Source of the DNA: an uncultured Candidatus Binatia bacterium
GTDB lineage: Bacteria; Desulfobacterota; Binatia; Bin18
NCBI GenBank assembly: GCA_958296235.1
Contig: OY282457.1
Coordinates: 496,001 to 560,000, forward strand
Direction of reading: 5' to 3'
DNA: 64,000 bases
Below are positions 1 through 64,000 of this stretch, piece after piece. Position numbers and translations under genes: made by a program. Within the stretch, counting starts at the first letter, position 1. Every line of letters begins with the position of its first letter. Under the pieces are notes generated by a model. The model saw only the letters and a program-made list of their open reading frames with translations. It searched no databases and had not been told where the DNA came from.

Positions 1-2
1 AG

Positions 3-269
3 ACCATCAAACCTGACAGCGGGACACCCGTCCACCGTCACGACTGTGAAGAGGCTATCGTGGTGTTGCGAGGCTCGGGACGCTTGACGGTTGAGGGCGA
101 GGATACGGATTTCGGTCCGAACTCAACCCTTCAGATACCGCGCGATGCGATCCATCAGATCGTCAATACCGGGACAGAGGACCTGTTCATTGTTGCGGCT
201 CTCGGCCAGGCGCCGGTCAGAGTCTGCACCGCGGACAATGAACACATGCCCCTCCCCTGGCAACAATAA
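3..269 (+). CDS. Cupin-domain protein, C-terminal part (cut by window start)
   Basis: The open frame runs in from the left edge, so the true start lies outside the window; an internal GTG at 60 is not a credible start because conserved cupin sequence lies upstream of it. The visible part is a single small beta-barrel cupin (cupin_2 type) with the metal-binding pattern HRHDCEE near the left end and a second conserved stretch PRDAIHQIVNTG, which supplies the third His. Cupins of this size bind a metal and serve as sensors, isomerases or dioxygenases; nothing here fixes the substrate. It converges on the VanZ-like gene, with only 14 bases between the stops. Confidence 0.75.
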   Translation, partial: TIKPDSGTPVHRHDCEEAIVVLRGSGRLTVEGEDTDFGPNSTLQIPRDAIHQIVNTGTEDLFIVAALGQAPVRVCTADNEHMPLPWQQ

Positions 270-283
270 TGCGTCGGGACCGG

Positions 284-712
284 TCAGGCGTCTGCTCCCC
301 TTCTCGTCCACAAAAGGAAACTGCCCGCGCCGAGCCCGCCGCCTATCATATCCGCAACCACATCGGTAGCGCTGGCCAAACGTCCCGGCACGAAGCTCTG
401 ATGCCATTCATCACTCAGCCCATAGGCAAAAGTAAAGAGAAGGCTGAAAAGCACGACTGACAGGGACGTGCATCCCGGCCAGGTTTCTCTGAGCGCGACT
501 GTCCAGAGCCAACCCAACACCGCATACATGCCCACATGGATCAACTTATCGGAGAAAGCTATGGGCTGGGGGAGTCGCAGCTCGGGTTGATCGGAAAGAT
601 AGTAGATGAACCCGCAATAACCGACGACCGCTGACCAGGCGAGAAGCTGTCGGACCCAGGGATATCTCCCCGGTTGCCGCACCCGTTCTTGCAGCAGGAT
701 ATTATCTTCCAT
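284..712 (-). CDS. VanZ-like family membrane protein
   Basis: A 142-residue protein with about four hydrophobic segments and the VanZ-family signatures FSDKLIHVGMYAVLGWL and DEWHQSFVPGR. VanZ-like proteins are small integral membrane proteins; the namesake gives low-level teicoplanin resistance, but chromosomal relatives have no settled role. A GAGGAAT ribosome site precedes the ATG. It starts 18 bases after the stop of the DUF711 gene, so the two are probably co-transcribed. Function beyond membrane location is unknown. Confidence 0.8.
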   Translation of the reverse strand: MEDNILLQERVRQPGRYPWVRQLLAWSAVVGYCGFIYYLSDQPELRLPQPIAFSDKLIHVGMYAVLGWLWTVALRETWPGCTSLSVVLFSLLFTFAYGLSDEWHQSFVPGRLASATDVVADMIGGGLGAGSFLLWTRRGADA

Positions 713-730
713 AGATTCCTCAGCCGTCTG

Positions 731-1885
731 CTATTCGACGGCCATGATCTGCGTATTTACAAAATAGGGAAAGTCGAATGTTGTCGTCTCACCGACCTGC
801 TTGCCTGGGACAGGCAGCAGACGAACAGAGAGCGGTTTCTGCAACTTCCAGCCTAAAGCCCCAACGTCCGAGAGGAGTCCCATGAGCTGCTGTTGAGAGA
901 TGTTGCCCGCAAGCGGTATGGTATCCAGCCCCGTGCCGCACACCGCGGAACAGGTCAGCAGTTGGGGCAGGCTGATTTTTCCTTGATTATTACGTTCGGC
1001 GAGACCAGCATCTTCGAGCACTGGCAACATGAGTCCACAGTAGCCGCAGTGATCGAGGGCTGTCTCTTTGAGCGCTGCGGTGACCACCGCGGCTGCCGCC
1101 AGCGTGCCCGAACTGCCAAAGGGAACGGCGCTGATCCGCTCAATTGCCCGGGCAATACTGCTCTCAGGACCCGGTGCCGGTGAAAGGTCAAAGCCCGCAA
1201 ATCGAAAATGCTGCTGTCCAAAACGTTTCAGACGCTGCTCAAGGGGGCGAAGCTGGCGTTCAAAGGCCTGTTGTATCCGGGCGATAAGCCCGGCCGGACT
1301 GAGGTCAGGCTGGGCAACCGACGCTACCACATCGGCTGCTTCAAGGGCGAGGGAAACGGCCGGCGTTCCAGTGTGGAAGGCCACCGGGAAAAAAGGGGTG
1401 TGGGCACGGATGTGTATCCCTGCCGCAAACCGGAGATTGCCAAATCCGTCCGGCGTTACATCTGCGACCTTCCTCATAATACCGGCGATTGCCTGGGTCA
1501 CGGGCCGAGTGGGAACCTGGGCAGCGTTGCCGAGACGCGCACTGACGAATACGGCTTCAGTCCCGGCGATCAGCTCTGGCAGCAGGTCAACAAACCGCCG
1601 CTCTTCGGGCACACTGGGGTCTACCGGGCCGAGCGCACAATAATCCAGCCCATTGGCGAGACAGCCGGCTTCCAGTTCCTGGGCAAAGCGCAGGACCGCA
1701 GCAGGAGAGCAGCCGGCCAGGTATTGAGGAAATGGGGGAGTGGCCAAACGCAGGGTTTGGACCGCCAACCCCTCCGCCTCGCAGATGGTCTTGACTTCTT
1801 GGGCAAAGCGTCCGCCGTGCGTGATCCGAGCGGTCTTCAACGGAAAGCCAGGGTCAAGTCCTATCGTAATGGACCGAATCTTCAT
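731..1885 (-). CDS. DUF711 family protein
   Basis: A 384-residue protein starting MKIRSITIGLDPG, with the DUF711 features: an N-terminal segment listing positions and ages of angle-like parameters, the central FGNLRFAAG and the Gly-rich PFGSSGTLAAAA stretch, and CGYCGLMLPVLEDA near residue 285. DUF711 proteins are pyruvate-formate-lyase-like in sequence but have no assigned reaction. A strong GAGAGGGGA ribosome site supports the ATG at 1885. It is the first gene of a two-gene unit with the VanZ-like gene and is divergent from the winged-helix gene at 2008. Confidence 0.75.
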   Translation of the reverse strand: MKIRSITIGLDPGFPLKTARITHGGRFAQEVKTICEAEGLAVQTLRLATPPFPQYLAGCSPAAVLRFAQELEAGCLANGLDYCALGPVDPSVPEERRFVDLLPELIAGTEAVFVSARLGNAAQVPTRPVTQAIAGIMRKVADVTPDGFGNLRFAAGIHIRAHTPFFPVAFHTGTPAVSLALEAADVVASVAQPDLSPAGLIARIQQAFERQLRPLEQRLKRFGQQHFRFAGFDLSPAPGPESSIARAIERISAVPFGSSGTLAAAAVVTAALKETALDHCGYCGLMLPVLEDAGLAERNNQGKISLPQLLTCSAVCGTGLDTIPLAGNISQQQLMGLLSDVGALGWKLQKPLSVRLLPVPGKQVGETTTFDFPYFVNTQIMAVE

Positions 1886-2007
1886 CAGTTCCCCTCTCTA
1901 TCAGTGGCGGGCGGAGCTATCTCCAGCATTATTATAGCCCCGTGCCGCCCATTGGCACCGTTTCCATTTATCAGTATTATACACAGGAAAAACAGAGCGA
2001 CCCGACT

Positions 2008-2553
2008 ATGGCGAAAAAAGAGGAGCCAACCACCCTACTGGACGAACAGGCCACGGGCGAGGGAGCTGATGTTCAGATTCGCCTGACGCGCCGCCCCCCA
2101 TGGCAACCATCCCCGCGCCTCCCCGACTATCTGCTGGAAGACGAGCTCAACAGGCTCATGGACCCGCGCGAGTGGAAAACCTACCGGGCCCTGTGGCGGC
2201 ACTCCATTGGTTTACGCCGGACTCCACTGATTACGGCTGGCTATGCCGAGATCTGCGAGATGACCGGGCTGTCCCGCGCCTCAGTCATCCGGGCATTGAA
2301 AGGACTCATGAAGAAACGCTATGTTATCCGCATTCTCGGGCCAGAGGCGAAAGGCGAGACCCGGGTCGAAAAGGCCCGGCTGCCAACCAAACCGCGCGAC
2401 GGACATCGGTATCTGGTCTGTACGTATCGCGAAGTGATAGAAGGGCGGCTCAAGGACGGCACGCCCCTCAAGGATATTCCCGAAGGTGGCCTGTTCCCGG
2501 AAGAGGTCCAGGTCTTCCGGCGGGAAGAGCAAGACCCTTTATTCTCGACCTAG
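2008..2553 (+). CDS. Winged helix-turn-helix DNA-binding protein
   Basis: A 181-residue protein. The frame extends up to a start at 1942, but the ATG at 2008 (MAKKEEPTT) removes an implausible leader. The middle (about residues 45-110) reads as a replication-protein-type helix-turn-helix: TAGYAEICEMTGLSRASVIRALKGLMKKRYV, in which the second helix is the predicted recognition helix. The family resembles plasmid/phage RepA-like and PadR-like winged helices that bind DNA as dimers. The target is unknown; the divergent DUF711-VanZ unit is the obvious candidate. No effector domain is visible. Confidence 0.65.
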   Translation: MAKKEEPTTLLDEQATGEGADVQIRLTRRPPWQPSPRLPDYLLEDELNRLMDPREWKTYRALWRHSIGLRRTPLITAGYAEICEMTGLSRASVIRALKGLMKKRYVIRILGPEAKGETRVEKARLPTKPRDGHRYLVCTYREVIEGRLKDGTPLKDIPEGGLFPEEVQVFRREEQDPLFST

Positions 2554-2611
2554 CGCCCTTGCATCCAGTCTGTGTGTGGGGCATCTTCAGTCAATTACGA
2601 GTAGCAAGCCT

Positions 2612-3385
2612 ATGAGTGCGGGAACGATGAAACGGTATTGTGGGCAGAGAGCGGCTGTGGCGCTCGGCAGCATCGTGTTTCTGGCGTTCAGCCTGTTCGA
2701 CTGGACCGCGCCCCGTGTCTCTGAGGCCCAATTCCTGGGCCAGGGCACGCGCTTGGGAAACCGCTTGACGCGCGAGAGTCGGGTGCGGCTCCGCCAGGAA
2801 AAGCAAAAAAGAGGGTCGGGACCGGAACTGGAAGAGATTGTCCGTCGTCTGGGGAATGACCGCCCGGAAACACGCATGGGCGCGGTGAAGTCGCTCGGAG
2901 AAATGAAAAACCCGAAGACGATTGACTATCTGCTCAATGCCACCGCGGATGCTGATATCCGGGTCAAAGTCAAAGCCATTGAATATCTGGGCAATATGCG
3001 GGCGACCGATGCCACCCCGGCCCTGGCCCAGCAGTTGTTTTTACGTGACGTGCATGCCGGGGTCAAAAAAAAGGTCCTGGTTGCATTAGGCAAAATTGGA
3101 GACCCACGCGGCGCCATGCCCATTATGGAGTTTCTTCGGCGTGACCTTGATGTGCCGACAAAGGGAACCGCTCTGTTTGCCCTGAAAGAGGTGGGGACGG
3201 AGGATGTCCTCACCTTTCTCGACGAATTCTCCCGTATCGAGGAGTCTGTCCCGCTGCGGAGGCTGGCTGCCGATGCGGCCATGGATATCCGTCACCGCCT
3301 CTCGCCGGAATTCGCTCCTGTGGTCCCATCGTTCGTGAAACAAGTTGAGCTGCGAGAAAAGCTCAATAAGGGAGCGCAACCGTAA
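2612..3385 (+). CDS. Exported HEAT-repeat protein
   Basis: The best start is ATG 2612 or ATG 2627; both are followed by a signal peptide (basic MKRYCGQR, hydrophobic VALGSIVFLAFSLF, likely cleavage near SEAQ). The mature part has four or five HEAT/PBS-lyase-type helical repeats from about residue 75, each with the pattern 'LG....P....L...L.D....VR..A...LG'. Such repeats form a curved scaffold for protein contacts. It is followed by htrA, whose ATG lies 58 bases after this stop, suggesting a periplasmic quality-control partner, though that link is inference. Confidence 0.7.
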   Translation: MSAGTMKRYCGQRAAVALGSIVFLAFSLFDWTAPRVSEAQFLGQGTRLGNRLTRESRVRLRQEKQKRGSGPELEEIVRRLGNDRPETRMGAVKSLGEMKNPKTIDYLLNATADADIRVKVKAIEYLGNMRATDATPALAQQLFLRDVHAGVKKKVLVALGKIGDPRGAMPIMEFLRRDLDVPTKGTALFALKEVGTEDVLTFLDEFSRIEESVPLRRLAADAAMDIRHRLSPEFAPVVPSFVKQVELREKLNKGAQP

Positions 3386-3443
3386 TCCTTGGGCGTGGCT
3401 GGAATGTTTGCCTCCGGATTGTTGCTGGAAAGGGAAGGAATGC

Positions 3444-4955
3444 ATGCGTAAGAGCGGATCGGTACGACACGGCGTTTTCACCGCTGGCCTCCTCCTCCTG
3501 TCAGGATTGCTGCTGGTGGACCGCCCCCCCCTGCACGCCCTGGAATTATTCGGTTCAAAAAAAAAGGAGGAAAAGAGCGAGGCGGAAGCGCGGCAACCGG
3601 TAGTCACAGGGGTGAACCAGCTTCCCGATTTTGCCGATATAGCAAAAACGACCATGCCCGCGGTCGTGAATATCTCAACAACCCAGACAGCGACACGACG
3701 CCCCCAGCGTCGTCAGAGACCGCTGCCGGGTCCAAACCCATTTGGCGGGGAAGACCCCTTTGAAGAGTTCTTCCGTCGCTTTTTTGGCGACCGACCTCCC
3801 CCGCGCCAGCAGCGCAGTCTGGGCTCTGGCTTCATTATCAGCCCAGACGGCTATATTGTCACCAATGAGCATGTTGTAGGCGAGGCCGACAAAATTACGG
3901 TCCGTCTCTCAGACGAGGATGAGTTTGAGGCGACCATTATTGGGACCGACGATAAGACGGACCTGGCCCTGATCAAAATCGAGTCGGCAGAGCCCTTTCA
4001 GAGCGTGCCGCTCGGCAGCTCCTCGGATTTGCAGGTTGGCGATTGGGTCATGGCCATCGGCAATCCCTTCGGACTCGAACAAACAGTAACGGCTGGCATC
4101 GTCAGCGCCAAAGGGCGGGTTATCGGCGCCGGGCCGTATGACGATTTTATCCAGACGGACGCCTCGATTAACCCCGGCAACTCTGGCGGCCCACTCTTGA
4201 ACCTCCGGGGCCAGGTCGTGGGCATTAATTCGGCCATCTTCAGTCAGGGCGGTGGCAATATCGGTATCGGCTTTGCCATTCCTATCGATATGGCCAAGTC
4301 GATCATTGACCAACTCAAAGACTCGGGGAAAGTAACCCGTGGCTGGTTGGGGGTCGCTATTCAAACGGTCACGGCAGAACTCGCAAAATCCTTTGATCTG
4401 GCAGAGCCCATCGGCGCCCTGGTCGCTGAGGTTACGGAGGGTGGACCGGCAGAAAAGGCGGGTATTGAACGGGGCGATATTATTACCCACTTCAAAGGGG
4501 AGCAAATTCTGAAATCTCACGACCTCCCGGCGATGGTGGCGCGCACCCCGGTTGGGGAAAAGGTCAACGTCACCATTCTCCGTGATGGGAAAGAACAAAC
4601 CATCTCCGTCGCGCTTGGAGAATTAGCCGATCAGCTCGCCCAAGCCGGCGGCGGCGAAGAGAGTGAGGCAAGCTGGGGCCTGACCGTCGCCGACATCTCA
4701 GACGAACATCTCCAACGCTACCGCCTGCCAGACGACCAGAAAGGCGTCGTGGTCACAGCGGTTGAGCCTGGCAGCCCAGCCGAGCTGGCCGGCCTCCGTC
4801 CCGGAGATGTGATCGAAGAGGTGAACCGGCAGGCCGTCAAATCGGTACGCGATTTCACGGCGGCCGTCAAAGAAGTCAAAGACGCAGAGACCCTCCTGCT
4901 CCTGGCCCGTCGGGGAAATTTCACGTCATTCTTTGCCCTGCGCAAACAAGGCTAA
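3444..4955 (+). CDS. degP: Periplasmic serine protease/chaperone, DegP/HtrA family (Do)
   Basis: ATG 3444 is preceded by AGGGAAGGAA and opens a signal peptide, giving 503 residues; longer versions begin inside the preceding gene. The catalytic triad of a trypsin-like protease is complete: His in TNEHVV (about residue 142), Asp in DLALIKIE (about 172) and Ser in NPGNSGGPL (about 246). Two PDZ domains follow (GWLGVAIQTV from about 300 and GVVVTAVEPGSPAELAG from about 430), as in DegP/DegQ, which assemble into cages that refold or degrade damaged envelope proteins. A strong hairpin lies just after the stop. Confidence 0.95.
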   Translation: MRKSGSVRHGVFTAGLLLLSGLLLVDRPPLHALELFGSKKKEEKSEAEARQPVVTGVNQLPDFADIAKTTMPAVVNISTTQTATRRPQRRQRPLPGPNPFGGEDPFEEFFRRFFGDRPPPRQQRSLGSGFIISPDGYIVTNEHVVGEADKITVRLSDEDEFEATIIGTDDKTDLALIKIESAEPFQSVPLGSSSDLQVGDWVMAIGNPFGLEQTVTAGIVSAKGRVIGAGPYDDFIQTDASINPGNSGGPLLNLRGQVVGINSAIFSQGGGNIGIGFAIPIDMAKSIIDQLKDSGKVTRGWLGVAIQTVTAELAKSFDLAEPIGALVAEVTEGGPAEKAGIERGDIITHFKGEQILKSHDLPAMVARTPVGEKVNVTILRDGKEQTISVALGELADQLAQAGGGEESEASWGLTVADISDEHLQRYRLPDDQKGVVVTAVEPGSPAELAGLRPGDVIEEVNRQAVKSVRDFTAAVKEVKDAETLLLLARRGNFTSFFALRKQG

Positions 4956-4958
4956 AAG

Positions 4959-4992
4959 ACGCCTGTGGGGCGACTGGCAACCCCACAGGCGT
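4959..4992. terminator. Perfect 12-bp inverted repeat between convergent genes
   Basis: Arms acgcctgtgggg (4959-4970) and ccccacaggcgt (4981-4992) pair perfectly around a 10-base loop. It sits 4 bases after the htrA stop. Read on the minus strand it is followed by CTTTT; read on the plus strand a T-run (5007-5011) comes later. It probably ends both htrA and the converging VOC gene. Confidence 0.7.
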
Positions 4993-5053
4993 GTGCCCTG
5001 CCCGGCTTTTTCAGGCAAACACAGGCGCACTGACAACGACGCCATACCTCAGG

Positions 5054-5437
5054 CTATAGTCCCTGAGCCAGCTCAATCAAATAGCCGTCCGGATCACGCA
5101 CGTAGGCCGTCCGCTGTCCCCACGGACGGGTTGTCGGCGGGGTGACTGGCGTTGCTCCACCCGCCACTATTTCCGCGTATGCCGCATCAACATCGGCGAC
5201 TTTGAAGCCCAACTCGAAGCCCGGAGCAGTCTGTCGGGCCGGCTCCAGGGCGAAACCGACCACGGCTTCCATGGCCGGGCGGGTATAGAAGCCAATCCGG
5301 GTCACACCGGTGTCGAGTTGGGCGTAGTCTCCAGAACGATGGCCGAGTTTGAGCCCAAGAACCTGGGTATAAAAATCAAGGGCGCGGTCGAGGTCATCGA
5401 CAATCACGATGATATAGTCTGCCGCTTCAAGGCGCAT
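5054..5437 (-). CDS. VOC-superfamily (glyoxalase/dioxygenase-fold) protein
   Basis: A 127-residue single-gene VOC protein with two beta-alpha-beta-beta-beta units. The first unit shows DDLDRALDFYTQVLGL and the second FKVADVDAAYAEIVAGG with a C-terminal RDPDGYLIELAQ, whose Glu is the usual metal ligand. Family members include glyoxalase I, fosfomycin-resistance enzymes and ring-cleaving dioxygenases; the sequence does not decide among them. It lies convergent to htrA and 24 bases downstream of ispH on the same strand, so it may be read with ispH. Confidence 0.8.
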   Translation of the reverse strand: MRLEAADYIIVIVDDLDRALDFYTQVLGLKLGHRSGDYAQLDTGVTRIGFYTRPAMEAVVGFALEPARQTAPGFELGFKVADVDAAYAEIVAGGATPVTPPTTRPWGQRTAYVRDPDGYLIELAQGL

Positions 5438-5461
5438 ACGGGTATCCTGGCAGGACCGGCG

Positions 5462-6706
5462 TCAGACCGTTGCTGGCGTAGTGGAGGGATAGGGCTGCAA
5501 GACCTCCTCCATTGTCCGTGGCGACGCAAAGAAGGACAACACCCGCAGCAGAACCTCGTCCACAATGGCATCCGGACAGGACGCTCCGCAGGTGAGGGCT
5601 ATATCAAGCGGTCGGTGTTCGGGCAGCCAGTCCTGCGTGGTCTCGACCTGTTGCCGGTGTAAAACAAAATGGTTGATGCAGGCAGGAGAGACGATGTCCT
5701 TGGCCCCTTGCAGGAAATACGTCGGCATAGCCGCCTGGCAGAGCTCGACAATATGCGAGGTGTTTGACGAATTATACCCGCCGACAACAAGGCTCAGATC
5801 AGCCCCATGCTCAATTAACGCATACGTGGCGTGCTGGTTCTCATTGGTCGCATAACACAGGGTGTCAGACGTGTCGGCAAAGGTCTCACTCAGCCGCTCC
5901 TCGCCGTAACGGTCGGCCAGAGCCTGACGCAGAATCTGGGCAACCTGGCGAGTTTCGGAAGCTAACATCGTGGTCTGATTGACGACACCCAGCCGTTGCA
6001 AATCCCGCTCAGGGTCGAAACCGCAAGAGCAGGTATGCCCAAACTGCGTAAAGAAAACGGCCGGCTCAAGTTGGCCACGAATAATATCACCTAGGATATG
6101 CGCTTCTTCGAGGTTGAGGACGACGACCGTCGGCGCATTTTGAATACTATGCGAGAAGGTCGCGCGGGTTTCCTCATGGGAAGCTTTTCCGTGTACGACA
6201 ACGGTATAACCGTTACTCCCAAGCTGAGCGCTGCGTTTCCAGACGCGCTCTACGAACGGACAGGTGGTGTTATAGGTATATGGGTCTAAGCCGCGTTGGG
6301 CTAAGGCGTCCTGGACTTCCACACTCGCCCCAAAGGCTGGGACGACAACAATGTCCTCTGCGGTGAGCTCATCCCAGGCGATCAAGTGTTCGCCCGCGGA
6401 GGAGAAAATAAAACGTACCCCCCGCTCCTGGAGGTCCTGGTTCACCGCGGGATTGTGGATCATTTCGCTCAGGAAGAAAATGCGCTTATCGCTATTCTCC
6501 TGAAGCGTCCGATACGCGATCTCGACCGCATTCTCCACGCCAAAGCAGAAACCAAAATGACGGGCAAGGATAAAACGGACCGGACCAAAGTCGAGCACTG
6601 TGGGCAGTAAGTCCTGCTTGCGGGGGTCATGCAGCTGGCGGTATTTTTTCACCCGCGAAATAATCGGGCTTTTATAGAAGTCTGGAATATGAAACTGCCG
6701 AGCCAT
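5462..6706 (-). CDS. ispH: 4-hydroxy-3-methylbut-2-enyl diphosphate reductase (LytB), long form
   Basis: IspH makes IPP and DMAPP in the last step of the MEP isoprenoid pathway using a [4Fe-4S] cluster. The three cluster cysteines are visible in RHFGFCFGVENAV, NTTCPFVERVW and CGASCPDAIVDEVL. At 414 residues it is about 100 longer than E. coli IspH (316) and carries an N-terminal extension (MARQFHIPDFYKSP) and insertions, matching the longer form known from cyanobacteria, plants and some other phyla. GAGAGGA precedes the ATG. The likely electron donor is a ferredoxin; one is encoded at 38646-39029. Confidence 0.93.
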   Translation of the reverse strand: MARQFHIPDFYKSPIISRVKKYRQLHDPRKQDLLPTVLDFGPVRFILARHFGFCFGVENAVEIAYRTLQENSDKRIFFLSEMIHNPAVNQDLQERGVRFIFSSAGEHLIAWDELTAEDIVVVPAFGASVEVQDALAQRGLDPYTYNTTCPFVERVWKRSAQLGSNGYTVVVHGKASHEETRATFSHSIQNAPTVVVLNLEEAHILGDIIRGQLEPAVFFTQFGHTCSCGFDPERDLQRLGVVNQTTMLASETRQVAQILRQALADRYGEERLSETFADTSDTLCYATNENQHATYALIEHGADLSLVVGGYNSSNTSHIVELCQAAMPTYFLQGAKDIVSPACINHFVLHRQQVETTQDWLPEHRPLDIALTCGASCPDAIVDEVLLRVLSFFASPRTMEEVLQPYPSTTPATV

Positions 6707-6765
6707 GCGACGTCCTCTCTGCCCTCCCCTGACTCAGGATGCTCTGGACGGGCGGAAAACCTTGA

Positions 6766-8037
<1,272 letters not shown>

Positions 8038-8101
8038 GGGTCATTCTCTCCCTGAAGTTGGTGGCTGGAGGAGGCAGGGATAGACGAATAACCTCAGCAT
8101 T

Positions 8102-10915
8102 TTAAGGAACGACTTTTTTGAGCAACTGGAGGCTGACCTGAGGGTCGTGGTAGGGGCCGCTGACCTGAAACGGCAGGGCCGTGAGTCGGTCGGTGCTCTG
8201 GGCGAGCAGCTTGCCCGCTAACGGGACCTTTTCAACCACACTCGTAATCCCGCGCAACGGAATCACATCAGTCGTGATATCAAGCGTTTTCTGCCGCAAG
8301 TTCACCTGGCCTCGCGCGTCCAGGCGAACGGCCTCTCCGATAAGAGAGAGATTCTCTGTGGTGAGTCCTCCGTGCTTCATCACCATATCTCCAGTCAGCG
8401 AAGAAAAGGGCAGTCCCTCGCGCGGCAACTGCGGCAACGAGAAACTGAGCAGGCTTTGCAGACTGATGGCGGTCCAGAGCCGCACGAGAATCGGGAGTTG
8501 CCGGGCAACCCCATCTTGAACTGAGAGCGTTAATTCTCCATCCCACTCCTCTGGGTTATCCCAGAACGCCCAATTGACAACCTTGATATTGCCGCTGGCG
8601 TCTAAGCTGCCTGAGAGAGTATCGGTTGGATGGCCCAGCGCGGCAAAAAAATCTGCCGCATCAACCTGACTCACCCGCGGGGCGAACGAGAGCGCGGACG
8701 AGTCAAGCCACAACGTCCCCGCGCCTTGGAGAGCGCCGGCTGAGACACCAGCTTCTTCGAGGCGAAAATCGACCTGACGCTCATGCCGGTAAACAGAAGC
8801 CCGGACCGGCGCCGCGCTAAACGTCTTATACCGCACGCGGTCGCAGTGGACAGCGACCCGCACTTTACTCTGTTCTGCTGTCTCTTTCTTCTCCGGTCGA
8901 GCCGCAGCAGAGACCAGGACCGAGTCGAAATCCAGCTCACCACACTCCACGGTGGCATCCAGCTCCAGGGGCTCAAGGCTGCGCACTGCACCCGAACCCG
9001 TTATACCAGCGCCGGACAGGCTGCCCTGCTCGATCACAAATCGACCCTGCTGTCCGCTCCAGGAGAATTGTCCGCGCATGATATCCAGCGGTTCAAAAAA
9101 CGACAGCACGTCCACACGGGCCTGACTCAGCACAATACTCCCCTCAGTTTCCAGGCGGTGACTTTCCGGACCGAACCAAGCATCCACCCGCCCACTGATC
9201 TGTCCGTAGTGCGGTTGCACCACCGCCTCATCAAGCAGCGGCATAACGTCCTGTATGGCCGCCTGTGGAATGGAGAGAGTCACCCGTCCTTGCCGCGAGG
9301 CCGTGAAAGGACGCTCAATCGTCCCCTCAAGCATCCCAACAGAGGTCCCAATACGAAAACGGATATCCCGCAATGAGACCAGCTCCGGCGTGAGGTGAAC
9401 GGCGCCATTCACCTCAGACACAGCCAGCCCCCATTCGGGGAGGACCCCTCCGGCTGAACGCCATTCCACCGTCGCTGAGTACGAGCTTTGGCTGTTCTTG
9501 TCGGGAGGAATCTGAGCACTCAGCCGAAGGTCAGCGTGGCCCGATGGCTGCTGCACTGCCTGCCGATATGCCTCTCGTTCTTCGCTTGGCACAAATGAGA
9601 GCAAAGAGTCCAGATCATCGGCGAGGTTCATCTGCGCGGCAAGGTTCACCGTGAGCGTTGGCGAATTTTTTGAGAAGAGAGGCGCCCAAGCAGCGCGCAT
9701 ATCCGTCAGCGCTGAGGACTTTCCGTACCAGCCCTTCAGTTTCGAGGCGTGCAGTTGACCAGCCTGCAAATGAAGCTGCCCTGAGGTCAAACGAACCGGG
9801 GCGTTCGTTTTTCCAAATCGACCCTGCATCTCCTCAATAGTAGCGTTGAAGGTGAGCGAGGCCGGACTTTCAGCCAGGTTTTCGAGCAGCCCGGCTAGCG
9901 GTGCAACCACCAACCATGAAGAAGCATACGCTGGATTATCCCAGCGTAAATTGGCCAGGCCGATTCTTCCCCGCTCAACCGTCAGTTGTGAAAAACGGGC
10001 CTCTCGGACGCTCACTATACCCGAGACGTTCGTACTCGTATTCGCTTCCCCGGTATACGTCCCGGAAAAGTCCACGCGCGCCGAAGGCCAATCCGCGCCG
10101 AACCATGCCCCCAACTCTTGGACGGCAATATTCTGGAGGCGAATGTCGCCTCGCCATACTGCTGGAAACGCGTTCGGGGTCGGTTCCTCGTGCGTAGCGC
10201 GAGAGCGGAGCGTCAACTGTCCTACCTCCCCGTTCTGCCCCAGGTTCGCACTCAACTGCGCCTCTACTCCGCCGTCCGGCTCCAGAGAAAGCCGCAGCCC
10301 CGCGCGAGTGAAGACCAGGGGAACTTCAGCAGACGCCGGCTGAAAGACACACGTCGCATCTTCCACGACAAGTTGGTGGACCAGCAGTTGAGGCGAAAAC
10401 CACAGGTTGGCAGCGGACGGAGTTTCTTCAGCGTCTTGGGCGGACGGCTTCACCTGGCGAGAGAACAGGCCGGCAACCGGAGCGGTCGGTTCGGCATTCG
10501 AGGCCGGTTGCATGAGATGGACATTCGGCTTTAAGACAAATATCTGGCGAAAGAGGAGCTGGCCGCGCAAGAGCGCTTTGAGATCAAGCACGAGGTCAAT
10601 GCGTTCGGCCGTCACAAAAGGGTCAGGACTGCCGTACTCTTGTACGCTGACCGTCCTGAACTGAACCCCCACCCCCTGCCGCAAGGAGAGCGTACTTGCG
10701 GCAATCTCCACCTCTGCGCCTAAGAGCCGTTCCAGTTCCTGTTCAAGGAAAGCGACATAGCGCTGCTCGGATAAAAACCAGCCAGCGAGGACAAGCCCCA
10801 CCAGGACCCCACTCACCCCAAGGGCAATCAGGCCCAGCGTCAGTCGCCGTAGTCCCCGCAGATAGCGCACTATTCGGGGCCGCGCTGCTTCCGTCCCCGT
10901 CTCAGCTTGGGCCAT
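8102..10915 (-). CDS. AsmA-like / DUF748-type large envelope protein
   Basis: A 937-residue protein with one N-terminal membrane helix (about residues 28-50, LGLIALGVSGVLVGLVLAG) and a long periplasmic part. The region after the helix (LLGAEVEIAASTLSLRQGV) and the C-terminal part (LTGDMVMKHGGLTTENLSL, VSGPYHDPQVSL) match the AsmA/YhdP superfamily, whose members form long beta-groove bridges thought to carry phospholipids from inner to outer membrane. It begins 8 bases after the hydrolase gene and is co-directional, so the two are probably one transcript. The precise paralogue cannot be told. Confidence 0.75.
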   Translation of the reverse strand: MAQAETGTEAARPRIVRYLRGLRRLTLGLIALGVSGVLVGLVLAGWFLSEQRYVAFLEQELERLLGAEVEIAASTLSLRQGVGVQFRTVSVQEYGSPDPFVTAERIDLVLDLKALLRGQLLFRQIFVLKPNVHLMQPASNAEPTAPVAGLFSRQVKPSAQDAEETPSAANLWFSPQLLVHQLVVEDATCVFQPASAEVPLVFTRAGLRLSLEPDGGVEAQLSANLGQNGEVGQLTLRSRATHEEPTPNAFPAVWRGDIRLQNIAVQELGAWFGADWPSARVDFSGTYTGEANTSTNVSGIVSVREARFSQLTVERGRIGLANLRWDNPAYASSWLVVAPLAGLLENLAESPASLTFNATIEEMQGRFGKTNAPVRLTSGQLHLQAGQLHASKLKGWYGKSSALTDMRAAWAPLFSKNSPTLTVNLAAQMNLADDLDSLLSFVPSEEREAYRQAVQQPSGHADLRLSAQIPPDKNSQSSYSATVEWRSAGGVLPEWGLAVSEVNGAVHLTPELVSLRDIRFRIGTSVGMLEGTIERPFTASRQGRVTLSIPQAAIQDVMPLLDEAVVQPHYGQISGRVDAWFGPESHRLETEGSIVLSQARVDVLSFFEPLDIMRGQFSWSGQQGRFVIEQGSLSGAGITGSGAVRSLEPLELDATVECGELDFDSVLVSAAARPEKKETAEQSKVRVAVHCDRVRYKTFSAAPVRASVYRHERQVDFRLEEAGVSAGALQGAGTLWLDSSALSFAPRVSQVDAADFFAALGHPTDTLSGSLDASGNIKVVNWAFWDNPEEWDGELTLSVQDGVARQLPILVRLWTAISLQSLLSFSLPQLPREGLPFSSLTGDMVMKHGGLTTENLSLIGEAVRLDARGQVNLRQKTLDITTDVIPLRGITSVVEKVPLAGKLLAQSTDRLTALPFQVSGPYHDPQVSLQLLKKVVP

Positions 10916-10923
10916 GCTTACGT

Positions 10924-11757
10924 CTATTCGGTCGCACCAGGAGAAGGTTCATCAGCTACGAAGTTGTGAATAGTTTGGAAATAGCGTTGCCCAGCGACCC
11001 TGTACAGGCCGACATGCTCCCCATCTGGTATTGGATAGAACTGCTTAGGTGAAGGAGCAAGGTCATACAAGTCGCGGCCTTGCTGAAAGGGCACGAGCCG
11101 ATCCTGGACGCCATGAATAACGAGCAGGGGAACCGTGAGCTGTGGAATAAGCCGGGCTGAGTTGAGATCGTCTTTCACTAAGAAAGCCAGGGGTGGCAGC
11201 ACGCTTTGTCCCATCGCGTGCAGGGAGTAAAACGGGGCTTCCAGAATCAGGCGTTCCGGGCGCGCCTCCAGTGCGGGGTCAACCGCGAGAGCAATCGCGA
11301 CCGCACAGCCCAGGGATTCACCAAAAAAGACGAGTCGCTTTCCTTTACTCCAGCCCCGTTCTTGAACGAGCCGGATAACGGCCCGACCATCGGACATAAT
11401 GCCGGGAATCGACGGGCGGCCGTGACTCAGACCATAGCCCTGGTAGTCAAACAGGATGTGGCTGCCGCCAACGTGAGTATGCATCAAATGGACGTGCTCT
11501 AACCGATTCTGAATATTGCCGCCATTCCCGTGAAACCAGATAAAGATGACGTCTCCCGGACCGGGGATATACCAGCCGTGCAGGAGCAGCCCCTTCTCTC
11601 CTCCAAAGCGAACATCCTCGTAGACCAGCCCATAGACTGCCGGCGTGACGTTGACAATCGGGCTGGGATGGAAAAGGAGAGTGTTCTTCAGCCATTCAAC
11701 CGGAGCGACGAAAGTCGAGACAAAAAAGGCGCTCCACCCGAGGACGGTCTGCGTCAT
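10924..11757 (-). CDS. Alpha/beta hydrolase with N-terminal membrane anchor
   Basis: ATG 11757 (MTQTVLGW) is chosen; a longer frame to 11916 would overlap the TfoX gene. The 277-residue protein begins with a hydrophobic helix and then an alpha/beta-hydrolase fold of the BEM46/FrsA-like kind: oxyanion segment WFHGNGGNIQNR, nucleophile elbow GESLGCA (Ser, about residue 150), acid in HGVQDRLVPF and catalytic His in PDGEHVGLY. These membrane-anchored serine hydrolases have unknown natural substrates. It is directly upstream of the AsmA-like gene. Confidence 0.8.
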   Translation of the reverse strand: MTQTVLGWSAFFVSTFVAPVEWLKNTLLFHPSPIVNVTPAVYGLVYEDVRFGGEKGLLLHGWYIPGPGDVIFIWFHGNGGNIQNRLEHVHLMHTHVGGSHILFDYQGYGLSHGRPSIPGIMSDGRAVIRLVQERGWSKGKRLVFFGESLGCAVAIALAVDPALEARPERLILEAPFYSLHAMGQSVLPPLAFLVKDDLNSARLIPQLTVPLLVIHGVQDRLVPFQQGRDLYDLAPSPKQFYPIPDGEHVGLYRVAGQRYFQTIHNFVADEPSPGATE

Positions 11758-11824
11758 GTCTGTCACTGATATCTGCCCCGCTCGCGCGGGCCGTAAGGAT
11801 GGGGGGCGAGCTATTCCTGCGGTT

Positions 11825-12268
11825 TCACCTTCTGGGTTGCTTCTTTTGATATAAGCCACTCCGACCTTCTGACAAATCACGTTGAGCCAGATATTCTTCT
11901 GGACTGCCCTGACCACTCACAAAGCCATAGCTGGCCTGCACGAACTCGTCGACCTTGTCTTCGTCCGTCAGGGTCTCTGCACTGAGCGCCAGATATTCCC
12001 GCATCACAAACTCTCCACCACCAGGATGAAAAAGGGCTCCAGCCCGACTGGCACTCGCGGAAATCAGCTGCATGGCCGGGAGTTTCAGGGCCAAGTCTTC
12101 ACCCAGGAGAAAAGAAAAGGGATTGCCATTGGCATAGTAGCACAAGCCGCCAAACATGCGGCGCTGCGTGACCCCGGTCAGTCCCAAACGGGCAATGGCT
12201 TCATCCAAAGTCAACTGATGCCGCGGCGGCGGACGTTTTGCCTTTTGCTTGGCTATCTTTTGTGTCAT
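11825..12268 (-). CDS. TfoX N-terminal-domain protein
   Basis: A 147-residue protein whose core is the TfoX_N domain: VTQRRMFGGLCYYANGNPF followed by LGEDLALKLP and the Phe-His-Pro segment typical of the family (LFHPGGGEFVMREYLAL). TfoX/Sxy regulates competence in gamma-proteobacteria but needs a C-terminal domain, absent here. Stand-alone TfoX_N proteins are widespread and uncharacterised. The N-terminus is very basic (KIAKQKAKRPPPRH). Confidence 0.75.
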   Translation of the reverse strand: MTQKIAKQKAKRPPPRHQLTLDEAIARLGLTGVTQRRMFGGLCYYANGNPFSFLLGEDLALKLPAMQLISASASRAGALFHPGGGEFVMREYLALSAETLTDEDKVDEFVQASYGFVSGQGSPEEYLAQRDLSEGRSGLYQKKQPRR

Positions 12269-12304
12269 GGCGATCGAGACAGAGCGGATATCTGCGGTTG
12301 CTGT

Positions 12305-12781
12305 CTATAAGAGCCCCTGAGGGCCCTCTCCCTCGACCACGGTTCCGGGGGCGATGACCAGCCCCAATCCGACCAGTATCCAAAGCAGGACAATGCCGCA
12401 TACAATCCCTATAGCAATGGCGCTCCAGTACGACGCAAGCGCACCCCCTTGTTGGAGGTGCAAGGCAAGAGCCCGCCCCTGCAGACGAGTCGCCAGGAAA
12501 TACATGACAAAGACTTGGAGACCAACCAGGAGCGCCTCAATCATACGTTGCTCTTGCGGTATCAATCTGCTGAGGAGCAACGAGCCTATCGTCAGCAGCC
12601 CTGTCCAGATGAAAATATCTCGAACGGCACCGGGTTGAGACAGTCTCCGGCAATTCATTGACAGCAGGACACCCCCGGCAAGGGGAGAACCAAGGAAAGT
12701 GGCTAAGACAACTGCCCACACAGAATAGAGCGGCTCTTGCGGAGTATTCGTCCTGTGGCTGGGTAGATCAGTCGGCGGCAT
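12305..12781 (-). CDS. Hypothetical four-helix membrane protein
   Basis: ATG 12781 is preceded by GGAGAGGT and is preferred over the upstream GTG at 12820; 158 residues. After a short polar N-terminus there are four hydrophobic stretches (starting near YSVWAVVLATFLGSPLAGG, FIWTGLLTIGSLLL, EALLVGLQVFVMYFLA and WSAIAIGIVCGIVLLWI). I do not recognise the family. It reads toward the TfoX gene, with a 36-base gap. Confidence 0.55.
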   Translation of the reverse strand: MPPTDLPSHRTNTPQEPLYSVWAVVLATFLGSPLAGGVLLSMNCRRLSQPGAVRDIFIWTGLLTIGSLLLSRLIPQEQRMIEALLVGLQVFVMYFLATRLQGRALALHLQQGGALASYWSAIAIGIVCGIVLLWILVGLGLVIAPGTVVEGEGPQGLL

Positions 12782-12862
12782 GGCACCTCTCCACACAAGA
12801 TATCCATCGGTCACGGTCAACGCCTGAAGGCGCTCTGAGGCTACCCTTTGCCCCAGGACAAT

Positions 12863-13017
12863 TCAACTGAGCACGACACCGGCGCTCGTGCGTTTATTTG
12901 CTTCCTCACCACGGGCTATGCCACACCCAGGGCAGGCCGTCCAGGAGGCCAGCGTATGGCAAGAGGCACAGCACACGTGGCACGGTTTTCAAAATCCGCG
13001 TGTTCCATTCTCTGCAT
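12863..13017 (-). pseudogene. Remnant of a zinc-ribbon protein, one-base frameshift
   Basis: On the minus strand ATG 13017 opens MQRMEHADFEN; one base appears to be missing at about 12983, after which the next frame reads PCHVCCASCHTLASW then TACPGCGIARGEEANK and stops at 12863. The Cys spacing (CxxCCxxC ... CxxCG) is that of a double zinc ribbon. Without the shift the Cys-rich frame meets a TGA just upstream of the first Cys. This is the only coding-like content I see in the gap between 12782 and 13177. It could also be a 37-residue ORF from an internal GTG, or an assembly error. Confidence 0.35.
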
Positions 13018-13177
13018 CTGTCGCTCCACACGGCTGGGCTGGGAGATTTTCCGATTATCGACCGACTGTCTCCAGCGAGGTCTGGTCGAAGGCCGACAAC
13101 AGCGCTAGTATTGGCCCGGACTCACTGCGATGTTCGTCAACAGGCAGCCTGCGGCCAAACGAAAAAGGGGGTGACGT

Positions 13178-14374
13178 GTGAGCGCGCTGGATCATATTCG
13201 AATACTCGATTTAACCCAATTTGAGGCCGGCCCTTCGTGTACTGAAATTCTGGCCTTTCTGGGCGCAGACGTGGTGAAGGTTGAGCCTCCCAAAGGCGGG
13301 GACCAGGGCCGGTATCTCATTACCGATAAGCCGGGACTCGATTCGCCCTATTTTCTCTTGTTGAACGCCAGCAAGAAAAGCATCAGCATCAACCTCAAAA
13401 GCGAAAAAGGGTTGGGGCTCTTTAAGCAGCTCGTGCCGCACTTTGACGTCCTGGTTGAGAATTACGGCCCGGGCGCAATCGCTGCTCTGGGTCTGGGGTA
13501 TGACGTTGTCGCGGCGCTTAACCCGCGGATTGTCTACGCTCAGGTCAAAGGGTTTGGGACCTACGGCCCTTATGCTGGATTCAAGAGCTTTGACATGATT
13601 GCGCAGGCCACCGGCGGAGCCATGAGTGTGACGGGCACTCAGGACACGCCACCGCTGCGCCCTGGTCCGACCATAGGCGATACCGGAACGGGGATCCACT
13701 GTGCGGTTGGCATTCTCTCGGCCCTGCTCCAGCGTGAGAAAACCGGCACAGGTCAGCGGGTTGAGGTAGCCATGCAGGATGCGGTGGTGAATCTGACCCG
13801 CATTGGCATGATGAGTCATTATTACGGCGCTGTCCCGGCCCAACGCGCCGGCAATCGGCTGGCGGCCATGGCTCCAACCGACCTCTATCCCTGCGCGCCG
13901 GGCGGCCCCAACGACTACGCCTACATCATTAACACCACCCCGGCGATGTGGGAGAATACCCTGACAACAATCGGCCGGGCGGACCTCATCAACGATCCAC
14001 GTTTTCACGACCAGAAGAGTCGCAATGAACACTTTGACGCAGTGTTTGCCATCATTGCGGACTGGACGAAACAGCGAGACAAATTTTCGGTGATGGAAGC
14101 CTTTGGCCAGGCCGGCGTGCCGTGTGGAGCCGTGCTCGACAGCGGCGATATCCTCGCCAACGAACATCTCAAAGAGCGCGGCATGATCACCCACGTCGAG
14201 CATCCAACCCGCGGGGGTTTTACCATGCCGGGCTGCGCGGTCCAGATGTCGGATTCTCCAGCCGAAGTGCAGCCCGCTCCGCTCCTGGGGCAGCACAATG
14301 CAGATATTTTCGGCTCCCTGCTGGGTCTGACGGAAGGAGATTTGGCGGGACTCAAGGACGACGGCATTATCTAG
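13178..14374 (+). CDS. CaiB/BaiF (class III) CoA transferase
   Basis: GTG 13178 follows AAAAAGGGGG; 398 residues. Family III CoA transferases move CoA between carboxylic acids through an aspartyl-CoA anhydride. The N-terminal signature is ILDLTQFEAGPSCTEILAFLGADVVKVEPP and the catalytic Asp is in VEVAMQDAVVN (about residue 195). Other conserved parts are LVENYGPG and DIGxxP-like IGDTGTGIH. The donor and acceptor are not predictable; context (Fe-S ETF oxidoreductase downstream) suggests acyl-CoA catabolism. Confidence 0.9.
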   Translation: MSALDHIRILDLTQFEAGPSCTEILAFLGADVVKVEPPKGGDQGRYLITDKPGLDSPYFLLLNASKKSISINLKSEKGLGLFKQLVPHFDVLVENYGPGAIAALGLGYDVVAALNPRIVYAQVKGFGTYGPYAGFKSFDMIAQATGGAMSVTGTQDTPPLRPGPTIGDTGTGIHCAVGILSALLQREKTGTGQRVEVAMQDAVVNLTRIGMMSHYYGAVPAQRAGNRLAAMAPTDLYPCAPGGPNDYAYIINTTPAMWENTLTTIGRADLINDPRFHDQKSRNEHFDAVFAIIADWTKQRDKFSVMEAFGQAGVPCGAVLDSGDILANEHLKERGMITHVEHPTRGGFTMPGCAVQMSDSPAEVQPAPLLGQHNADIFGSLLGLTEGDLAGLKDDGII

Positions 14375-14456
14375 TCGGTGGTCCCTTCCTCAAGAGAGAC
14401 ACCCTTGCGGCTCTGCCTCAAAGCTGACACAAAAAAGAGCCGTACAGGAGGAAGGC

Positions 14457-16574
14457 ATGGAAGAGGTCACCAGAGAAATTTTGTGGAACATCTCACTGGC
14501 CGGCAAGGTAGTGATGTATATCCTACTGTTCACTACCTTCTTTGGTGCGCCGCTCTATCTCGCCTACGAATGGTGGCAGCGGATTAAGCATGGGGCGGCG
14601 ACCACCCGTATTGATAATATTCCAGAACGGACCAAACTGTTTCTCCTCGACGCCTTTGGGCAAGGCAACGTCGTGCAGGAAAAGCCGGGCGGTCTCTACC
14701 ATCTGACACTCTTTGTCGCCTTCTTCGGTCTGTTCATTGGGACCGGGCTGGTCACGCTTGAGCATGACACGCCCATGCACTTCTATTTTGGAGCCTTTTA
14801 CAAAGTCTATAAATTTGTCCTCGACACCTGCGGGGTGTTGCTCATTGCCGCCTGCGGACTGTTTCTGTATCGCCGCTACGTCCAGCGACCGGCGGCCCAT
14901 GCCGGTCCGGCTGAAGAAAAAATGGTAGATAATTTCGAGAACCGCGTCGGCTATGGCCTGCCGCTGCTGCTCATCTTGCTCATTGGCGTGACCGGTCTCA
15001 TGCTTGAAGGAGTTCGTATTCACACCAACCCCGCCAGTCACCCTGGCTGGGCCTATGCGGGGATGGCCTTCGCCGGTGTCTTTGCCCTGGCCGACGCCGG
15101 CGAAGGCACGCATCAAATCGTGTGGTGGGTGCACCTGCTCATTATCACCGCATTTTTCGGTCTGATTCCGTTTACCAAAATGCGGCATATATTCCTGGCC
15201 CCGGTCAATATCTTCTTCAGCAATCTGAAACCGCGCGGGCGTCTGGAGCCGATTACCGACTTTGAGACCGCGGAAACCTTTGGCGTCGCACAGGTTGAAG
15301 AGTATAGCTGGAAACAATTGCTCGACATGGCGTCCTGCCTCGAATGCGGGCGCTGTACGCTCAACTGTCCCACGGTCAATACGGAGAAGCCGCTGAACCC
15401 CAAGAAGCTGGTTATGGTGCAACGCGAGCATCTCATCCAAAAGACGCCCTTTCTCTTACAGCTTGCCGCGGTTAAAGCGCAGAACGCGCAAAACGGCACG
15501 CAGGTCGAGCTGCCGGTCTGGGATGGGGCGGACATGATTACCGAAGTGGCGACCGAGGACGTCATCTGGGGCTGTACGACGTGTGGCTGGTGTGAGGAAG
15601 GCTGCCCGGTCAATATCGAGCATATTCAACGTATTGTGGATATGCGGCGCTACGACGTCATGATGGAAGCGCGGTTTCCACAAGAAGTCGTCAACGTCTT
15701 CAAAGGCCTGGAAACCAATTCCAACCCGTGGAATCTGGGTTTTGACAAACGCGCGGACTGGGCGGCCGGACTGGGAGTAAAGACCCTGGCCGAAGACCCA
15801 GAAGCCGAGGTGCTCTACTGGGTCGGCTGTGCCGGTTCGTTTGATGAACGCAACCAAAAAGTCTCTACCGCCATGGTCAATATCTTACAGAAAGCCGGCG
15901 TGCGCTTCGCCATTCTGGGCAAAGAGGAAGGCTGTACGGGTGATCCGGCTCGGCGTTTGGGCAACGAGTATCTCTACAGCATGCTTGCTGAGCAAAACGT
16001 CCAGACCCTGAATGGCTATAACGTCAAGGAAGTGATTACCCAGTGTCCGCACTGCTTCCACACGATTGCCAACGAATATCCAGACCTGGGCGGGAACTAC
16101 AAAGTCTACCACAGCTCGGAGTATATTGAGGAGCTGGTCAAGCGAGACAAGATCAGCCCGCGCGTCCTGAATGAGCAGAACACGACCTTCCACGATCCCT
16201 GCTATCTCAGTCGCCACAATGGTCGTTACGCGCCGCCTCGGGAGGCCTTGCGGGCCATTCCGGGCATCAAGCTCAATGACGTCGAGCAGTCGAAAAGCCG
16301 CACCTTCTGTTGCGGGGCTGGCGGTGGCTCAGTCTGGAAAGAAGAGACCCAGGGTTCACGTATTAACTACACCCGCGTGGACCAGCTCATGAAAGCCGAA
16401 CCCGAGACCATTGCCGTCGGCTGCCCGTACTGCATGATCATGATGGACGATGCCGTCAAAGGGAAGGACCTTGACGAGAAAGTTCAGGTCAAAGACCTGG
16501 TTGAACTCGTCTCCGAATCACTCAATGACGAGGAAGAGACGGCGCGCCCGGAAGAGGCGGAAACGACCCATTAA
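14457..16574 (+). CDS. Membrane Fe-S oxidoreductase, ETF:(mena)quinone-type (HdrD/GlpC-like)
   Basis: A 705-residue fusion. The first 270 residues hold about five membrane helices like the cytochrome b-type NarI/HdrE domain. Two 4Fe-4S motifs follow, CLECGRCTLNCP (about residue 293) and CTTCGWCEEGCP (about 372), then two CCG domains (WVGCAG near 455; PCYLSRHNG near 580 and FCCGAGGG near 617). This order is that of the membrane protein proposed to pass electrons from electron-transfer flavoprotein to quinone during beta-oxidation. GGAGGAAGGC precedes the ATG. It sits behind a CoA transferase, fitting that role; no etfAB genes are in the window. Confidence 0.85.
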   Translation: MEEVTREILWNISLAGKVVMYILLFTTFFGAPLYLAYEWWQRIKHGAATTRIDNIPERTKLFLLDAFGQGNVVQEKPGGLYHLTLFVAFFGLFIGTGLVTLEHDTPMHFYFGAFYKVYKFVLDTCGVLLIAACGLFLYRRYVQRPAAHAGPAEEKMVDNFENRVGYGLPLLLILLIGVTGLMLEGVRIHTNPASHPGWAYAGMAFAGVFALADAGEGTHQIVWWVHLLIITAFFGLIPFTKMRHIFLAPVNIFFSNLKPRGRLEPITDFETAETFGVAQVEEYSWKQLLDMASCLECGRCTLNCPTVNTEKPLNPKKLVMVQREHLIQKTPFLLQLAAVKAQNAQNGTQVELPVWDGADMITEVATEDVIWGCTTCGWCEEGCPVNIEHIQRIVDMRRYDVMMEARFPQEVVNVFKGLETNSNPWNLGFDKRADWAAGLGVKTLAEDPEAEVLYWVGCAGSFDERNQKVSTAMVNILQKAGVRFAILGKEEGCTGDPARRLGNEYLYSMLAEQNVQTLNGYNVKEVITQCPHCFHTIANEYPDLGGNYKVYHSSEYIEELVKRDKISPRVLNEQNTTFHDPCYLSRHNGRYAPPREALRAIPGIKLNDVEQSKSRTFCCGAGGGSVWKEETQGSRINYTRVDQLMKAEPETIAVGCPYCMIMMDDAVKGKDLDEKVQVKDLVELVSESLNDEEETARPEEAETTH

Positions 16575-16585
16575 GTTATCGAACG

Positions 16586-17092
16586 TTGCATACTCTTCCG
16601 TTTCACAAACACCACTCTCTCTCAAAGAGGGATAGGGCGAGGGGGAATGCCCTCCTCCTGCTCGTCTCCATTCTTCTTCTCGCCTGCCCTTCCTCTTCCT
16701 CCTCTTCTCCCCAGGTCATCATCCACCCCCAAGGCGGAGCCCCCGTCCACGTCACAGTCGAAGTTGCAGACACGCAGGAAAAACGTCAGCGCGGCCTCAT
16801 GTATCGCAACGAACTGCCGGCGTTCAGCGGCATGCTCTTTATTTTCCCGCAGGAAACTCTGCTCAGCTTTTGGATGAAAAACACCCCGCTGCCGCTCGAT
16901 ATCATCTATATCAACGCGAGCTTTACCATCGTCCATATCGCCGAAAACACAACGCCCTACTCCACCGCCGGCATCCCCTCCAAACACCCAGCCAGATATG
17001 TGCTTGAAGTCAATGGCGGATTTTGCCAGCAACATGGCATTGTCGCCCAGGGTCGGGTTGAGTTCTCACAGGTTCCCTCAAAACTCCTGTAA
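16586..17092 (+). CDS. DUF192 lipoprotein
   Basis: The DUF192 domain (about residues 48-160) is clear: RGLMYRNELPAFSGMLFIFP, SFWMKNTPLPLDIIYI and a C-terminal ARYVLEVNGGF. DUF192 proteins are small exported proteins of unknown function. A lipobox-like ILLLAC at about residue 34 suggests a lipoprotein. The only start upstream of the hydrophobic segment is TTG 16586; part of the N-terminal code lies in a dispersed repeat (16611-16646), which may have displaced the original start. Start uncertain. Confidence 0.75.
   Translation: MHTLPFHKHHSLSKRDRARGNALLLLVSILLLACPSSSSSSPQVIIHPQGGAPVHVTVEVADTQEKRQRGLMYRNELPAFSGMLFIFPQETLLSFWMKNTPLPLDIIYINASFTIVHIAENTTPYSTAGIPSKHPARYVLEVNGGFCQQHGIVAQGRVEFSQVPSKLL
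16611..16646. repeat. Dispersed palindromic repeat, short copy
   Basis: Reads caccactctctctcaaaga then gggatagggcgaggggg: arms of the CTCTC...GAGAGGG type, the same class as the copies at 40273, 44272 and 52649. It overlaps the presumed N-terminal codons of the DUF192 gene. Confidence 0.5.
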
Positions 17093-17149
17093 CGCTCGTC
17101 TTTTGGGTAAGCTGAGGCATAGGGAATCATTTGGACGCTCGGTCAGAAA

Positions 17150-17863
17150 GTGGTAAGGTTCCGCATTGTGCCGGTTGCATCCTACGTCTTCCTCTCTGTT
17201 TTAGCCGCGCTCACGCTCGGAGTGACGCCGCTCTCCGGGCATTCGTCGGCCCCTCTCGGATTTTTCCCCTTATCACCTCCTGCCGTCTCAGACGAAAGAC
17301 TGGAGAAAGGGAAATTCCTCGTTGCAGCAAATCATCTTCATGACCCCAATTTCTCACAGACCGTCATCTATCTCGTTGCCTACAGCCAACGGGGTGCCAT
17401 GGGCGTGGTGGTCAATCGTCCGACGGATGTTCAGCTGGCGCGCGCACTGCCACATTTGGCAGACCAGCCGCATGCGGAGGATGTGATCTATGTCGGAGGT
17501 CCGGTCGGACGAGCCCAGATGCTCTTGCTTGTTCGCTCACAGACATTTCCGCTTGGAGAAACGCTCCCTATCACACAAGAGGTTTCAGTCACGTCCAGCC
17601 TCGATAATTTAACCCGGCTGGCCGCGACAGCGACGGCACAGTTTCACGTGTACGCGGGCTATGCCGGCTGGTCACCCCGTCAACTTGACTCCGAAGTCGC
17701 ACGAGGCGATTGGCACGTTATGCCCGGAGAGCCGACAACGCTTTTTGATACAGACCTGAAAAACATCTGGTCGGCCCTGAGAAACAAGGACACCCGCAAC
17801 GCTGCGGAGTGGATCCACTACAGACCGCCCATATATCCGAAAAGACCGCGAGCCAGCTATTAA
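17150..17863 (+). CDS. YqgE/AlgH family protein with signal peptide
   Basis: A 237-residue protein from GTG 17150. The YqgE fold runs from about residue 50: KGKFLVAANHLHDPNFSQTVIYL, GAMGVVVNRPTD, YVGGPVGRAQMLLL and the C-terminal VYAGYAGWSPRQLDSEVARGDW. YqgE/AlgH proteins are normally cytosolic and of about 185 residues; AlgH was first linked to alginate regulation. This copy has a 48-residue N-terminal addition with a hydrophobic segment (SYVFLSVLAALTLGV), which looks like a signal peptide or anchor. Conserved GxRxxG-type residues are retained in the core. Confidence 0.85.
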   Translation: MVRFRIVPVASYVFLSVLAALTLGVTPLSGHSSAPLGFFPLSPPAVSDERLEKGKFLVAANHLHDPNFSQTVIYLVAYSQRGAMGVVVNRPTDVQLARALPHLADQPHAEDVIYVGGPVGRAQMLLLVRSQTFPLGETLPITQEVSVTSSLDNLTRLAATATAQFHVYAGYAGWSPRQLDSEVARGDWHVMPGEPTTLFDTDLKNIWSALRNKDTRNAAEWIHYRPPIYPKRPRASY

Positions 17864-17906
17864 CTAGCTACTAACCAGCTACTAATAAGGTTCAGGAGGA
17901 AACACC

Positions 17907-18287
17907 GTGGCAAGCGTAGAATGGACTACCCGCTTATTTAACTCCATTGATACCAACGATACCCATACTTTTGCGAGCTTCCTCACCCCCGACGCGCTTT
18001 TTCAGTTTGCCAACCAAGAGCCAGTCCTCGGGAAAGAGGCTGCGCGTCAAACAGTGACCGAATTTCTCTTGAGCATTAAAGCCATTCATCACGACGTCCT
18101 GGACGTCTGGGAGAAGGAAGGGGCGACGGCGTGCCACGGCATCGTTACCTATACGCGCCACGACTCCAGCCAACTCCGCGTCCCATTTGCCAATGTGTTC
18201 AAAATGCAGGGAAATTTGATTCAGGAATATCTGATCTACGTTGATGCGTCACAGCTCTATGCCCCAGACGCTCCCTCGTGTTCTTGA
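17907..18287 (+). CDS. NTF2-like / SnoaL-like protein
   Basis: GTG 17907 stands 8 bases after a perfect AGGAGG. The 126-residue protein is a single cone-shaped NTF2-like domain: FNSIDTNDTHTFASFLTPDALFQFAN, HHDVLDVW and the late strand RVPFANVFKMQGNLIQEYLIYVD. Such domains include polyketide cyclases, ketosteroid isomerases and binding proteins; catalytic residues cannot be identified. It is separated from yqgE by 43 bases that hold a short duplication (actagctactaaccagctactaa split here as two repeats of about 10 bases). Confidence 0.75.
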   Translation: MASVEWTTRLFNSIDTNDTHTFASFLTPDALFQFANQEPVLGKEAARQTVTEFLLSIKAIHHDVLDVWEKEGATACHGIVTYTRHDSSQLRVPFANVFKMQGNLIQEYLIYVDASQLYAPDAPSCS

Positions 18288-18540
18288 ACGCAGATAAGGA
18301 AGAATGAGAACCATTGCAGGGAAGATTGACAAAAAAGACGTTCTTGGATGGGGGCCTTTAGATATAAACAGAATGTATGGTGGAGAGAGTATAGAGGAAC
18401 CATTATTTTTCCTGGTCAGCATTCTTCAAACTGAGCCGCTGTCAATGATTTGACTTATTCGCCAGGATATATTAGCAACCTGTTTATTGATCCCATCCGG
18501 TCGGGGCAGAAGCGGTTCACGAAGGAGACATAGGAGAATT
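18288..18540 (+). promoter_or_regulatory. AT-rich gap upstream of the TonB operon
   Basis: This 253-base gap is visibly richer in A+T than its surroundings. It has a TTGACA at 18326-18331 and a second TTGACT at 18450-18455 with GATATATT following, but neither has a -10 box at the usual 16-18 base distance. The promoter of the operon is most likely here; I see no Fur-box or other recognisable operator. Confidence 0.3.
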
Positions 18541-19317
18541 ATGAAACACAAGACCTACCTCACATGGCTGCTCGTGTGGGCCTGTTTTAGTGGCTGGTCG
18601 GAACGCGTCAATGCCCAGCCGCTTGAACAATTGATAGAAACGCAAAATGCTGCGGTAACGGAGGCCATCCGCTCTCAAGACACCATCGACGCACTTGCGG
18701 ACGAAACACAGCGCATGCTGAGCACCTATCGGAGCACCATCCGACAGACGGAAAGTCTGCAAGTCTATGTTGAGCAGCTCGACCGTCTCCTTGACTCCCA
18801 ACAGAAAGAAGCCGCATCGCTCGAAACTCAACTCCAGGAAATTGAGGTCACCCAACGCGACATTGTGCCTTTGCTGGTCCGCATGCTGGATCATCTCGTC
18901 CAGTTTGTCGCCCTGGATATTCCTTTTTTACCCGAAGAACGTCAGGAGCGGCTGACTCGTCTCCGCAACACTTTCGATCAATCGGACCTGACGATTACCG
19001 AGAAATATCGCAGCATCATGGAGGCGTATCAGATTGAGACGGACTATGGCCGGACGATTGAGGGCTACCGTGGGGCCGTCACTATCGACGGACAGGAGCG
19101 CACGGTTGACTTTTTGCGGGTCGGACGGCTGGCGCTTCTGTATCAAGGTCTGGATGGCCAGGAGGTAGGACACTGGAATCGGCTCACCCAGGAGTGGGAA
19201 CCCTTGCCGAGCAGTTATCGCCGAGCCATCAATCGGGGGTTACAGATAGCGGCAAAACAATCCGTGCCCAACCTCCTGCTGCTCCCCGTCCCAGCGCCAA
19301 GCGAGGTGAATCCGTGA
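18541..19317 (+). CDS. DUF3450 periplasmic coiled-coil protein of a TonB system
   Basis: AGGAGAATT precedes ATG 18541; 258 residues. A signal peptide (WLLVWACFSGWS, cleavage near NAQ) is followed by a long coiled coil (about residues 25-110) and the DUF3450 core (IVPLLVRMLDHLVQFVALDIPFLPEERQER, LLYQGLDGQEVGHWN). DUF3450 genes regularly stand at the head of exbB-exbB-exbD-tonB-TPR operons in proteobacteria, as here. Its stop overlaps the GTG of the next gene (GTGA), so the two are translationally coupled. It is thought to act with the long ExbB in the periplasm. Confidence 0.88.
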   Translation: MKHKTYLTWLLVWACFSGWSERVNAQPLEQLIETQNAAVTEAIRSQDTIDALADETQRMLSTYRSTIRQTESLQVYVEQLDRLLDSQQKEAASLETQLQEIEVTQRDIVPLLVRMLDHLVQFVALDIPFLPEERQERLTRLRNTFDQSDLTITEKYRSIMEAYQIETDYGRTIEGYRGAVTIDGQERTVDFLRVGRLALLYQGLDGQEVGHWNRLTQEWEPLPSSYRRAINRGLQIAAKQSVPNLLLLPVPAPSEVNP

Positions 19318-20690
19318 ACATATTACGATGGAGTGTTGTGTGGGTGCTCTTCCTGGTCGGGGGCCCTCGACTGGAGGTTTTTGCCCAAGAAGGTCCCCAA
19401 TCTCTCCAGGAACTCCTTGGCCAAGTCCGCGCGGAGCGGCAAGCCGACTCCAAACTGCATGGCGAGCGCGAGTCTCGTTTTCTGGCAGAGCGTGACCAAC
19501 GTCAAAGCATGCTTCAGCAGGCCGAGGGAGAACTCGCCAGTGTCAGGCAACAGAGTGAAGAGAAACAGGCGACCTTCAGGGAAAACGAAGATAATCTGGT
19601 ACAACTCCGCAGCCAACTCAAGGAGCGGGCCGCCTCACTGGGCGAACTGTTTGGCGTCGTCCGACAGATTTCACGAGATACAGCAGGAATGATAGAGGGG
19701 TCATTCGTTTCCGTTCAGTCCGGCGAGCGGGTCGATTTTCTCAACACGATGGCCGAAAGCACGGAACTCGCTTCGCTGGAAGAGCTTGAGCGGTTATGGA
19801 TAACCCTGCTGGAAGAAATGACACAGTCCGGCCAAGTGGTAAAATTTCCCACGACCGTAACCGAGGCAGATGGCACCCAATCAGAGAGAGAAATTGTCCG
19901 GGTCGGGACGTTCAACGCCGTCTCTGAAGGAAAGTATCTTCGCTACGTACCGGAGACACGCCAGGTCGCCGAGTTGGCACGCCAGCCCGAGGGGCGTTAT
20001 ATCAGCTCTGCGCAAGGACTTGAGCAGACCACGGAGGGGTATAACGCGTTCGGTGTTGACCCGTCTCGCGGAGCCATTCTGGCGGCTCTGGTACAACGGC
20101 CAAACGTGTGGGAACGGATTGAGCAAGGTGGTGTTATTGGCTTCGTTATCCTCGCCATCGGTTTGATCGCCGCCGTGTTGATTGTGGAGCGGACGGTCTA
20201 TCTATGGCGGGAAGACCGGCGCATGCAGGCGCAACGCCAAGGGGATGAACTCAAAGCCGACAACGCTTTGGGACGCGTCATGCTCGTGTATCAGTATGAC
20301 ACAGATCAAAATGTGGAAACCCTGGAAGCGCGCCTGGAAGAAGCCATCCTGGAACAAGTTCCGATCCTGGAACGTGGCTTGGCGACGCTCGGAATTTTTG
20401 CCGCGGTTGCCCCGCTGCTCGGGCTGCTCGGTACGGTCGTCGGCATGATTGATACCTTTCAGTCCATCACGCTGTTTGGAGCAGGCGACCCCCGAGTCAT
20501 GTCGGATGGCATTTCGCAAGCGCTGGTGACCACCCAGCTTGGGTTAAGCGTCGCGATTCCGATCGTCCTGCTCCATTCCCTGTTGTCCGGCAAGAGCGGC
20601 CGCCTTATTCATACCCTGGAAGAACAGAGTGCGGGGATGATCGCCCTGCTGGCCGGGCGCTCATCCTTACTCGCCGCGCATCCGGAGTGA
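19314..20690 (+). CDS. exbB: Long MotA/TolQ/ExbB proton-channel protein with periplasmic coiled coil
   Basis: GTG 19314 overlaps the preceding stop and follows GCGAGGTGA. The 458-residue protein begins with a signal peptide (VVWVLFLVGGPRLEVFAQ) and a coiled coil (about 28-115), then a folded periplasmic part, and ends with the three helices of the MotA/TolQ/ExbB family (GVIGFVILAIGLIAAVLIVE about 276; LGIFAAVAPLLGLLGTVVGM about 358; TTQLGLSVAIPIVLLHSLL about 405). It is about twice the length of E. coli ExbB (244). This two-part form is typical of DUF3450-linked TonB systems. Confidence 0.9.
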   Translation: MNILRWSVVWVLFLVGGPRLEVFAQEGPQSLQELLGQVRAERQADSKLHGERESRFLAERDQRQSMLQQAEGELASVRQQSEEKQATFRENEDNLVQLRSQLKERAASLGELFGVVRQISRDTAGMIEGSFVSVQSGERVDFLNTMAESTELASLEELERLWITLLEEMTQSGQVVKFPTTVTEADGTQSEREIVRVGTFNAVSEGKYLRYVPETRQVAELARQPEGRYISSAQGLEQTTEGYNAFGVDPSRGAILAALVQRPNVWERIEQGGVIGFVILAIGLIAAVLIVERTVYLWREDRRMQAQRQGDELKADNALGRVMLVYQYDTDQNVETLEARLEEAILEQVPILERGLATLGIFAAVAPLLGLLGTVVGMIDTFQSITLFGAGDPRVMSDGISQALVTTQLGLSVAIPIVLLHSLLSGKSGRLIHTLEEQSAGMIALLAGRSSLLAAHPE

Positions 20691-20699
20691 GCCCGCCTG

Positions 20700-21218
20700 A
20701 TGCTCTACAATCTTTTTGCTCCACTCCAGCAGTTTTTTGCAACCGGCGGGCCGGCGCTGTCGGCCATTTTTGTGGTCGCTATCGCCCTGTGGGCACTCAT
20801 TATCGAACGCTTTATCTTCTTCTGGACGCGCTATCCATCTCTTGAGGGTGAGGTCGTCTCCCGCTGGCAGGCCCGCGGCGACCACCAGTCGTGGTATGCC
20901 CTCCAGATCCGCAAGATGGAGATCAGCCAAGTGGGCTATCAGCTCCGTAAGGGCTTGTCCCTGATTCGGACTTTGACCATTGTCCTGCCCATCCTGGGTC
21001 TCCTGGGAACAGTCAACGGCATGATTTTCACGTTTACTGTCATGCAATTGTTTGGAACCGGCAATGCCAACGGTCTGGCCGGTGGAATTTCTGAAGCGCT
21101 GGTGACGACTATGGCCGGATTGGTGTGTGCCGTCCCCGGCCTCTATTTCAGCTCCAGCTTAGACCGAAGGGCGGCAAAATCCGCTCAGAAGATAGCAAGT
21201 CTCTTACGTGTGGAGTAA
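20700..21218 (+). CDS. exbB: Short MotA/TolQ/ExbB proton-channel protein
   Basis: A 172-residue protein, nine bases after the long ExbB. Three helices are visible: GPALSAIFVVAIALWALIIE (about 16-36), LSLIRTLTIVLPILGLLGTV (about 88-107) and TTMAGLVCAVPGLYFSSSL (about 138-156). The second and third form the pentameric proton channel with ExbD. It lacks the long N-terminal domain. Having two ExbB genes side by side, one long and one short, is usual for this operon type. Confidence 0.88.
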   Translation: MLYNLFAPLQQFFATGGPALSAIFVVAIALWALIIERFIFFWTRYPSLEGEVVSRWQARGDHQSWYALQIRKMEISQVGYQLRKGLSLIRTLTIVLPILGLLGTVNGMIFTFTVMQLFGTGNANGLAGGISEALVTTMAGLVCAVPGLYFSSSLDRRAAKSAQKIASLLRVE

Positions 21219-21250
21219 GACCATAGAGTTATGGTGAAGGATGGTACCGA

Positions 21251-21658
21251 ATGAGACGTCGCCGGGACAGACACGACAGCGCCCCTGAGATCAATCTGAC
21301 TCCGATGATCGATATGGTGTTCATCCTCCTGATCTTCTTTCTGGTCGCGTCCTCATTCGTGAAGGAAGCCGGGATTGAGGTCAACCGACCCGTCGCCCAG
21401 ACGGCTCAGACGCAAGGACGTGGTACGATTCGCATTGCGCTCTCAGAAACGGGCGAAATCTGGATGGAGCGGCGCTCGATAGATGTTCGGGCCGTCCGGG
21501 CAAATGTCGAGCGCATGCTCGCTGAGAGCCCTGAGGCCAGTGTCGTGGTGTTAGCTGATGAAACGGCCCACACCGGTCTGCTGGTACAGGTGATGGATCA
21601 AGTCCGCCTGGCCGGCGTGAATGATATCGCGGTTGCCGCCCGACAACAGGAGGGCTAA
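21251..21658 (+). CDS. exbD: Biopolymer transport protein ExbD/TolR
   Basis: A 135-residue protein with a short basic cytoplasmic tail, the characteristic EINLTPMIDMVFILLIFFLV helix (about 14-33) carrying the proton-relay Asp in PMIDMVF, and a periplasmic domain ending in the typical DQVRLAGVNDIAVA. It couples proton flow through ExbB to TonB movement. It is followed after two bases by tonB. Confidence 0.93.
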   Translation: MRRRRDRHDSAPEINLTPMIDMVFILLIFFLVASSFVKEAGIEVNRPVAQTAQTQGRGTIRIALSETGEIWMERRSIDVRAVRANVERMLAESPEASVVVLADETAHTGLLVQVMDQVRLAGVNDIAVAARQQEG

Positions 21659-21660
21659 GA

Positions 21661-22299
21661 ATGTTCGGACGAGCCGCCGTGTCAGGTCTCGCCGGTCTGA
21701 CAATTGCCGTCCTGCTATTTGTGCTCATGCACGTGCTGATTGCACGTTCTCAGCGCGCGCGTTCCTACCCGGATGCCTTCCCTATCGTTGATTTTGTTCG
21801 TCTCGCACCTGAAGCGCAGCCCCCTCCGAGAGATGAGCGTGAGCCGCCCGATGAGCCCCCCCCGCCTGAAGTACCACCAACCCCGAGCCTCACATTACAG
21901 ACGGCGAATCAGCCTCAACTCCCGGCACCACAGATTGAGATGACGGCCGCCATTTCTTCGGGTCCTCTGCTCGATATGACCCCCCTGGCCGCACCGGTCA
22001 GCACTAAGCAAACGGTCCTGTCAGGACATGAGTTGATGCCGTTGGTCCGGGTCCCGCCCCGTTATCCGGGACGCGCCGCGCGTCTTCAGATCGAAGGCTC
22101 TGTCACGGTTGAGTTCACCATTACGGCAGACGGCAGCGTAGCCGATCCCGCAGTTATCAAATCCGAGCCCCCACGAGTCTTTGATAAGGCGGCGCTACAA
22201 GCCATTGTCCAGTGGAAATTCAAACCACGCGTAGAGAATGGACAGGCGGTTGAGTCGCGGGCGTCGCAGCGGATTGAGTTTGCCCTGGGAGGAAGCTGA
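21661..22299 (+). CDS. tonB: TonB family protein
   Basis: A 212-residue protein: N-terminal helix (about 6-30), a Pro-rich spacer rich in PPP and EP pairs (about 45-95) and a C-terminal TonB domain from about 125, with VRVPPRYPGRAARLQIEGSV, VEFTITADGSV and IVQWKFKPRVENGQ. It carries proton-motive force energy from ExbBD to outer-membrane receptors. No TonB-dependent receptor gene is in this window, so the imported substrate is unknown. Confidence 0.92.
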   Translation: MFGRAAVSGLAGLTIAVLLFVLMHVLIARSQRARSYPDAFPIVDFVRLAPEAQPPPRDEREPPDEPPPPEVPPTPSLTLQTANQPQLPAPQIEMTAAISSGPLLDMTPLAAPVSTKQTVLSGHELMPLVRVPPRYPGRAARLQIEGSVTVEFTITADGSVADPAVIKSEPPRVFDKAALQAIVQWKFKPRVENGQAVESRASQRIEFALGGS

Positions 22300-22301
22300 T
22301 A

Positions 22302-23540
22302 GTGAGCAGGAAAGCGGACCGCATTGCAACTTGGCTACGCGCGCTGTGCAGCCTGGGGATGGTCTTTTTTTGTTTGGCCGCGCCCGGAATCGCTGCCGGC
22401 CAGGAGCCGAGTCTGTCTCAGGAGGTCCACGAGCAGTTGATAGCCGTGCAGGAGCTGATACAGAACGAACGCCATCAAGAAGCCCTGGCACAATTACAGA
22501 CACTCGCGGCAGACACCTCGTTAAGTCCATATGAAGCCGCGCTTGCCCAGCAAACTCTGGGCTACGCTCATGCCGGCCTGGAGCAGTACGATCAAGCCAT
22601 CCGCGCCTTTCAAACAAGCCTGGCCGATGGAGCCCTGCCACCGGCCAGCGCCCAAATCGTTCAGTACAATCTGGCCCAAATGCTGATAAGCGCCGAGCGT
22701 TACGAAGAGGGGGCTCGCACGCTGGAGAACTGGTTGGCCAATGAAGAGAAGCCTCGTCCGCAGGCTCGGGTTTTTCTTGCTCAGGCATATATGTATCTCA
22801 AACGTTATGCCCGCGCTGAGCAAAATATTCAGCAAGCAATCGACGCGGCAACGGAATTCCACGAGACATGGTACCAGATGTTAGTGGGCGTCCAGATTGA
22901 GCAGAAAAAATTCTCCCAGGCCACTTCCACCCTGCAGCAGCTGCTCGGTCAGTACCCACAGAAAAAAATCTATTGGCAGCAACTCTCACAGATCTACAGC
23001 CAGGAGGAAAAGCACCAACGAGCCGTTTCCACGCTTGCCATGGCCTACAAATTAGGCATTCTGAATGAACAGGAGGCCCTGCAGATCGTGCAGTACTATC
23101 TGCATCTCGGCTTGCCCTATAAGGCCGCAGACCTGTTAACGGATGGATTGAATAAAAATCTCGTGCAGGATGTGGACACCAATCACGAATTGCTCGTTAC
23201 GTGTTGGCTCCACGCGAGAGAGAGTCAGCGCGCGTTGGATGTTCTTGAGCAACTCGCTGGCCGTACTCAAACGGGCAAGATTGATCTCCGGCGCGCCGAG
23301 ATATTCGCCCAGTTGGAACGCTGGCCGGAAGTGGCCACCACTGTATCCGAGGGTTTGAGAAAAGGCGGGCTGACCAATACGGGCAAGGCATTCATGCTCC
23401 TTGGTATTGCCGAGTACCGGTCCGGCAAACTCGACGAGAGCAAAGCCGCCTTTACCAAAGCGACTGCCCACAAAACTGCGGCCAAGCAAGCGCGTCAATG
23501 GCTCAGGCTCATTGAACAGGAAACTACCCCACAATCATAA
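22302..23540 (+). CDS. Periplasmic tetratricopeptide-repeat protein of the TonB operon
   Basis: GTG 22302 follows GGGAGGAAG. The 412-residue protein has a signal peptide (cleavage near AAGQ) and at least six TPR units, for example ALAQQTLGYAHAGLEQYDQA (about 80), RVFLAQAYMYLKRYARAEQN (about 155) and FMLLGIAEYRSGKLDESKAA (about 365). TPR proteins end most operons of this type and are thought to organise the transporter complex. A spacer of about 175 bases separates it from the carboxylase genes. Confidence 0.85.
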   Translation: MSRKADRIATWLRALCSLGMVFFCLAAPGIAAGQEPSLSQEVHEQLIAVQELIQNERHQEALAQLQTLAADTSLSPYEAALAQQTLGYAHAGLEQYDQAIRAFQTSLADGALPPASAQIVQYNLAQMLISAERYEEGARTLENWLANEEKPRPQARVFLAQAYMYLKRYARAEQNIQQAIDAATEFHETWYQMLVGVQIEQKKFSQATSTLQQLLGQYPQKKIYWQQLSQIYSQEEKHQRAVSTLAMAYKLGILNEQEALQIVQYYLHLGLPYKAADLLTDGLNKNLVQDVDTNHELLVTCWLHARESQRALDVLEQLAGRTQTGKIDLRRAEIFAQLERWPEVATTVSEGLRKGGLTNTGKAFMLLGIAEYRSGKLDESKAAFTKATAHKTAAKQARQWLRLIEQETTPQS

Positions 23541-23716
23541 TCCAGAGAGCGTACAGGTCTTGCGTCAACCTGCCCTGCGCGCCGCGTTCTCGTTTTCGGT
23601 GAGAGGCCACGCTCTGAGAAGCGCCGGCACCTGACCACCCTTCCTTGATCTTTTTTGTCTCGCATAATACAAGACCAAGGTCCCGCGACTTTGCAAACGG
23701 AAGAATAGGAAAGAGT

Positions 23717-25267
23717 ATGGGTCTCAAGGAAACCATCAGCAGACTTGAAAACCTCAACCAGCAAGCGCTCCAGGGTGGTGGCGCAAAACGGATTGAACGC
23801 CAACACGAACTCGGCAAAAAAACAGCGCGGGAACGGATCGACGCCTTTCTTGATCCAGGCAGTTTTGTTGAATTGGACCGGCTGAAAACCCATCGCTGCA
23901 CCGACTTTGAGATGGATCAGACCAAGATCCCGGGCGATGGCGTCGTCACCGGCTATGGGACGGTCGATGGTCGTCAGGTTTTTGTTTTTTCACAAGACTT
24001 TACAGTTTTTGGCGGCAGTCTCTCCAGCTCGTTCTCCGAAAAAGTATGTAAAATAATGGACCTGGCAGTGAAAACGGGTTGCCCGGTGGTTGGCATTAAT
24101 GACTCGGGGGGCGCCCGGATTCAGGAAGGGGTCGAGAGTCTGGCCGGCTATGGAGAGATATTTCTCCGCAACGTCCTGAGCTCAGGCGTTGTGCCCCAAA
24201 TATCCGCCATCATGGGCCCATGTGCCGGCGGAGCGGTCTATTCTCCAGCCATGACAGACTTTATCTTCATGGTTGAGAATTCCAGCTATATGTTTATCAC
24301 CGGGCCGGATGTCATCAAGACGGTCACGCATGAAGAGGTGACCATGCAGGAACTGGGTGGGGCAGCCACGCATAATGCGACCAGCGGGGTCGCTCATTTT
24401 GCTTCCCCGGATGAAGATGAGTGCTTCCACTCGATGCGCGAGTTGCTGAGCTATCTCCCCAGCAATAATATGGAAGACCCACCGTTTCAGCCAACCACCG
24501 ATGACCCGAATCGGCGCGATGAGGCGCTCAACCAGATTATTCCAGATAACCCCAACCGACCCTATGATGTTACAGAAATCATTCGGTCGGTGGCGGACGA
24601 GCATCACTTCTTCGAGGTCCAGAAAGACTATGCGCGCAACATCGTCGTTGGGTTTGCCCGACTTGGCGGGAAACCCGTCGGCGTAGTCGCCAATCAGCCC
24701 GCCTTTCTCGCTGGCGTGCTCGATATTGACGCCTCGGTCAAAGGGAGTCGGTTCGTCCGTTTCTGCGATTGTTTTAACATCCCCATTATCAGCTTTATCG
24801 ATGTGCCAGGTTTTCTCCCAGGGACATCCCAGGAATACGGCGGCATTATTCGTCACGGCGCGAAACTACTCTACGCCTACTGCGAAGCCACCGTGCCAAA
24901 GATTTCGGTCATTACGCGCAAAGCGTACGGCGGGGCCTATGTCGTCATGTCGAGTAAGGCGATTCGGGGGGATATCAATCTCGCCTATCCGACCGGCGAA
25001 ATCGCGGTCATGGGGCCGGACGGCGCAGTGAACATCATTTTCCGTAACGCAATCAAAGACGCGCCAGACCAGGACGCCGAGCGGACCAGATTAGTTGACG
25101 AATACCGCGAGACCTTTGCCAATCCATTCAAAGCGGCAGAGTTAGGCTATATCGACGAAATCATTCTGCCCGCGGATACCCGTCCCCGCCTCATCCAGTC
25201 ACTCGCTATGCTGCAGAACAAACGGGAGAAAAATCCACCCAAGAAGCATGGCAATATCCCCTTGTAA
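23717..25267 (+). CDS. pccB: Acyl-CoA (propionyl-CoA) carboxylase, carboxyltransferase subunit
   Basis: AGGAAAG stands before ATG 23717; 516 residues, the usual size of PccB. Family marks include [17 protein letters not shown], the oxyanion segments [19 protein letters not shown] and [17 protein letters not shown], and the C-terminal [15 protein letters not shown]. It transfers CO2 from carboxybiotin to propionyl-CoA (or a related short acyl-CoA), giving methylmalonyl-CoA. With the biotin carboxylase and biotin-carrier genes downstream it forms a three-subunit enzyme. Substrate is inferred from family similarity. Confidence 0.92.
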
Positions 25268-25342
25268 GAGAGACAGACTACGGATGAGGGATGAGCAAAC
25301 AATCACGCCCCCCCAGCGCCTAAGCCCGCCAAGGTAGAACCT

Positions 25343-26848
25343 ATGTTCAAACGTGTACTGATCGCAAATCGGGGAGAAATTGCCGTTCGAGTCATTCGTG
25401 CCTGTCGTGAACTGGGCATCGAGACCGTTGCCGTCTATTCAGACGCGGACCGCTCTGCCCTGCATGTCCAATACGCCGACCATGCCTATCCGATTGGCCC
25501 GGCTCCGTCTTCAGAGAGCTATCTGGTGATTGAAAAAATCCTTGACGTAGCCCAGCAAAGTGGCGCGGACGCTATTCACCCAGGATACGGCTTTCTGTCT
25601 GAACGCGCGCCGTTTTCCAGAGCGTGTAGCGAGGCCGGCATTACTTTTATTGGTCCGCAACCTGAAGCGATTGAAAAGATGGGCGATAAGGTGACTGCGC
25701 GGGCTATTATGCAAGAAGCGAACGTCCCGGTTGTGCCGGGCACCGATGTGTTAGGCGATGAGAACGAAGTTATTGCCGCCGCGGAAAAAATAGGCTTTCC
25801 CGTCATGTTCAAGGCCTCGGCCGGCGGCGGCGGCAAAGGCATGCGGCTTGTCGAGAAAAAAGAAGACGCGCTGTCCGCCCTGCGTGGAGTGCGCTCCGAG
25901 GCGCAATCGTCGTTTGGCGATGACCGTATGTATATGGAGAAATTTGTTGAAAAGCCACGCCACGTTGAGGTCCAGGTGTTGGGCGATATGCACGGCAATA
26001 TCATTCACCTGTACGAACGTGAATGTTCATTGCAACGTCGGCACCAAAAGGTCATCGAAGAGTCACCTTCAACAGCAATCAATCAAGACGTCCGCGAGCA
26101 AATGGGCAAGGTTGCGGTTGAGGCGGCTAAGGCCGTGAATTATGTCGGAGCCGGAACCGTGGAGTTTTTGGTTGATGCCCAGCAGAACTTCTACTTCCTG
26201 GAGATGAATACCCGCATCCAGGTCGAGCATCCTATTACCGAACTCGTCACTGGGGTGGACCTGGTGAAAGCCCAAATCGAGATCGCGACCGGAGAGCCCC
26301 TGGCCATACAGCAACCCGCGGTCCAACAGCGCGGCTGGGCGATCGAATGTCGGATTTATGCCGAGGACCCGGCGCGGGACTTCTTTCCGTCCCCTGGGAA
26401 GATACAAATCCTGCGCACTCCGGGCGGCTATGGGGTTCGTGATGACAGCGGCGTGTATGAAGGCTGGGAGGTCCCGATTCATTACGACCCCATGATCTCC
26501 AAGCTGTGCGCCTATGGTCGCACCCGGGACGAAGCCATTCAACGTATGCTGCGGGCGCTCCAGGAATACACCGTCGAAGGGATTATCACCAATATTCCTT
26601 TCCACCGCTGGGCGCTGACCCATCCGCGCTTTGTGTCAGGCGACCTGGACACCGGCTTTATCCCTCAGGAGTACCGGGGGTTACCGGAAGAAGAAGACCA
26701 TCTCCGGCATGAAATCATTCTGGTGGCGGCAGCCCTCGCGGCCTATCATAAGGACAAAGAACTCGCCCAATCGGTCTCCAGCCCACAGGGCAGCCCTGGA
26801 AACGTCTCGGCCTGGCGCGCCACTGGCTGGCGCGAAGGCGTCCGGTAG
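25343..26848 (+). CDS. accC: Acyl-CoA carboxylase, biotin carboxylase subunit
   Basis: A 501-residue ATP-grasp biotin carboxylase starting MFKRVLIANRGEIAVRVIRA. The ATP loop SAGGGGKGMR (about residue 160), the RRHQKVIEESPS segment and catalytic MNTRIQVEHPITE are intact. It carboxylates biotin on the separate carrier encoded just downstream. The last 40 residues are a low-complexity tail (SQSxSSPQGSPGN-like) without the biotinyl domain found in single-chain PccA proteins, which explains the separate BCCP gene. Confidence 0.93.
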   Translation: MFKRVLIANRGEIAVRVIRACRELGIETVAVYSDADRSALHVQYADHAYPIGPAPSSESYLVIEKILDVAQQSGADAIHPGYGFLSERAPFSRACSEAGITFIGPQPEAIEKMGDKVTARAIMQEANVPVVPGTDVLGDENEVIAAAEKIGFPVMFKASAGGGGKGMRLVEKKEDALSALRGVRSEAQSSFGDDRMYMEKFVEKPRHVEVQVLGDMHGNIIHLYERECSLQRRHQKVIEESPSTAINQDVREQMGKVAVEAAKAVNYVGAGTVEFLVDAQQNFYFLEMNTRIQVEHPITELVTGVDLVKAQIEIATGEPLAIQQPAVQQRGWAIECRIYAEDPARDFFPSPGKIQILRTPGGYGVRDDSGVYEGWEVPIHYDPMISKLCAYGRTRDEAIQRMLRALQEYTVEGIITNIPFHRWALTHPRFVSGDLDTGFIPQEYRGLPEEEDHLRHEIILVAAALAAYHKDKELAQSVSSPQGSPGNVSAWRATGWREGVR

Positions 26849-26886
26849 CGAACAAAAGGCACCGCCCAAGCAAGGACTGCATCTTT

Positions 26887-27390
26887 ATGGCCTATAAAGC
26901 AACGCTCGGCGACCAGACCTACACCATCAGCGTACACGAGCTGGACGAACACCAGTATAAGATCGTCATCGACGCGGAAGAGCATATCATCGATGGCAGA
27001 CAACTGACCGGCCATATGTACTCGCTCATTGTTGAGAACAAATCGTTTACCGTCGATGTGGCGGAAAAAGACGATGAGTATACTGTCGCCTATGAAGGTA
27101 AAAGTTTTCAGGTCGGCGTGCTCGATGAACGCAAAGCCCGCCGGGGCGGGGCCGGGGCCGACCTTGGTGGAGCCGGCGAGAAAGAGGTCTGTTCGATGAT
27201 GCCGGGGAAAGTGGTCGAACTCTTGGTGCAGGCAGGCGACGCAGTGGAAAAAGACCAGGGCGTCATCATTATCGAAGCAATGAAGATGGAAAATGAAATC
27301 CGCGCTGCCGTTGCTGGAACGGTCAAAGCCGTTCACGTCGAGGCCGGCCAGGCGGTTGAGTCCGGAGAGCTCCTCATCGAACTTGAATAA
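26887..27390 (+). CDS. Biotin carboxyl carrier protein of the acyl-CoA carboxylase
   Basis: A 167-residue protein 38 bases after accC. Residues 1-85 form a BT-like linker domain resembling the region between the biotin carboxylase and biotinyl domains of PccA, and the last 75 residues form the biotinyl barrel with the biotin-accepting Lys in IIEAMKMENEI (about residue 132). A Gly/Ala-rich hinge (RRGGAGADLGGAGE) joins them. It looks like the detached C-terminal third of a PccA chain. Confidence 0.92.
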   Translation: MAYKATLGDQTYTISVHELDEHQYKIVIDAEEHIIDGRQLTGHMYSLIVENKSFTVDVAEKDDEYTVAYEGKSFQVGVLDERKARRGGAGADLGGAGEKEVCSMMPGKVVELLVQAGDAVEKDQGVIIIEAMKMENEIRAAVAGTVKAVHVEAGQAVESGELLIELE

Positions 27391-27438
27391 GAATCCCCTA
27401 GCTGGGTGGCCGCTTGCAGAGCCACACGATTCGCCAGT

Positions 27439-29106
27439 ATGAGCGAAGCCTTTTCTCCCGCAGACACGCACAAGCTTGCCCCCTTCTTCACCAGTCTGAC
27501 TGAGCCCATCTTTGGCCTGAAACTCCCCCAAGAAGTCGCCGGCGCCCTCTTCTCTCGCTACAGCCGGTCGTCAAAAAGCTTACGTCAAATTTTTCTGGAC
27601 GAGTTCCTCGGTCAGGCCGACCTGCCGGGCAGCCAGTTTGGCGGCGGAGCCGCGCCCAGCGACGATAGCCAGGCGATCCAAAAGGCGCGGGCGTTCTATG
27701 ACCGCGTCCTCGTCGGCTATGGAGACGACTCGGTGGCGCAACTTGGTGGCGCGCATATCGCATGTGAAGGAATCTCAAACGTTGCCGCCAAGATTCTTGA
27801 AGACGCCCGGATCGGCATTGCCCCGCTGGAGAAGTCGACCCGCTATGTCCGGTTTGATACCCCCGGTCCTGGCGGCGATTATCTCTTCTATAAGGAACCG
27901 ACGCTTATGGGCTCGTCGCATCGGGCGGCGTATCTCACCTGCATGCGCCATCTGTTCGAGACTTATGCCGCTCAGATCGAGCCCATGATCGCCTTTGTGC
28001 GAGACAGTCTGCCCATCGCTACCATCGAGTGGAAGCATCCACAAACGGGCGACCCTCTCACCTATAAAGACGCCCAGAAGGATGAAGCCCTGAGGAGATG
28101 GGCCGAGGGAGCGTATCGCTCAACCGTCAGAGCGCAGGCGTGCGATATCCTTCGTTCGTATCTCCCGGCAGCGACGCTGACGAACGTGGGACTCTTCGGT
28201 GTCGGCCAGGCGTTTGAACATCTGCTCACCAAACTGTATTCGCTGCATATTGCCGAAGCTCGGGGCATTGCCGAGCCTATGCACTCGGCTCTCAACCTGT
28301 TGATCCCCTCTTTCGTCAAGCGCGCGCAGCGCAGCGCATACCTGGTCCAGACAGCGGCTGATAGCCGGGCGCTGGCGCAGACCCTCCTGGACGGATATGC
28401 TGTTCACTCGACTGGACCAGTCAGCCTTATCGACTACGACCGCCACGCAGAAGAGCAGGTTCTCGCGGCCATGCTCTACCCAAATGCCCGCCTGCCGCTC
28501 GGCCAGGTGCGCTCGCTGGTCAAAAAGCTTCCGGCAGCACAACGGGAACAGGTCTTCGACGCCTACATCGGGCAACGCCGGCATCGCCGCGACAAACCCG
28601 GTCGCGCGCTTGAGCACGCCTATTATACGTTTGACATCATCGGCAATCTGGGACTCTACCGCGACTTGCAACGGCATAGGGTCCTCACCCAGGAGCGCCA
28701 GGATTTCACCACTGCGCACGGCTATGACACGCCGCCTGAAATCGAGCCGGCCGGATTTCTGGCACCATTTACAGAGTGCATGGAACGGGCGGCCGCGGTG
28801 TATGAGCAAATCTCCGCTGATTTTCCGTCCGAGGCGCAATACGTCGTGCCGTTTGCCTATCGGGTTCGCTGGTATATGAAACTCAACCTGCGCGAGGCCA
28901 TTCATCTGGGTGAACTCCGCACCCTGCCGCAAGGCCACCCGGACTATCGTTTTATTGTCCAGGAAATGTGGCGGCTCATCGGCGAGGTCCACCCGACCCT
29001 CGCCCGGAGCGCCACCTTCCTCGACTGGCAGACGTATCGCTTAGGTCGTCTACAGGCCGAAATGCGGACCGAGTATAAAAAGTCTCGACTTACCCCGGCC
29101 ACTTGA
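27439..29106 (+). CDS. Double-domain FAD-dependent thymidylate synthase (ThyX)-like protein
   Basis: ATG 27439 (MSEAFSPAD); 555 residues, over twice a normal ThyX. Two ThyX-like halves are seen. The first (about 30-290) has FSRYSRSSKSLRQIFLDEF and a degenerate ThyX motif ending APLEKSTRYVRF, without RHR. The second (about 310-540) keeps the RHR of the motif in LQRHRVLTQERQDF (about 411) but loses the following S..E.S..R part. ThyX makes dTMP with CH2-THF, FAD and NADPH. Whether this split form does so is unclear. It ends 17 bases inside the converging EthD gene. Confidence 0.75.
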   Translation: MSEAFSPADTHKLAPFFTSLTEPIFGLKLPQEVAGALFSRYSRSSKSLRQIFLDEFLGQADLPGSQFGGGAAPSDDSQAIQKARAFYDRVLVGYGDDSVAQLGGAHIACEGISNVAAKILEDARIGIAPLEKSTRYVRFDTPGPGGDYLFYKEPTLMGSSHRAAYLTCMRHLFETYAAQIEPMIAFVRDSLPIATIEWKHPQTGDPLTYKDAQKDEALRRWAEGAYRSTVRAQACDILRSYLPAATLTNVGLFGVGQAFEHLLTKLYSLHIAEARGIAEPMHSALNLLIPSFVKRAQRSAYLVQTAADSRALAQTLLDGYAVHSTGPVSLIDYDRHAEEQVLAAMLYPNARLPLGQVRSLVKKLPAAQREQVFDAYIGQRRHRRDKPGRALEHAYYTFDIIGNLGLYRDLQRHRVLTQERQDFTTAHGYDTPPEIEPAGFLAPFTECMERAAAVYEQISADFPSEAQYVVPFAYRVRWYMKLNLREAIHLGELRTLPQGHPDYRFIVQEMWRLIGEVHPTLARSATFLDWQTYRLGRLQAEMRTEYKKSRLTPAT

Positions 29107-29764
29107 CCTGATGCTCGTGGGCCATGAAGTTGGTAATGAGTTCCTGATCCAGGAATTTCGCGCCATCCGGCCATGAGCCTTCAGTAAATTCTTTTGAATT
29201 GACCAGCCTGTCCCAGGCCGCCAGGTCTTCGACCCAGAGTTGGGCCACGCCGTCCCATTTCGGTTCGGCATAGCGATAGGCCGCATCAATGGTATGGCAC
29301 TGCACATAGCGCTGGAGGCCCGGCAACTCACACACGATCGGGCCGTGGACCTCAATCCAGTATTTCCGAAAGTCTGCAAGGTTCGTACCTGGTTTTCGTT
29401 TGAGCTGAAAAATGCCCTTCACCTGCTGTGGGGTTTGCGGGCCGTCCTTGATGACGTGGTCCTGTGTCACCAACCATTCCACGCGATTCATATCGATGAA
29501 ATTGGGTTCATCGACGAGCGCACCGTTCACATATTCGGCACTCGCGCGCAGGGCCTCCAGCGCCGCCTGGTCCTCAATCCAGGCTTCTGCCGCACCATCA
29601 TAGGGAGAGTTCGTTCCCTCCACCGGCATACGGTGACTCTGCTCATACCGCCACGTCTGAGCGATGCGCGCGGCAATCGGTCCGTGGGTGTCCTTCCAAT
29701 AGCGATGAAACTCCTCATCGCTCAAAGATGGCTTTCTGGTAATGAAATACAGCAAGTGCAACAT
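29090..29764 (-). CDS. Tandem EthD-domain protein
   Basis: AAGGAGG before ATG 29764 sets the start; 224 residues. Two ferredoxin-like EthD domains are fused: the first opens HLLYFITRKPSLSDEEFHRYWKDTHGPIA, the second IFQLKRKPGTNLADFRKYWIEVHGPIV, each with the typical 'W...HGP' segment. EthD proteins form dimeric alpha-beta barrels and are found beside oxygenases and in polyketide clusters, often as small cyclases or decarboxylases; here a single chain makes the pseudo-dimer. Reaction unknown. Confidence 0.8.
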   Translation of the reverse strand: MLHLLYFITRKPSLSDEEFHRYWKDTHGPIAARIAQTWRYEQSHRMPVEGTNSPYDGAAEAWIEDQAALEALRASAEYVNGALVDEPNFIDMNRVEWLVTQDHVIKDGPQTPQQVKGIFQLKRKPGTNLADFRKYWIEVHGPIVCELPGLQRYVQCHTIDAAYRYAEPKWDGVAQLWVEDLAAWDRLVNSKEFTEGSWPDGAKFLDQELITNFMAHEHQVKWPG

Positions 29765-29855
29765 GTCTTGTCCTCCTTTCTCTCTATGCCTACGCCCCGT
29801 CTTGTATCCTTTTGGAGCGACTTGAACAAACGCTTTGAAATCCGCGATTCGGGTG

Positions 29856-30437
29856 TCACCTCGACTCCGGCGTGGACAGCTTCTCTTCCTGCTCATTAAA
29901 CCACCTGAAGGCGCGCGATAAATACTGTAATCCCGAAATCGTAACGGTGGCTCCGGCAAGCAGCTCGCTTGCGTCCCGGAGGAGTGGAATTTGCCAAGCG
30001 GCATTATGCAGGGCGACCAGGGCCATGATGACCGTCAACAACTGAAAAAAAGTACTCGCCTTGCCAATGAGCGTCGGGCGGACTTCGATGGCATGGCCCG
30101 TAACAAAAAACAGCACACTATAGCCGATCAGAATAATAACATCCCGCATGATCACCAGGACCGCAAGCCAGCGAGGAATATCACCTAAAAAGGCAAGAAT
30201 GATAAAGGAGCTCACCAGGAGCAGTTTATCAGCCAGGGGATCAATGAAGGCGCCTAATGTCGTGCGCGCGTCCAGCCAGCGAGCGAGCAAGCCGTCCAGA
30301 GAGTCGGTAATGCCCGCCAGAATGAAGACGATCAGCGCTTCGGTGTAGCGTTCGTCCACCAGCAGGATCAAAAAGACCGGAATCGCCCCTATGCGTAATA
30401 GGGTAATGAAATTTGGAAGGTTAAGTACGGAGAACAC
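29856..30437 (-). CDS. pgsA: CDP-diacylglycerol--glycerol-3-phosphate 3-phosphatidyltransferase
   Basis: A 193-residue membrane enzyme with the CDP-alcohol phosphotransferase signature DSLDGLLARWLDARTTLGAF continuing IDPLAD (pattern D..DG..AR........G...D...D) at about 45-71. It makes phosphatidylglycerol-phosphate in the inner membrane. The start is a GTG at 30437, 23 bases after hflX ends, and has only a weak ribosome site. Four or more hydrophobic segments fit the family. Confidence 0.9.
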   Translation of the reverse strand: MFSVLNLPNFITLLRIGAIPVFLILLVDERYTEALIVFILAGITDSLDGLLARWLDARTTLGAFIDPLADKLLLVSSFIILAFLGDIPRWLAVLVIMRDVIILIGYSVLFFVTGHAIEVRPTLIGKASTFFQLLTVIMALVALHNAAWQIPLLRDASELLAGATVTISGLQYLSRAFRWFNEQEEKLSTPESR

Positions 30438-30460
30438 CGGGAATCAGGAATCCCCTTCTT

Positions 30461-31897
30461 TCATATCTCGCCCCTGGCGCTCAGGTCGGCCCGGGCCAGA
30501 CGTTTCTTGAGTTGGCCGGCTACTTTTGCCGAGACCCGCGTCGCCACCTGCACGCCGGTCTCCGTATACGTTTCTTCTATCACTGTTCCGCTGCGCCGCA
30601 ACCAGGCCAGCAGCTCACCACTGCCGAGCGGCACCTCAACCTCAATCACCTCTTGATCGAGGCTACACAGCCGGGCGATTTCCTCTACCAGCGGGTCGAG
30701 GCCAATCCCCTGCTTTGCAGAGATGTGAAACACCCTGTCCCGGTCATGGTCGCGCCCGTTCAGCGTCGGCGCTGAGGGAGCGCCCCACCAGGCGTCCGTA
30801 TCGCATTCGGCATCACATTGGGCCTTGCCATCTGCCGTCTGAGTCAGACCGTCAATTTTATTGAAAACGGTCAGGGTCGGTTTATTCCCCACCCCCATGT
30901 CTTCGAGCACCCCTTCGGCAATACGTTGATGCTCGAACCAGCGCGGATGGGTCGCATCAATCACGTGCAGCAGCGCATCCGCCGTCCGTATCTCTTCCAG
31001 CGTCGCCTTGAACGCGTCCACGAGCTGGTGCGGAAGTTTATTGATAAGCCCGACCGTATCAATCAGAAGAACAGCTTGGCCGTTCGGCAGGTCCAGCCGG
31101 CGGCTCGTTGGGTCAAGCGTGGCAAACAGCTTGTCTTCGACAAAGACCTCAGCTTGGGTCAGACGATTCATCACGGTCGATTTTCCTGCATTGGTATACC
31201 CGACGAGAGCAACACAGGGGAAGGGAACCCGGCTCCGTTCCTGCCGGTGCAGAGCGCGGGTGCGTTCGACCTCGCGCAGTTTGCGGCGGAGAGTCGCAAT
31301 GCGCTCGCGAATGCGGCGTCGGTCCACCTCAAGCTGTGATTCGCCGGGGCCACGTGTCCCTACCCCGCCACCCAGGCGCGACAGATGCGTCCATTGGCGC
31401 GTGAGTCGGGGACGCAGGTATTCAAGCTGGGCAAGCTCAACTTGTAATTTACCCGCTTGACTGCGGGCGCGTTGGGCAAAAATATCGAGGATCAATTGGC
31501 TCCGGTCAATGACCTTGCAACACAGCCCCCGTTCTAAATTCCGCTGCTGAGCCGGAGACAAGCTCTCGTCAAAGATCACAACGCCGGCCTGAAGCTCCTC
31601 TCGGATGCGCTTCACTTCCTCAATTTTGCCGGTCCCGATAAACGAGGCAGGATGGACCCCTTGGCGCAGATGTTGAATAGCCTGACCTGAGACCGTCAGA
31701 CCCGCGGTCTCGCTCAGGCGGGCGAGTTCTTCGATCGACTCTTGCGCTGAGAGGAGCCCAGGCCCGTCCGCCCCATTTGGCCCCCCATAGTCCACGCCGA
31801 CAAGAAAAGCCTGCTCCGGCGGTGGCGTGCGTTCAGGTAGGTGGCGACGCCGGCGGCCAGCCACAGGCGGTTGTATCCTTTTCTTTTCTCTGGACAT
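30461..31897 (-). CDS. hflX: GTPase HflX
   Basis: ATG 31897 is one base after the dnaE stop; the frame could extend upstream into dnaE but this start is better. The 478-residue protein has the N-terminal HflX domain (GTGKIEEVKRIREELQAGVVIFDESLSPAQQRNLE), a coiled linker and an Obg/Era-like GTPase domain with VGYTNAGKSTVMNRL (G1), DTVG (G3) and NKID (G4). HflX binds ribosomes and splits stalled ones after stress. Its tight coupling to dnaE suggests a shared transcript. Confidence 0.93.
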   Translation of the reverse strand: MSREKKRIQPPVAGRRRRHLPERTPPPEQAFLVGVDYGGPNGADGPGLLSAQESIEELARLSETAGLTVSGQAIQHLRQGVHPASFIGTGKIEEVKRIREELQAGVVIFDESLSPAQQRNLERGLCCKVIDRSQLILDIFAQRARSQAGKLQVELAQLEYLRPRLTRQWTHLSRLGGGVGTRGPGESQLEVDRRRIRERIATLRRKLREVERTRALHRQERSRVPFPCVALVGYTNAGKSTVMNRLTQAEVFVEDKLFATLDPTSRRLDLPNGQAVLLIDTVGLINKLPHQLVDAFKATLEEIRTADALLHVIDATHPRWFEHQRIAEGVLEDMGVGNKPTLTVFNKIDGLTQTADGKAQCDAECDTDAWWGAPSAPTLNGRDHDRDRVFHISAKQGIGLDPLVEEIARLCSLDQEVIEVEVPLGSGELLAWLRRSGTVIEETYTETGVQVATRVSAKVAGQLKKRLARADLSARGEI

Positions 31898-31898
31898 A

Positions 31899-34800
31899 CT
31901 ACTGAAACGCGGCAACGCCACGGTCAAACAACTGTTCGACGTCCGTCAGCATCTCCACAGTCGGCGCAACCTTCAGTTGTGCCGGCAATGAGATCACAGT
32001 CTCGGAATGGTCTGGATGGAGCACGTGTAAAAATGTTTGACACTGGCCCTGATGTTTCGCCAATACCGTCTTGAGCTCTACGATATCTTCCCTGGTCGTG
32101 CTGTCGGCCGGTACTTGGATATGGACCTGCTTGACCTCACCTTTCGCCACAGAGTCGAGCGGCACGATCTCATTGGCAATAATTTGACACCGATCTTCAT
32201 CGACATCGAGTGATCCCTTCACCAGAACCGGCTGGTCGGAATGGACTTCGGCTTCATGCCGCCGATAGGCTTCCGGCCACACAATGACCTCAACACCTCC
32301 AGCCTTATCCTCCAGGGTATAGGTCGCGTACCGATCGCCTTTTTTATTATTCTTGAGCTTCAGAGACTGAATCACGCCAGCGAGACGGACTTTTTCCTGA
32401 TGGCTGCGTCCTTTGAGTTCCGCCGTCGTCAGGGAGGTCACGCCGTGGAGCCGCCCGACATATTTATCAAGCGGATGACCGGTAATAAAAAAGCCGAGCG
32501 TCTCCCGTTCTTTATTCAGCTTCTCAATATCTGACCACTCTTCAATCTGGGGCAAATCAGGGTAAGCCGGGTCCGCTCCGCCGTTCGCAAATAAGCCCAT
32601 CTGATTGGCATTGCTGTGACCACTCGCCTTTTGGGTGGCCCAGCGCATGACGTCTTCAATGCCGGCCAGGAGTTGGGCGCGGAGCGCATGAAACGAGTCA
32701 AACGCCCCGCATTTAATCAAACTCTCCATGACCCGTTTATTCGCCTGTGAACTCTGCACCCGGGTACAGAAGTCATGGATATCCATAAAGGGGCCAGCCT
32801 GACGGGCTTCCTGAATGACTTCAATCGCTTTGGACCCAACCCCCTTCACCGCGCCGAGTCCAAAGCGAATAGTCTGGCCACGAACGGTAAAATCCTCGCC
32901 GCTTTCATTCACATCGGGTGGAAGCACCGGGATATTATGCACCCGGCATTCCGCGATGTTTTTATACGTTTTATTGGTATCACCCATTTCCAGGCTGGTC
33001 AGCGCCGCCATGAATTCCTGCGGGAAGTGCGTTTTCAAATACGCGGTTTGATAGGAAATCAGGGCATAGGAGGCCGCGTGGGATTTATTGAATCCATACG
33101 CGGCAAAGGTTTCCATCGCGTCAAAAATCTCTCCGGCGAGTTTATCCTTAATTTTATTCTCCGACGCGCCTTTCAGGAATTTCGCCCGCTCCTCCTGCAT
33201 GACTTCCTTTTTCTTTTTCCCCATAGCGCGCCGCAAATTATCCGCATCGCTCAAAGAGTACCCGGCCAGGGTCTGCGCGATCTGCATCACCTGCTCCTGG
33301 TAAATCGTGACCCCATAGGTTTCTTTGAGAACCGGTTCAAGCAAAGGATGAGGATAGGACACGGCCTCTTTGCCATGTTTGCGCTTAATAAATTGTTCGG
33401 CTGCACCGCTGTCGAGCGGTCCGGGTCGGAACAGCGCAATCACAGCAAAAATGTCTTCAAAGCAGCTCGGCTTGAGCTGCGTGATCAGCTTGCGAATGCC
33501 ACTGCCCTCCATCTGGAAAACGCCGACCGTGTCCCCTCGGGTCAGCGCGCGATAGGTCTGCCGGTCGTCAATCGGAATCGTACTCAGATCAACGGCCATA
33601 TCTCGACTCTCCTCAATCCGCCGCACCACGTCGTGAATCAGCGTCAAGGTTTTTAAGCCGAGAAAATCGAACTTGATTAACCCAATGGTATCGACATCCG
33701 GCCCGGCATATTGGGTCAGAACATTCTTTTCTTTGTCAACATAGAGCGGCAGGTGCTCAACCAGCGGGTTTGGCGCAATCACAATCCCGGCCGCATGTTT
33801 CGAGGCGTGGCGCAATAATCCCTCAAGTTTGAGTGAGTGCTCAAAGAGCTTGTGTTCGCGCCCCCCGCGTTCGCGCACCTCGCGCAGGCGCGGCTCCATA
33901 TCGAGCGCGGTCTCCAGCGGATGATCTTTGCCTTGTTTGGGGGCGGGATAGAGTTTCGCAATGCGGTCGGTTTCACCGTACGAGAACTCTAAAGCGCGGC
34001 CCACGTCTTTAATCGCCTGTTTGCCTTTGAGAGTTCCGAAGGTAATGATCTGCGCGACCTTGTCTTCGCCATATTTATCTTTGATGTAGCGGATGACCTC
34101 GTCCCGCCGTTCGTAGCAGAAGTCCACATCGATATCGGGCATACTCTTCCGGCCCGGATTCAGAAACCGCTCAAACAGCAGCTGGTAGCGGATAGGGTCA
34201 ATGTCCGTAATCTTGAGCGCATAGGCGACGAGACTGCCGGACGCTGACCCGCGGCCCGGACCAACCGGAATCCCCTGCGACCTGGCATAGCCAATGAAGT
34301 CGGCCACAATCAGGAAGTAACCCGGAAAGCCCATTTCCCCAATGACATTGAGTTCATAGTCCAGGCGCTCCCGATACGCCTCTTCTTCAGCGGGATTCCA
34401 GCCTTCCGTGGCGCGGAGGGGTTTGAGGCGTTCTTCCAGGCCGGCGCGAGCCGTCTGGGCTAAACAGTCTTCCAGCGTTCCACCCGGCTGCACATCGTAG
34501 TTCGGGAAATAGAAGCGACCAAAGGACAGTTCGAGGTTGCAGCGGTCTGCCACCTCAACCGTATTGGCAACCGCGTCGGGACAGTGGGAAAATTCTGCCG
34601 CCATTTCCTGCGGGGTTTTGACATAGAGCTGGTCGGTCCCGAACCGCCAGCGATTCTCGTCGGACATGACCTTGGCACTCTGGACGCACAGCAGGACTTC
34701 GTGGGCTTCAGCATCCTCGGCCTTCAAATAATGACAGTCATTGGTGGCAACCAGCGGGAGCGAGAGTTGTCGGGCCAGTTCGATCAGGGTCGGGTTGATC

Positions 34801-35366
34801 TTTTCCTGTTCCGGCAGATGATTGGCCTGAATCTCGACGTAAAAACGCTCATCAAAAATCGACGCGTATTCCTCGGCCGCGGCGCGGGCGCGTTTGCCAT
34901 CGTCCCGCAGCATGGCTCTGGCCAATTCTCCACTCAGGCAGCCGGACAGCGCGATCAGGCCGGTATTGAGTTCGCGCAGCAGTTCGCGATCAACGCGGGG
35001 TTTGCGGTAGAAGCCTTCGGTAAATCCGGCCGTCACCAGGCGGCACAGATTCCGGTAGCCCTCCAGATTCATGGCCAGTAGAATCAGATGAAAATTCCCG
35101 CCATGCTCCAGGTCATCCGCGCCCAGAGGTTGCTTATCAAGGCGGCTCTTGGGCGCGACATACATCTCGCAGCCGATGATGGGTTTGATGCCGTGGCTGG
35201 CGGCGGTCCGATAAAAATCGATCGCGCCAAACATATTGCCGTGATCGGTCATGGCCACCGCGGACATGCCGTGCTCTGCCACCCGCGGCATGAGATTTGA
35301 GACCTTATTGGCCCCGTCAAGCAGGCTATACTGTGTGTGCAAATGGAGATGTACAAACTCCTTCAC
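31899..35366 (-). CDS. dnaE: DNA polymerase III alpha subunit
   Basis: GTG 35366 with GAGGGGAGGGG upstream; 1155 residues. The N-terminal PHP domain opens EFVHLHLHTQYSLLDGANK; the C-family polymerase active site is in PDIDVDFCYERRDEVI (about residue 405-420). A helix-hairpin-helix and OB domain follow (KVRLAGVIQSLKLKNNKKGDRYA). It is the replicative polymerase and is of the DnaE1 type. It starts 13 bases after the guaA stop, so guaA, dnaE, hflX and pgsA form a long minus-strand unit. Confidence 0.95.
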   Translation of the reverse strand: MKEFVHLHLHTQYSLLDGANKVSNLMPRVAEHGMSAVAMTDHGNMFGAIDFYRTAASHGIKPIIGCEMYVAPKSRLDKQPLGADDLEHGGNFHLILLAMNLEGYRNLCRLVTAGFTEGFYRKPRVDRELLRELNTGLIALSGCLSGELARAMLRDDGKRARAAAEEYASIFDERFYVEIQANHLPEQEKINPTLIELARQLSLPLVATNDCHYLKAEDAEAHEVLLCVQSAKVMSDENRWRFGTDQLYVKTPQEMAAEFSHCPDAVANTVEVADRCNLELSFGRFYFPNYDVQPGGTLEDCLAQTARAGLEERLKPLRATEGWNPAEEEAYRERLDYELNVIGEMGFPGYFLIVADFIGYARSQGIPVGPGRGSASGSLVAYALKITDIDPIRYQLLFERFLNPGRKSMPDIDVDFCYERRDEVIRYIKDKYGEDKVAQIITFGTLKGKQAIKDVGRALEFSYGETDRIAKLYPAPKQGKDHPLETALDMEPRLREVRERGGREHKLFEHSLKLEGLLRHASKHAAGIVIAPNPLVEHLPLYVDKEKNVLTQYAGPDVDTIGLIKFDFLGLKTLTLIHDVVRRIEESRDMAVDLSTIPIDDRQTYRALTRGDTVGVFQMEGSGIRKLITQLKPSCFEDIFAVIALFRPGPLDSGAAEQFIKRKHGKEAVSYPHPLLEPVLKETYGVTIYQEQVMQIAQTLAGYSLSDADNLRRAMGKKKKEVMQEERAKFLKGASENKIKDKLAGEIFDAMETFAAYGFNKSHAASYALISYQTAYLKTHFPQEFMAALTSLEMGDTNKTYKNIAECRVHNIPVLPPDVNESGEDFTVRGQTIRFGLGAVKGVGSKAIEVIQEARQAGPFMDIHDFCTRVQSSQANKRVMESLIKCGAFDSFHALRAQLLAGIEDVMRWATQKASGHSNANQMGLFANGGADPAYPDLPQIEEWSDIEKLNKERETLGFFITGHPLDKYVGRLHGVTSLTTAELKGRSHQEKVRLAGVIQSLKLKNNKKGDRYATYTLEDKAGGVEVIVWPEAYRRHEAEVHSDQPVLVKGSLDVDEDRCQIIANEIVPLDSVAKGEVKQVHIQVPADSTTREDIVELKTVLAKHQGQCQTFLHVLHPDHSETVISLPAQLKVAPTVEMLTDVEQLFDRGVAAFQ

Positions 35367-35379
35367 TGCGCCCCTCCCC

Positions 35380-36909
35380 TCATTCCCATTCAATGGTTGC
35401 CGGTGGTTTGGAAGAAATATCGTAGACGACCCGGTTGATGCCGCGGACTTCGTTAATAATGCGATTGGATATCGTCCCCAGCAGCTCACCAGGCAGACGC
35501 GCCCAGTCCGCGGTCATGCCGTCCACACTCTCAACGGCCCGGATGGCCACCACATACTCGTATGTCCGCGCGTCCCCCATGACGCCGACCGTCTTGACTG
35601 GTAATAACACGGCGAAGGCCTGCCAGACCCGGTCATAATAGCCCGCGGCTCGAATTTCCTCGTCGACAATGGCGTCCGAGGCGCGCAGCAGATCCAGGAA
35701 CTCGGCCCGCACCGGACCCAATATACGAATCGCCAATCCGGGTCCGGGGAAAGGCTGGCGTCCGATGATTTCCTCAGAGAGACCAAGCAGCCGGCCCAGC
35801 CCACGCGCTTCGTCTTTGAATAATTCTCGCAACGGTTCCACCAGGCGGAGCCGCATCCGTTCCGGCAGACCGCCGACATTATGATGACTCTTGATAGTAG
35901 CCGCCGGCCCTCTAAAGGAAACGGATTCGATCACGTCAGGATACAGGGTTCCTTGAGCCAGGAACTCCACATCCGGCAGGGACGCCGCTTCGGCTTCAAA
36001 TACCTCAATAAAGACATGACCGATAATGCGCCGTTTGTGTTCCGGGTCATCGACTCCGACGAGGCGTTCAAGAAAACGCTCAGCCGCGTTGACGGGCCGG
36101 ATATCCAGGCCCAATTGGGAAAACACCCGCACGACGCTATCCGCCTCACCTTGGCGTAAGAGGCCGTTGTCAACAAAGATACAGGTCAGACGCTCGCCAA
36201 TCGCCCGATGTATCAAGAGGGCGACCACCGCGGAATCAACACCGCCGCTCAGACCACACACGACCCGTTTCTCTCCAACCTGGTCACGAATGCGCTGGAT
36301 TTCGCGTTCGATAAATCCTTCCATCGTCCAGTTCGCGGCACAGCCACAGATCCGAAAAAGAAAATTATGCAGGATGTCTTTCCCCCGCTCCGTATGCACA
36401 ACTTCAGGGTGAAACTGGACCCCAAAGCGGCGGCCCGAATCATCGCGGCAGGCAGCTATGGGAGAATTGTCCGAATGGGCCAGAGCCTGCCAGCCTGTTG
36501 GCAGGGATTCCATTTTGTCACCATGACTCATCCAGACCTGGGTCGAGGCCGTAGACGAGAAACCGGCGAACAGGTCGGTTGTATCGTCGACCACGAGTTG
36601 GGCCGGACCAAACTCGCGCCGTTCCGCCTGAGCGACCCGCCCCCCAGCCAGCTGGTGCAGAACCCCCATCCCATAGCAGATGCCCAAAAACGGCACCGGC
36701 ATACCAAGGATGGGAGCGGCTAACTCTGGGGCGTCGGCGTCATACACGCTGGCCGGCCCACCCGACAGGACAATACCCTCGGGATTCATGGCCTGAATAC
36801 GGTCCACAGAAATATTGTACGGATGGATCTCGCAGTAGACGTGCGCCTCGCGAATACGTCGGGCGATCAGCTGCGTGTACTGACTACCGAAGTCAAGAAC
36901 GAGAATCAT
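35380..36909 (-). CDS. guaA: GMP synthase (glutamine-hydrolysing)
   Basis: A 509-residue GuaA: class I glutamine amidotransferase at the N-terminus ([21 protein letters not shown]; catalytic Cys in GICYGMG, about residue 78), then the PP-loop ATP-pyrophosphatase domain ([16 protein letters not shown], about 218) and the dimerisation domain ending PPATIEWE, typical of the family. It converts XMP to GMP. It lies 88 bases downstream of guaB and the two steps are consecutive in guanine nucleotide synthesis. Confidence 0.96.
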
Positions 36910-36997
36910 AACTGCCCATCACAGATGTTCGGACGAGTTGGCCGGCCGTCCCCTCACCAGCGGCTATGGGCCTCTCCGTCCAGAGCCAGTCCAACCA

Positions 36998-38527
<1,530 letters not shown>

Positions 38528-38645
38528 TCCATTTCTTGTCGTGTCAGACAGTCGTGGCTGCCATGCCTTTTCTTACCAAACCCCTATCCCTTTCGCAAGT
38601 CAGCGTCCGGGGCACAATATATGGGGGTGTCCGGGTATTTTCAAA

Positions 38646-39029
38646 TCAGGCGACCTCTTTCATTTTCCGATAGGTCGCATGGTCCATCCAGCCGGATACC
38701 TTACGCGGATTCGTTTCTACCTCAACGTCCTCCAGGACTTGGGTCTGGCAGGCCAAACGGTACGCCTTCCCCTCCCAGGCAACGTGCTTCTCTTCCTTGA
38801 CACTCAGCGGTGAGAGCGCTCTATAGTCGTTCACCTTCACCCGACACGTCCCACAAAACCCTTTGCCCCGACAATTGAGCAATTTTGCAGGAAACGGCAT
38901 CCCGGTAAATGGATCAGAGCCGAAAAGCGGATAGAGGTCTATCTTGTTTTCCAGGGCGACCTCACGCAGGTTTGATCCTTTGGCAACCTCAATTGTCAAT
39001 TCCTGCTTAATAAACGTTACTGACGGCAT
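38646..39029 (-). CDS. 2Fe-2S ferredoxin
   Basis: A 127-residue ferredoxin. Cluster Cys are in NCRGKGFCGTC (CX5CX2C, about residues 53-62) and LACQTQ (about 94). The CX5CX2C spacing is that of the adrenodoxin/bacterial-type rather than the plant-type CX4CX2C. A 30-residue C-terminal tail (KVSGWMDHATYRKMKEVA) is unusual. It could donate electrons to IspH or an oxygenase. It is divergent from the small gene at 39104 and closed by a terminator. Confidence 0.88.
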   Translation of the reverse strand: MPSVTFIKQELTIEVAKGSNLREVALENKIDLYPLFGSDPFTGMPFPAKLLNCRGKGFCGTCRVKVNDYRALSPLSVKEEKHVAWEGKAYRLACQTQVLEDVEVETNPRKVSGWMDHATYRKMKEVA

Positions 39030-39103
39030 GCGCTTGCAGCCTCCTTCACCCTCGTGTTAGGCAGTTGTTTATCTGGTCTGACCACACAAATCCAGGGGTG
39101 GGT

Positions 39104-39316
39104 ATGTACGTTGATGTGAGTTGTAAAAAATGTGGACAGCAAAAACGGATGGACATTGGCGCTCCCCGCAACGAGGCCCTTGAAGACCATTTGCACTACT
39201 TGAAAGAACGCCTCACCCACCAGCCCAGTTTTCAGTGTTTTGGCGGTCATTTTGAACTGTCCGCCCCGCTCCCCGACTTTTGGGACATCCAATGGGAGAC
39301 GCTCGGAGACAGCTAG
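39104..39316 (+). CDS. Small hypothetical CxxC protein
   Basis: A 70-residue protein from ATG 39104 (MYVDVSCKKCGQQKRMD) with an N-terminal CxxC pair and a third Cys near position 44 (FQCFGGHF), suggesting a metal or redox site, and a Trp-rich C-terminus (DFWDIQWETLGD). I do not recognise it. It lies 78 bases upstream of the LeuA-domain gene on the same strand, so may belong to that transcript. Confidence 0.5.
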   Translation: MYVDVSCKKCGQQKRMDIGAPRNEALEDHLHYLKERLTHQPSFQCFGGHFELSAPLPDFWDIQWETLGDS

Positions 39317-39394
39317 TCTCTTCCCTTCCTCTTCATGCAACTCCTCTTCATGCAACAGGCGCCCTGACTCAATACGACCGGCATTGGAGCACGT

Positions 39395-39892
39395 ATGGCA
39401 CAACAACCTGAACAAAGCGAAGGATTCTTCACTGAGACCACCACGCCGCAAGCCTCGCAAGACGTCGAACGGTGGCGTCAAGACCCTGACTATCCCTCTC
39501 CGTTCCGCGTTATCCGCTGGCGTGTGATTGACGAAGTATGGAACGGGCAAAGCGCCATCGACGCGGTTGTCCTGGTTGAAGTGGATGAACAACACGATTT
39601 TGGCGCAGCGCAAGGGGTGGGCGGCGTCCATGCGCTGGACCAGGCCCTGCGTCAGGTTCTGACAAAACACTTCCCCTTTCTTGAGGGTGTGGGCCTGGTT
39701 GAATTGTACACCCACCGAGGCGGTGCCGGGACGGCAGCAGAGGTTGTTTCCATCATGAAGTTCAGTGATGGCAGACGGCAGTGGAGCACCATGCGTCAAT
39801 CACGCGACCTGCTCGAATCAGCCTGGCTCGCCCTTATTGACGGGTATGAGTGGATTATTGCCAAATCTCATCAGAAAAAAATGTCGCGATAA
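39395..39892 (+). CDS. Stand-alone LeuA-type regulatory domain protein
   Basis: A 165-residue protein whose residues about 35-160 match the C-terminal allosteric domain of 2-isopropylmalate/citramalate synthase (LeuA/CimA): RVIRWRVIDEVW, AAQGVGGVHALDQALRQVL, FPFLEGVGLVELYTHRGG, GTAAEVVSIMKFSDGRRQW and STMRQSRDLLESAWLALIDG. In the synthases this domain binds the end product (Leu or Ile). No catalytic TIM barrel precedes it; upstream sequence is a different gene. It is an orphan regulatory or amino-acid-binding domain. The selenoprotein gene starts 16 bases later. Confidence 0.7.
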   Translation: MAQQPEQSEGFFTETTTPQASQDVERWRQDPDYPSPFRVIRWRVIDEVWNGQSAIDAVVLVEVDEQHDFGAAQGVGGVHALDQALRQVLTKHFPFLEGVGLVELYTHRGGAGTAAEVVSIMKFSDGRRQWSTMRQSRDLLESAWLALIDGYEWIIAKSHQKKMSR

Positions 39893-39908
39893 GAAAAGAG
39901 GAAGCCAG

Positions 39909-40268
39909 ATGTCAAAAGGAAAAACGCGCCTGGACTGGCAGTATCATCGCCCGAGTTGAGTGACCTGTAAAAAAGCGCAAGAGTTTCTTGTGCAAAAAGA
40001 AGTGACCGCCGCCAGCGTTGTGAATGCGCGCAAAGAGCAATTTGATCGTGCCCGGACACTTGCATTGCTGCGACCGCTCAGCGAAGTCGTTGCCGTGAAG
40101 GGCAAAAAAATTCTTCGTTTTTCTCTGAAAAAAGGCCAGCCACCATCTGACGCCTTGCTTGCGGCCGTCATTGGCCCGTCGGGCAATCTACGCGCTCCGG
40201 CCATACGCGCAGGGAAAACACTTGTCGTTGGCTTTCATCCCGACGTGTATGCTGAGCTTTTTGGGTAG
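39909..40268 (+). CDS. Predicted selenoprotein, thioredoxin-fold ArsC/Spx-like, UxxC motif
   Basis: ATG 39909 follows AGAGGA at 39897-39902. The frame meets one TGA at 39957-39959 and then stays open to 40268 (119 residues with Sec at 17). Around it the protein reads DWQYHRPS-U-VTCKKAQEF: U17 and C20 make a UxxC pair at the end of the first strand, where ArsC/Spx/glutaredoxin-like proteins have CxxC. The downstream half has the family's LLRPLSEVV and the C-terminal LRAPAIRAGKTLVVGF cis-Pro-like strand (RAPAI). The GTG at 39960 lacks a ribosome site and would drop the whole N-terminal strand, so it is a poor start. A SECIS-like hairpin follows the TGA. Probable redox enzyme; partner unknown. 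Confidence 0.8.
39975..39993 (+). promoter_or_regulatory. Candidate bacterial SECIS hairpin
   Basis: Arms gcgcaag (39975-39981) and cttgtgc (39987-39993) pair over 7 bp (one G-U) around the 5-base loop agttt. The loop begins 22 bases after the TGA and has G at its second position, in keeping with the described bacterial SECIS pattern (short stem, small loop with an early G, 16-37 bases from UGA). SelB would bind it to decode UGA as selenocysteine. It lies inside the coding sequence, as in bacteria. Confidence 0.6.
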
Positions 40269-40272
40269 CAGG

Positions 40273-40310
40273 CACCCTCACCCCCAGCCCCTCTCCCAAG
40301 GGGCGAGGGG
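40273..40310. repeat. Dispersed palindromic repeat, copy at left of methyltransferase patch
   Basis: Reads caccctcacccccagcccc followed by tctcccaaggggcgagggg; partly self-complementary. Similar copies at 44272, 44350, 52440, 52649 and 52695, and weaker at 16611. It fills the gap between the selenoprotein gene and the methyltransferase gene. Confidence 0.65.
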
Positions 40311-40343
40311 AGTAAGAACCCTCTCTTTTCTGACAAAAAAGGC

Positions 40344-43280
40344 ATGTCCCGCCGCACCCCCCGCCAGACCGAACCCAGCGTCAACACGGCCCTGGCCGAC
40401 CTGCTCAAAGGCATGCTGCCCGGCTGTACCGTGCGCTCTGAGCACACCCGGCTCATTGACCGACACCCCGGCCTCCAGCTGGACAATCTGATTACCGCCC
40501 CGGACCGGGCACCCGTGGCAGTCGAAGCCGAATACCTGCCAGCGCATAGCGTAGAACCCGAAGCGACCGCCCGGCTTGGTTTGCCGGTCGTGGGCGAACC
40601 CAATCCCATTGAGGCTGCTATCGCCCTGCGTTACCCGCAAGATGTCGGTTATGCAGACGATTTGCGTCCAGCCCTCACCGGGGCTGAGCTGTCCTACGCT
40701 CTGTTCACCAAACAAGGAGAGAACCTTGGGCGCTTTCCAACCACCGGCTGGCTAACCGGCTCAGTGGCCGACCTGGCCGACCTGATTCGTCTGGCGTCCA
40801 TTCCCCAGCACGCAGTAGACGCCGCAGCTACTGCCCTGGAAGAGGGGATTGACCGGGCTGTAACCATTCTGCACGACATGGCGACCCGCCGCCCGGCGAT
40901 TGCCGCGACCATTGCCCGGCTGCTGGGCATGGCTGATGTGTCTCAGACCCGCCGTATGGCCTGCGCCATTATCGCTAACGCCCTGGTGTTCCACGAGCGC
41001 TTGGCCGGGATGCACGCGGAGGTCAAACCGCTGCACTTGGTCTGCGGCCCGTCCGTAGCCAACCCCCAGGCAGAAATCCTGCTCGCCTGGTCTCGCATTC
41101 TGGACATCAACTACTGGGCTATTTTCGCCATTGCCCGTGATATTGCGGCGCAATTACCGCCCGATACTGCGGCCCCTATCCTGAGTGCGCTCCGCGAGAC
41201 CGCGCAGGACATCACCACCGCGGGCGTGACCAACGCGCACGCCCTGACCGGGCGCATCTTCCAGCGTTTGATTGCCGACCGTAAATATCTGGCAACTTTC
41301 TACACCTTACCGGCCTCTGCGGCCTTACTGGCACGCTTAGCCGTCGCCAAGCTGAACGGCCTAGCCTGGGCCGATGCCGACGCGATCGCCAAGCTGCGCA
41401 TTGGCGACTTTGCGTGTGGAACGGGCGCGCTCCTGTCCGCGGTGTATGAACAGGTCGCGACCCGTTTTGAGCGCGCCGGCGGCGACCCGGCGCAGTTGCA
41501 CCCGGCCATGATGGAAGAGGTATTGTACGGCTGCGACGTGATGCCCTCGGCCATTCACATTACCGGCTCAACCCTGTCCGGGATGTGGCCGCAGGTGCAA
41601 TTCGGCAAATCACGGCTGTACACCCTGGCCTATGGCCGACAGTCGGACGCCAGCGTGAAAATCGGTTCGCTGGAACTGCTCCACGCGACAAAACAATTAG
41701 TGCTCATCAACACCAGCGACCCGGCCCAGCGGACTGGTAGCGTAGGGGAGGAGACTGCGACCCATATTCTTACCGACATCCCCAATGAGGGGTTTGACCT
41801 GGTAATTATGAACCCGCCGTTTACCAGCAACACCAAGCATTACGATGCCGATGACGGGGTTCTGAACGCTGCCTTTGCTGCTTTCGATACATCCAAGACT
41901 GACCAGGATGCTATGGCGGTTCGCATGAATGAGCAGACTGTGGATACCTGCTATCACGGACACGCTGGCTTGGCTTCGGCCTTTGTGGCGCTGGCAGACC
42001 GCAAGGTACGCCCCGGTGGTATCGTTGCCTTCGTGCTGCCGTTCACCGCAATCAACGGCTCGTCCTGGGCCAAGTTCAGACAACTGATTGCCACGGACTA
42101 CACTGACGTAACGATTGTTAGCCTCGCGGCCAATGGCAGTAATATGTCGTTTTCGTCCGATACCGGCATGGCCGAATGCCTGGTTGTTGCCCGCAAGGCA
42201 GAGGCGGATGCAGGGGCAAGCGATGTTTCGTCCTCACCCGAAAATCGGGGACGCTTCATATCACTGAAGCGTAGGCCACAGGACTTTGCCCACGCCGCAG
42301 CCCTAGCTGTTGGCCTCATGCACTCCGAACCCGTCAGGCAGCTTGAAGACGGGCCATATGGCGGTACGCCGGTGATGGTCGGAGACGAACGTGCCGGCGA
42401 GACCTTGGACGCGCCCATTGGCAGTTATGAAAGCGGTTGGAGCGCTGCGCGTATTCTCGATGCGGCTGTCGCCCAAACCGCTCATACGCTCTCCACCGGC
42501 AAACTGTGGCTGCCCGCAGAACCGGAAGCGCTTCCATTACCCATTGCTCAGTTGAAGCAAGTCGGGCGGCGTGGTTTAGACTCCCAATTGTTCATTAGTG
42601 CGGCCCACAAGGGACCGTTCATCAGGGCGGCTGCTAGTCCGACCGTTACGTATCCAGCTTTGTGGAATCACAATGCTAAAACTGAGATGCAACTAATCTG
42701 TGTCCCCGATTGTCAACTCCTGGTAAGGCCAGGCATGGAACGGAGAGCTTCTGAGGTGTGGGCAACCGCTAGCCGTGTCCATATCAACCGCGATTTTACT
42801 TTTGGTTCTCAGCCCCTTGCGGTTGCTTTCACCGAACAGGAGTCAGTCGGCGGCAGGGTGTGGCCCAATGTGATTTTTGACAACAAAAATTTTGACTATG
42901 CCTTCACGGTATGGGGCAATAGTACATTGGGATTGGTGTGTTACTGGTGGCATTCCAGCCGTCAACAATCAAGCAAGGCCAGCATGACGATACGCGCTGC
43001 GGAAGCGCTCCCCATTCTCGACCTCCGCACGCTGAGCGATGAGCAGTTGTTGACCGCTGAGGCTATTTTCAACGAGTTCCGGGATACGGAATTGCTGCCG
43101 GCCTACTTGGCCGATGCCGACCCTAACCGCGCCTTGCTTGACCGCTATGTCGTCTGCGACCTGCTGGGCTTTGACGAAGACACTTACCACGCCGTGCGCC
43201 GCCTGGCCGCCAAGTGGTGCGCCGAGCCGTCGGTGCATGGGGGGAAGGGGCGTCCGAAGAATGCTGGGACTGTTGCCTGA
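40344..43280 (+). CDS. N6-adenine DNA methyltransferase, large single-chain form
   Basis: A 978-residue protein. Methylase motif I is GDFACGTGALL (about residue 353) and motif IV is the catalytic NPPF (about 490), with further class I MTase signatures (IVAFVLPFTAINGSSWAKF, about 560). The N-terminal 100 residues (LDNLITAPDRAPVAVEAEY) look like a degenerate PD-(D/E)xK nuclease core in which the usual E-x-K reads E-x-E. The C-terminal 300 residues may be a target-recognition part. No separate specificity or restriction subunit is adjacent. Only a weak ribosome site (AAAAAAGG) precedes ATG 40344. Confidence 0.8.
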   Translation: MSRRTPRQTEPSVNTALADLLKGMLPGCTVRSEHTRLIDRHPGLQLDNLITAPDRAPVAVEAEYLPAHSVEPEATARLGLPVVGEPNPIEAAIALRYPQDVGYADDLRPALTGAELSYALFTKQGENLGRFPTTGWLTGSVADLADLIRLASIPQHAVDAAATALEEGIDRAVTILHDMATRRPAIAATIARLLGMADVSQTRRMACAIIANALVFHERLAGMHAEVKPLHLVCGPSVANPQAEILLAWSRILDINYWAIFAIARDIAAQLPPDTAAPILSALRETAQDITTAGVTNAHALTGRIFQRLIADRKYLATFYTLPASAALLARLAVAKLNGLAWADADAIAKLRIGDFACGTGALLSAVYEQVATRFERAGGDPAQLHPAMMEEVLYGCDVMPSAIHITGSTLSGMWPQVQFGKSRLYTLAYGRQSDASVKIGSLELLHATKQLVLINTSDPAQRTGSVGEETATHILTDIPNEGFDLVIMNPPFTSNTKHYDADDGVLNAAFAAFDTSKTDQDAMAVRMNEQTVDTCYHGHAGLASAFVALADRKVRPGGIVAFVLPFTAINGSSWAKFRQLIATDYTDVTIVSLAANGSNMSFSSDTGMAECLVVARKAEADAGASDVSSSPENRGRFISLKRRPQDFAHAAALAVGLMHSEPVRQLEDGPYGGTPVMVGDERAGETLDAPIGSYESGWSAARILDAAVAQTAHTLSTGKLWLPAEPEALPLPIAQLKQVGRRGLDSQLFISAAHKGPFIRAAASPTVTYPALWNHNAKTEMQLICVPDCQLLVRPGMERRASEVWATASRVHINRDFTFGSQPLAVAFTEQESVGGRVWPNVIFDNKNFDYAFTVWGNSTLGLVCYWWHSSRQQSSKASMTIRAAEALPILDLRTLSDEQLLTAEAIFNEFRDTELLPAYLADADPNRALLDRYVVCDLLGFDEDTYHAVRRLAAKWCAEPSVHGGKGRPKNAGTVA

Positions 43281-43290
43281 CGGCTCGGTG

Positions 43291-43405
43291 TTGACAACGA
43301 CCCCTTCCTTCCCTACATCTGGGGAGGAGAGTTATACTAGCATAATTGTCAAGCAAGAAAGGAGCTTCCTTCCCTACACCTGGGGAAGAGAGGTTACGCT
43401 AAAAT
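43291..43405 (+). repeat. Two direct repeats with 61-base period and promoter-like boxes
   Basis: A unit starting cttccttccctaca at 43304 recurs at 43365; 28 bases match with two mismatches, and weaker similarity continues for about 12 more bases. Each unit holds a short palindrome (in copy 2, cttccc ... gggaag). TTGACA lies at 43291; CATAAT (43341) and TAAAAT (43400) follow the two units. A duplicated promoter/operator for the gene at 43430 is the simplest reading; a two-repeat CRISPR relic is less likely. Confidence 0.5.
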
Positions 43406-43429
43406 GCCAGATCAACCGACGGTACAACC

Positions 43430-43750
43430 ATGAAGCACATCACAACAAAGCCATATGCACCCCGCCTACAGACGTACCGCACGCCGCGCACCAGTGCGGG
43501 ACGGCCAGCCCGGAACCGTTCGCTTAGCACGAGAGACGTCGGGGCTTTTGTCCGGGAAATGACTAAACTCCACGACACAGGGACCTTGTCCAAGGACGAC
43601 TATCAGCAGCTCGTGTTGCTGGCGTGTAGCGCGTATGTTCAGCAAGAGGCAGAGAATTATTTAGGAAAATTTGAGGATCGTTTGGGGAAGTTTCTGGAAA
43701 AAACGTTTTCTCCAGAACGCTTGGCACGAGTGCTCTCGCCTTCGCGTTAA
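43430..43750 (+). CDS. Small hypothetical protein
   Basis: A 106-residue protein, basic at the N-terminus (residues 1-33: KPYAPRLQTYRTPRTSAGR...) and helical after (LSTRDVGAFVREMTKLHDT, SKDDYQQLVLLACSAYVQQE). I do not recognise it. It lies between a DNA methyltransferase and a membrane protein in the accessory patch, and the next gene starts 12 bases after its stop. No clear ribosome site. Confidence 0.5.
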   Translation: MKHITTKPYAPRLQTYRTPRTSAGRPARNRSLSTRDVGAFVREMTKLHDTGTLSKDDYQQLVLLACSAYVQQEAENYLGKFEDRLGKFLEKTFSPERLARVLSPSR

Positions 43751-43762
43751 GGACGTGAATCG

Positions 43763-44188
43763 GTGACTGACAAGACCACAGACGGCACTGATATATCGCT
43801 CACAGAGTCAGGATCAGAGAGCGAAAGGCAAAAGCCGTCCGAACAGGAGATGCTAGAGGAACGCTCTGTTGTTTCTTCCCAAGTAAAGCAATTCTTCGCC
43901 GGCAGAATTGGTCCCGCCCCTGACCCGCTGATTGAAAAGTTCGACCCAAGCCACATCACTAAATTCCTTGATCTTGCTGGCAAGAACGATGAGCGAACGT
44001 TTGAGGACTCCAAGGCCGACCGGCGCTACAAGATGGCTTACATCCTGATTGGGCTTCTCTCGTTCGGTCTATTAACAGCCTATATGATGCCGATTGACAA
44101 GGAACTCTACAAGCAAGTCATTCAACTACTTATTGCGGTCGGTGGCGGCTTTGGAGCAGGCTATGGCTATCGGCGTTTGCAAGAATAG
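43763..44188 (+). CDS. Hypothetical two-helix membrane protein (DUF2335-like)
   Basis: GTG 43763; 141 residues. An acidic, low-complexity N-terminus (Ser/Glu/Asp-rich to about 45) leads to GPAPDPLIEKFDPSHITKFL and two C-terminal membrane helices (MAYILIGLLSFGLLTAYMM and LYKQVIQLLIAVGGGFGAG). The pattern 'GP.P.P..LE......' before two helices recalls DUF2335 predicted membrane proteins, but similarity is weak. Possibly co-transcribed with the 106-residue gene. Two-helix proteins next to DNA-modifying enzymes can be phage-defence effectors; no evidence here decides that. Confidence 0.5.
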   Translation: MTDKTTDGTDISLTESGSESERQKPSEQEMLEERSVVSSQVKQFFAGRIGPAPDPLIEKFDPSHITKFLDLAGKNDERTFEDSKADRRYKMAYILIGLLSFGLLTAYMMPIDKELYKQVIQLLIAVGGGFGAGYGYRRLQE

Positions 44189-44271
44189 TCTCGCAGTTCG
44201 GATGAGTAGAGCGGAATCGGACAGTGCCGTAGGGCAATGCAGTATGGCGAACAACGCTACCGTTGCACAGA

Positions 44272-44370
44272 ACCCCCGCACCCCAGCCCTCTCCCTCCAG
44301 GGGAGAGGGAGCATATAGGCGCGTCAGACCCGCACGCCAGACTGGCAGACCCTCCCTCCAGGGGAGAGGG
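44272..44370. repeat. Two dispersed palindromic repeat copies at right of methyltransferase patch
   Basis: Copy 1, about 44272-44311, reads cccccgcaccccagccctct then ccctccaggggagaggg; copy 2, about 44350-44370, reads ccctccctccaggggagaggg. They carry the same ctccctccaggggagagg core. They fill the gap between the membrane-protein gene and the nitroreductase. Confidence 0.65.
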
Positions 44371-44388
44371 AACACAATTGCCATCGTT

Positions 44389-45060
44389 CTATACAGGTCG
44401 TTTCAACGGCGTCTCCCACTGATCCACGCAGGTAATTTCTTCAACTGCCATACGGCGCACAGGGCCAAATTTTCCCATCGGGTAGCCGACCGGAAGGAGG
44501 GCATAGGTCGAGATATTATCCGGCAGATTGAGGACCGGCCTCAGTTCTTCCTCGTGCAGCGAACAGACCGTGGTGAGCGTAGCGCCGAGCCCCAGGGCAC
44601 GACAGGCCAGCAGCATATTCTGCACCGCAGGATAAATGCTTGACCCTGACAGACGGGCCAGCTTCGCCGCTAATTGCGCGCCAGCCTCACCCGGCGGCAT
44701 AGGCCGTTCTTTGAGACAGGCAAAAATAAGGACCGGCACTTCAGCCAGATTGTCGGCTAAATAGCTGGCGGCATCCAGTAATTTTCTGAATTTTCCTTCT
44801 TCCATATGGCTCGGTCCCGGCCGACCATCGTAAATGGTCCGCGCTTGTTCCCAGCCTTTTTGATAGATGTGTTGGACTTTTCGTTTGACTTCCGCATCTT
44901 TCACCACGAGAAAGCGCCAGTGCTGGGTATTGCCGCCACTCGGCGCCCGAATACCAGCGTCGAGGATTTGATAAATCATATCGTCCGAGACCGGGTCGGT
45001 TTTCAGCCGGCGCATACTCCGGGTAGAAAACATGATGTCAAACAATTCCGCTTGTGCCAT
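44389..45060 (-). CDS. Nitroreductase-family protein
   Basis: AAGGAGG stands before ATG 45060; 223 residues. FMN-dependent nitroreductase fold with STRSMRRLKTDPVSDDMIYQIL, the flavin-contact APSGGNTQHWRF and the C-terminal LLPVGYPMGKFGPVRR. These dimeric enzymes reduce nitro groups, quinones or enones with NAD(P)H, or dehalogenate. It is convergent to nothing on the left and starts near the lipoprotein hydrolase gene, which is divergent. Confidence 0.87.
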   Translation of the reverse strand: MAQAELFDIMFSTRSMRRLKTDPVSDDMIYQILDAGIRAPSGGNTQHWRFLVVKDAEVKRKVQHIYQKGWEQARTIYDGRPGPSHMEEGKFRKLLDAASYLADNLAEVPVLIFACLKERPMPPGEAGAQLAAKLARLSGSSIYPAVQNMLLACRALGLGATLTTVCSLHEEELRPVLNLPDNISTYALLPVGYPMGKFGPVRRMAVEEITCVDQWETPLKRPV

Positions 45061-45249
45061 GAAGCGCCTCCTTACCTGGTTCTGTGTCCCCTTGTCGGAA
45101 TTCCTCAGCACGGCTAGAGTAACCGGCCAGTATTTCAGTATCCAACAAAAAGGGAGCAATGAATAATGCAGGCGCATTGTGCGTGCCTGCTCGCCGGGTG
45201 TCAAATGACACACCGCACTCTTCACAACACACGAAGGAGTACGCAGGGT

Positions 45250-46197
45250 ATGGAGGGACTTTACAACGGGCAACGATCACATGCAGGCAGAGGCGTACTC
45301 CTGGCGGTCGCCCTTATCTTGACCGGCTGTGGAGGTTCAGCGCCGAGCCTGACGGGAGAGGAGATTCAAGCCAGGAATCCCAACCATACCTATGTGGAAA
45401 TTGAGGGTGTTGCGCTCCATTACCAGCAAACCGGCCTGGGCCGTCCGCTTATTTTTATCCACGGCCTGCTTGAAGATTACCGTATCTGGCGGCATATCAC
45501 CCCAGGGCTGACCTATGGCAATACGGTCTATGAGCTGGATTTGATGGGCTTCGGCCTGTCTGAGAAGCCGCAGGATAAAACCTATGACCTGGACACCTAT
45601 CTGGCGCAACTCACCGCCTATATTGAGAACTTCCACTTAGAAAACATTATTCTTGCGGGCCATGACTTCGGAGCGGTCATCGCCGCAGCCTATACCATCC
45701 AGAACCCGGCCAACGTCCATAAGCTGATCCTGATGAGCGCCCCAATCTCGGCGCATGAAAGTCTGCCGCTCAATATACGCCTGCTCGGGGTTCCCCTGAT
45801 TGGCAGCCTGCTGAGCGGAGACTGGTTTCTCAAGCGTATCCTTCAGGAGGGCGTGTTTGACAAGCAAGTCATGGGCGATGCTATGGTCAAACAATATCTT
45901 GAGCCATTCGAGGATGACCCTGGGGCTCGCGCGGCTCTGCGTAAATTTCTCCGCGAGTTTGATCTCGACCGGGTCGTTGAAGAGGAGATTCTTCCCAACC
46001 TGAGTGCGCTCAGCATGCCAATCCTGCTCCTCTGGGGCGGCCAGGATCAATTTCTCTCCATGGATGTCGCGCGCGAGCTTGATGTGGCCATTCCAGGCGC
46101 GGATTTACAAGTCGTCACTCGCAGCGGACACTACCTCCTTGAGGACCGGCCGGAAGATGTCCGACAGCAAATCAAAGAATGGATAGACAAACGTTGA
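45250..46197 (+). CDS. Alpha/beta hydrolase lipoprotein with Asp nucleophile
   Basis: ATG 45250 (MEGLYNGQ) gives 315 residues; GAAGGAG lies upstream. A lipobox (LILTGC, Cys about residue 26) predicts a lipid-anchored envelope protein. Alpha/beta-hydrolase marks: oxyanion HGLLED, nucleophile elbow GHDFGAV (Asp, about 138), acid in WGGQDQFLS and His in SGHYLLEDRPEDV. The Asp in GHDxG is the signature of epoxide hydrolases and haloalkane dehalogenases, not esterases. A lipoprotein of this type is unusual. Confidence 0.8.
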   Translation: MEGLYNGQRSHAGRGVLLAVALILTGCGGSAPSLTGEEIQARNPNHTYVEIEGVALHYQQTGLGRPLIFIHGLLEDYRIWRHITPGLTYGNTVYELDLMGFGLSEKPQDKTYDLDTYLAQLTAYIENFHLENIILAGHDFGAVIAAAYTIQNPANVHKLILMSAPISAHESLPLNIRLLGVPLIGSLLSGDWFLKRILQEGVFDKQVMGDAMVKQYLEPFEDDPGARAALRKFLREFDLDRVVEEEILPNLSALSMPILLLWGGQDQFLSMDVARELDVAIPGADLQVVTRSGHYLLEDRPEDVRQQIKEWIDKR

Positions 46198-46284
46198 AGA
46201 GAAGGCCCACAGACCAATTGACAACGTGGACCTTACCCGTCTAGCTTGGAAAACAGATTCAGTATCCGGTGAAGGAGTCAGACC

Positions 46285-46836
46285 ATGAGCTACGAAGAAA
46301 TTGAATTCAGCCGGCACTGTGATGCCATCCAGATCCCACAAGGCATCAAGGTGACTATCCCCAAAGGCACGCCCGGCGTCATCACCCAATCCTTGGGCGA
46401 TACCTATACCCTCCAGCTGCCAACGCTGGGCGGCCTCTACCGCGTCTCCGATCAGGATGCGGACGCTATTGGAAAAGAAAGTAAAGGGCCTGCTCCAGAA
46501 GTTGCTCCGGGTGCGGGCGGCCTGGTCACTGAGGATCAAGTCTGGACGCAACTCAGGAATGTCTACGACCCGGAAATCCCGGTGAATATCGTTGATCTCG
46601 GTCTGGTGTACGATCTCAGCGTGCAAGACCGGCCGGAAGGCGGAACCGGCGTTGATGTCAAAATGACTCTGACCGCTCAGGGCTGCGGCATGGGACCGGC
46701 CATCGCTATGGACGCCCAGATGCGGATCGAGGGTATCCCGGGGGTTGAAGATGCCAACGTCGAAGTGGTGTGGGACCCACCCTGGACACCGGCCATGATT
46801 TCGCCTGAAGGCAAAGAAAAACTCGGTCTTGAGTAG
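46285..46836 (+). CDS. sufT: SufT-type Fe-S assembly protein (DUF59/MIP18)
   Basis: A 183-residue protein. An N-terminal part (residues 1-75, HCDAIQIPQGIKVTIPKGTPG) precedes the MIP18/DUF59 domain (VWTQLRNVYDPEIPVNIVDLGLVYDL, TLTAQGCGMGPAIAMDA, VEVVWDPPW). Length and the N-terminal extension are those of SufT, which helps mature Fe-S proteins. Strong context: this genome has several Fe-S enzymes, though no other suf genes lie here. GAAGGAG precedes the ATG. Confidence 0.9.
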   Translation: MSYEEIEFSRHCDAIQIPQGIKVTIPKGTPGVITQSLGDTYTLQLPTLGGLYRVSDQDADAIGKESKGPAPEVAPGAGGLVTEDQVWTQLRNVYDPEIPVNIVDLGLVYDLSVQDRPEGGTGVDVKMTLTAQGCGMGPAIAMDAQMRIEGIPGVEDANVEVVWDPPWTPAMISPEGKEKLGLE

Positions 46837-46841
46837 ACTGC

Positions 46842-46886
46842 GGGGGGTGGTGAGGAGACCGCCCCAGCCCGCGCCCCAATGCGGGC
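46842..46886. terminator. Pair of GC-rich hairpins between convergent genes
   Basis: Two hairpins lie just after sufT: GGGGTGGT (about 46846-46853) / ACCGCCCC with a 6-base loop, and GCCCGC (46867-46872) / GCGGGC (46881-46886). No clear T-run follows, so a terminator role for both sufT and the facing coiled-coil gene is inferred from position. Confidence 0.4.
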
Positions 46887-46888
46887 AA

Positions 46889-47176
46889 TCAGCCCAGGTT
46901 GGAAACGATATAGACCAGGAAGGCCACAATAATAGAGGAGACCATGCCGAGGACGGTAAAAAACGTACCTTTGGTGAGCATGGCATCTTTGACAGCAGAG
47001 AGTTCACCACGCATTTCGGAGAGTTCACCACGCATTGCAGAGCGTTCATCACGCATTTCGGAGCGTAGCTCTGCCACGTCCGTTTCAACCCGAGTCAGGC
47101 GTTTTTCGATGTTCTCGGTCCGCTCGTCAATGCGGCCCAGGGTGTATTCCCAGGATTTCTCTTCGGCCACGGCCAT
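46889..47176 (-). CDS. Small coiled-coil membrane protein with heptad repeats
   Basis: ATG 47176 (MAVAEEKSWEY); 95 residues. A long coiled coil (about 5-62) with three near-identical 7-residue units (RDERSAM, RGELSEM, RGELSAV) is followed by one C-terminal membrane helix (FTVLGMVSSIIVAFLVYIV). The repeat is visible in the DNA (46998-47060). The family of coiled coil plus tail anchor is widespread and unassigned. Convergent to sufT. Confidence 0.6.
   Translation of the reverse strand: MAVAEEKSWEYTLGRIDERTENIEKRLTRVETDVAELRSEMRDERSAMRGELSEMRGELSAVKDAMLTKGTFFTVLGMVSSIIVAFLVYIVSNLG
46998..47060. repeat. Three tandem 21-base repeats
   Basis: Units 46998-47018, 47019-47039 and 47040-47060 begin gagagttcaccacgca (third copy gagcgttcatcacgca). 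They encode the heptad repeat of the coiled-coil protein and could vary in copy number. Confidence 0.85.
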
Positions 47177-47317
47177 AGCCGGCACTATACGCAAAGCAAG
47201 ATAGGGTCGCAACCATCAGAACGAAGGAGAAACAATAACTGGAGCCGACCGGCCTTGAAACGGACGCAGTTGGGCCGCCGGGCTCACAGCCCCTACACTT
47301 CTCTTTTCAAGTATGAC

Positions 47318-47947
47318 TCAATGACGACGGCGATTCATACCGAATGCACCACCTGATACGGCATGATTAAGAGCATCCTTCTTATAGGTGGAAGCCGACT
47401 TGTCTTTTTTTCTCTTTCCCTTTCTTCTTCTTTTGACCTCATTGTGATCAAGGATATCTTTAATTGGATTACCGACGATTATTCGGCGGGGGGGACGGCA
47501 GGCTTCTGAATGCTCAGGAGCGTCTTTCTTAATAGGTTGAACAGATGAAGGTTCGATTGGATTCCGCAGGTCTTTCTCCCCGCCTTTTACCAGATGCACT
47601 TTCAACCAGTGGACTCGACCAAATGAACAAACTTCTTCAAAAAGCCATTTTGGTATGAGTTTTTTTAAACTTCGTTCCTCCGAATTAAAAGCAATAATTG
47701 AGTGGTAGTGTTGACGTAGCCGTTTCTGCCAATATGCATTTTTTTTGATCCAGCCTTTGGTACCGCCTGCTTCACGAATTTCAATCTGGAGCCAAATTGG
47801 AAAATCACTTTTCGCCTCCGATGAGAGCTTTTTGATCTGGTAGAAAAACGGTGCACGTCGTTCGTTTGCCTTATGAGCGGCCCTAGCAGATCGACCGCCC
47901 GATCTCCCCTTATCACGCTGGAGAAACCTGCTGCGAGCTTTATACAT
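47318..47947 (-). CDS. Hypothetical very basic protein
   Basis: ATG 47947 with GGAGG upstream; 209 residues. The protein is strongly basic throughout, with Arg/Lys clusters at the N-terminus (KARSRFLQRDKGRSGGRSAR) and near the C-terminus (VKRRRKGKRKKDKSAS). The middle holds WLQIEIREAGG and HYHSIIAFNSEERS. I do not recognise it; nucleic-acid binding is plausible from charge only. The DNA is visibly richer in A and T than its neighbours, which may mean transfer. The next gene upstream ends 19 bases away. Confidence 0.5.
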   Translation of the reverse strand: MYKARSRFLQRDKGRSGGRSARAAHKANERRAPFFYQIKKLSSEAKSDFPIWLQIEIREAGGTKGWIKKNAYWQKRLRQHYHSIIAFNSEERSLKKLIPKWLFEEVCSFGRVHWLKVHLVKGGEKDLRNPIEPSSVQPIKKDAPEHSEACRPPRRIIVGNPIKDILDHNEVKRRRKGKRKKDKSASTYKKDALNHAVSGGAFGMNRRRH

Positions 47948-47966
47948 GAACCTGCCCTCCAGTAAA

Positions 47967-48458
47967 CTAATCCTGCTCTCTCCATTTAGGCTGAAAGTCT
48001 TCCCTGCCCATGAGCTTTCGGTATGCCTCGGGCGGCGGGCAGTCGGTGAGCGCCACCTGAAAGAAACTCCCGCCTCCGTCCGCTCGCAAGACATTCACAA
48101 TGATCTCCTCACGCGGATTATAGCGCTGCAACAAGCGTATCGCGTCTTTTTTCTGTGGAGTTTGTGACAGCGCGGCAACCCGCCCCTCAGGCAAGTAGCC
48201 GAGTTGGGCTTCTCTGGACGCGGTCTCCTCGTTGATGTCCTGGCCATCTTCACTCGGCCAGTTCCGCGTGTCCATGAGAACGATGCCGCGGCCATAGCGT
48301 AACAGCCCGCTCCAGCTCAACGCGCCGAACTTCTGTCGGTTCTCCCAGATAAAGCGTTCATAGGGGTCCTTGAGGTCAGGAACGTTTCGGCCTGCCTCGT
48401 CGGAGGGAGCGGCGGTCAGTTTGTCGGCGTCAGCTTGAGAGGCGTCTTGTTCGCTCAT
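47967..48458 (-). CDS. Hypothetical protein
   Basis: A 163-residue protein with an acidic N-terminus (SEQDASQADADK) and the stretches DPYERFIWENRQKFGALSW, AQLGYLPEGRVAAL and NPREEIIVNVLRADGGGSF. No signal or membrane helix is seen. Unassigned. Same strand and close to the 76-residue gene (48489-48719), so it may be co-transcribed. Confidence 0.5.
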   Translation of the reverse strand: MSEQDASQADADKLTAAPSDEAGRNVPDLKDPYERFIWENRQKFGALSWSGLLRYGRGIVLMDTRNWPSEDGQDINEETASREAQLGYLPEGRVAALSQTPQKKDAIRLLQRYNPREEIIVNVLRADGGGSFFQVALTDCPPPEAYRKLMGREDFQPKWREQD

Positions 48459-48488
48459 ACAGCGTCGGGGCCTGTAGCAGGGAACCGC

Positions 48489-48719
48489 TCAGTCTTCAAT
48501 GATAGCGCTCAACGATGTTCGCCAGCCGGACATGGCAAAGCGTTGCTCCAGGCCGTACTGCTTGATTTCGTCGAGTCCGGGCATGCGCGTGACCTTCCAG
48601 CCCTCACAGTCCGCCGAGCCGCAGGTGCAGGGGTCCGTCATGGCGTCGAGCAGCGCGGGCGGCATATCCAGCCCTTTGGCCACACGGGAGACAAACTCTT
48701 CTTTTGGAATATGAGCCAT
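48489..48719 (-). CDS. Small hypothetical Cys-pair protein
   Basis: ATG 48719 (MAHIPKEEFVSRV); 76 residues. It has a compact CTCGSADCEGW segment (about 31-41) that may bind a metal, and helical flanks. Not recognised. It follows the 37-residue membrane gene by four bases. Confidence 0.5.
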   Translation of the reverse strand: MAHIPKEEFVSRVAKGLDMPPALLDAMTDPCTCGSADCEGWKVTRMPGLDEIKQYGLEQRFAMSGWRTSLSAIIED

Positions 48720-48723
48720 ACCG

Positions 48724-48837
48724 CTAGGCGTTTTTCCTTCCTTCTGAAACGGCAATCACAAGAACGGCGATGATTACGCCCAGAGCCGCACCAACAAGAA
48801 TCGGACTGTCCGAAAAGAACTCATACAGCGCGCCCAT
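48724..48837 (-). CDS. 37-residue single-helix membrane protein
   Basis: GGAG lies 6 bases before ATG 48837; the product begins MGALYEFFSDSP and has one strong hydrophobic helix (ILVGAALGVIIAVLVIAV) and a basic C-terminus (SEGRKNA). It sits ten bases after the MetE-like gene and four before the 76-residue gene. Single-helix proteins of this kind often modify a membrane enzyme or transporter; the partner is unknown. Confidence 0.55.
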   Translation of the reverse strand: MGALYEFFSDSPILVGAALGVIIAVLVIAVSEGRKNA

Positions 48838-48847
48838 AGTGCTCCGC

Positions 48848-49885
48848 CTAACCAGGATTTCCCTGCTGTAGTTCGGCCCGGACCAGCCAGGCACCATCGG
48901 CCAGAGCGTGCATCTTTCCCCGCGCCGCGGTGCGCGACCGCGGAATCATGCCGCAGTCCGTACAGGGGTAGAGATGCTCAGGCGCTACATACTGCAACGC
49001 CGTGCGAATACGCTCCGCGACCGTTTCCCGCGTTTCCACCTCTTCGGTGCCAACGTCGATGACACCGACCATTAAATCCTTTCCCCTGGCCTCAGCCAGC
49101 ACTGCCGGATCAACACCAGAGGCGGCACACTCGACCGAGATCATATCAATCGCACTGGTCCGCAATAACGGCAGCGTGCGCGCATAATGGCCCCAGTCCG
49201 TATTCTTGCTCTTCCACTCGACTACAGCCGGGATACCGTATCCATAGCAGATATGGACCGCGGTTTTGGCTTGTACCCCTTGAGCGCACTGTTCAAGTGT
49301 CCGAACGCCCCACTCTTCCACCGCATCAAGATAAATATTGAAACACGGCTCGTCAAACTGCACGATATCACACCCGTTCTCTACCAGCTCGCACGCCTCT
49401 TCATTCACCAGCCGCGCCAGTTCGGCCGCCAGCTTTCGGCGGTCCCCATAGTACTCATCCGCAACCGTATCCGCGATGGTCATCGGACCGGGCAAGGTGA
49501 CTTTGACCGGTTTTGTCGTACGCTGCTTCAGAAAACGGAGCGCCTCAACCAACACCGACCGTGGACGACGCACTGGCCCAACCACCCGGGCGGCCCGGAC
49601 TTTGACGCCGTAGCGGTTCCCCCGCGTTTCAATCTCAACCAAACGGCTGAAATCCAAACCCGTCAGCCCCTCAACAAATCCCCAGATATAGTGCCGGCGG
49701 CGCTGTTCGCCGTCGGTCACGATATTGAGGCCCGCCTCTTCCTGGTCCGCCAGCGCGAGCAGAACGGCATCGTCCTGACCTTCACGCAGCGCGTCGTCCT
49801 GCAGTTTCCACGAGACGTACATGGCGTTCGGGGGAACGAGCCAGGTGGGACGGGGCAAGCTCCCGACCAGCATGGTTTGCAGCAT
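48848..49885 (-). CDS. MetE C-terminal-domain-like methyltransferase
   Basis: A 345-residue protein equal to the C-terminal catalytic barrel of cobalamin-independent methionine synthase. Zinc-site residues are visible: His-Cys in VHICYGYG (about 215) and the final Cys in YPCTDCGM (about 312), with conserved QFDEPCF (about 178). Stand-alone forms can use methyl donors other than CH3-THF-polyglutamate, such as methylcobalamin or methoxylated compounds. The ATG overlaps the stop region of the cupin gene (one base apart), so translation is coupled. Confidence 0.8.
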   Translation of the reverse strand: MLQTMLVGSLPRPTWLVPPNAMYVSWKLQDDALREGQDDAVLLALADQEEAGLNIVTDGEQRRRHYIWGFVEGLTGLDFSRLVEIETRGNRYGVKVRAARVVGPVRRPRSVLVEALRFLKQRTTKPVKVTLPGPMTIADTVADEYYGDRRKLAAELARLVNEEACELVENGCDIVQFDEPCFNIYLDAVEEWGVRTLEQCAQGVQAKTAVHICYGYGIPAVVEWKSKNTDWGHYARTLPLLRTSAIDMISVECAASGVDPAVLAEARGKDLMVGVIDVGTEEVETRETVAERIRTALQYVAPEHLYPCTDCGMIPRSRTAARGKMHALADGAWLVRAELQQGNPG

Positions 49886-50986
49886 CTATAGTTCCTGTTC
49901 TCTATACCAGCCGAGGGCCTGCATGACCGGGGCGTCCGAAAAAGAAAAGAGAATCGCGTCTTGGGACGCTGATGGATTCTGATGCGCGTGGCTGGTCCAG
50001 GTTGGGATGGCAAACACGTCACCCGGTCCCCATTCAAGGGTCCTGCCGTTGACGACCGTCTGTCCGGCTCCCTCGACCGCGAGATACACTTTGCTCACGC
50101 TTTGCCGGCGCGCCTGCGTTTTCTGTCCGGGGCGGAGGCGCTGCAGAAAGCTGGCCATAGTCGCGAGCGACGGACCGCCCGTCACCGGATTCACATATTC
50201 CAGCATGGCACCGTCAAACGGACTGTCCGCGTCCCGACCGAGGTCCATCAGGGCGGGGCGCGCCTCGCTCCAGGCATATTTGAGTAAGGGTGACTGTCCG
50301 CCGGCCGGCCGTTGCCAGGTGGGCAAGAGTCCGCCGCGCTGATAGCCGCGCGTTGAGTTCTCCACCGGCTTGGTCAAGTCCTGCGATTCGGTCCGGCCAG
50401 GTTCAAAAAACGTTCCGGCCAGCATCCCGGCCAAGGGCAGGTCCAGCCCGTCGAGCCAGACAACCGGCTGCGTGCCTTCACTGCCATGCTCATGCCACGT
50501 CCAGTTTGGCGTTAAGACAAAATCTCCTGGCTGCATGGGCAGTTTTTCACCATCGACGACCGTATAGGCTCCCTGGCCTTCCATAATGAAACGCAGCGCG
50601 TTGGGCGTGTGCCGATGGGTTCGGGCGACTTCACCGGGCAGGATCAGCTGAATCCCGGCATACAGCGTATGAGTGGTGGCAACTCGGCCCTCAAGCCCCG
50701 GGTTGAGCAGCATGAGGACCCGCCGTTCGGCTTCAGCCGCGGAGACGAGTTCCCCCGAGCGCAGGAGTTGGGGACGCAGGTCTTTCCAGCGCCACAGATG
50801 CGGTTTGACCGGTGTTTCCGGCGTGGGCGTCAGTTGTTTGCCGAGCACCTTCCATAACGGCCCGACGTCGTACTGGGCTAGGCCGGCCAGAAAGGTGTCC
50901 ACTTCGTGCGATTGGGTTGGTTGCGCCACAGTGTTGTGTCCAGCTCTCAGCGGTGTCTTTTTAATCGGGCGCGGCGATCTCCTCAC
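49886..50986 (-). CDS. Gentisate 1,2-dioxygenase-like cupin protein
   Basis: A 366-residue bicupin. The N-terminal cupin has the iron-site HTHRHTPNALRF-type pattern (THRHTPNALRFIMEG, about 125-139) and WTWHEHGSEG; the second cupin has DVFAIPTWTSHAHQNPS. This order is that of gentisate and salicylate/1-hydroxy-2-naphthoate dioxygenases, which cleave aromatic rings with Fe(II). Starts are GTG 50986 or GTG 50929; neither has a strong ribosome site and the first overlaps the upstream gene. Directly followed by the MetE-like gene. Confidence 0.78.
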   Translation of the reverse strand: MRRSPRPIKKTPLRAGHNTVAQPTQSHEVDTFLAGLAQYDVGPLWKVLGKQLTPTPETPVKPHLWRWKDLRPQLLRSGELVSAAEAERRVLMLLNPGLEGRVATTHTLYAGIQLILPGEVARTHRHTPNALRFIMEGQGAYTVVDGEKLPMQPGDFVLTPNWTWHEHGSEGTQPVVWLDGLDLPLAGMLAGTFFEPGRTESQDLTKPVENSTRGYQRGGLLPTWQRPAGGQSPLLKYAWSEARPALMDLGRDADSPFDGAMLEYVNPVTGGPSLATMASFLQRLRPGQKTQARRQSVSKVYLAVEGAGQTVVNGRTLEWGPGDVFAIPTWTSHAHQNPSASQDAILFSFSDAPVMQALGWYREQEL

Positions 50987-51320
50987 ACAGCATAACCTGA
51001 TAATTCAGACCGGCGTATTTTTCATCAGGACCGTGTACGGACCAGCGCTGTGTCCAGCCTTGGGCAAACTTCTGGAGTGCCTCATTACCCCAGACTTTCT
51101 CCCAGGCTTCCAGATCGTCGATCTCAAGCAGGTCATAGTGCGTAAACTGCACCGTCCCCAGTTTTTCATCCAGCACTTTCCAGTTCGCATAGCGCTTGAC
51201 ACCCGGCACGCTGTTGAAAAACGGATTGTCCACCTCACGCAGCCACTGCTCGTACTCCTCATGCTTGACGTGTTCCCCGAGGGTATAGGTCAGCAGCAGC
51301 ATCGCTCGTCGTGTGGTCAT
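50961..51320 (-). CDS. EthD-like dimeric alpha-beta barrel protein
   Basis: A 119-residue protein with HEEYEQWLREVDNPFFNSVPGVKR, THYDLLEIDDLEAWEKVWG and LNYQVMLCEEI. The layout is that of small ferredoxin-like alpha-beta barrel proteins (EthD/DUF1330-like), often partners of aromatic-degrading oxygenases. It begins the operon that continues with the cupin and MetE-like genes. Confidence 0.65.
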   Translation of the reverse strand: MTTRRAMLLLTYTLGEHVKHEEYEQWLREVDNPFFNSVPGVKRYANWKVLDEKLGTVQFTHYDLLEIDDLEAWEKVWGNEALQKFAQGWTQRWSVHGPDEKYAGLNYQVMLCEEIAAPD

Positions 51321-51419
51321 TTCAAAAGCCTCGTCTCAGGCCAGACCATACCGCACCCGGAAGCGTAACGTCAACGAGGAAGGCAGAAGTTGTCGGGGCA
51401 GAGTATGCCATCGGGCGCG

Positions 51420-52316
51420 CTAGGCCGCGGGCGGCAGAAGAGCGCTCACACTGCTCTGGCGGAGTCGCTCAAAAATAAGCTGGGTCGCTCGGGAGCGATT
51501 CAGAGTGTAGAAGTGAATGCCTGGCGCGCCACCGGCGAGCAGGGCCTCACATTGCTGCCACGCCCAGTCCACCCCAATTTCAAACACCGCGGCGCTATCC
51601 TCAGCGACCGGCTCCAGGCGTTCTTGCAGCACGAGCGGAATGGACGCCCCGCACATCCGGGTGAAGCGGACGATCTGACGGTAGTTCAGAATGGGCATGA
51701 TGCCAGGAATAATGCGCTGCCGAATCCCAAGCTGTCTCGCTCGTGCCACAAAATCAAAATAATCCTGGGCGTCGAAAAACAACTGGGTGGTCACAAAGTC
51801 AACCCCACAGTCCACCTTTGCCTTGAGATACTGCAAATCCTGAAGCGCGGCCACACTTTCCGGGTGCGCTTCGGGATAGCCGGCTACTCCAATACAAAAG
51901 TCCCCACTGCGTCGGGCCAGGGCAACCAACTCGGCGGCATGAGCAAAACCGTCTGGGGCCGGGGTAAACGCGGTTTCGCCGCGGGGCGGGTCCCCGCGCA
52001 GACACATAAGGTTCTCGACACCACGGTCTTGCAGCTCAACCAGAATGTCTCCGAGTTCCGTTTGGCTGTGCCCCACACAGGTCAGGTGGGCCATACCGAT
52101 GAGCCCCAGTTCGGCTTGGAAGCGACACACCAGATCGATGGTATTCTTTCGTGTCGAACCCCCAGCACCGTAGGTCACAGAGCAAAAACTGACCCCCAGC
52201 TGCTGGAGTTCGCGGGCTCGATCAAAAAGCGCCTCGCTCTCTTCTGCTGTCTTCGGGGGGAAAAATTCAAACGAAAACGTCTGCGGGTGAGTATCAAAGA
52301 GGGTGCGGATTTTCAT
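51420..52316 (-). CDS. metF: 5,10-Methylenetetrahydrofolate reductase
   Basis: ATG 52316 (MKIRTLF); an upstream TTG at 52325 is possible. At 298 residues it matches bacterial MetF. Visible marks: FSFEFFPPKTAEESE (Glu catalytic), SVTYGAGGSTRKNT, HLTCVGHS, NLMCLRGDPPRGE, TQLFFDAQDYFDF and GIMPI. It reduces CH2-THF to CH3-THF with NADH and FAD. It is co-directional with the EthD-cupin-MetE operon but 99 bases upstream of it. Confidence 0.94.
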   Translation of the reverse strand: MKIRTLFDTHPQTFSFEFFPPKTAEESEALFDRARELQQLGVSFCSVTYGAGGSTRKNTIDLVCRFQAELGLIGMAHLTCVGHSQTELGDILVELQDRGVENLMCLRGDPPRGETAFTPAPDGFAHAAELVALARRSGDFCIGVAGYPEAHPESVAALQDLQYLKAKVDCGVDFVTTQLFFDAQDYFDFVARARQLGIRQRIIPGIMPILNYRQIVRFTRMCGASIPLVLQERLEPVAEDSAAVFEIGVDWAWQQCEALLAGGAPGIHFYTLNRSRATQLIFERLRQSSVSALLPPAA

Positions 52317-52439
52317 ATTCGACAAGCTGTATTTTCCACCGGTGAGATAAAACTTTCAGTGAGTCATTCGCTATGCTACCAAGCAACCCGAAACGAGTCA
52401 AAACCGGTCTGGGCAGTGTCTCAGTTTGAATTTTCCCTC

Positions 52440-52530
52440 ACCCGTTGCCGGTTCAGCGCCCCCCACCCTGGCCCTCCCCCTCAGAGGGGGGAGGGAAGAA
52501 TGCCTCCCGCTCCCCTGGAGGGAGATGAGT
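52440..52530. repeat. Dispersed palindromic repeats (left part of repeat nest)
   Basis: A copy of the CCCTCC...GGAGGG class (ccctccccctcagagggggg with flanks), then a second arm cgctcccctggagggag. Same class as 40273 and 44272. Confidence 0.6.
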
Positions 52531-52574
52531 AAACGCGCCCACAGCAGGCGGAGCGCGGCCATCTTGGCCGCGTT

Positions 52575-52591
52575 GCGGGCTGGAAGCCCGC
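52575..52591. repeat. Palindrome with gcgggct/agcccgc arms
   Basis: Arms gcgggct (52575-52581) and agcccgc (52585-52591) around gga. The motif 'gcgggctggaagcccgcac' is a typical dispersed intergenic repeat; it stands next to cggccatcttggccg, another small palindrome (about 52556-52570). Confidence 0.7.
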
Positions 52592-52600
52592 ACTCCTCAA

Positions 52601-52798
52601 GACGTGTGATGCAAAGTAAGTTGTTCAACGGCCCAGGGCGCTGTTTCGCCCTCACCCCAACCCCTCTCCCAGCGGGAGAGGGGCTCTTGTCTTTCCCTCT
52701 CCCCTGGAGGGAGAGGGTGGCCCTGAGCCTGTCGAAGGGCCGGGTGAGGGGGCGCACGGACCGCCGGGGGACGTGTGACACAATGTGCATCACACGTC
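52601..52798. repeat. 198-base segment with perfect 13-base terminal inverted repeats
   Basis: gacgtgtgatgca (52601-52613) and its exact reverse complement (52786-52798) bound the segment. The inside holds two palindromic repeat copies (52649-52683 and 52695-52717) and the common 'ccctgagcctgtcgaaggg' type repeat (52721-52750). No gene inside. It could be a small non-coding mobile element (MITE-like); I see no clear target duplication. Confidence 0.5.
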
Positions 52799-52948
52799 AT
52801 TAGGTTGAGCTTCCAGCAGAAAAGCGTCGGTGGATTTCAAACTGATACACCACCCCGGTCTGCGTCAGGCGTTCTGCCGTTTCACCTTTACAACCCGATC
52901 TTTCCCGGTATACGATTCAGCGCGCATACGGAAAGCAAAGGAGGACTT

Positions 52949-54136
52949 ATGTACCCGCTGAAAGATCAAGCCTGTATCGTCGGCGTGGGCGAGACCGCTT
53001 ATACCCGGGGGTCGGGGAAGACTGATCTGGCGCTGATGCTCGAAGCCTCAATGCACGCCCTGAGCGATGCCGGCCTGAGTCCGCATGATATCGACGGCAT
53101 TATCCCTCCCCCGCTGCAGTCAACCTCTGAACATTTTGCCGCCAACCTTGGGGTCGAGGATCTGCGCTATGCGGTCACAGTGCATATGGGCGGGGCCAGT
53201 CCGGTCACCTCGCTCCAAAGCGCGGCCATGGCGGTTGCCTGCGGGGTGGCGAAAAATGTTCTCGTGCCGCTGGGCTGGAATGGCTACTCCACGATGCGCC
53301 TCCGCGACATGGGCAATAAGAGTAAAGGCAACGGCGGAGGGGGCGGCGGCGCGCCTGGTGCCCTGGCCAACACGATTGGCGAATACTATCTGCCCTATGG
53401 GGCCAATGTTCCGGTGCAGTGGTACGCCTGGCTCGCCACTCGCCATAAAGAACTGTATGACACCCCGGACGAGGCGATGGGCACCGTGGCAGTCACCTCA
53501 CGCAAACATGCCCAACTGAACGATAAAGCCTATATGCAGGGTCGCCCGCTCAGCATGGAGGACTATCTGAACGCCCGTTGGGTGTCCAAACCCTTTCGGC
53601 TGTTTGACTGTTGTCTGGAAACGGATGGGGCTGCCGCAGTGGTCGTGACCTCGCCGGAACGGGCTCGCGATCTCAAACACGACCCGGTGTATATTTCGGG
53701 TATTGCCGAGGGCCACCCCTACCCTGCGGATGACATTCCAGCCCGGCCCGACCCGTTTACGATCGGCCTCAGCTTTGCCACGCCAAATGCGCTGCAAATG
53801 GCTGACGTCGATCTCAAAGACCTGGACTTTGCCGAAATATACGACTGCTTTACCTACGTCGTGCTGCTCCAGATGGAAGCGCTGGGCTTGTGCAAACGGG
53901 GTGAGGTTGGGGAGTACGCGCAGGGGAATCGGTTTGCGCTTGACGGCGAACTGCCCTTGAATACTCATGGCGGCCTGCATTCCGAGGCGCATGTGTGGGG
54001 CATGAACCATGTTGTAGAAGCCACCCATCAACTCCGCCATGAAGCCGGTGAGCGTCAGGTCCAGGACGCCCAGCTCGGCCTGGTCACGGGCTGGGGAGAT
54101 TTTGGTGACGGCAGCCTGGCAATTATGCGCCGCTAA
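52949..54136 (+). CDS. Thiolase-fold protein lacking catalytic Cys (lipid-transfer/Ltp-like)
   Basis: Perfect AAAGGAGG before ATG 52949; 395 residues. It has thiolase-superfamily layout: [37 protein letters not shown], the DxxEIYDCF stretch ([11 protein letters not shown]) and [14 protein letters not shown]. The nucleophilic Cys expected after the first core (usually NxxCxSG) is replaced by GGASPVTS, and the second Cys by TGWGDFG. Such proteins act with a DUF35 partner (next gene) in steroid side-chain retro-aldol cleavage or acyl transfer. Reaction not certain. Confidence 0.8.
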
Positions 54137-54151
54137 CAGGAGAGACTGATA

Positions 54152-54571
54152 ATGGCGGAAACACACGAATATAAGCGTCCGGTCCCGAAAATGCGGGGCT
54201 TTGCAGCCGAGTTCTATGCGTATTGCAAACAGCACGAGCTCCGCTTTCAGCGTTGCGCGGATTGTCGAACCTGGCGGCATGTGCCGCGCGATATGTGTGC
54301 CAAGTGCGGCTCGTTTGCGTGGGAGTGGGCGCAATCTTCGGGCAAAGGCACCCTCTTTTCCTGGACGACGGCCATGCAGCCCATGTTGCCCCAGTTTGCC
54401 GACCTCGTGCCCTACAGTCCGGTGGTGGTGGAACTGGAAGAGGGAGTCCGCATGCTCAGCTGGCTGACCGACGTGGAAGACGCTGATTTGCAGCTGGACC
54501 TGCCGCTTGAGGTCGTGTTTGACGATGTGACACCAGAGGTGACTTTACCCAAATTCAGACGGGCGGGTTGA
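54152..54571 (+). CDS. DUF35 zinc-ribbon/OB-fold protein
   Basis: A 139-residue DUF35: zinc ribbon CADCRTWRHVPRDMCAKCGS (four Cys, about 29-48) then an OB fold (GTLFSWTTAMQ, LVPYSPVVVELEEGVRML). DUF35 proteins bind acyl-CoA and are obligate partners of thiolase-like aldolases such as Ltp2. Its start is 15 bases after the thiolase-like gene. Confidence 0.88.
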   Translation: MAETHEYKRPVPKMRGFAAEFYAYCKQHELRFQRCADCRTWRHVPRDMCAKCGSFAWEWAQSSGKGTLFSWTTAMQPMLPQFADLVPYSPVVVELEEGVRMLSWLTDVEDADLQLDLPLEVVFDDVTPEVTLPKFRRAG

Positions 54572-54598
54572 TCCTCCCCCCAACCGCGAGCATGTCTC

Positions 54599-55762
54599 AT
54601 GAACGATTTCCAAGGCTATACGCTGCCCGAAGAACTCACCCTGCTGCAAGACCAGATTCGTCGTTTTATACGCGAGGAAGTTATCCCGGCTGAACACGCC
54701 ATTGATCCCGATGCAGCCGACCTGCCCGACGACGTCTATGCGCGCCTGTCAGCAAAAACCAGGGCCGCCGGCTTGTGGTGTCCCGGCGCCCCCAAGGAGT
54801 ACGGGGGCGGGGGTCTGAACACCTTTAGCATGTCCCTCGCCTTGGAAGAGATGGCCCAGCACCGCATGGGCTTATACAATCCCGGCTGTGGAACGTTCGG
54901 GCGCTATCCTCCGAACCCCATTTATGCCGGCACCCCGGAACAGATTCAAAAATATGCCGTGCCCACGCTGAAAAACGGTCGGTACACCTTCTTTGCGATT
55001 ACCGAGCCCAGCGGCGGTTCAGACCCGGCTGGGGCCATTCAAACCCGGGCCGTACGTGATGGGGATTCATGGGTGATTAACGGCTCAAAAATTTTTATCT
55101 CGCACGCGCATGAGGCCGAATGGGGCGTGGTCTTTGTCCGGACCGATCCGGCCAAAGGTCGCAAGGGCATCAGCTGCTTTATTATTGACAAGGGAACCCC
55201 TGGCTTTACCGCTCGCCCGTTCAGGACGATCCGCACCGTCTCGCTGCCCAACGAGGTCTCATTTGAAGATTGCCGGGTGCCAGCCGAAAATATGATCGGT
55301 GCAGAAGGCCAGGGGCTCTACCTGTGCTTTGACCTGCTGACCAAAGCGCGCTTTCCCTACTCAGCCGCAAACCTTGGGGTTGCCGTGGCTGCCCATCGCA
55401 TGGCGATCGAACACGCCAAGCAACGGGAAACGTTTGGCGAACTCTTGAGCCAGCGTCAGGCGATTCAGTGGATGCTGGCCGATGCGGAGGTTGAATTGCG
55501 CGCAACGCGCTTGCTCATCTGGGACGGCGCCTGGAAGGCCGACCGCGGCGACGATGCGCGCGTCGAAGCCTCAATAGCCAAACTGTATTCGAGCGAGGTC
55601 CTGGGCCGGGTGATCGATAACGCCGTACAAATTCATGGCGGCTATGGCGTGTCAAAAGAGTTTCCGTTGGAACGCTGGTATCGTGAGGCCCGAGTCCGGC
55701 GTATTGGAGAAGGGCCGTCCGAGGTTCACCGGATGGTGATTGCGCGGGCATTATTGCGTTAG
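54599..55762 (+). CDS. Acyl-CoA dehydrogenase
   Basis: A 387-residue FAD flavoprotein starting at ATG 54599 (MNDFQGYTLPEELTL). Marks include FFAITEPSGGSDPAGAIQTRA (FAD binding), ISHAHEAEWGVVFVRT, the helical core QRQAIQWMLADAEVELRATR and the tail IHGGYGVSKEFPLERWYREARV with RIGEGPSEVHRMV. Last gene of a three-gene operon with the thiolase-like and DUF35 genes. Its electrons go to ETF and from there likely to the Fe-S protein at 14457. Confidence 0.92.
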   Translation: MNDFQGYTLPEELTLLQDQIRRFIREEVIPAEHAIDPDAADLPDDVYARLSAKTRAAGLWCPGAPKEYGGGGLNTFSMSLALEEMAQHRMGLYNPGCGTFGRYPPNPIYAGTPEQIQKYAVPTLKNGRYTFFAITEPSGGSDPAGAIQTRAVRDGDSWVINGSKIFISHAHEAEWGVVFVRTDPAKGRKGISCFIIDKGTPGFTARPFRTIRTVSLPNEVSFEDCRVPAENMIGAEGQGLYLCFDLLTKARFPYSAANLGVAVAAHRMAIEHAKQRETFGELLSQRQAIQWMLADAEVELRATRLLIWDGAWKADRGDDARVEASIAKLYSSEVLGRVIDNAVQIHGGYGVSKEFPLERWYREARVRRIGEGPSEVHRMVIARALLR

Positions 55763-55798
55763 CGCAGCGCCCTGTTCGCACAGAGAAGTTCCAGGGAT

Positions 55799-57364
55799 AT
55801 GCGCGCTACTCGGACGCGCCGCGCCACGGTCCCCGCAGACTTGTCCCCGTATCGGTGTCGCTCCTTGTTCAGACTCGTCTTCAGCCTGCTCGTCGTCGCC
55901 CTGGGGGTCGTGGTCTTCGCTTCCCCACCGGGTGTCTGGGCGCAAACTTCTCCGCAGACGCTCAAACGCCTGCTGCAAAAATATCAGCTCGCCCCCCAGG
56001 ACCTGGGCTACCATCTGTTTCGGCTGACGGATGGTCGGGTTTTTGACACGTACGACGCGGATACGCCCCGTATCCCGGCTTCGACCACAAAGCTCATGAC
56101 CGCCCGAGCCGCGTTTGAAATTCTCGGGGCTGATTATCGGTTTGAGACCCGCCTGCTCATAACGGGGAAAGTCCACAAGCCCACCCTGCACGGAGACCTG
56201 TATCTGGTCGGGGGTGGAGATCCAACGCTTTCGACGAATGACCTCCAAGGCTTTGTTGACGCTCTGAAAGCCATCGGCATGACCCGAGTGAAGGGTCGGT
56301 TTCTTTTTGATGAGGGCTTCCTTACAACGACGCAAGAGATTAATCCCAAGCAGCCAGTTGCGGCCGCGTACAACCCCAGCGTGAGCGCCCTCTCGCTCAA
56401 TTACAACCGGGTGCATTTACGCTGGAGAGGCAAGCCCGGCGCTCAAAATTTTCAGACTTGGTTGCGGTCGCCGGCGGACGGTATTTTTCTGCCGGTTGCT
56501 GGTGTCAGTACTGGGCTGATTCCTAGAGGCAGGCAATCTGATGATCCCTTTATCCTTGACCGGGGGAGCAGGGACCACTGGCTGCTCTCGCGTCAGCTCC
56601 CGGCACGGGGCCTCAAAGAACTCCCGATCAGGCGCGCTCCAGGCAAGGTCGCGGCCGCTTTGTTTCGCACCTATTGTCTGCAACGCGGCATCGCCCTGCC
56701 CCAGCCCCAGGCCGCGCCAGCCCCGGTAAACGCGCGCCTCCTCTATGCTCATTACAGCAAGCCCCTGACGGAAATTCTCGGTGGGATGCTGCGCCACAGC
56801 AATAATCTGTCCGCAGAACTCATCGGTCTCGTCACCTCACGCGTATTGGGAGAGCGACCGTTATCCATTGCAGACTCAGCCGCGCTGTTGGCAGACTGGT
56901 ATCAGCGCCGTCTTCCGCACACAGACTGGACTGGATTTGTGAGCGCGAACCATTCGGGCCTGAGCAGCAGGTCTCGCCACTCACCGCGCCATCTCGCCGC
57001 AATAATCCATACCGGAGCGACCGCCACCGGCCAGACCGGGCTCGACGGGTCAGAAGCGCTCCCTCCTTTGCTGACCCTCCTGCCGCATCCAGAGTGGAAG
57101 AAAAATTGGGCTGAACTCGGGGAAAAGGTGTGGGCCAAGTCAGGGACGATGAGCTATGCCGATGGTCTGACCGGTGTCCTGACAACACGCACAGGACACC
57201 AGTTAGGCTTCGCCCTGCTCCTGACGGACTTTGCCAGACGGGCGGCATTTGACACGGCCCGGAATGCCGAGAAAGTACAAACGCCCCCAGAAGCCCGGGC
57301 CTGGACTGCGCGGGCCAAAGCCTTTGAGCGGGCTCTGCTCTCGCATTGGAGACGCTCCTATTGA
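55799..57364 (+). CDS. dacB: D-alanyl-D-alanine carboxypeptidase/endopeptidase (PBP4, DacB type)
   Basis: A 521-residue periplasmic enzyme. Hydrophobic signal (about 20-45), then SxxK (STTK, about 97), SxN (SNN, about 335) and KSG (WAKSGTMSYADGL, about 446). A large insertion between the first two motifs is typical of class C PBP4, which trims or cleaves peptide cross-links of peptidoglycan. It is a lone gene convergent to atoE. Confidence 0.9.
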   Translation: MRATRTRRATVPADLSPYRCRSLFRLVFSLLVVALGVVVFASPPGVWAQTSPQTLKRLLQKYQLAPQDLGYHLFRLTDGRVFDTYDADTPRIPASTTKLMTARAAFEILGADYRFETRLLITGKVHKPTLHGDLYLVGGGDPTLSTNDLQGFVDALKAIGMTRVKGRFLFDEGFLTTTQEINPKQPVAAAYNPSVSALSLNYNRVHLRWRGKPGAQNFQTWLRSPADGIFLPVAGVSTGLIPRGRQSDDPFILDRGSRDHWLLSRQLPARGLKELPIRRAPGKVAAALFRTYCLQRGIALPQPQAAPAPVNARLLYAHYSKPLTEILGGMLRHSNNLSAELIGLVTSRVLGERPLSIADSAALLADWYQRRLPHTDWTGFVSANHSGLSSRSRHSPRHLAAIIHTGATATGQTGLDGSEALPPLLTLLPHPEWKKNWAELGEKVWAKSGTMSYADGLTGVLTTRTGHQLGFALLLTDFARRAAFDTARNAEKVQTPPEARAWTARAKAFERALLSHWRRSY

Positions 57365-57420
57365 CGATGACGCCGGTTGACGGGTTGACAATCCTGACGT
57401 TTATTCTCCCAGCCGGAGAG

Positions 57421-58791
57421 TCAGAGCCGCAACGGGATCAGGAACAATGCCACGAGATTGAACACGACCAGAAATCCGGCCAGGAGCAGGCAATAGCCCA
57501 TAATGTCGCCAAAGCGCAGCCCGGCAACGGTGAGGATGGGAATTGCCCAAAATGGTTGCAACAAGTTGGTCGTCATATCTCCATACGCATAGCTCAGGGT
57601 GACGGTGGGGATAGAGAGCCCCAAGGTCTGGCCTGCCGGGATAAGATAGGAGGCTTCAACGATCCATTTCGATCCGCCCGATGGCACGAAATAGTTCAGC
57701 ACCCCGGAATACAGATACACAATCGAGGGAAAGGTCCGCGGCGAACTGGCGTCAATGAAAAAGGCGGTCAGTACCTCACCCAGTGCGGTATATGACATCA
57801 GCCCAAAAATTCCTGCGTACAACGGATATTGAATGACGATCCCCCAGGTGTTGCGTATCCCTTGTTCACAGGCGTGCAAAAAGGACTTGGGATACCAGTG
57901 CAGGAGAAGACCCAAGGCCAGGAATAACAGGTTATAGTTGTCAATCGTCCAGGTCTGGCCAAAACCTTTTTCGAGCATCTGAAGCCCGAAGTAGAGCAGC
58001 ATGGCGCCACTGGCAATCAGAGACCAGCCCGGCCACCACTCCATTTTCTCTGCCGGGCGCAGCGCAGTTGGTTTCTGTATGGACGTGTTCAAGGCTTCCA
58101 AACGGTCGGCCTGTTCGGCTGAGACCGTCACCGCGTCCGCCGGCGGCGGAACGAGAATGGCCGCAATGAGAATACCGACTAGCCCGGCCACAAGCGCATA
58201 CCATAGATTAAATGCGGCAAACATGGTCTGCGTGGTCGGAATGGTTTCCGATAAGATGCCAGCCTTGATGAGAAAATTATCTGGCGTGGCAATAATGAGC
58301 GGAGCCGAGCCGGACAAGCCGGTATGCCACACGGTTCCGACACCGAGATAGGCACATGTGACGAGCAGGCGAAAGTCCACGCGCGGGTTAGAGCGCACGA
58401 TAAAGGGGAGAAACGCCGCGGAAATGACCAGACACAAGGCCCAGTTGAGCCAGGCGGTGAGGGTCGAAAACGCAGCCATGAGGATGATTGCCTGACGCGG
58501 CTTGTCCGGGTCGGGACGCGAGGCCAGCCACACAAACATCCGTTTGAGCGGCGGGGATACGGCGCAGGCGTACGCCACGACCATCATGACAGTAAACTGC
58601 ATGGTCAGGCTGAGCAGGGCCCACAAGCCATCCCCCCACGCAGTCAGTACCGTTGCCGGAGAAGCGCCCCCGACCGTGAGGGCGAGGAGGGCCACCACGA
58701 GCGTCAACATGACGGCAATGACCCACGAGTCTGGTATCCAGCGCTCCGTCCAGCGCGTCAGGGTCATTCCCCAGCCGGCCAACCGTCCCAT
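57421..58791 (-). CDS. atoE: Short-chain fatty acid transporter (AtoE family)
   Basis: A 456-residue transporter with about 12 helices. Family marks are WIPDSWVIAVMLTLVVALLAL, TAWLNWALCLVISAAFLP, GVGTVWHTGLSGSAPL and the C-terminal VPSGGSKWIVEASYLIPAG. AtoE moves short-chain fatty acids across the inner membrane. Its neighbours (acyl-CoA dehydrogenase operon) make this plausible. Confidence 0.9.
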   Translation of the reverse strand: MGRLAGWGMTLTRWTERWIPDSWVIAVMLTLVVALLALTVGGASPATVLTAWGDGLWALLSLTMQFTVMMVVAYACAVSPPLKRMFVWLASRPDPDKPRQAIILMAAFSTLTAWLNWALCLVISAAFLPFIVRSNPRVDFRLLVTCAYLGVGTVWHTGLSGSAPLIIATPDNFLIKAGILSETIPTTQTMFAAFNLWYALVAGLVGILIAAILVPPPADAVTVSAEQADRLEALNTSIQKPTALRPAEKMEWWPGWSLIASGAMLLYFGLQMLEKGFGQTWTIDNYNLLFLALGLLLHWYPKSFLHACEQGIRNTWGIVIQYPLYAGIFGLMSYTALGEVLTAFFIDASSPRTFPSIVYLYSGVLNYFVPSGGSKWIVEASYLIPAGQTLGLSIPTVTLSYAYGDMTTNLLQPFWAIPILTVAGLRFGDIMGYCLLLAGFLVVFNLVALFLIPLRL

Positions 58792-58862
58792 TGTTATACT
58801 CCGTTATGCCCTCTCGTTCGGCCGGCTGTGAGCGCTCGTCAAAGTTTGAAATGCTGAGAGCC

Positions 58863-59774
58863 TTACTTCAACAATTCCAGTTCGCGCAACATCCCAAGAC
58901 TATTCGTCCAGCCTTTTGAAACTTTTACAAAAAGCTCCAGATAGACGCGGCAGCCAAAAAAGGCCTCCATACGCAGACGTGCCGCCTGGCCGATTTTCTT
59001 GAGCCGTCCTCCCTTTTGACCAATCACGATCGCCTTCTGAGACGGCCGCTCAACGTGAATGGTTGCGTAAATGCGTAACACTGACTTCTCGGCAAGTTCT
59101 TGAAATTGCTCAACAATAACAGCCGTACGATACGGGATTTCCTGCTGCGTGTGGAAAAATAGCTGTTCCCGGACCATCTCCTGGGCGAGGACCCGCTCGC
59201 TCTGGTCCGTGATATTATCATCCGGGTAGAGCGCCGGACCGGGCGGGAGAACAGCCAGCAGGGTGGACATGAGTTCAGCCGTATTCTCCCCTTTGAGCGC
59301 GCTGATGGGAATTACGTCACGCTCAGGCAGCAGCCGCCCCAGCTGTTCAAGGAGCGGAATGAGCGCTCTTTTTTGGACAAGGTCAATTTTGTTCAGTCCG
59401 ACCAGGACTTGGGTCTTGAGTTGGGTGAGGCGCTGGGCAATCCGGGCATCAGCCGGGGTCAGCCCATGCGCCGCATCGAGCAGGAAGAGCGTAACGTCGG
59501 TTTCTTGCAAAGCGCGCACGGCAGTATCAACCATGTGTCGGTTGAGCAGAGACTGCTGACCGCCATGAATCCCCGGCGTATCAACAAAAATGAGTTGGGC
59601 ATGAGACTGGGTTTTGATCCCGGTTATGCGCGTTCGTGTGGTTTGGGGTTTGGGCGAGACAATGGCAATCGGCGCTCCTATCAGCGTATTGAGCAGCGTT
59701 GATTTCCCAACGTTGGGACGGCCGACGAGCGCGATAAAACCACAGCGATGGGTCAAGTCAGGCGAGGATGACAT
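58863..59774 (-). CDS. era: GTPase Era
   Basis: A 303-residue Era: GTPase motifs VGRPNVGKSTLLNTLI (G1), DTPG (G3) and NKID (G4), and a C-terminal KH domain with AIVIGQKGGRLKKIGQAARL, which binds 16S rRNA 3' end in ribosome maturation. It starts six bases after tyrS ends, in the rny-tyrS-era run. Confidence 0.95.
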   Translation of the reverse strand: MSSSPDLTHRCGFIALVGRPNVGKSTLLNTLIGAPIAIVSPKPQTTRTRITGIKTQSHAQLIFVDTPGIHGGQQSLLNRHMVDTAVRALQETDVTLFLLDAAHGLTPADARIAQRLTQLKTQVLVGLNKIDLVQKRALIPLLEQLGRLLPERDVIPISALKGENTAELMSTLLAVLPPGPALYPDDNITDQSERVLAQEMVREQLFFHTQQEIPYRTAVIVEQFQELAEKSVLRIYATIHVERPSQKAIVIGQKGGRLKKIGQAARLRMEAFFGCRVYLELFVKVSKGWTNSLGMLRELELLK

Positions 59775-59780
59775 GGCACG

Positions 59781-60995
59781 TCAAGAAGGTGGCCTTGCCG
59801 CGGGTCCGAAGACGACCTTCAGGATGCGCCGTTTACCAACCTGGAGGACGACCTCGCCTTGGGCGAGGACCTGCAACTCCGCGTCACTGACCCGTTCACC
59901 GTCTATTCTCACCCCACCCTGTCCGATGAGCCGGCGGGCTTCGCTCGTAGATTTCACCAGGGCTGAGGTCTTCAGCAGATGACACACCCACACCTGGGGC
60001 TCTGGACCGGACCAGGCATACGACGGTATCTCTTCTGGAGGTTGCCCGTGCTGAAAACGTCGCGAGAACTCCTCGGCCGCTCGCGCGGCCGCCGTGCCAT
60101 CATGAAAACGGGTCACCAGCTCGGCCGCTAACTGTTTCTTGGCTTCCATCGGATGGATGTGTCCCTCTGCCACCGCCTGAACATGGGCGGCATCAACGAC
60201 GCTCAGCAGTTCGTAATAGCTCAGCATCAGTTCGTCGGAGATCGACATGATCTTGCCGTACATGTCGTCCGGCGGGTCGGTGATACCCACGGCATTGCCG
60301 AGCGATTTGCTCATTTTTTGCGTCCCATTAATGCCTTCGAGAATAGGCGTCGTCAGAATCACCTGCGGCTCCTGACCAAAGCCGCGCTGCATCTCACGTC
60401 CGACTAGGAGATTGAAGCGCTGGTCCGTGCCCCCGAGTTCGACGTCAGCCTCAAGGGCAACGGAATCATAGCCCTGGAGCAGCGGGTACAGAAACTCATG
60501 CACATGAATGGGCACCCCGGTTTTCAAACGTTTGGAAAAATCATCCCGCTCAAGCAGTCGGGCCACGGTGTAATGGCCGCACAGTTTGACCATATCGGAG
60601 GGCGAGAGGGCATCGATCCATTCTGAATTAAAACGGAGTTCGGTTCGGTCTGGATCAAGAACCTTGAAGACCTGCTGGGTGTAGGTCTCCGCGTTCGCCT
60701 TGACCTGCTCTCGCGTCAGGGCCTTGCGCGTTTCAGAACGACCGGTGGGGTCGCCGATCATAGCCGTAAAATCACCGATTAAGAAAATGACCGTATGCCC
60801 TAACTCCTGAAACTGGCGGAGTTTATTCAGCACGACGGTGTGACCGAGATGCAGGTCCGGGGCGGACGGGTCCGCGCCCCATTTCACGCGTAAGGGTTTT
60901 CCGCGTTCGAGCTTTTGCCCGAGTTCTTCCAGGGGAATAATGTCCACGGCTCCGCGTCCGATTTCCTTGAGTTGCGCTTCAACTGACAGGGTCAT
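59781..60995 (-). CDS. tyrS: Tyrosyl-tRNA synthetase
   Basis: A 404-residue class I synthetase. The HIGH-type motif is HLGHTVV and KMSKS is in [23 protein letters not shown] is a typical tyrosine-site stretch. The C-terminal S4-like part ([17 protein letters not shown]) is present. Fifteen bases follow rny. Confidence 0.94.
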
Positions 60996-61010
60996 AGCGT
61001 CACGGACCTT

Positions 61011-62561
61011 TTAACGCGCATATTCGGTGGAGCGGGATTCACGGATGACGGTGACTTTAATCTGGCCAGGATACGTCATCTCAGTCTCAATTTGCTTGGC
61101 CACCTCTCTGGCGATACTTGAGGCGTCGCCGTCCGACACTGAGCCCGGGTTCACCATAATGCGCACTTCGCGTCCGGCTTGCACAGCAAACGACTTCTCT
61201 ACGCCATTGAATGAACCACTGATACGCTCCAGGTCTTCGAGTCGTTTGACATAGCTCTCCAGGACCTCTCGTCGGGCGCCGGGCCGGGCGCCGGATAACG
61301 CATCCGCGGCATCAACAATGGGGGCAAGAACGGTTTCCGCCCGAACCTCTTCGTGGTGGGCCGCAATGGCGTTGACTATTTTTGCCGACTCACCATATTT
61401 CCGGGCCACTTCTCCGCCGATGATCGCGTGCGAGCCCTCAATCTCATGCGAGACGGCTTTCCCGATATCGTGGAGCAGGCCGGAACGTTTGGCCTGCTTC
61501 TCGTTGAGCCCTAATTCGGCGGCGATAATACCACAGATATAGGCCGTTTCTATTGAGTGCATGAGGACATTCTGGCCATAGCTATATCGATACTTCAACA
61601 TCCCAATCAGTTTGACGATCTCGGGATGAACGCCATGAATCCCAAGTTCAAGCACGGCTCGTTGACCAGCCTCACGGACCGAGTCTTCAACTTCACTTTC
61701 AGCTTTTTTGACGACCTCCTCGATACGGCCCGGATTAATGCGTCCATCCGAAATCAGGCGCTCAAGCGCGACGCGCGTAATTTCTCGTCGAATGGGACTA
61801 TGACTCGAAATCAACACCGTTTCCGGCGTATCATCAATAACCAGGTCGACCCCAGTCGCAGCCTCAAACGCCCGGATATTTCGTCCTTCACGGCCAATAA
61901 TGCGCCCCTTCATATCGTCGCTGGGGAGATGAATGACTGACGCGGTGCGCTCGGAAACAAACTCGCCGGACAGGCGTTCAATCGCAATACTGATAATTTT
62001 TCGAGCCCGTCGGGTCGCTTCTTCTCGAGCTTCCTCTTCTACGGTCATAATCCGTCGTGAGGCGTCTTGGCGGGCCTCCTCGGTCATCTGGTCAACCAGG
62101 ACCTGTTTCGCCTCATCCCGACTCAGACCGGCTATTTGTTCGAGTTTCTGACGCGTCTGGTCTACTAGCAGATCGTACTCTTGTTCTTTTTTCTGCTGAC
62201 TGTCGGCTCTACTCTTGAGGCTCTGTTCGCGCCGATTCAAGCCGTCCTCCCGACCGGCCAGGGCCTCGGAACGCTTCTCCAACGCTTCATCCCGCCCTTG
62301 GATACGGCGCTCAACCTGTTGAATTTCTTTCCGCCTTTCGTTTATTTCCTGCTCTGCTTCGCTTTTCGCCTGCAAAACCGTGTCTTTAGCCTGAACCTGG
62401 GCCTCGCGTTTGATGACCGAGACTTCTTTTTTTGCCTCATCAAGAATCTGCTGCGCAGCCTCCTCTGCGCTGTGTATGGTTTCCTGATTCCATTTTTGCC
62501 GCAGGAAGACAAGTCCTGCGGCGCCAACTGCGCCTATCAGCAGTCCGAAAAAAAGTTCCAT
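61011..62561 (-). CDS. rny: Ribonuclease Y
   Basis: ATG 62561 (MELFFGLLIG) with AAGGAGGG; the frame six codons longer includes the ribosome site. The 516-residue protein has an N-terminal membrane helix, a long coiled coil (about 25-195), a KH domain (GRIIGREGRNIRAFEAATG, about 212) and an HD domain with HSIETAYICG and LLHDIGKAVSHE. RNase Y starts decay of many mRNAs at the membrane. Confidence 0.95.
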   Translation of the reverse strand: MELFFGLLIGAVGAAGLVFLRQKWNQETIHSAEEAAQQILDEAKKEVSVIKREAQVQAKDTVLQAKSEAEQEINERRKEIQQVERRIQGRDEALEKRSEALAGREDGLNRREQSLKSRADSQQKKEQEYDLLVDQTRQKLEQIAGLSRDEAKQVLVDQMTEEARQDASRRIMTVEEEAREEATRRARKIISIAIERLSGEFVSERTASVIHLPSDDMKGRIIGREGRNIRAFEAATGVDLVIDDTPETVLISSHSPIRREITRVALERLISDGRINPGRIEEVVKKAESEVEDSVREAGQRAVLELGIHGVHPEIVKLIGMLKYRYSYGQNVLMHSIETAYICGIIAAELGLNEKQAKRSGLLHDIGKAVSHEIEGSHAIIGGEVARKYGESAKIVNAIAAHHEEVRAETVLAPIVDAADALSGARPGARREVLESYVKRLEDLERISGSFNGVEKSFAVQAGREVRIMVNPGSVSDGDASSIAREVAKQIETEMTYPGQIKVTVIRESRSTEYAR

Positions 62562-62659
62562 GATGACCCTCCTTACCACACACAGGTCGCATGACCTCGC
62601 TGTGGCAGCTACTACCCCCTATACGCATCCGCTTCGTCGATATCCTTTCTGATCAATAA

Positions 62660-62850
62660 GTATGGGCTCAGGAGACACGCTCAATAGAGAGCGGCTCCTG
62701 AAATAACAACCAACACAGACTATCGTCAGTCTTCACGATCTCCTTCCTTCTTCACCCAAGGGCGGAAGGAGCGCAAGAGGGGGGCGTGCAGTCGCAGCCA
62801 CTCGCCTTCAGGATACGAGTGGTGTTACGTTTTCTTTTCTCGGTCGAGAG
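62660..62850 (-). ncRNA. ssrS: Structured intergenic region, possible 6S RNA
   Basis: Between zapA and rny lies a 299-base gap with four strong stems on the minus strand: ccactcg/cgagtgg (62799-62823), ctccttcc/ggaaggag (about 62740-62773), agact/agtct (about 62718-62735) and caggag/ctcctg with an inner cgctc/gagcg (about 62668-62700). 6S RNA genes often stand directly downstream of zapA, which suggests this identity, but I could not confirm the single large central bubble. Confidence 0.3.
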
Positions 62851-62860
62851 TTGCAGACAA

Positions 62861-63208
62861 CTAGCCGGCAGAGTGTGAGTTCAACGTATTATCAGCCGTT
62901 GTCTCACTCGCGAGGCTTTCGGCTTTCTCCAAACGCTCAAGGAGTCGGCTTGAAATCAACTCCGCTTCCTGGATGAGCTGAGTTTCCTGCTGGCTCGATT
63001 CCTGCTGACCGGACTTGGCCAATTCGTCGGCAATACTCAACGCCGCCATAATCGCGACTCGAAAAGGGACCGTCACTCTTGCACTTTCCGCAATCTGGCG
63101 CATGCGCTGGTCAACAAAGGAAGCAATTTCTCGAACATATTGCTCATCATCTTCACTCGTCACAGTGAAGGTTTGTCCAAAAATATGCAATTCCATTAAT
63201 CGCTTCAT
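62861..63208 (-). CDS. zapA: Cell division protein ZapA
   Basis: A 115-residue protein starting MKRLMELHIFGQTFTVTSEDDEQYVREIAS, the ZapA N-terminal dimer fold, with RVTVPFRVAIMAALSIADEL and a C-terminal coiled coil. ZapA promotes FtsZ bundling at the division site. It is four bases after the zapB-like gene. Confidence 0.85.
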   Translation of the reverse strand: MKRLMELHIFGQTFTVTSEDDEQYVREIASFVDQRMRQIAESARVTVPFRVAIMAALSIADELAKSGQQESSQQETQLIQEAELISSRLLERLEKAESLASETTADNTLNSHSAG

Positions 63209-63211
63209 CGC

Positions 63212-63454
63212 CTAACCCTCATCCTCCAAGGCAATTCCCAAATGGCCGAATTGAGTCAGGATTTTATCCAAGCGGCTACGAATCTCGTTCCGCTCCGCTT
63301 CGTATTGCTGAATTCGCTTGAGCAAGAGCGCATATTCATGCTCTTGTTCATCAATCCGAACCAGCAGTGCGCTATTTGCACTCTGGACCTGCTCGTGGCG
63401 TTCCAAAAATCCACTCAGTTTCGCCTCAAGAAGTTTTAGGCTTTCCAGCGCCAT
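63212..63454 (-). CDS. Small coiled-coil protein, ZapB-like
   Basis: ATG 63454 (MALESLKLLEAKL; a GTG two codons upstream is possible) gives 80 residues, almost entirely coiled coil (RHEQVQSANSALLVRIDEQE, RIQQYEAERNEIRSRL). Size and place next to zapA resemble the zapB-zapA pair of many delta-like lineages. Similarity is by pattern, not by motif. Confidence 0.65.
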   Translation of the reverse strand: MALESLKLLEAKLSGFLERHEQVQSANSALLVRIDEQEHEYALLLKRIQQYEAERNEIRSRLDKILTQFGHLGIALEDEG

Positions 63455-63519
63455 TACCACCCTAGAATAAAGTAAAAGTTCACCCTATTGCCTCTTGGAC
63501 GCAGCGTCAAGAGAAATAT

Positions 63520-64000
63520 TTATCCGACAGGCTGGTCGAAAAGGGCTGTAAGAAAATCCTCCGGGGAGAAGACTTCCAAATCTTCAAGCTGTTCCCCAAG
63601 TCCAATATACTGAATCGGCACTCCAAGCTGGCTCCCAACGGCCAGGGCAACTCCGCCTTTTGCTGATCCATCCATTTTCGACAAGATCACACCGGTAAGC
63701 GGGCAAGCCGCCTGAAAAGTTCGTGCCTGGTTAAGGGCATTCTGTCCGGTTCCGGCGTCCAAGACCAGCAGGACCTCATGCGGTGCCCCAGGAATCTCCC
63801 GCCCAATGACTCGGTGTATTTTTTTGAGTTCCTCCATAAGCGGCGTTTTCGTATGGAGCCGGCCGGCCGTATCAATCAGGACGATATCGACCGCGCGCGC
63901 CAGCGCAGCCCGGACACCGTCAAAGACCACCGCTGAGGGCGCGGCACCGTCCTGATGCTTAATGATATCAAGGCCCAAGCGTTCGGCCCAGACTGAGAGC
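63520..64000 (-). CDS. ftsY: Signal recognition particle receptor FtsY, C-terminal part (cut by window end)
   Basis: The frame is open to the right edge. The visible 160 residues are the SRP-GTPase: LSVWAERLGLDIIKHQDGA, IVLIDTAGRLHTKTPLMEEL (G3), LLVLDAGTGQNALNQA, GVILSKMDGSAKGGVALAV (G4) and PIQYIGLGEQLEDLEVF. FtsY docks ribosome-SRP complexes at the membrane. P-loop and NG N-terminus lie outside. Confidence 0.93.
   Translation of the reverse strand, partial: LSVWAERLGLDIIKHQDGAAPSAVVFDGVRAALARAVDIVLIDTAGRLHTKTPLMEELKKIHRVIGREIPGAPHEVLLVLDAGTGQNALNQARTFQAACPLTGVILSKMDGSAKGGVALAVGSQLGVPIQYIGLGEQLEDLEVFSPEDFLTALFDQPVG

Follow-up and report, generated by a model that had tools for sequence, protein, structure and literature searches.

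A probable UxxC selenoprotein of the ArsC/Spx-like family NF041106 in an uncultured Candidatus Binatia bacterium

Reading frame and in-frame TGA at the locus

The window, i.e., the whole stretch of 64,000 nt that was analyzed, corresponds to positions 496001–560000 of a single contig of 4.62 Mb. On its forward strand, a frame of 119 residues (39909–40268) extends from an ATG at 39909 to a TAG at 40266–40268 and contains one in-frame TGA at codon 17 (39957–39959; translation: MSKGKTRLDWQYHRPSUVTCKKAQEFL...GNLRAPAIRAGKTLVVGFHPDVYAELFG). The TGA stands in for the first Cys of a CxxC motif, which would be read as UxxC (U17, C20), and the partner Cys20 is encoded by TGT at 39966–39968. The codons for R95, A96, and P97 (40191–40199) specify a conserved Pro loop that faces the active site in the fold. 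Upstream of the start codon, a leader that separates it from the preceding ORF (39893–39908) carries AGAGGA, which resembles a ribosome-binding site, and purine-rich leaders precede many orthologues as well. Downstream of the TGA, a hairpin at 39975–39993 is formed by a stem (GCGCAAG, 39975–39981; CTTGTGC, 39987–39993) and the loop AGTTT (39982–39986); the stem begins 15 nt and the loop 22 nt past the TGA. The original prediction had described a single in-frame TGA in place of the first Cys, together with the AGAGGA and the hairpin, and all of these features and their coordinates proved correct on re-reading.

An ordinary ORF list splits the region in two, with an upstream frame that overlaps it and a frame of 102 residues that starts at a GTG (39960–40268). 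It had been suggested that ordinary annotation would truncate the gene, and this is indeed what the start at the GTG at 39960 amounts to. The locus is a clean example of stop-codon-based annotation that shortens a gene and removes its redox centre. When the 64-kb window was scanned for frames that combine read-through and a SECIS-like hairpin, the sole results were 39909–40268 and one spurious-looking low-complexity frame.

Conservation and decoding of the TGA

Orthologues were found in 30 of 145 relatives from the same class. Each of the 30 has exactly one in-frame TGA, always at the same position and preceded by the conserved motif DWxYHRxG. A search of public named genomes gave more than 500 relatives. 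Of the best 80 loci, 72 have TGA and eight have Cys at the site; most of these loci belong to Planctomycetota, Acidobacteriota, and Melainabacteria, and a few to Myxococcota, Methylomirabilota, Tectomicrobia, and others. Sec or Cys occupies the site of residue 17 in 108 of the 108 homologues read, as had been anticipated for most of them. Homologues starting after the TGA had been named as evidence against a selenoprotein; the homologues instead extend through the TGA and include DWxYHRxG. Within the genus, synonymous changes outnumber non-synonymous ones both before (8 vs. 5) and after the TGA (143 vs. 58), which is a purifying pattern.

One of the public records (L052, CAMBFS010000010.1) is titled Klebsiella pneumoniae. 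Its name looks wrong, since the contig matches G013, a member of the source's own family.

For bacterial SECIS elements, published limits are a loop of 3–9 nt, a stem of 4–16 bp, a G in the first two loop positions, a spacing of 16–37 nt, and a folding energy of ≤ −7.5 kcal/mol (PMC13188914). The hairpin lies within all of them (a 7-bp stem and a 5-nt loop with G as its second base, spaced 22 nt from the TGA), with energies of −8.9 kcal/mol for the hairpin alone and −10.4 kcal/mol for a 45-nt stretch. A 7-bp stem is present at the same place in 100 Sec genes, and nearly all loops read (A/G)GTT. With the pairing register taken as the best of four per clade and the same choice given to synonymous shuffles, the Sec genes have on average 6.35 of 7 stem pairs, compared to 5.19 ± 0.07 in the shuffles (maximum 5.37, n = 200). 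The eight Cys homologues reach a mean of 4.1 stem pairs, no more than their own shuffles. In column shuffles, which like the synonymous ones leave kinship among the sequences in place, at most 76.1% of cells pair, as against 88.9% in the alignment, and cells changed on both sides of the stem, i.e., compensatory changes, number at most 20, as against 47. Versions of the stem slid along the sequence pair far less than the true position. Despite the caveats of kinship and register, the slid controls and the absence of the signal from the Cys homologues agree with conserved pairing. For single genes, the 45-nt local folding energy gave too noisy a measure (mean z of −1.1 relative to synonymous shuffles), and it was the pair counts at fixed positions that were decisive. 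In other families of the source's class, the hairpin reads GCGTCCA-AGTTTC-TGGACGC and is displaced by one base, and locus L025 has GCCCGGG-AGTTT-CTCGGGC; the stem is thus kept while its letters change. The proposal that the hairpin fits the bacterial SECIS pattern is borne out by both the published limits and the conserved pairing.

The genome also encodes the machinery for selenocysteine. We identified selA (595.4 bits), selB (385.7 bits, above the cut-off), selD (309.8 bits), and, adjoining selA, a tRNA-Sec with a TCA anticodon (68.6 bits), in agreement with the earlier expectation that the organism would use selenocysteine. Within the class, selA exceeds the cut-off in 29 of the 30 genomes that carry the gene, as well as in 91 of the 115 that lack it. 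The source's class is rich in Sec users, and co-occurrence with selA alone is therefore weak support. In the sample tested outside the class, selA was found in 12/12 Sec genomes and 6/8 Cys genomes. The one class genome of the 30 without a selA match (G075, locus L034) has the gene in its TGA form; as this assembly is 87% complete and consists of about 450 contigs, selA may simply be missing from it.

In addition, the region beside selA contains two tRNA-Sec genes, roughly 1 kb from each other (C1:2956302-2956393 and C1:2957301-2957377; L039). Their sequences are nearly the same, except that 15 nt of the long variable arm are missing from the second. Six relatives of the same genus were searched, and five have one strong match each, the sixth none. 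Since the flanks of the two genes match, their sequences suggest a duplication of which the second gene would be the decayed copy.

Two readings would deprive the TGA of any link to selenocysteine. The codon could be a genuine stop or stem from faulty assembly, with the gene either starting at the GTG at 39960 or being a pseudogene, and a caller using the bacterial code does return 39960–40268 with a GTG start. However, the same TGA recurs in dozens of independent genomes, which excludes a base-call error, DWxYHR is conserved ahead of it, a start codon directly after the TGA is absent in most homologues, and the substitution counts given above have a purifying pattern; we regard this reading as very improbable. 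Even less probable is a lineage-specific reassignment of UGA to a standard amino acid, e.g., Trp. A lone in-frame TGA is by itself compatible with any reassignment, but guaA, a ferredoxin-like gene, a methyltransferase gene, and a hydrolase gene in the window end in TGA, and the orthologues in L016, L017, and L020 themselves terminate with this codon. Moreover, homologues without a TGA at the site have Cys there and not Trp, and tRNA-Sec, selA, selB, and selD are all present. The Sec machinery, the conserved TGA, and the agreement with the SECIS model uphold the selenoprotein reading of the original prediction. From its sequence, 39909–40268 very probably encodes a selenoprotein of the ArsC/Spx branch, likely an oxidoreductase, in which the UGA at codon 17 would be decoded as Sec by SelB and tRNA-Sec owing to the SECIS hairpin 15–34 nt downstream.

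Protein family, fold, and likely chemistry

The protein matches the NCBIfam model NF041106 (ArsC_rel_Se_1, "ArsC family (seleno)protein") with 128.0 bits (cut-off 85), residues 8–114 covering positions 1–107 of the 107 in the model. It shares the UxxC motif and the TGA at the site with this family, and nothing defining differs; the source member is extended by a few residues at its N-terminus and is preceded by a LeuA-type ORF that is specific to the source's family. The kind is already known from the literature. A 2026 review lists an "Arsenate reductase-like protein, NF041106, UxxC" and cites a 2008 ocean survey (PMC13188914). The Global Ocean Sampling selenoproteome of 2008 contains "Arsenate reductase 2" (cd03032), with an ArsC/Spx-type domain and UxxC as in the window gene, in 42 Sec and 238 Cys forms (PMC2398784). 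A 2006 survey described an ArsC-like selenoprotein of Deltaproteobacteria, homologous to thiol oxidoreductases (PMC1794560); it is likened to the present protein by description and comprised only two sequences. The window locus is thus another member of the catalogued NF041106 family, to which we add, modestly, the SECIS covariation, a census in which Sec forms prevail, and the wide range of hosts.

The ArsC/Spx-like thioredoxin fold that had been proposed was recovered by several approaches. Pfam ArsC (PF03960) scores 28.4 bits, above its gathering score of 24. An AlphaFold model with 78 homologues in the alignment and Cys modelled for Sec reached a pLDDT of 92 and a pTM of 0.85; in this predicted structure, U17 starts the first helix and P97 precedes the strand 98–101. 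In structural comparisons, the model came closest to ArsC-related proteins, Spx, and YffB, with moderate Z-scores of 8–9 and rmsd values of 2.7–2.9 over 86–90 residues. Foldseek puts Spx top, and sequence profiles agree on an ArsC/Spx-like fold. Invariant among the 78 homologues are W10, Y12, R14, U/C17, C20, G65, G89, G92, R95, A96, P97, G108, and F109, of which R95-A96-P97 aligns with the RRP of Spx. The His four residues ahead of the nucleophile is nearly invariant.

Two more specific functions have to be weighed against a general oxidoreductase. An Spx-like redox switch, which would bind RNA polymerase and sense oxidants via the UxxC pair, is unlikely. Spx (PDB 1z3e, 3gfk, 3l78) has the same fold and a CxxC at the same position, and the nearest solved structures include Spx with the C-terminal domain of the RNA polymerase alpha subunit; however, Spx has Cys where the window protein has Sec, and the Spx/MgsR model TIGR01617 gives 24.3 bits, below its cut-off of 75.05. 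We consider it quite unlikely that the protein is a genuine arsenate reductase whose catalytic Cys is replaced by Sec. ArsC-type arsenate reductases share the fold, the Pfam ArsC score exceeds its cut-off, and the near-invariant His has a counterpart in E. coli-type ArsC, at the same distance from the nucleophile. The arsenate reductase model TIGR00014, however, gives 18.9 bits, far under its cut-off of 106.05, and no ars genes recur among the neighbours at 108 loci. Furthermore, Ala directly precedes the conserved Pro in the window protein, whereas Spx has Arg there, and ArsC R773 has Arg at the matching position.

As the scores are far under the cut-offs of both the arsenate reductase and the Spx/MgsR model, the likely chemistry is a UxxC cycle of the thiol/disulfide type. 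The protein would most likely be a glutaredoxin/thioredoxin-type oxidoreductase, with Sec as the nucleophile and Cys20 as the resolving thiol. The U17 selenolate at the start of helix 1 would attack an oxidised substrate, C20 would resolve the intermediate as an intramolecular selenenylsulfide, and a cellular thiol system would re-reduce the protein. We infer this role from motif and fold alone, because no conserved neighbour indicates the substrate. A function established for one NF041106 member would extend to hundreds of genomes.

Family census and genomic surroundings

NF041106 members above the cut-off have one TGA in 28 of 28 cases in the source's phylum. Of 65 members from the phylum to which Planctomycetes bacterium K23_9 belongs, 55 have a TGA, and the remaining 10, only some of which were read individually, have no stop. 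Taken together, 83 of 93 members from these two phyla have a TGA. Sec forms thus dominate the present census, in contrast to their minority among "Arsenate reductase 2" in the ocean survey (PMC2398784). The UxxC family, mostly in its Sec form, is widespread among Planctomycetota, Acidobacteriota, Melainabacteria, and further lineages for which metagenome-assembled genomes are the main source of knowledge. Cultured species with the gene include Minicystis rosea (L084) and Planctomycetes bacterium K23_9 (L114). A quick tree, which is unrooted, poorly resolved, and gives no direction of change, places six Sec/Cys changes for the eight Cys sequences, at least three of them forced by well-supported branches. 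It is conceivable, albeit doubtful, that Sec is ancestral and dominant in NF041106, with several independent changes from Sec to Cys in lineages that mostly still make Sec. Such a direction, if true, would oppose the usual bacterial trend from Cys to Sec.

Upstream of the selenoprotein gene, the window contains a 67-aa ORF (39113–39316) and an orphan ORF of the LeuA_dimer regulatory-domain type (39395–39892), both on the forward strand. The two precede the gene in the same order in 13 genomes of the source's family and at no other locus examined. The LeuA_dimer-type ORF resembles the C-terminus of citramalate synthase (63 bits to TIGR00977) without the catalytic domain. The 67-aa ORF has a CxxC near its start and is 58–97% identical in 12 other genomes; a profile search gave no family match for it. 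We rejected the LeuA_dimer neighbour as a clue to function, as it is conserved in the source's family only. Clustering of 770 neighbouring ORFs from 108 loci revealed no widely recurring partner outside this family, and the LeuA-type neighbour therefore probably reflects local gene order and not function.

On the other side, a DNA methyltransferase-like gene of 978 aa and small ORFs (40344–44188) lie between the selenoprotein gene and a nitroreductase-like gene (44389–45273). From its sequence context, this stretch looks inserted, because in five relatives of the same genus the nitroreductase gene directly follows the selenoprotein gene, at a distance of 49–148 nt.
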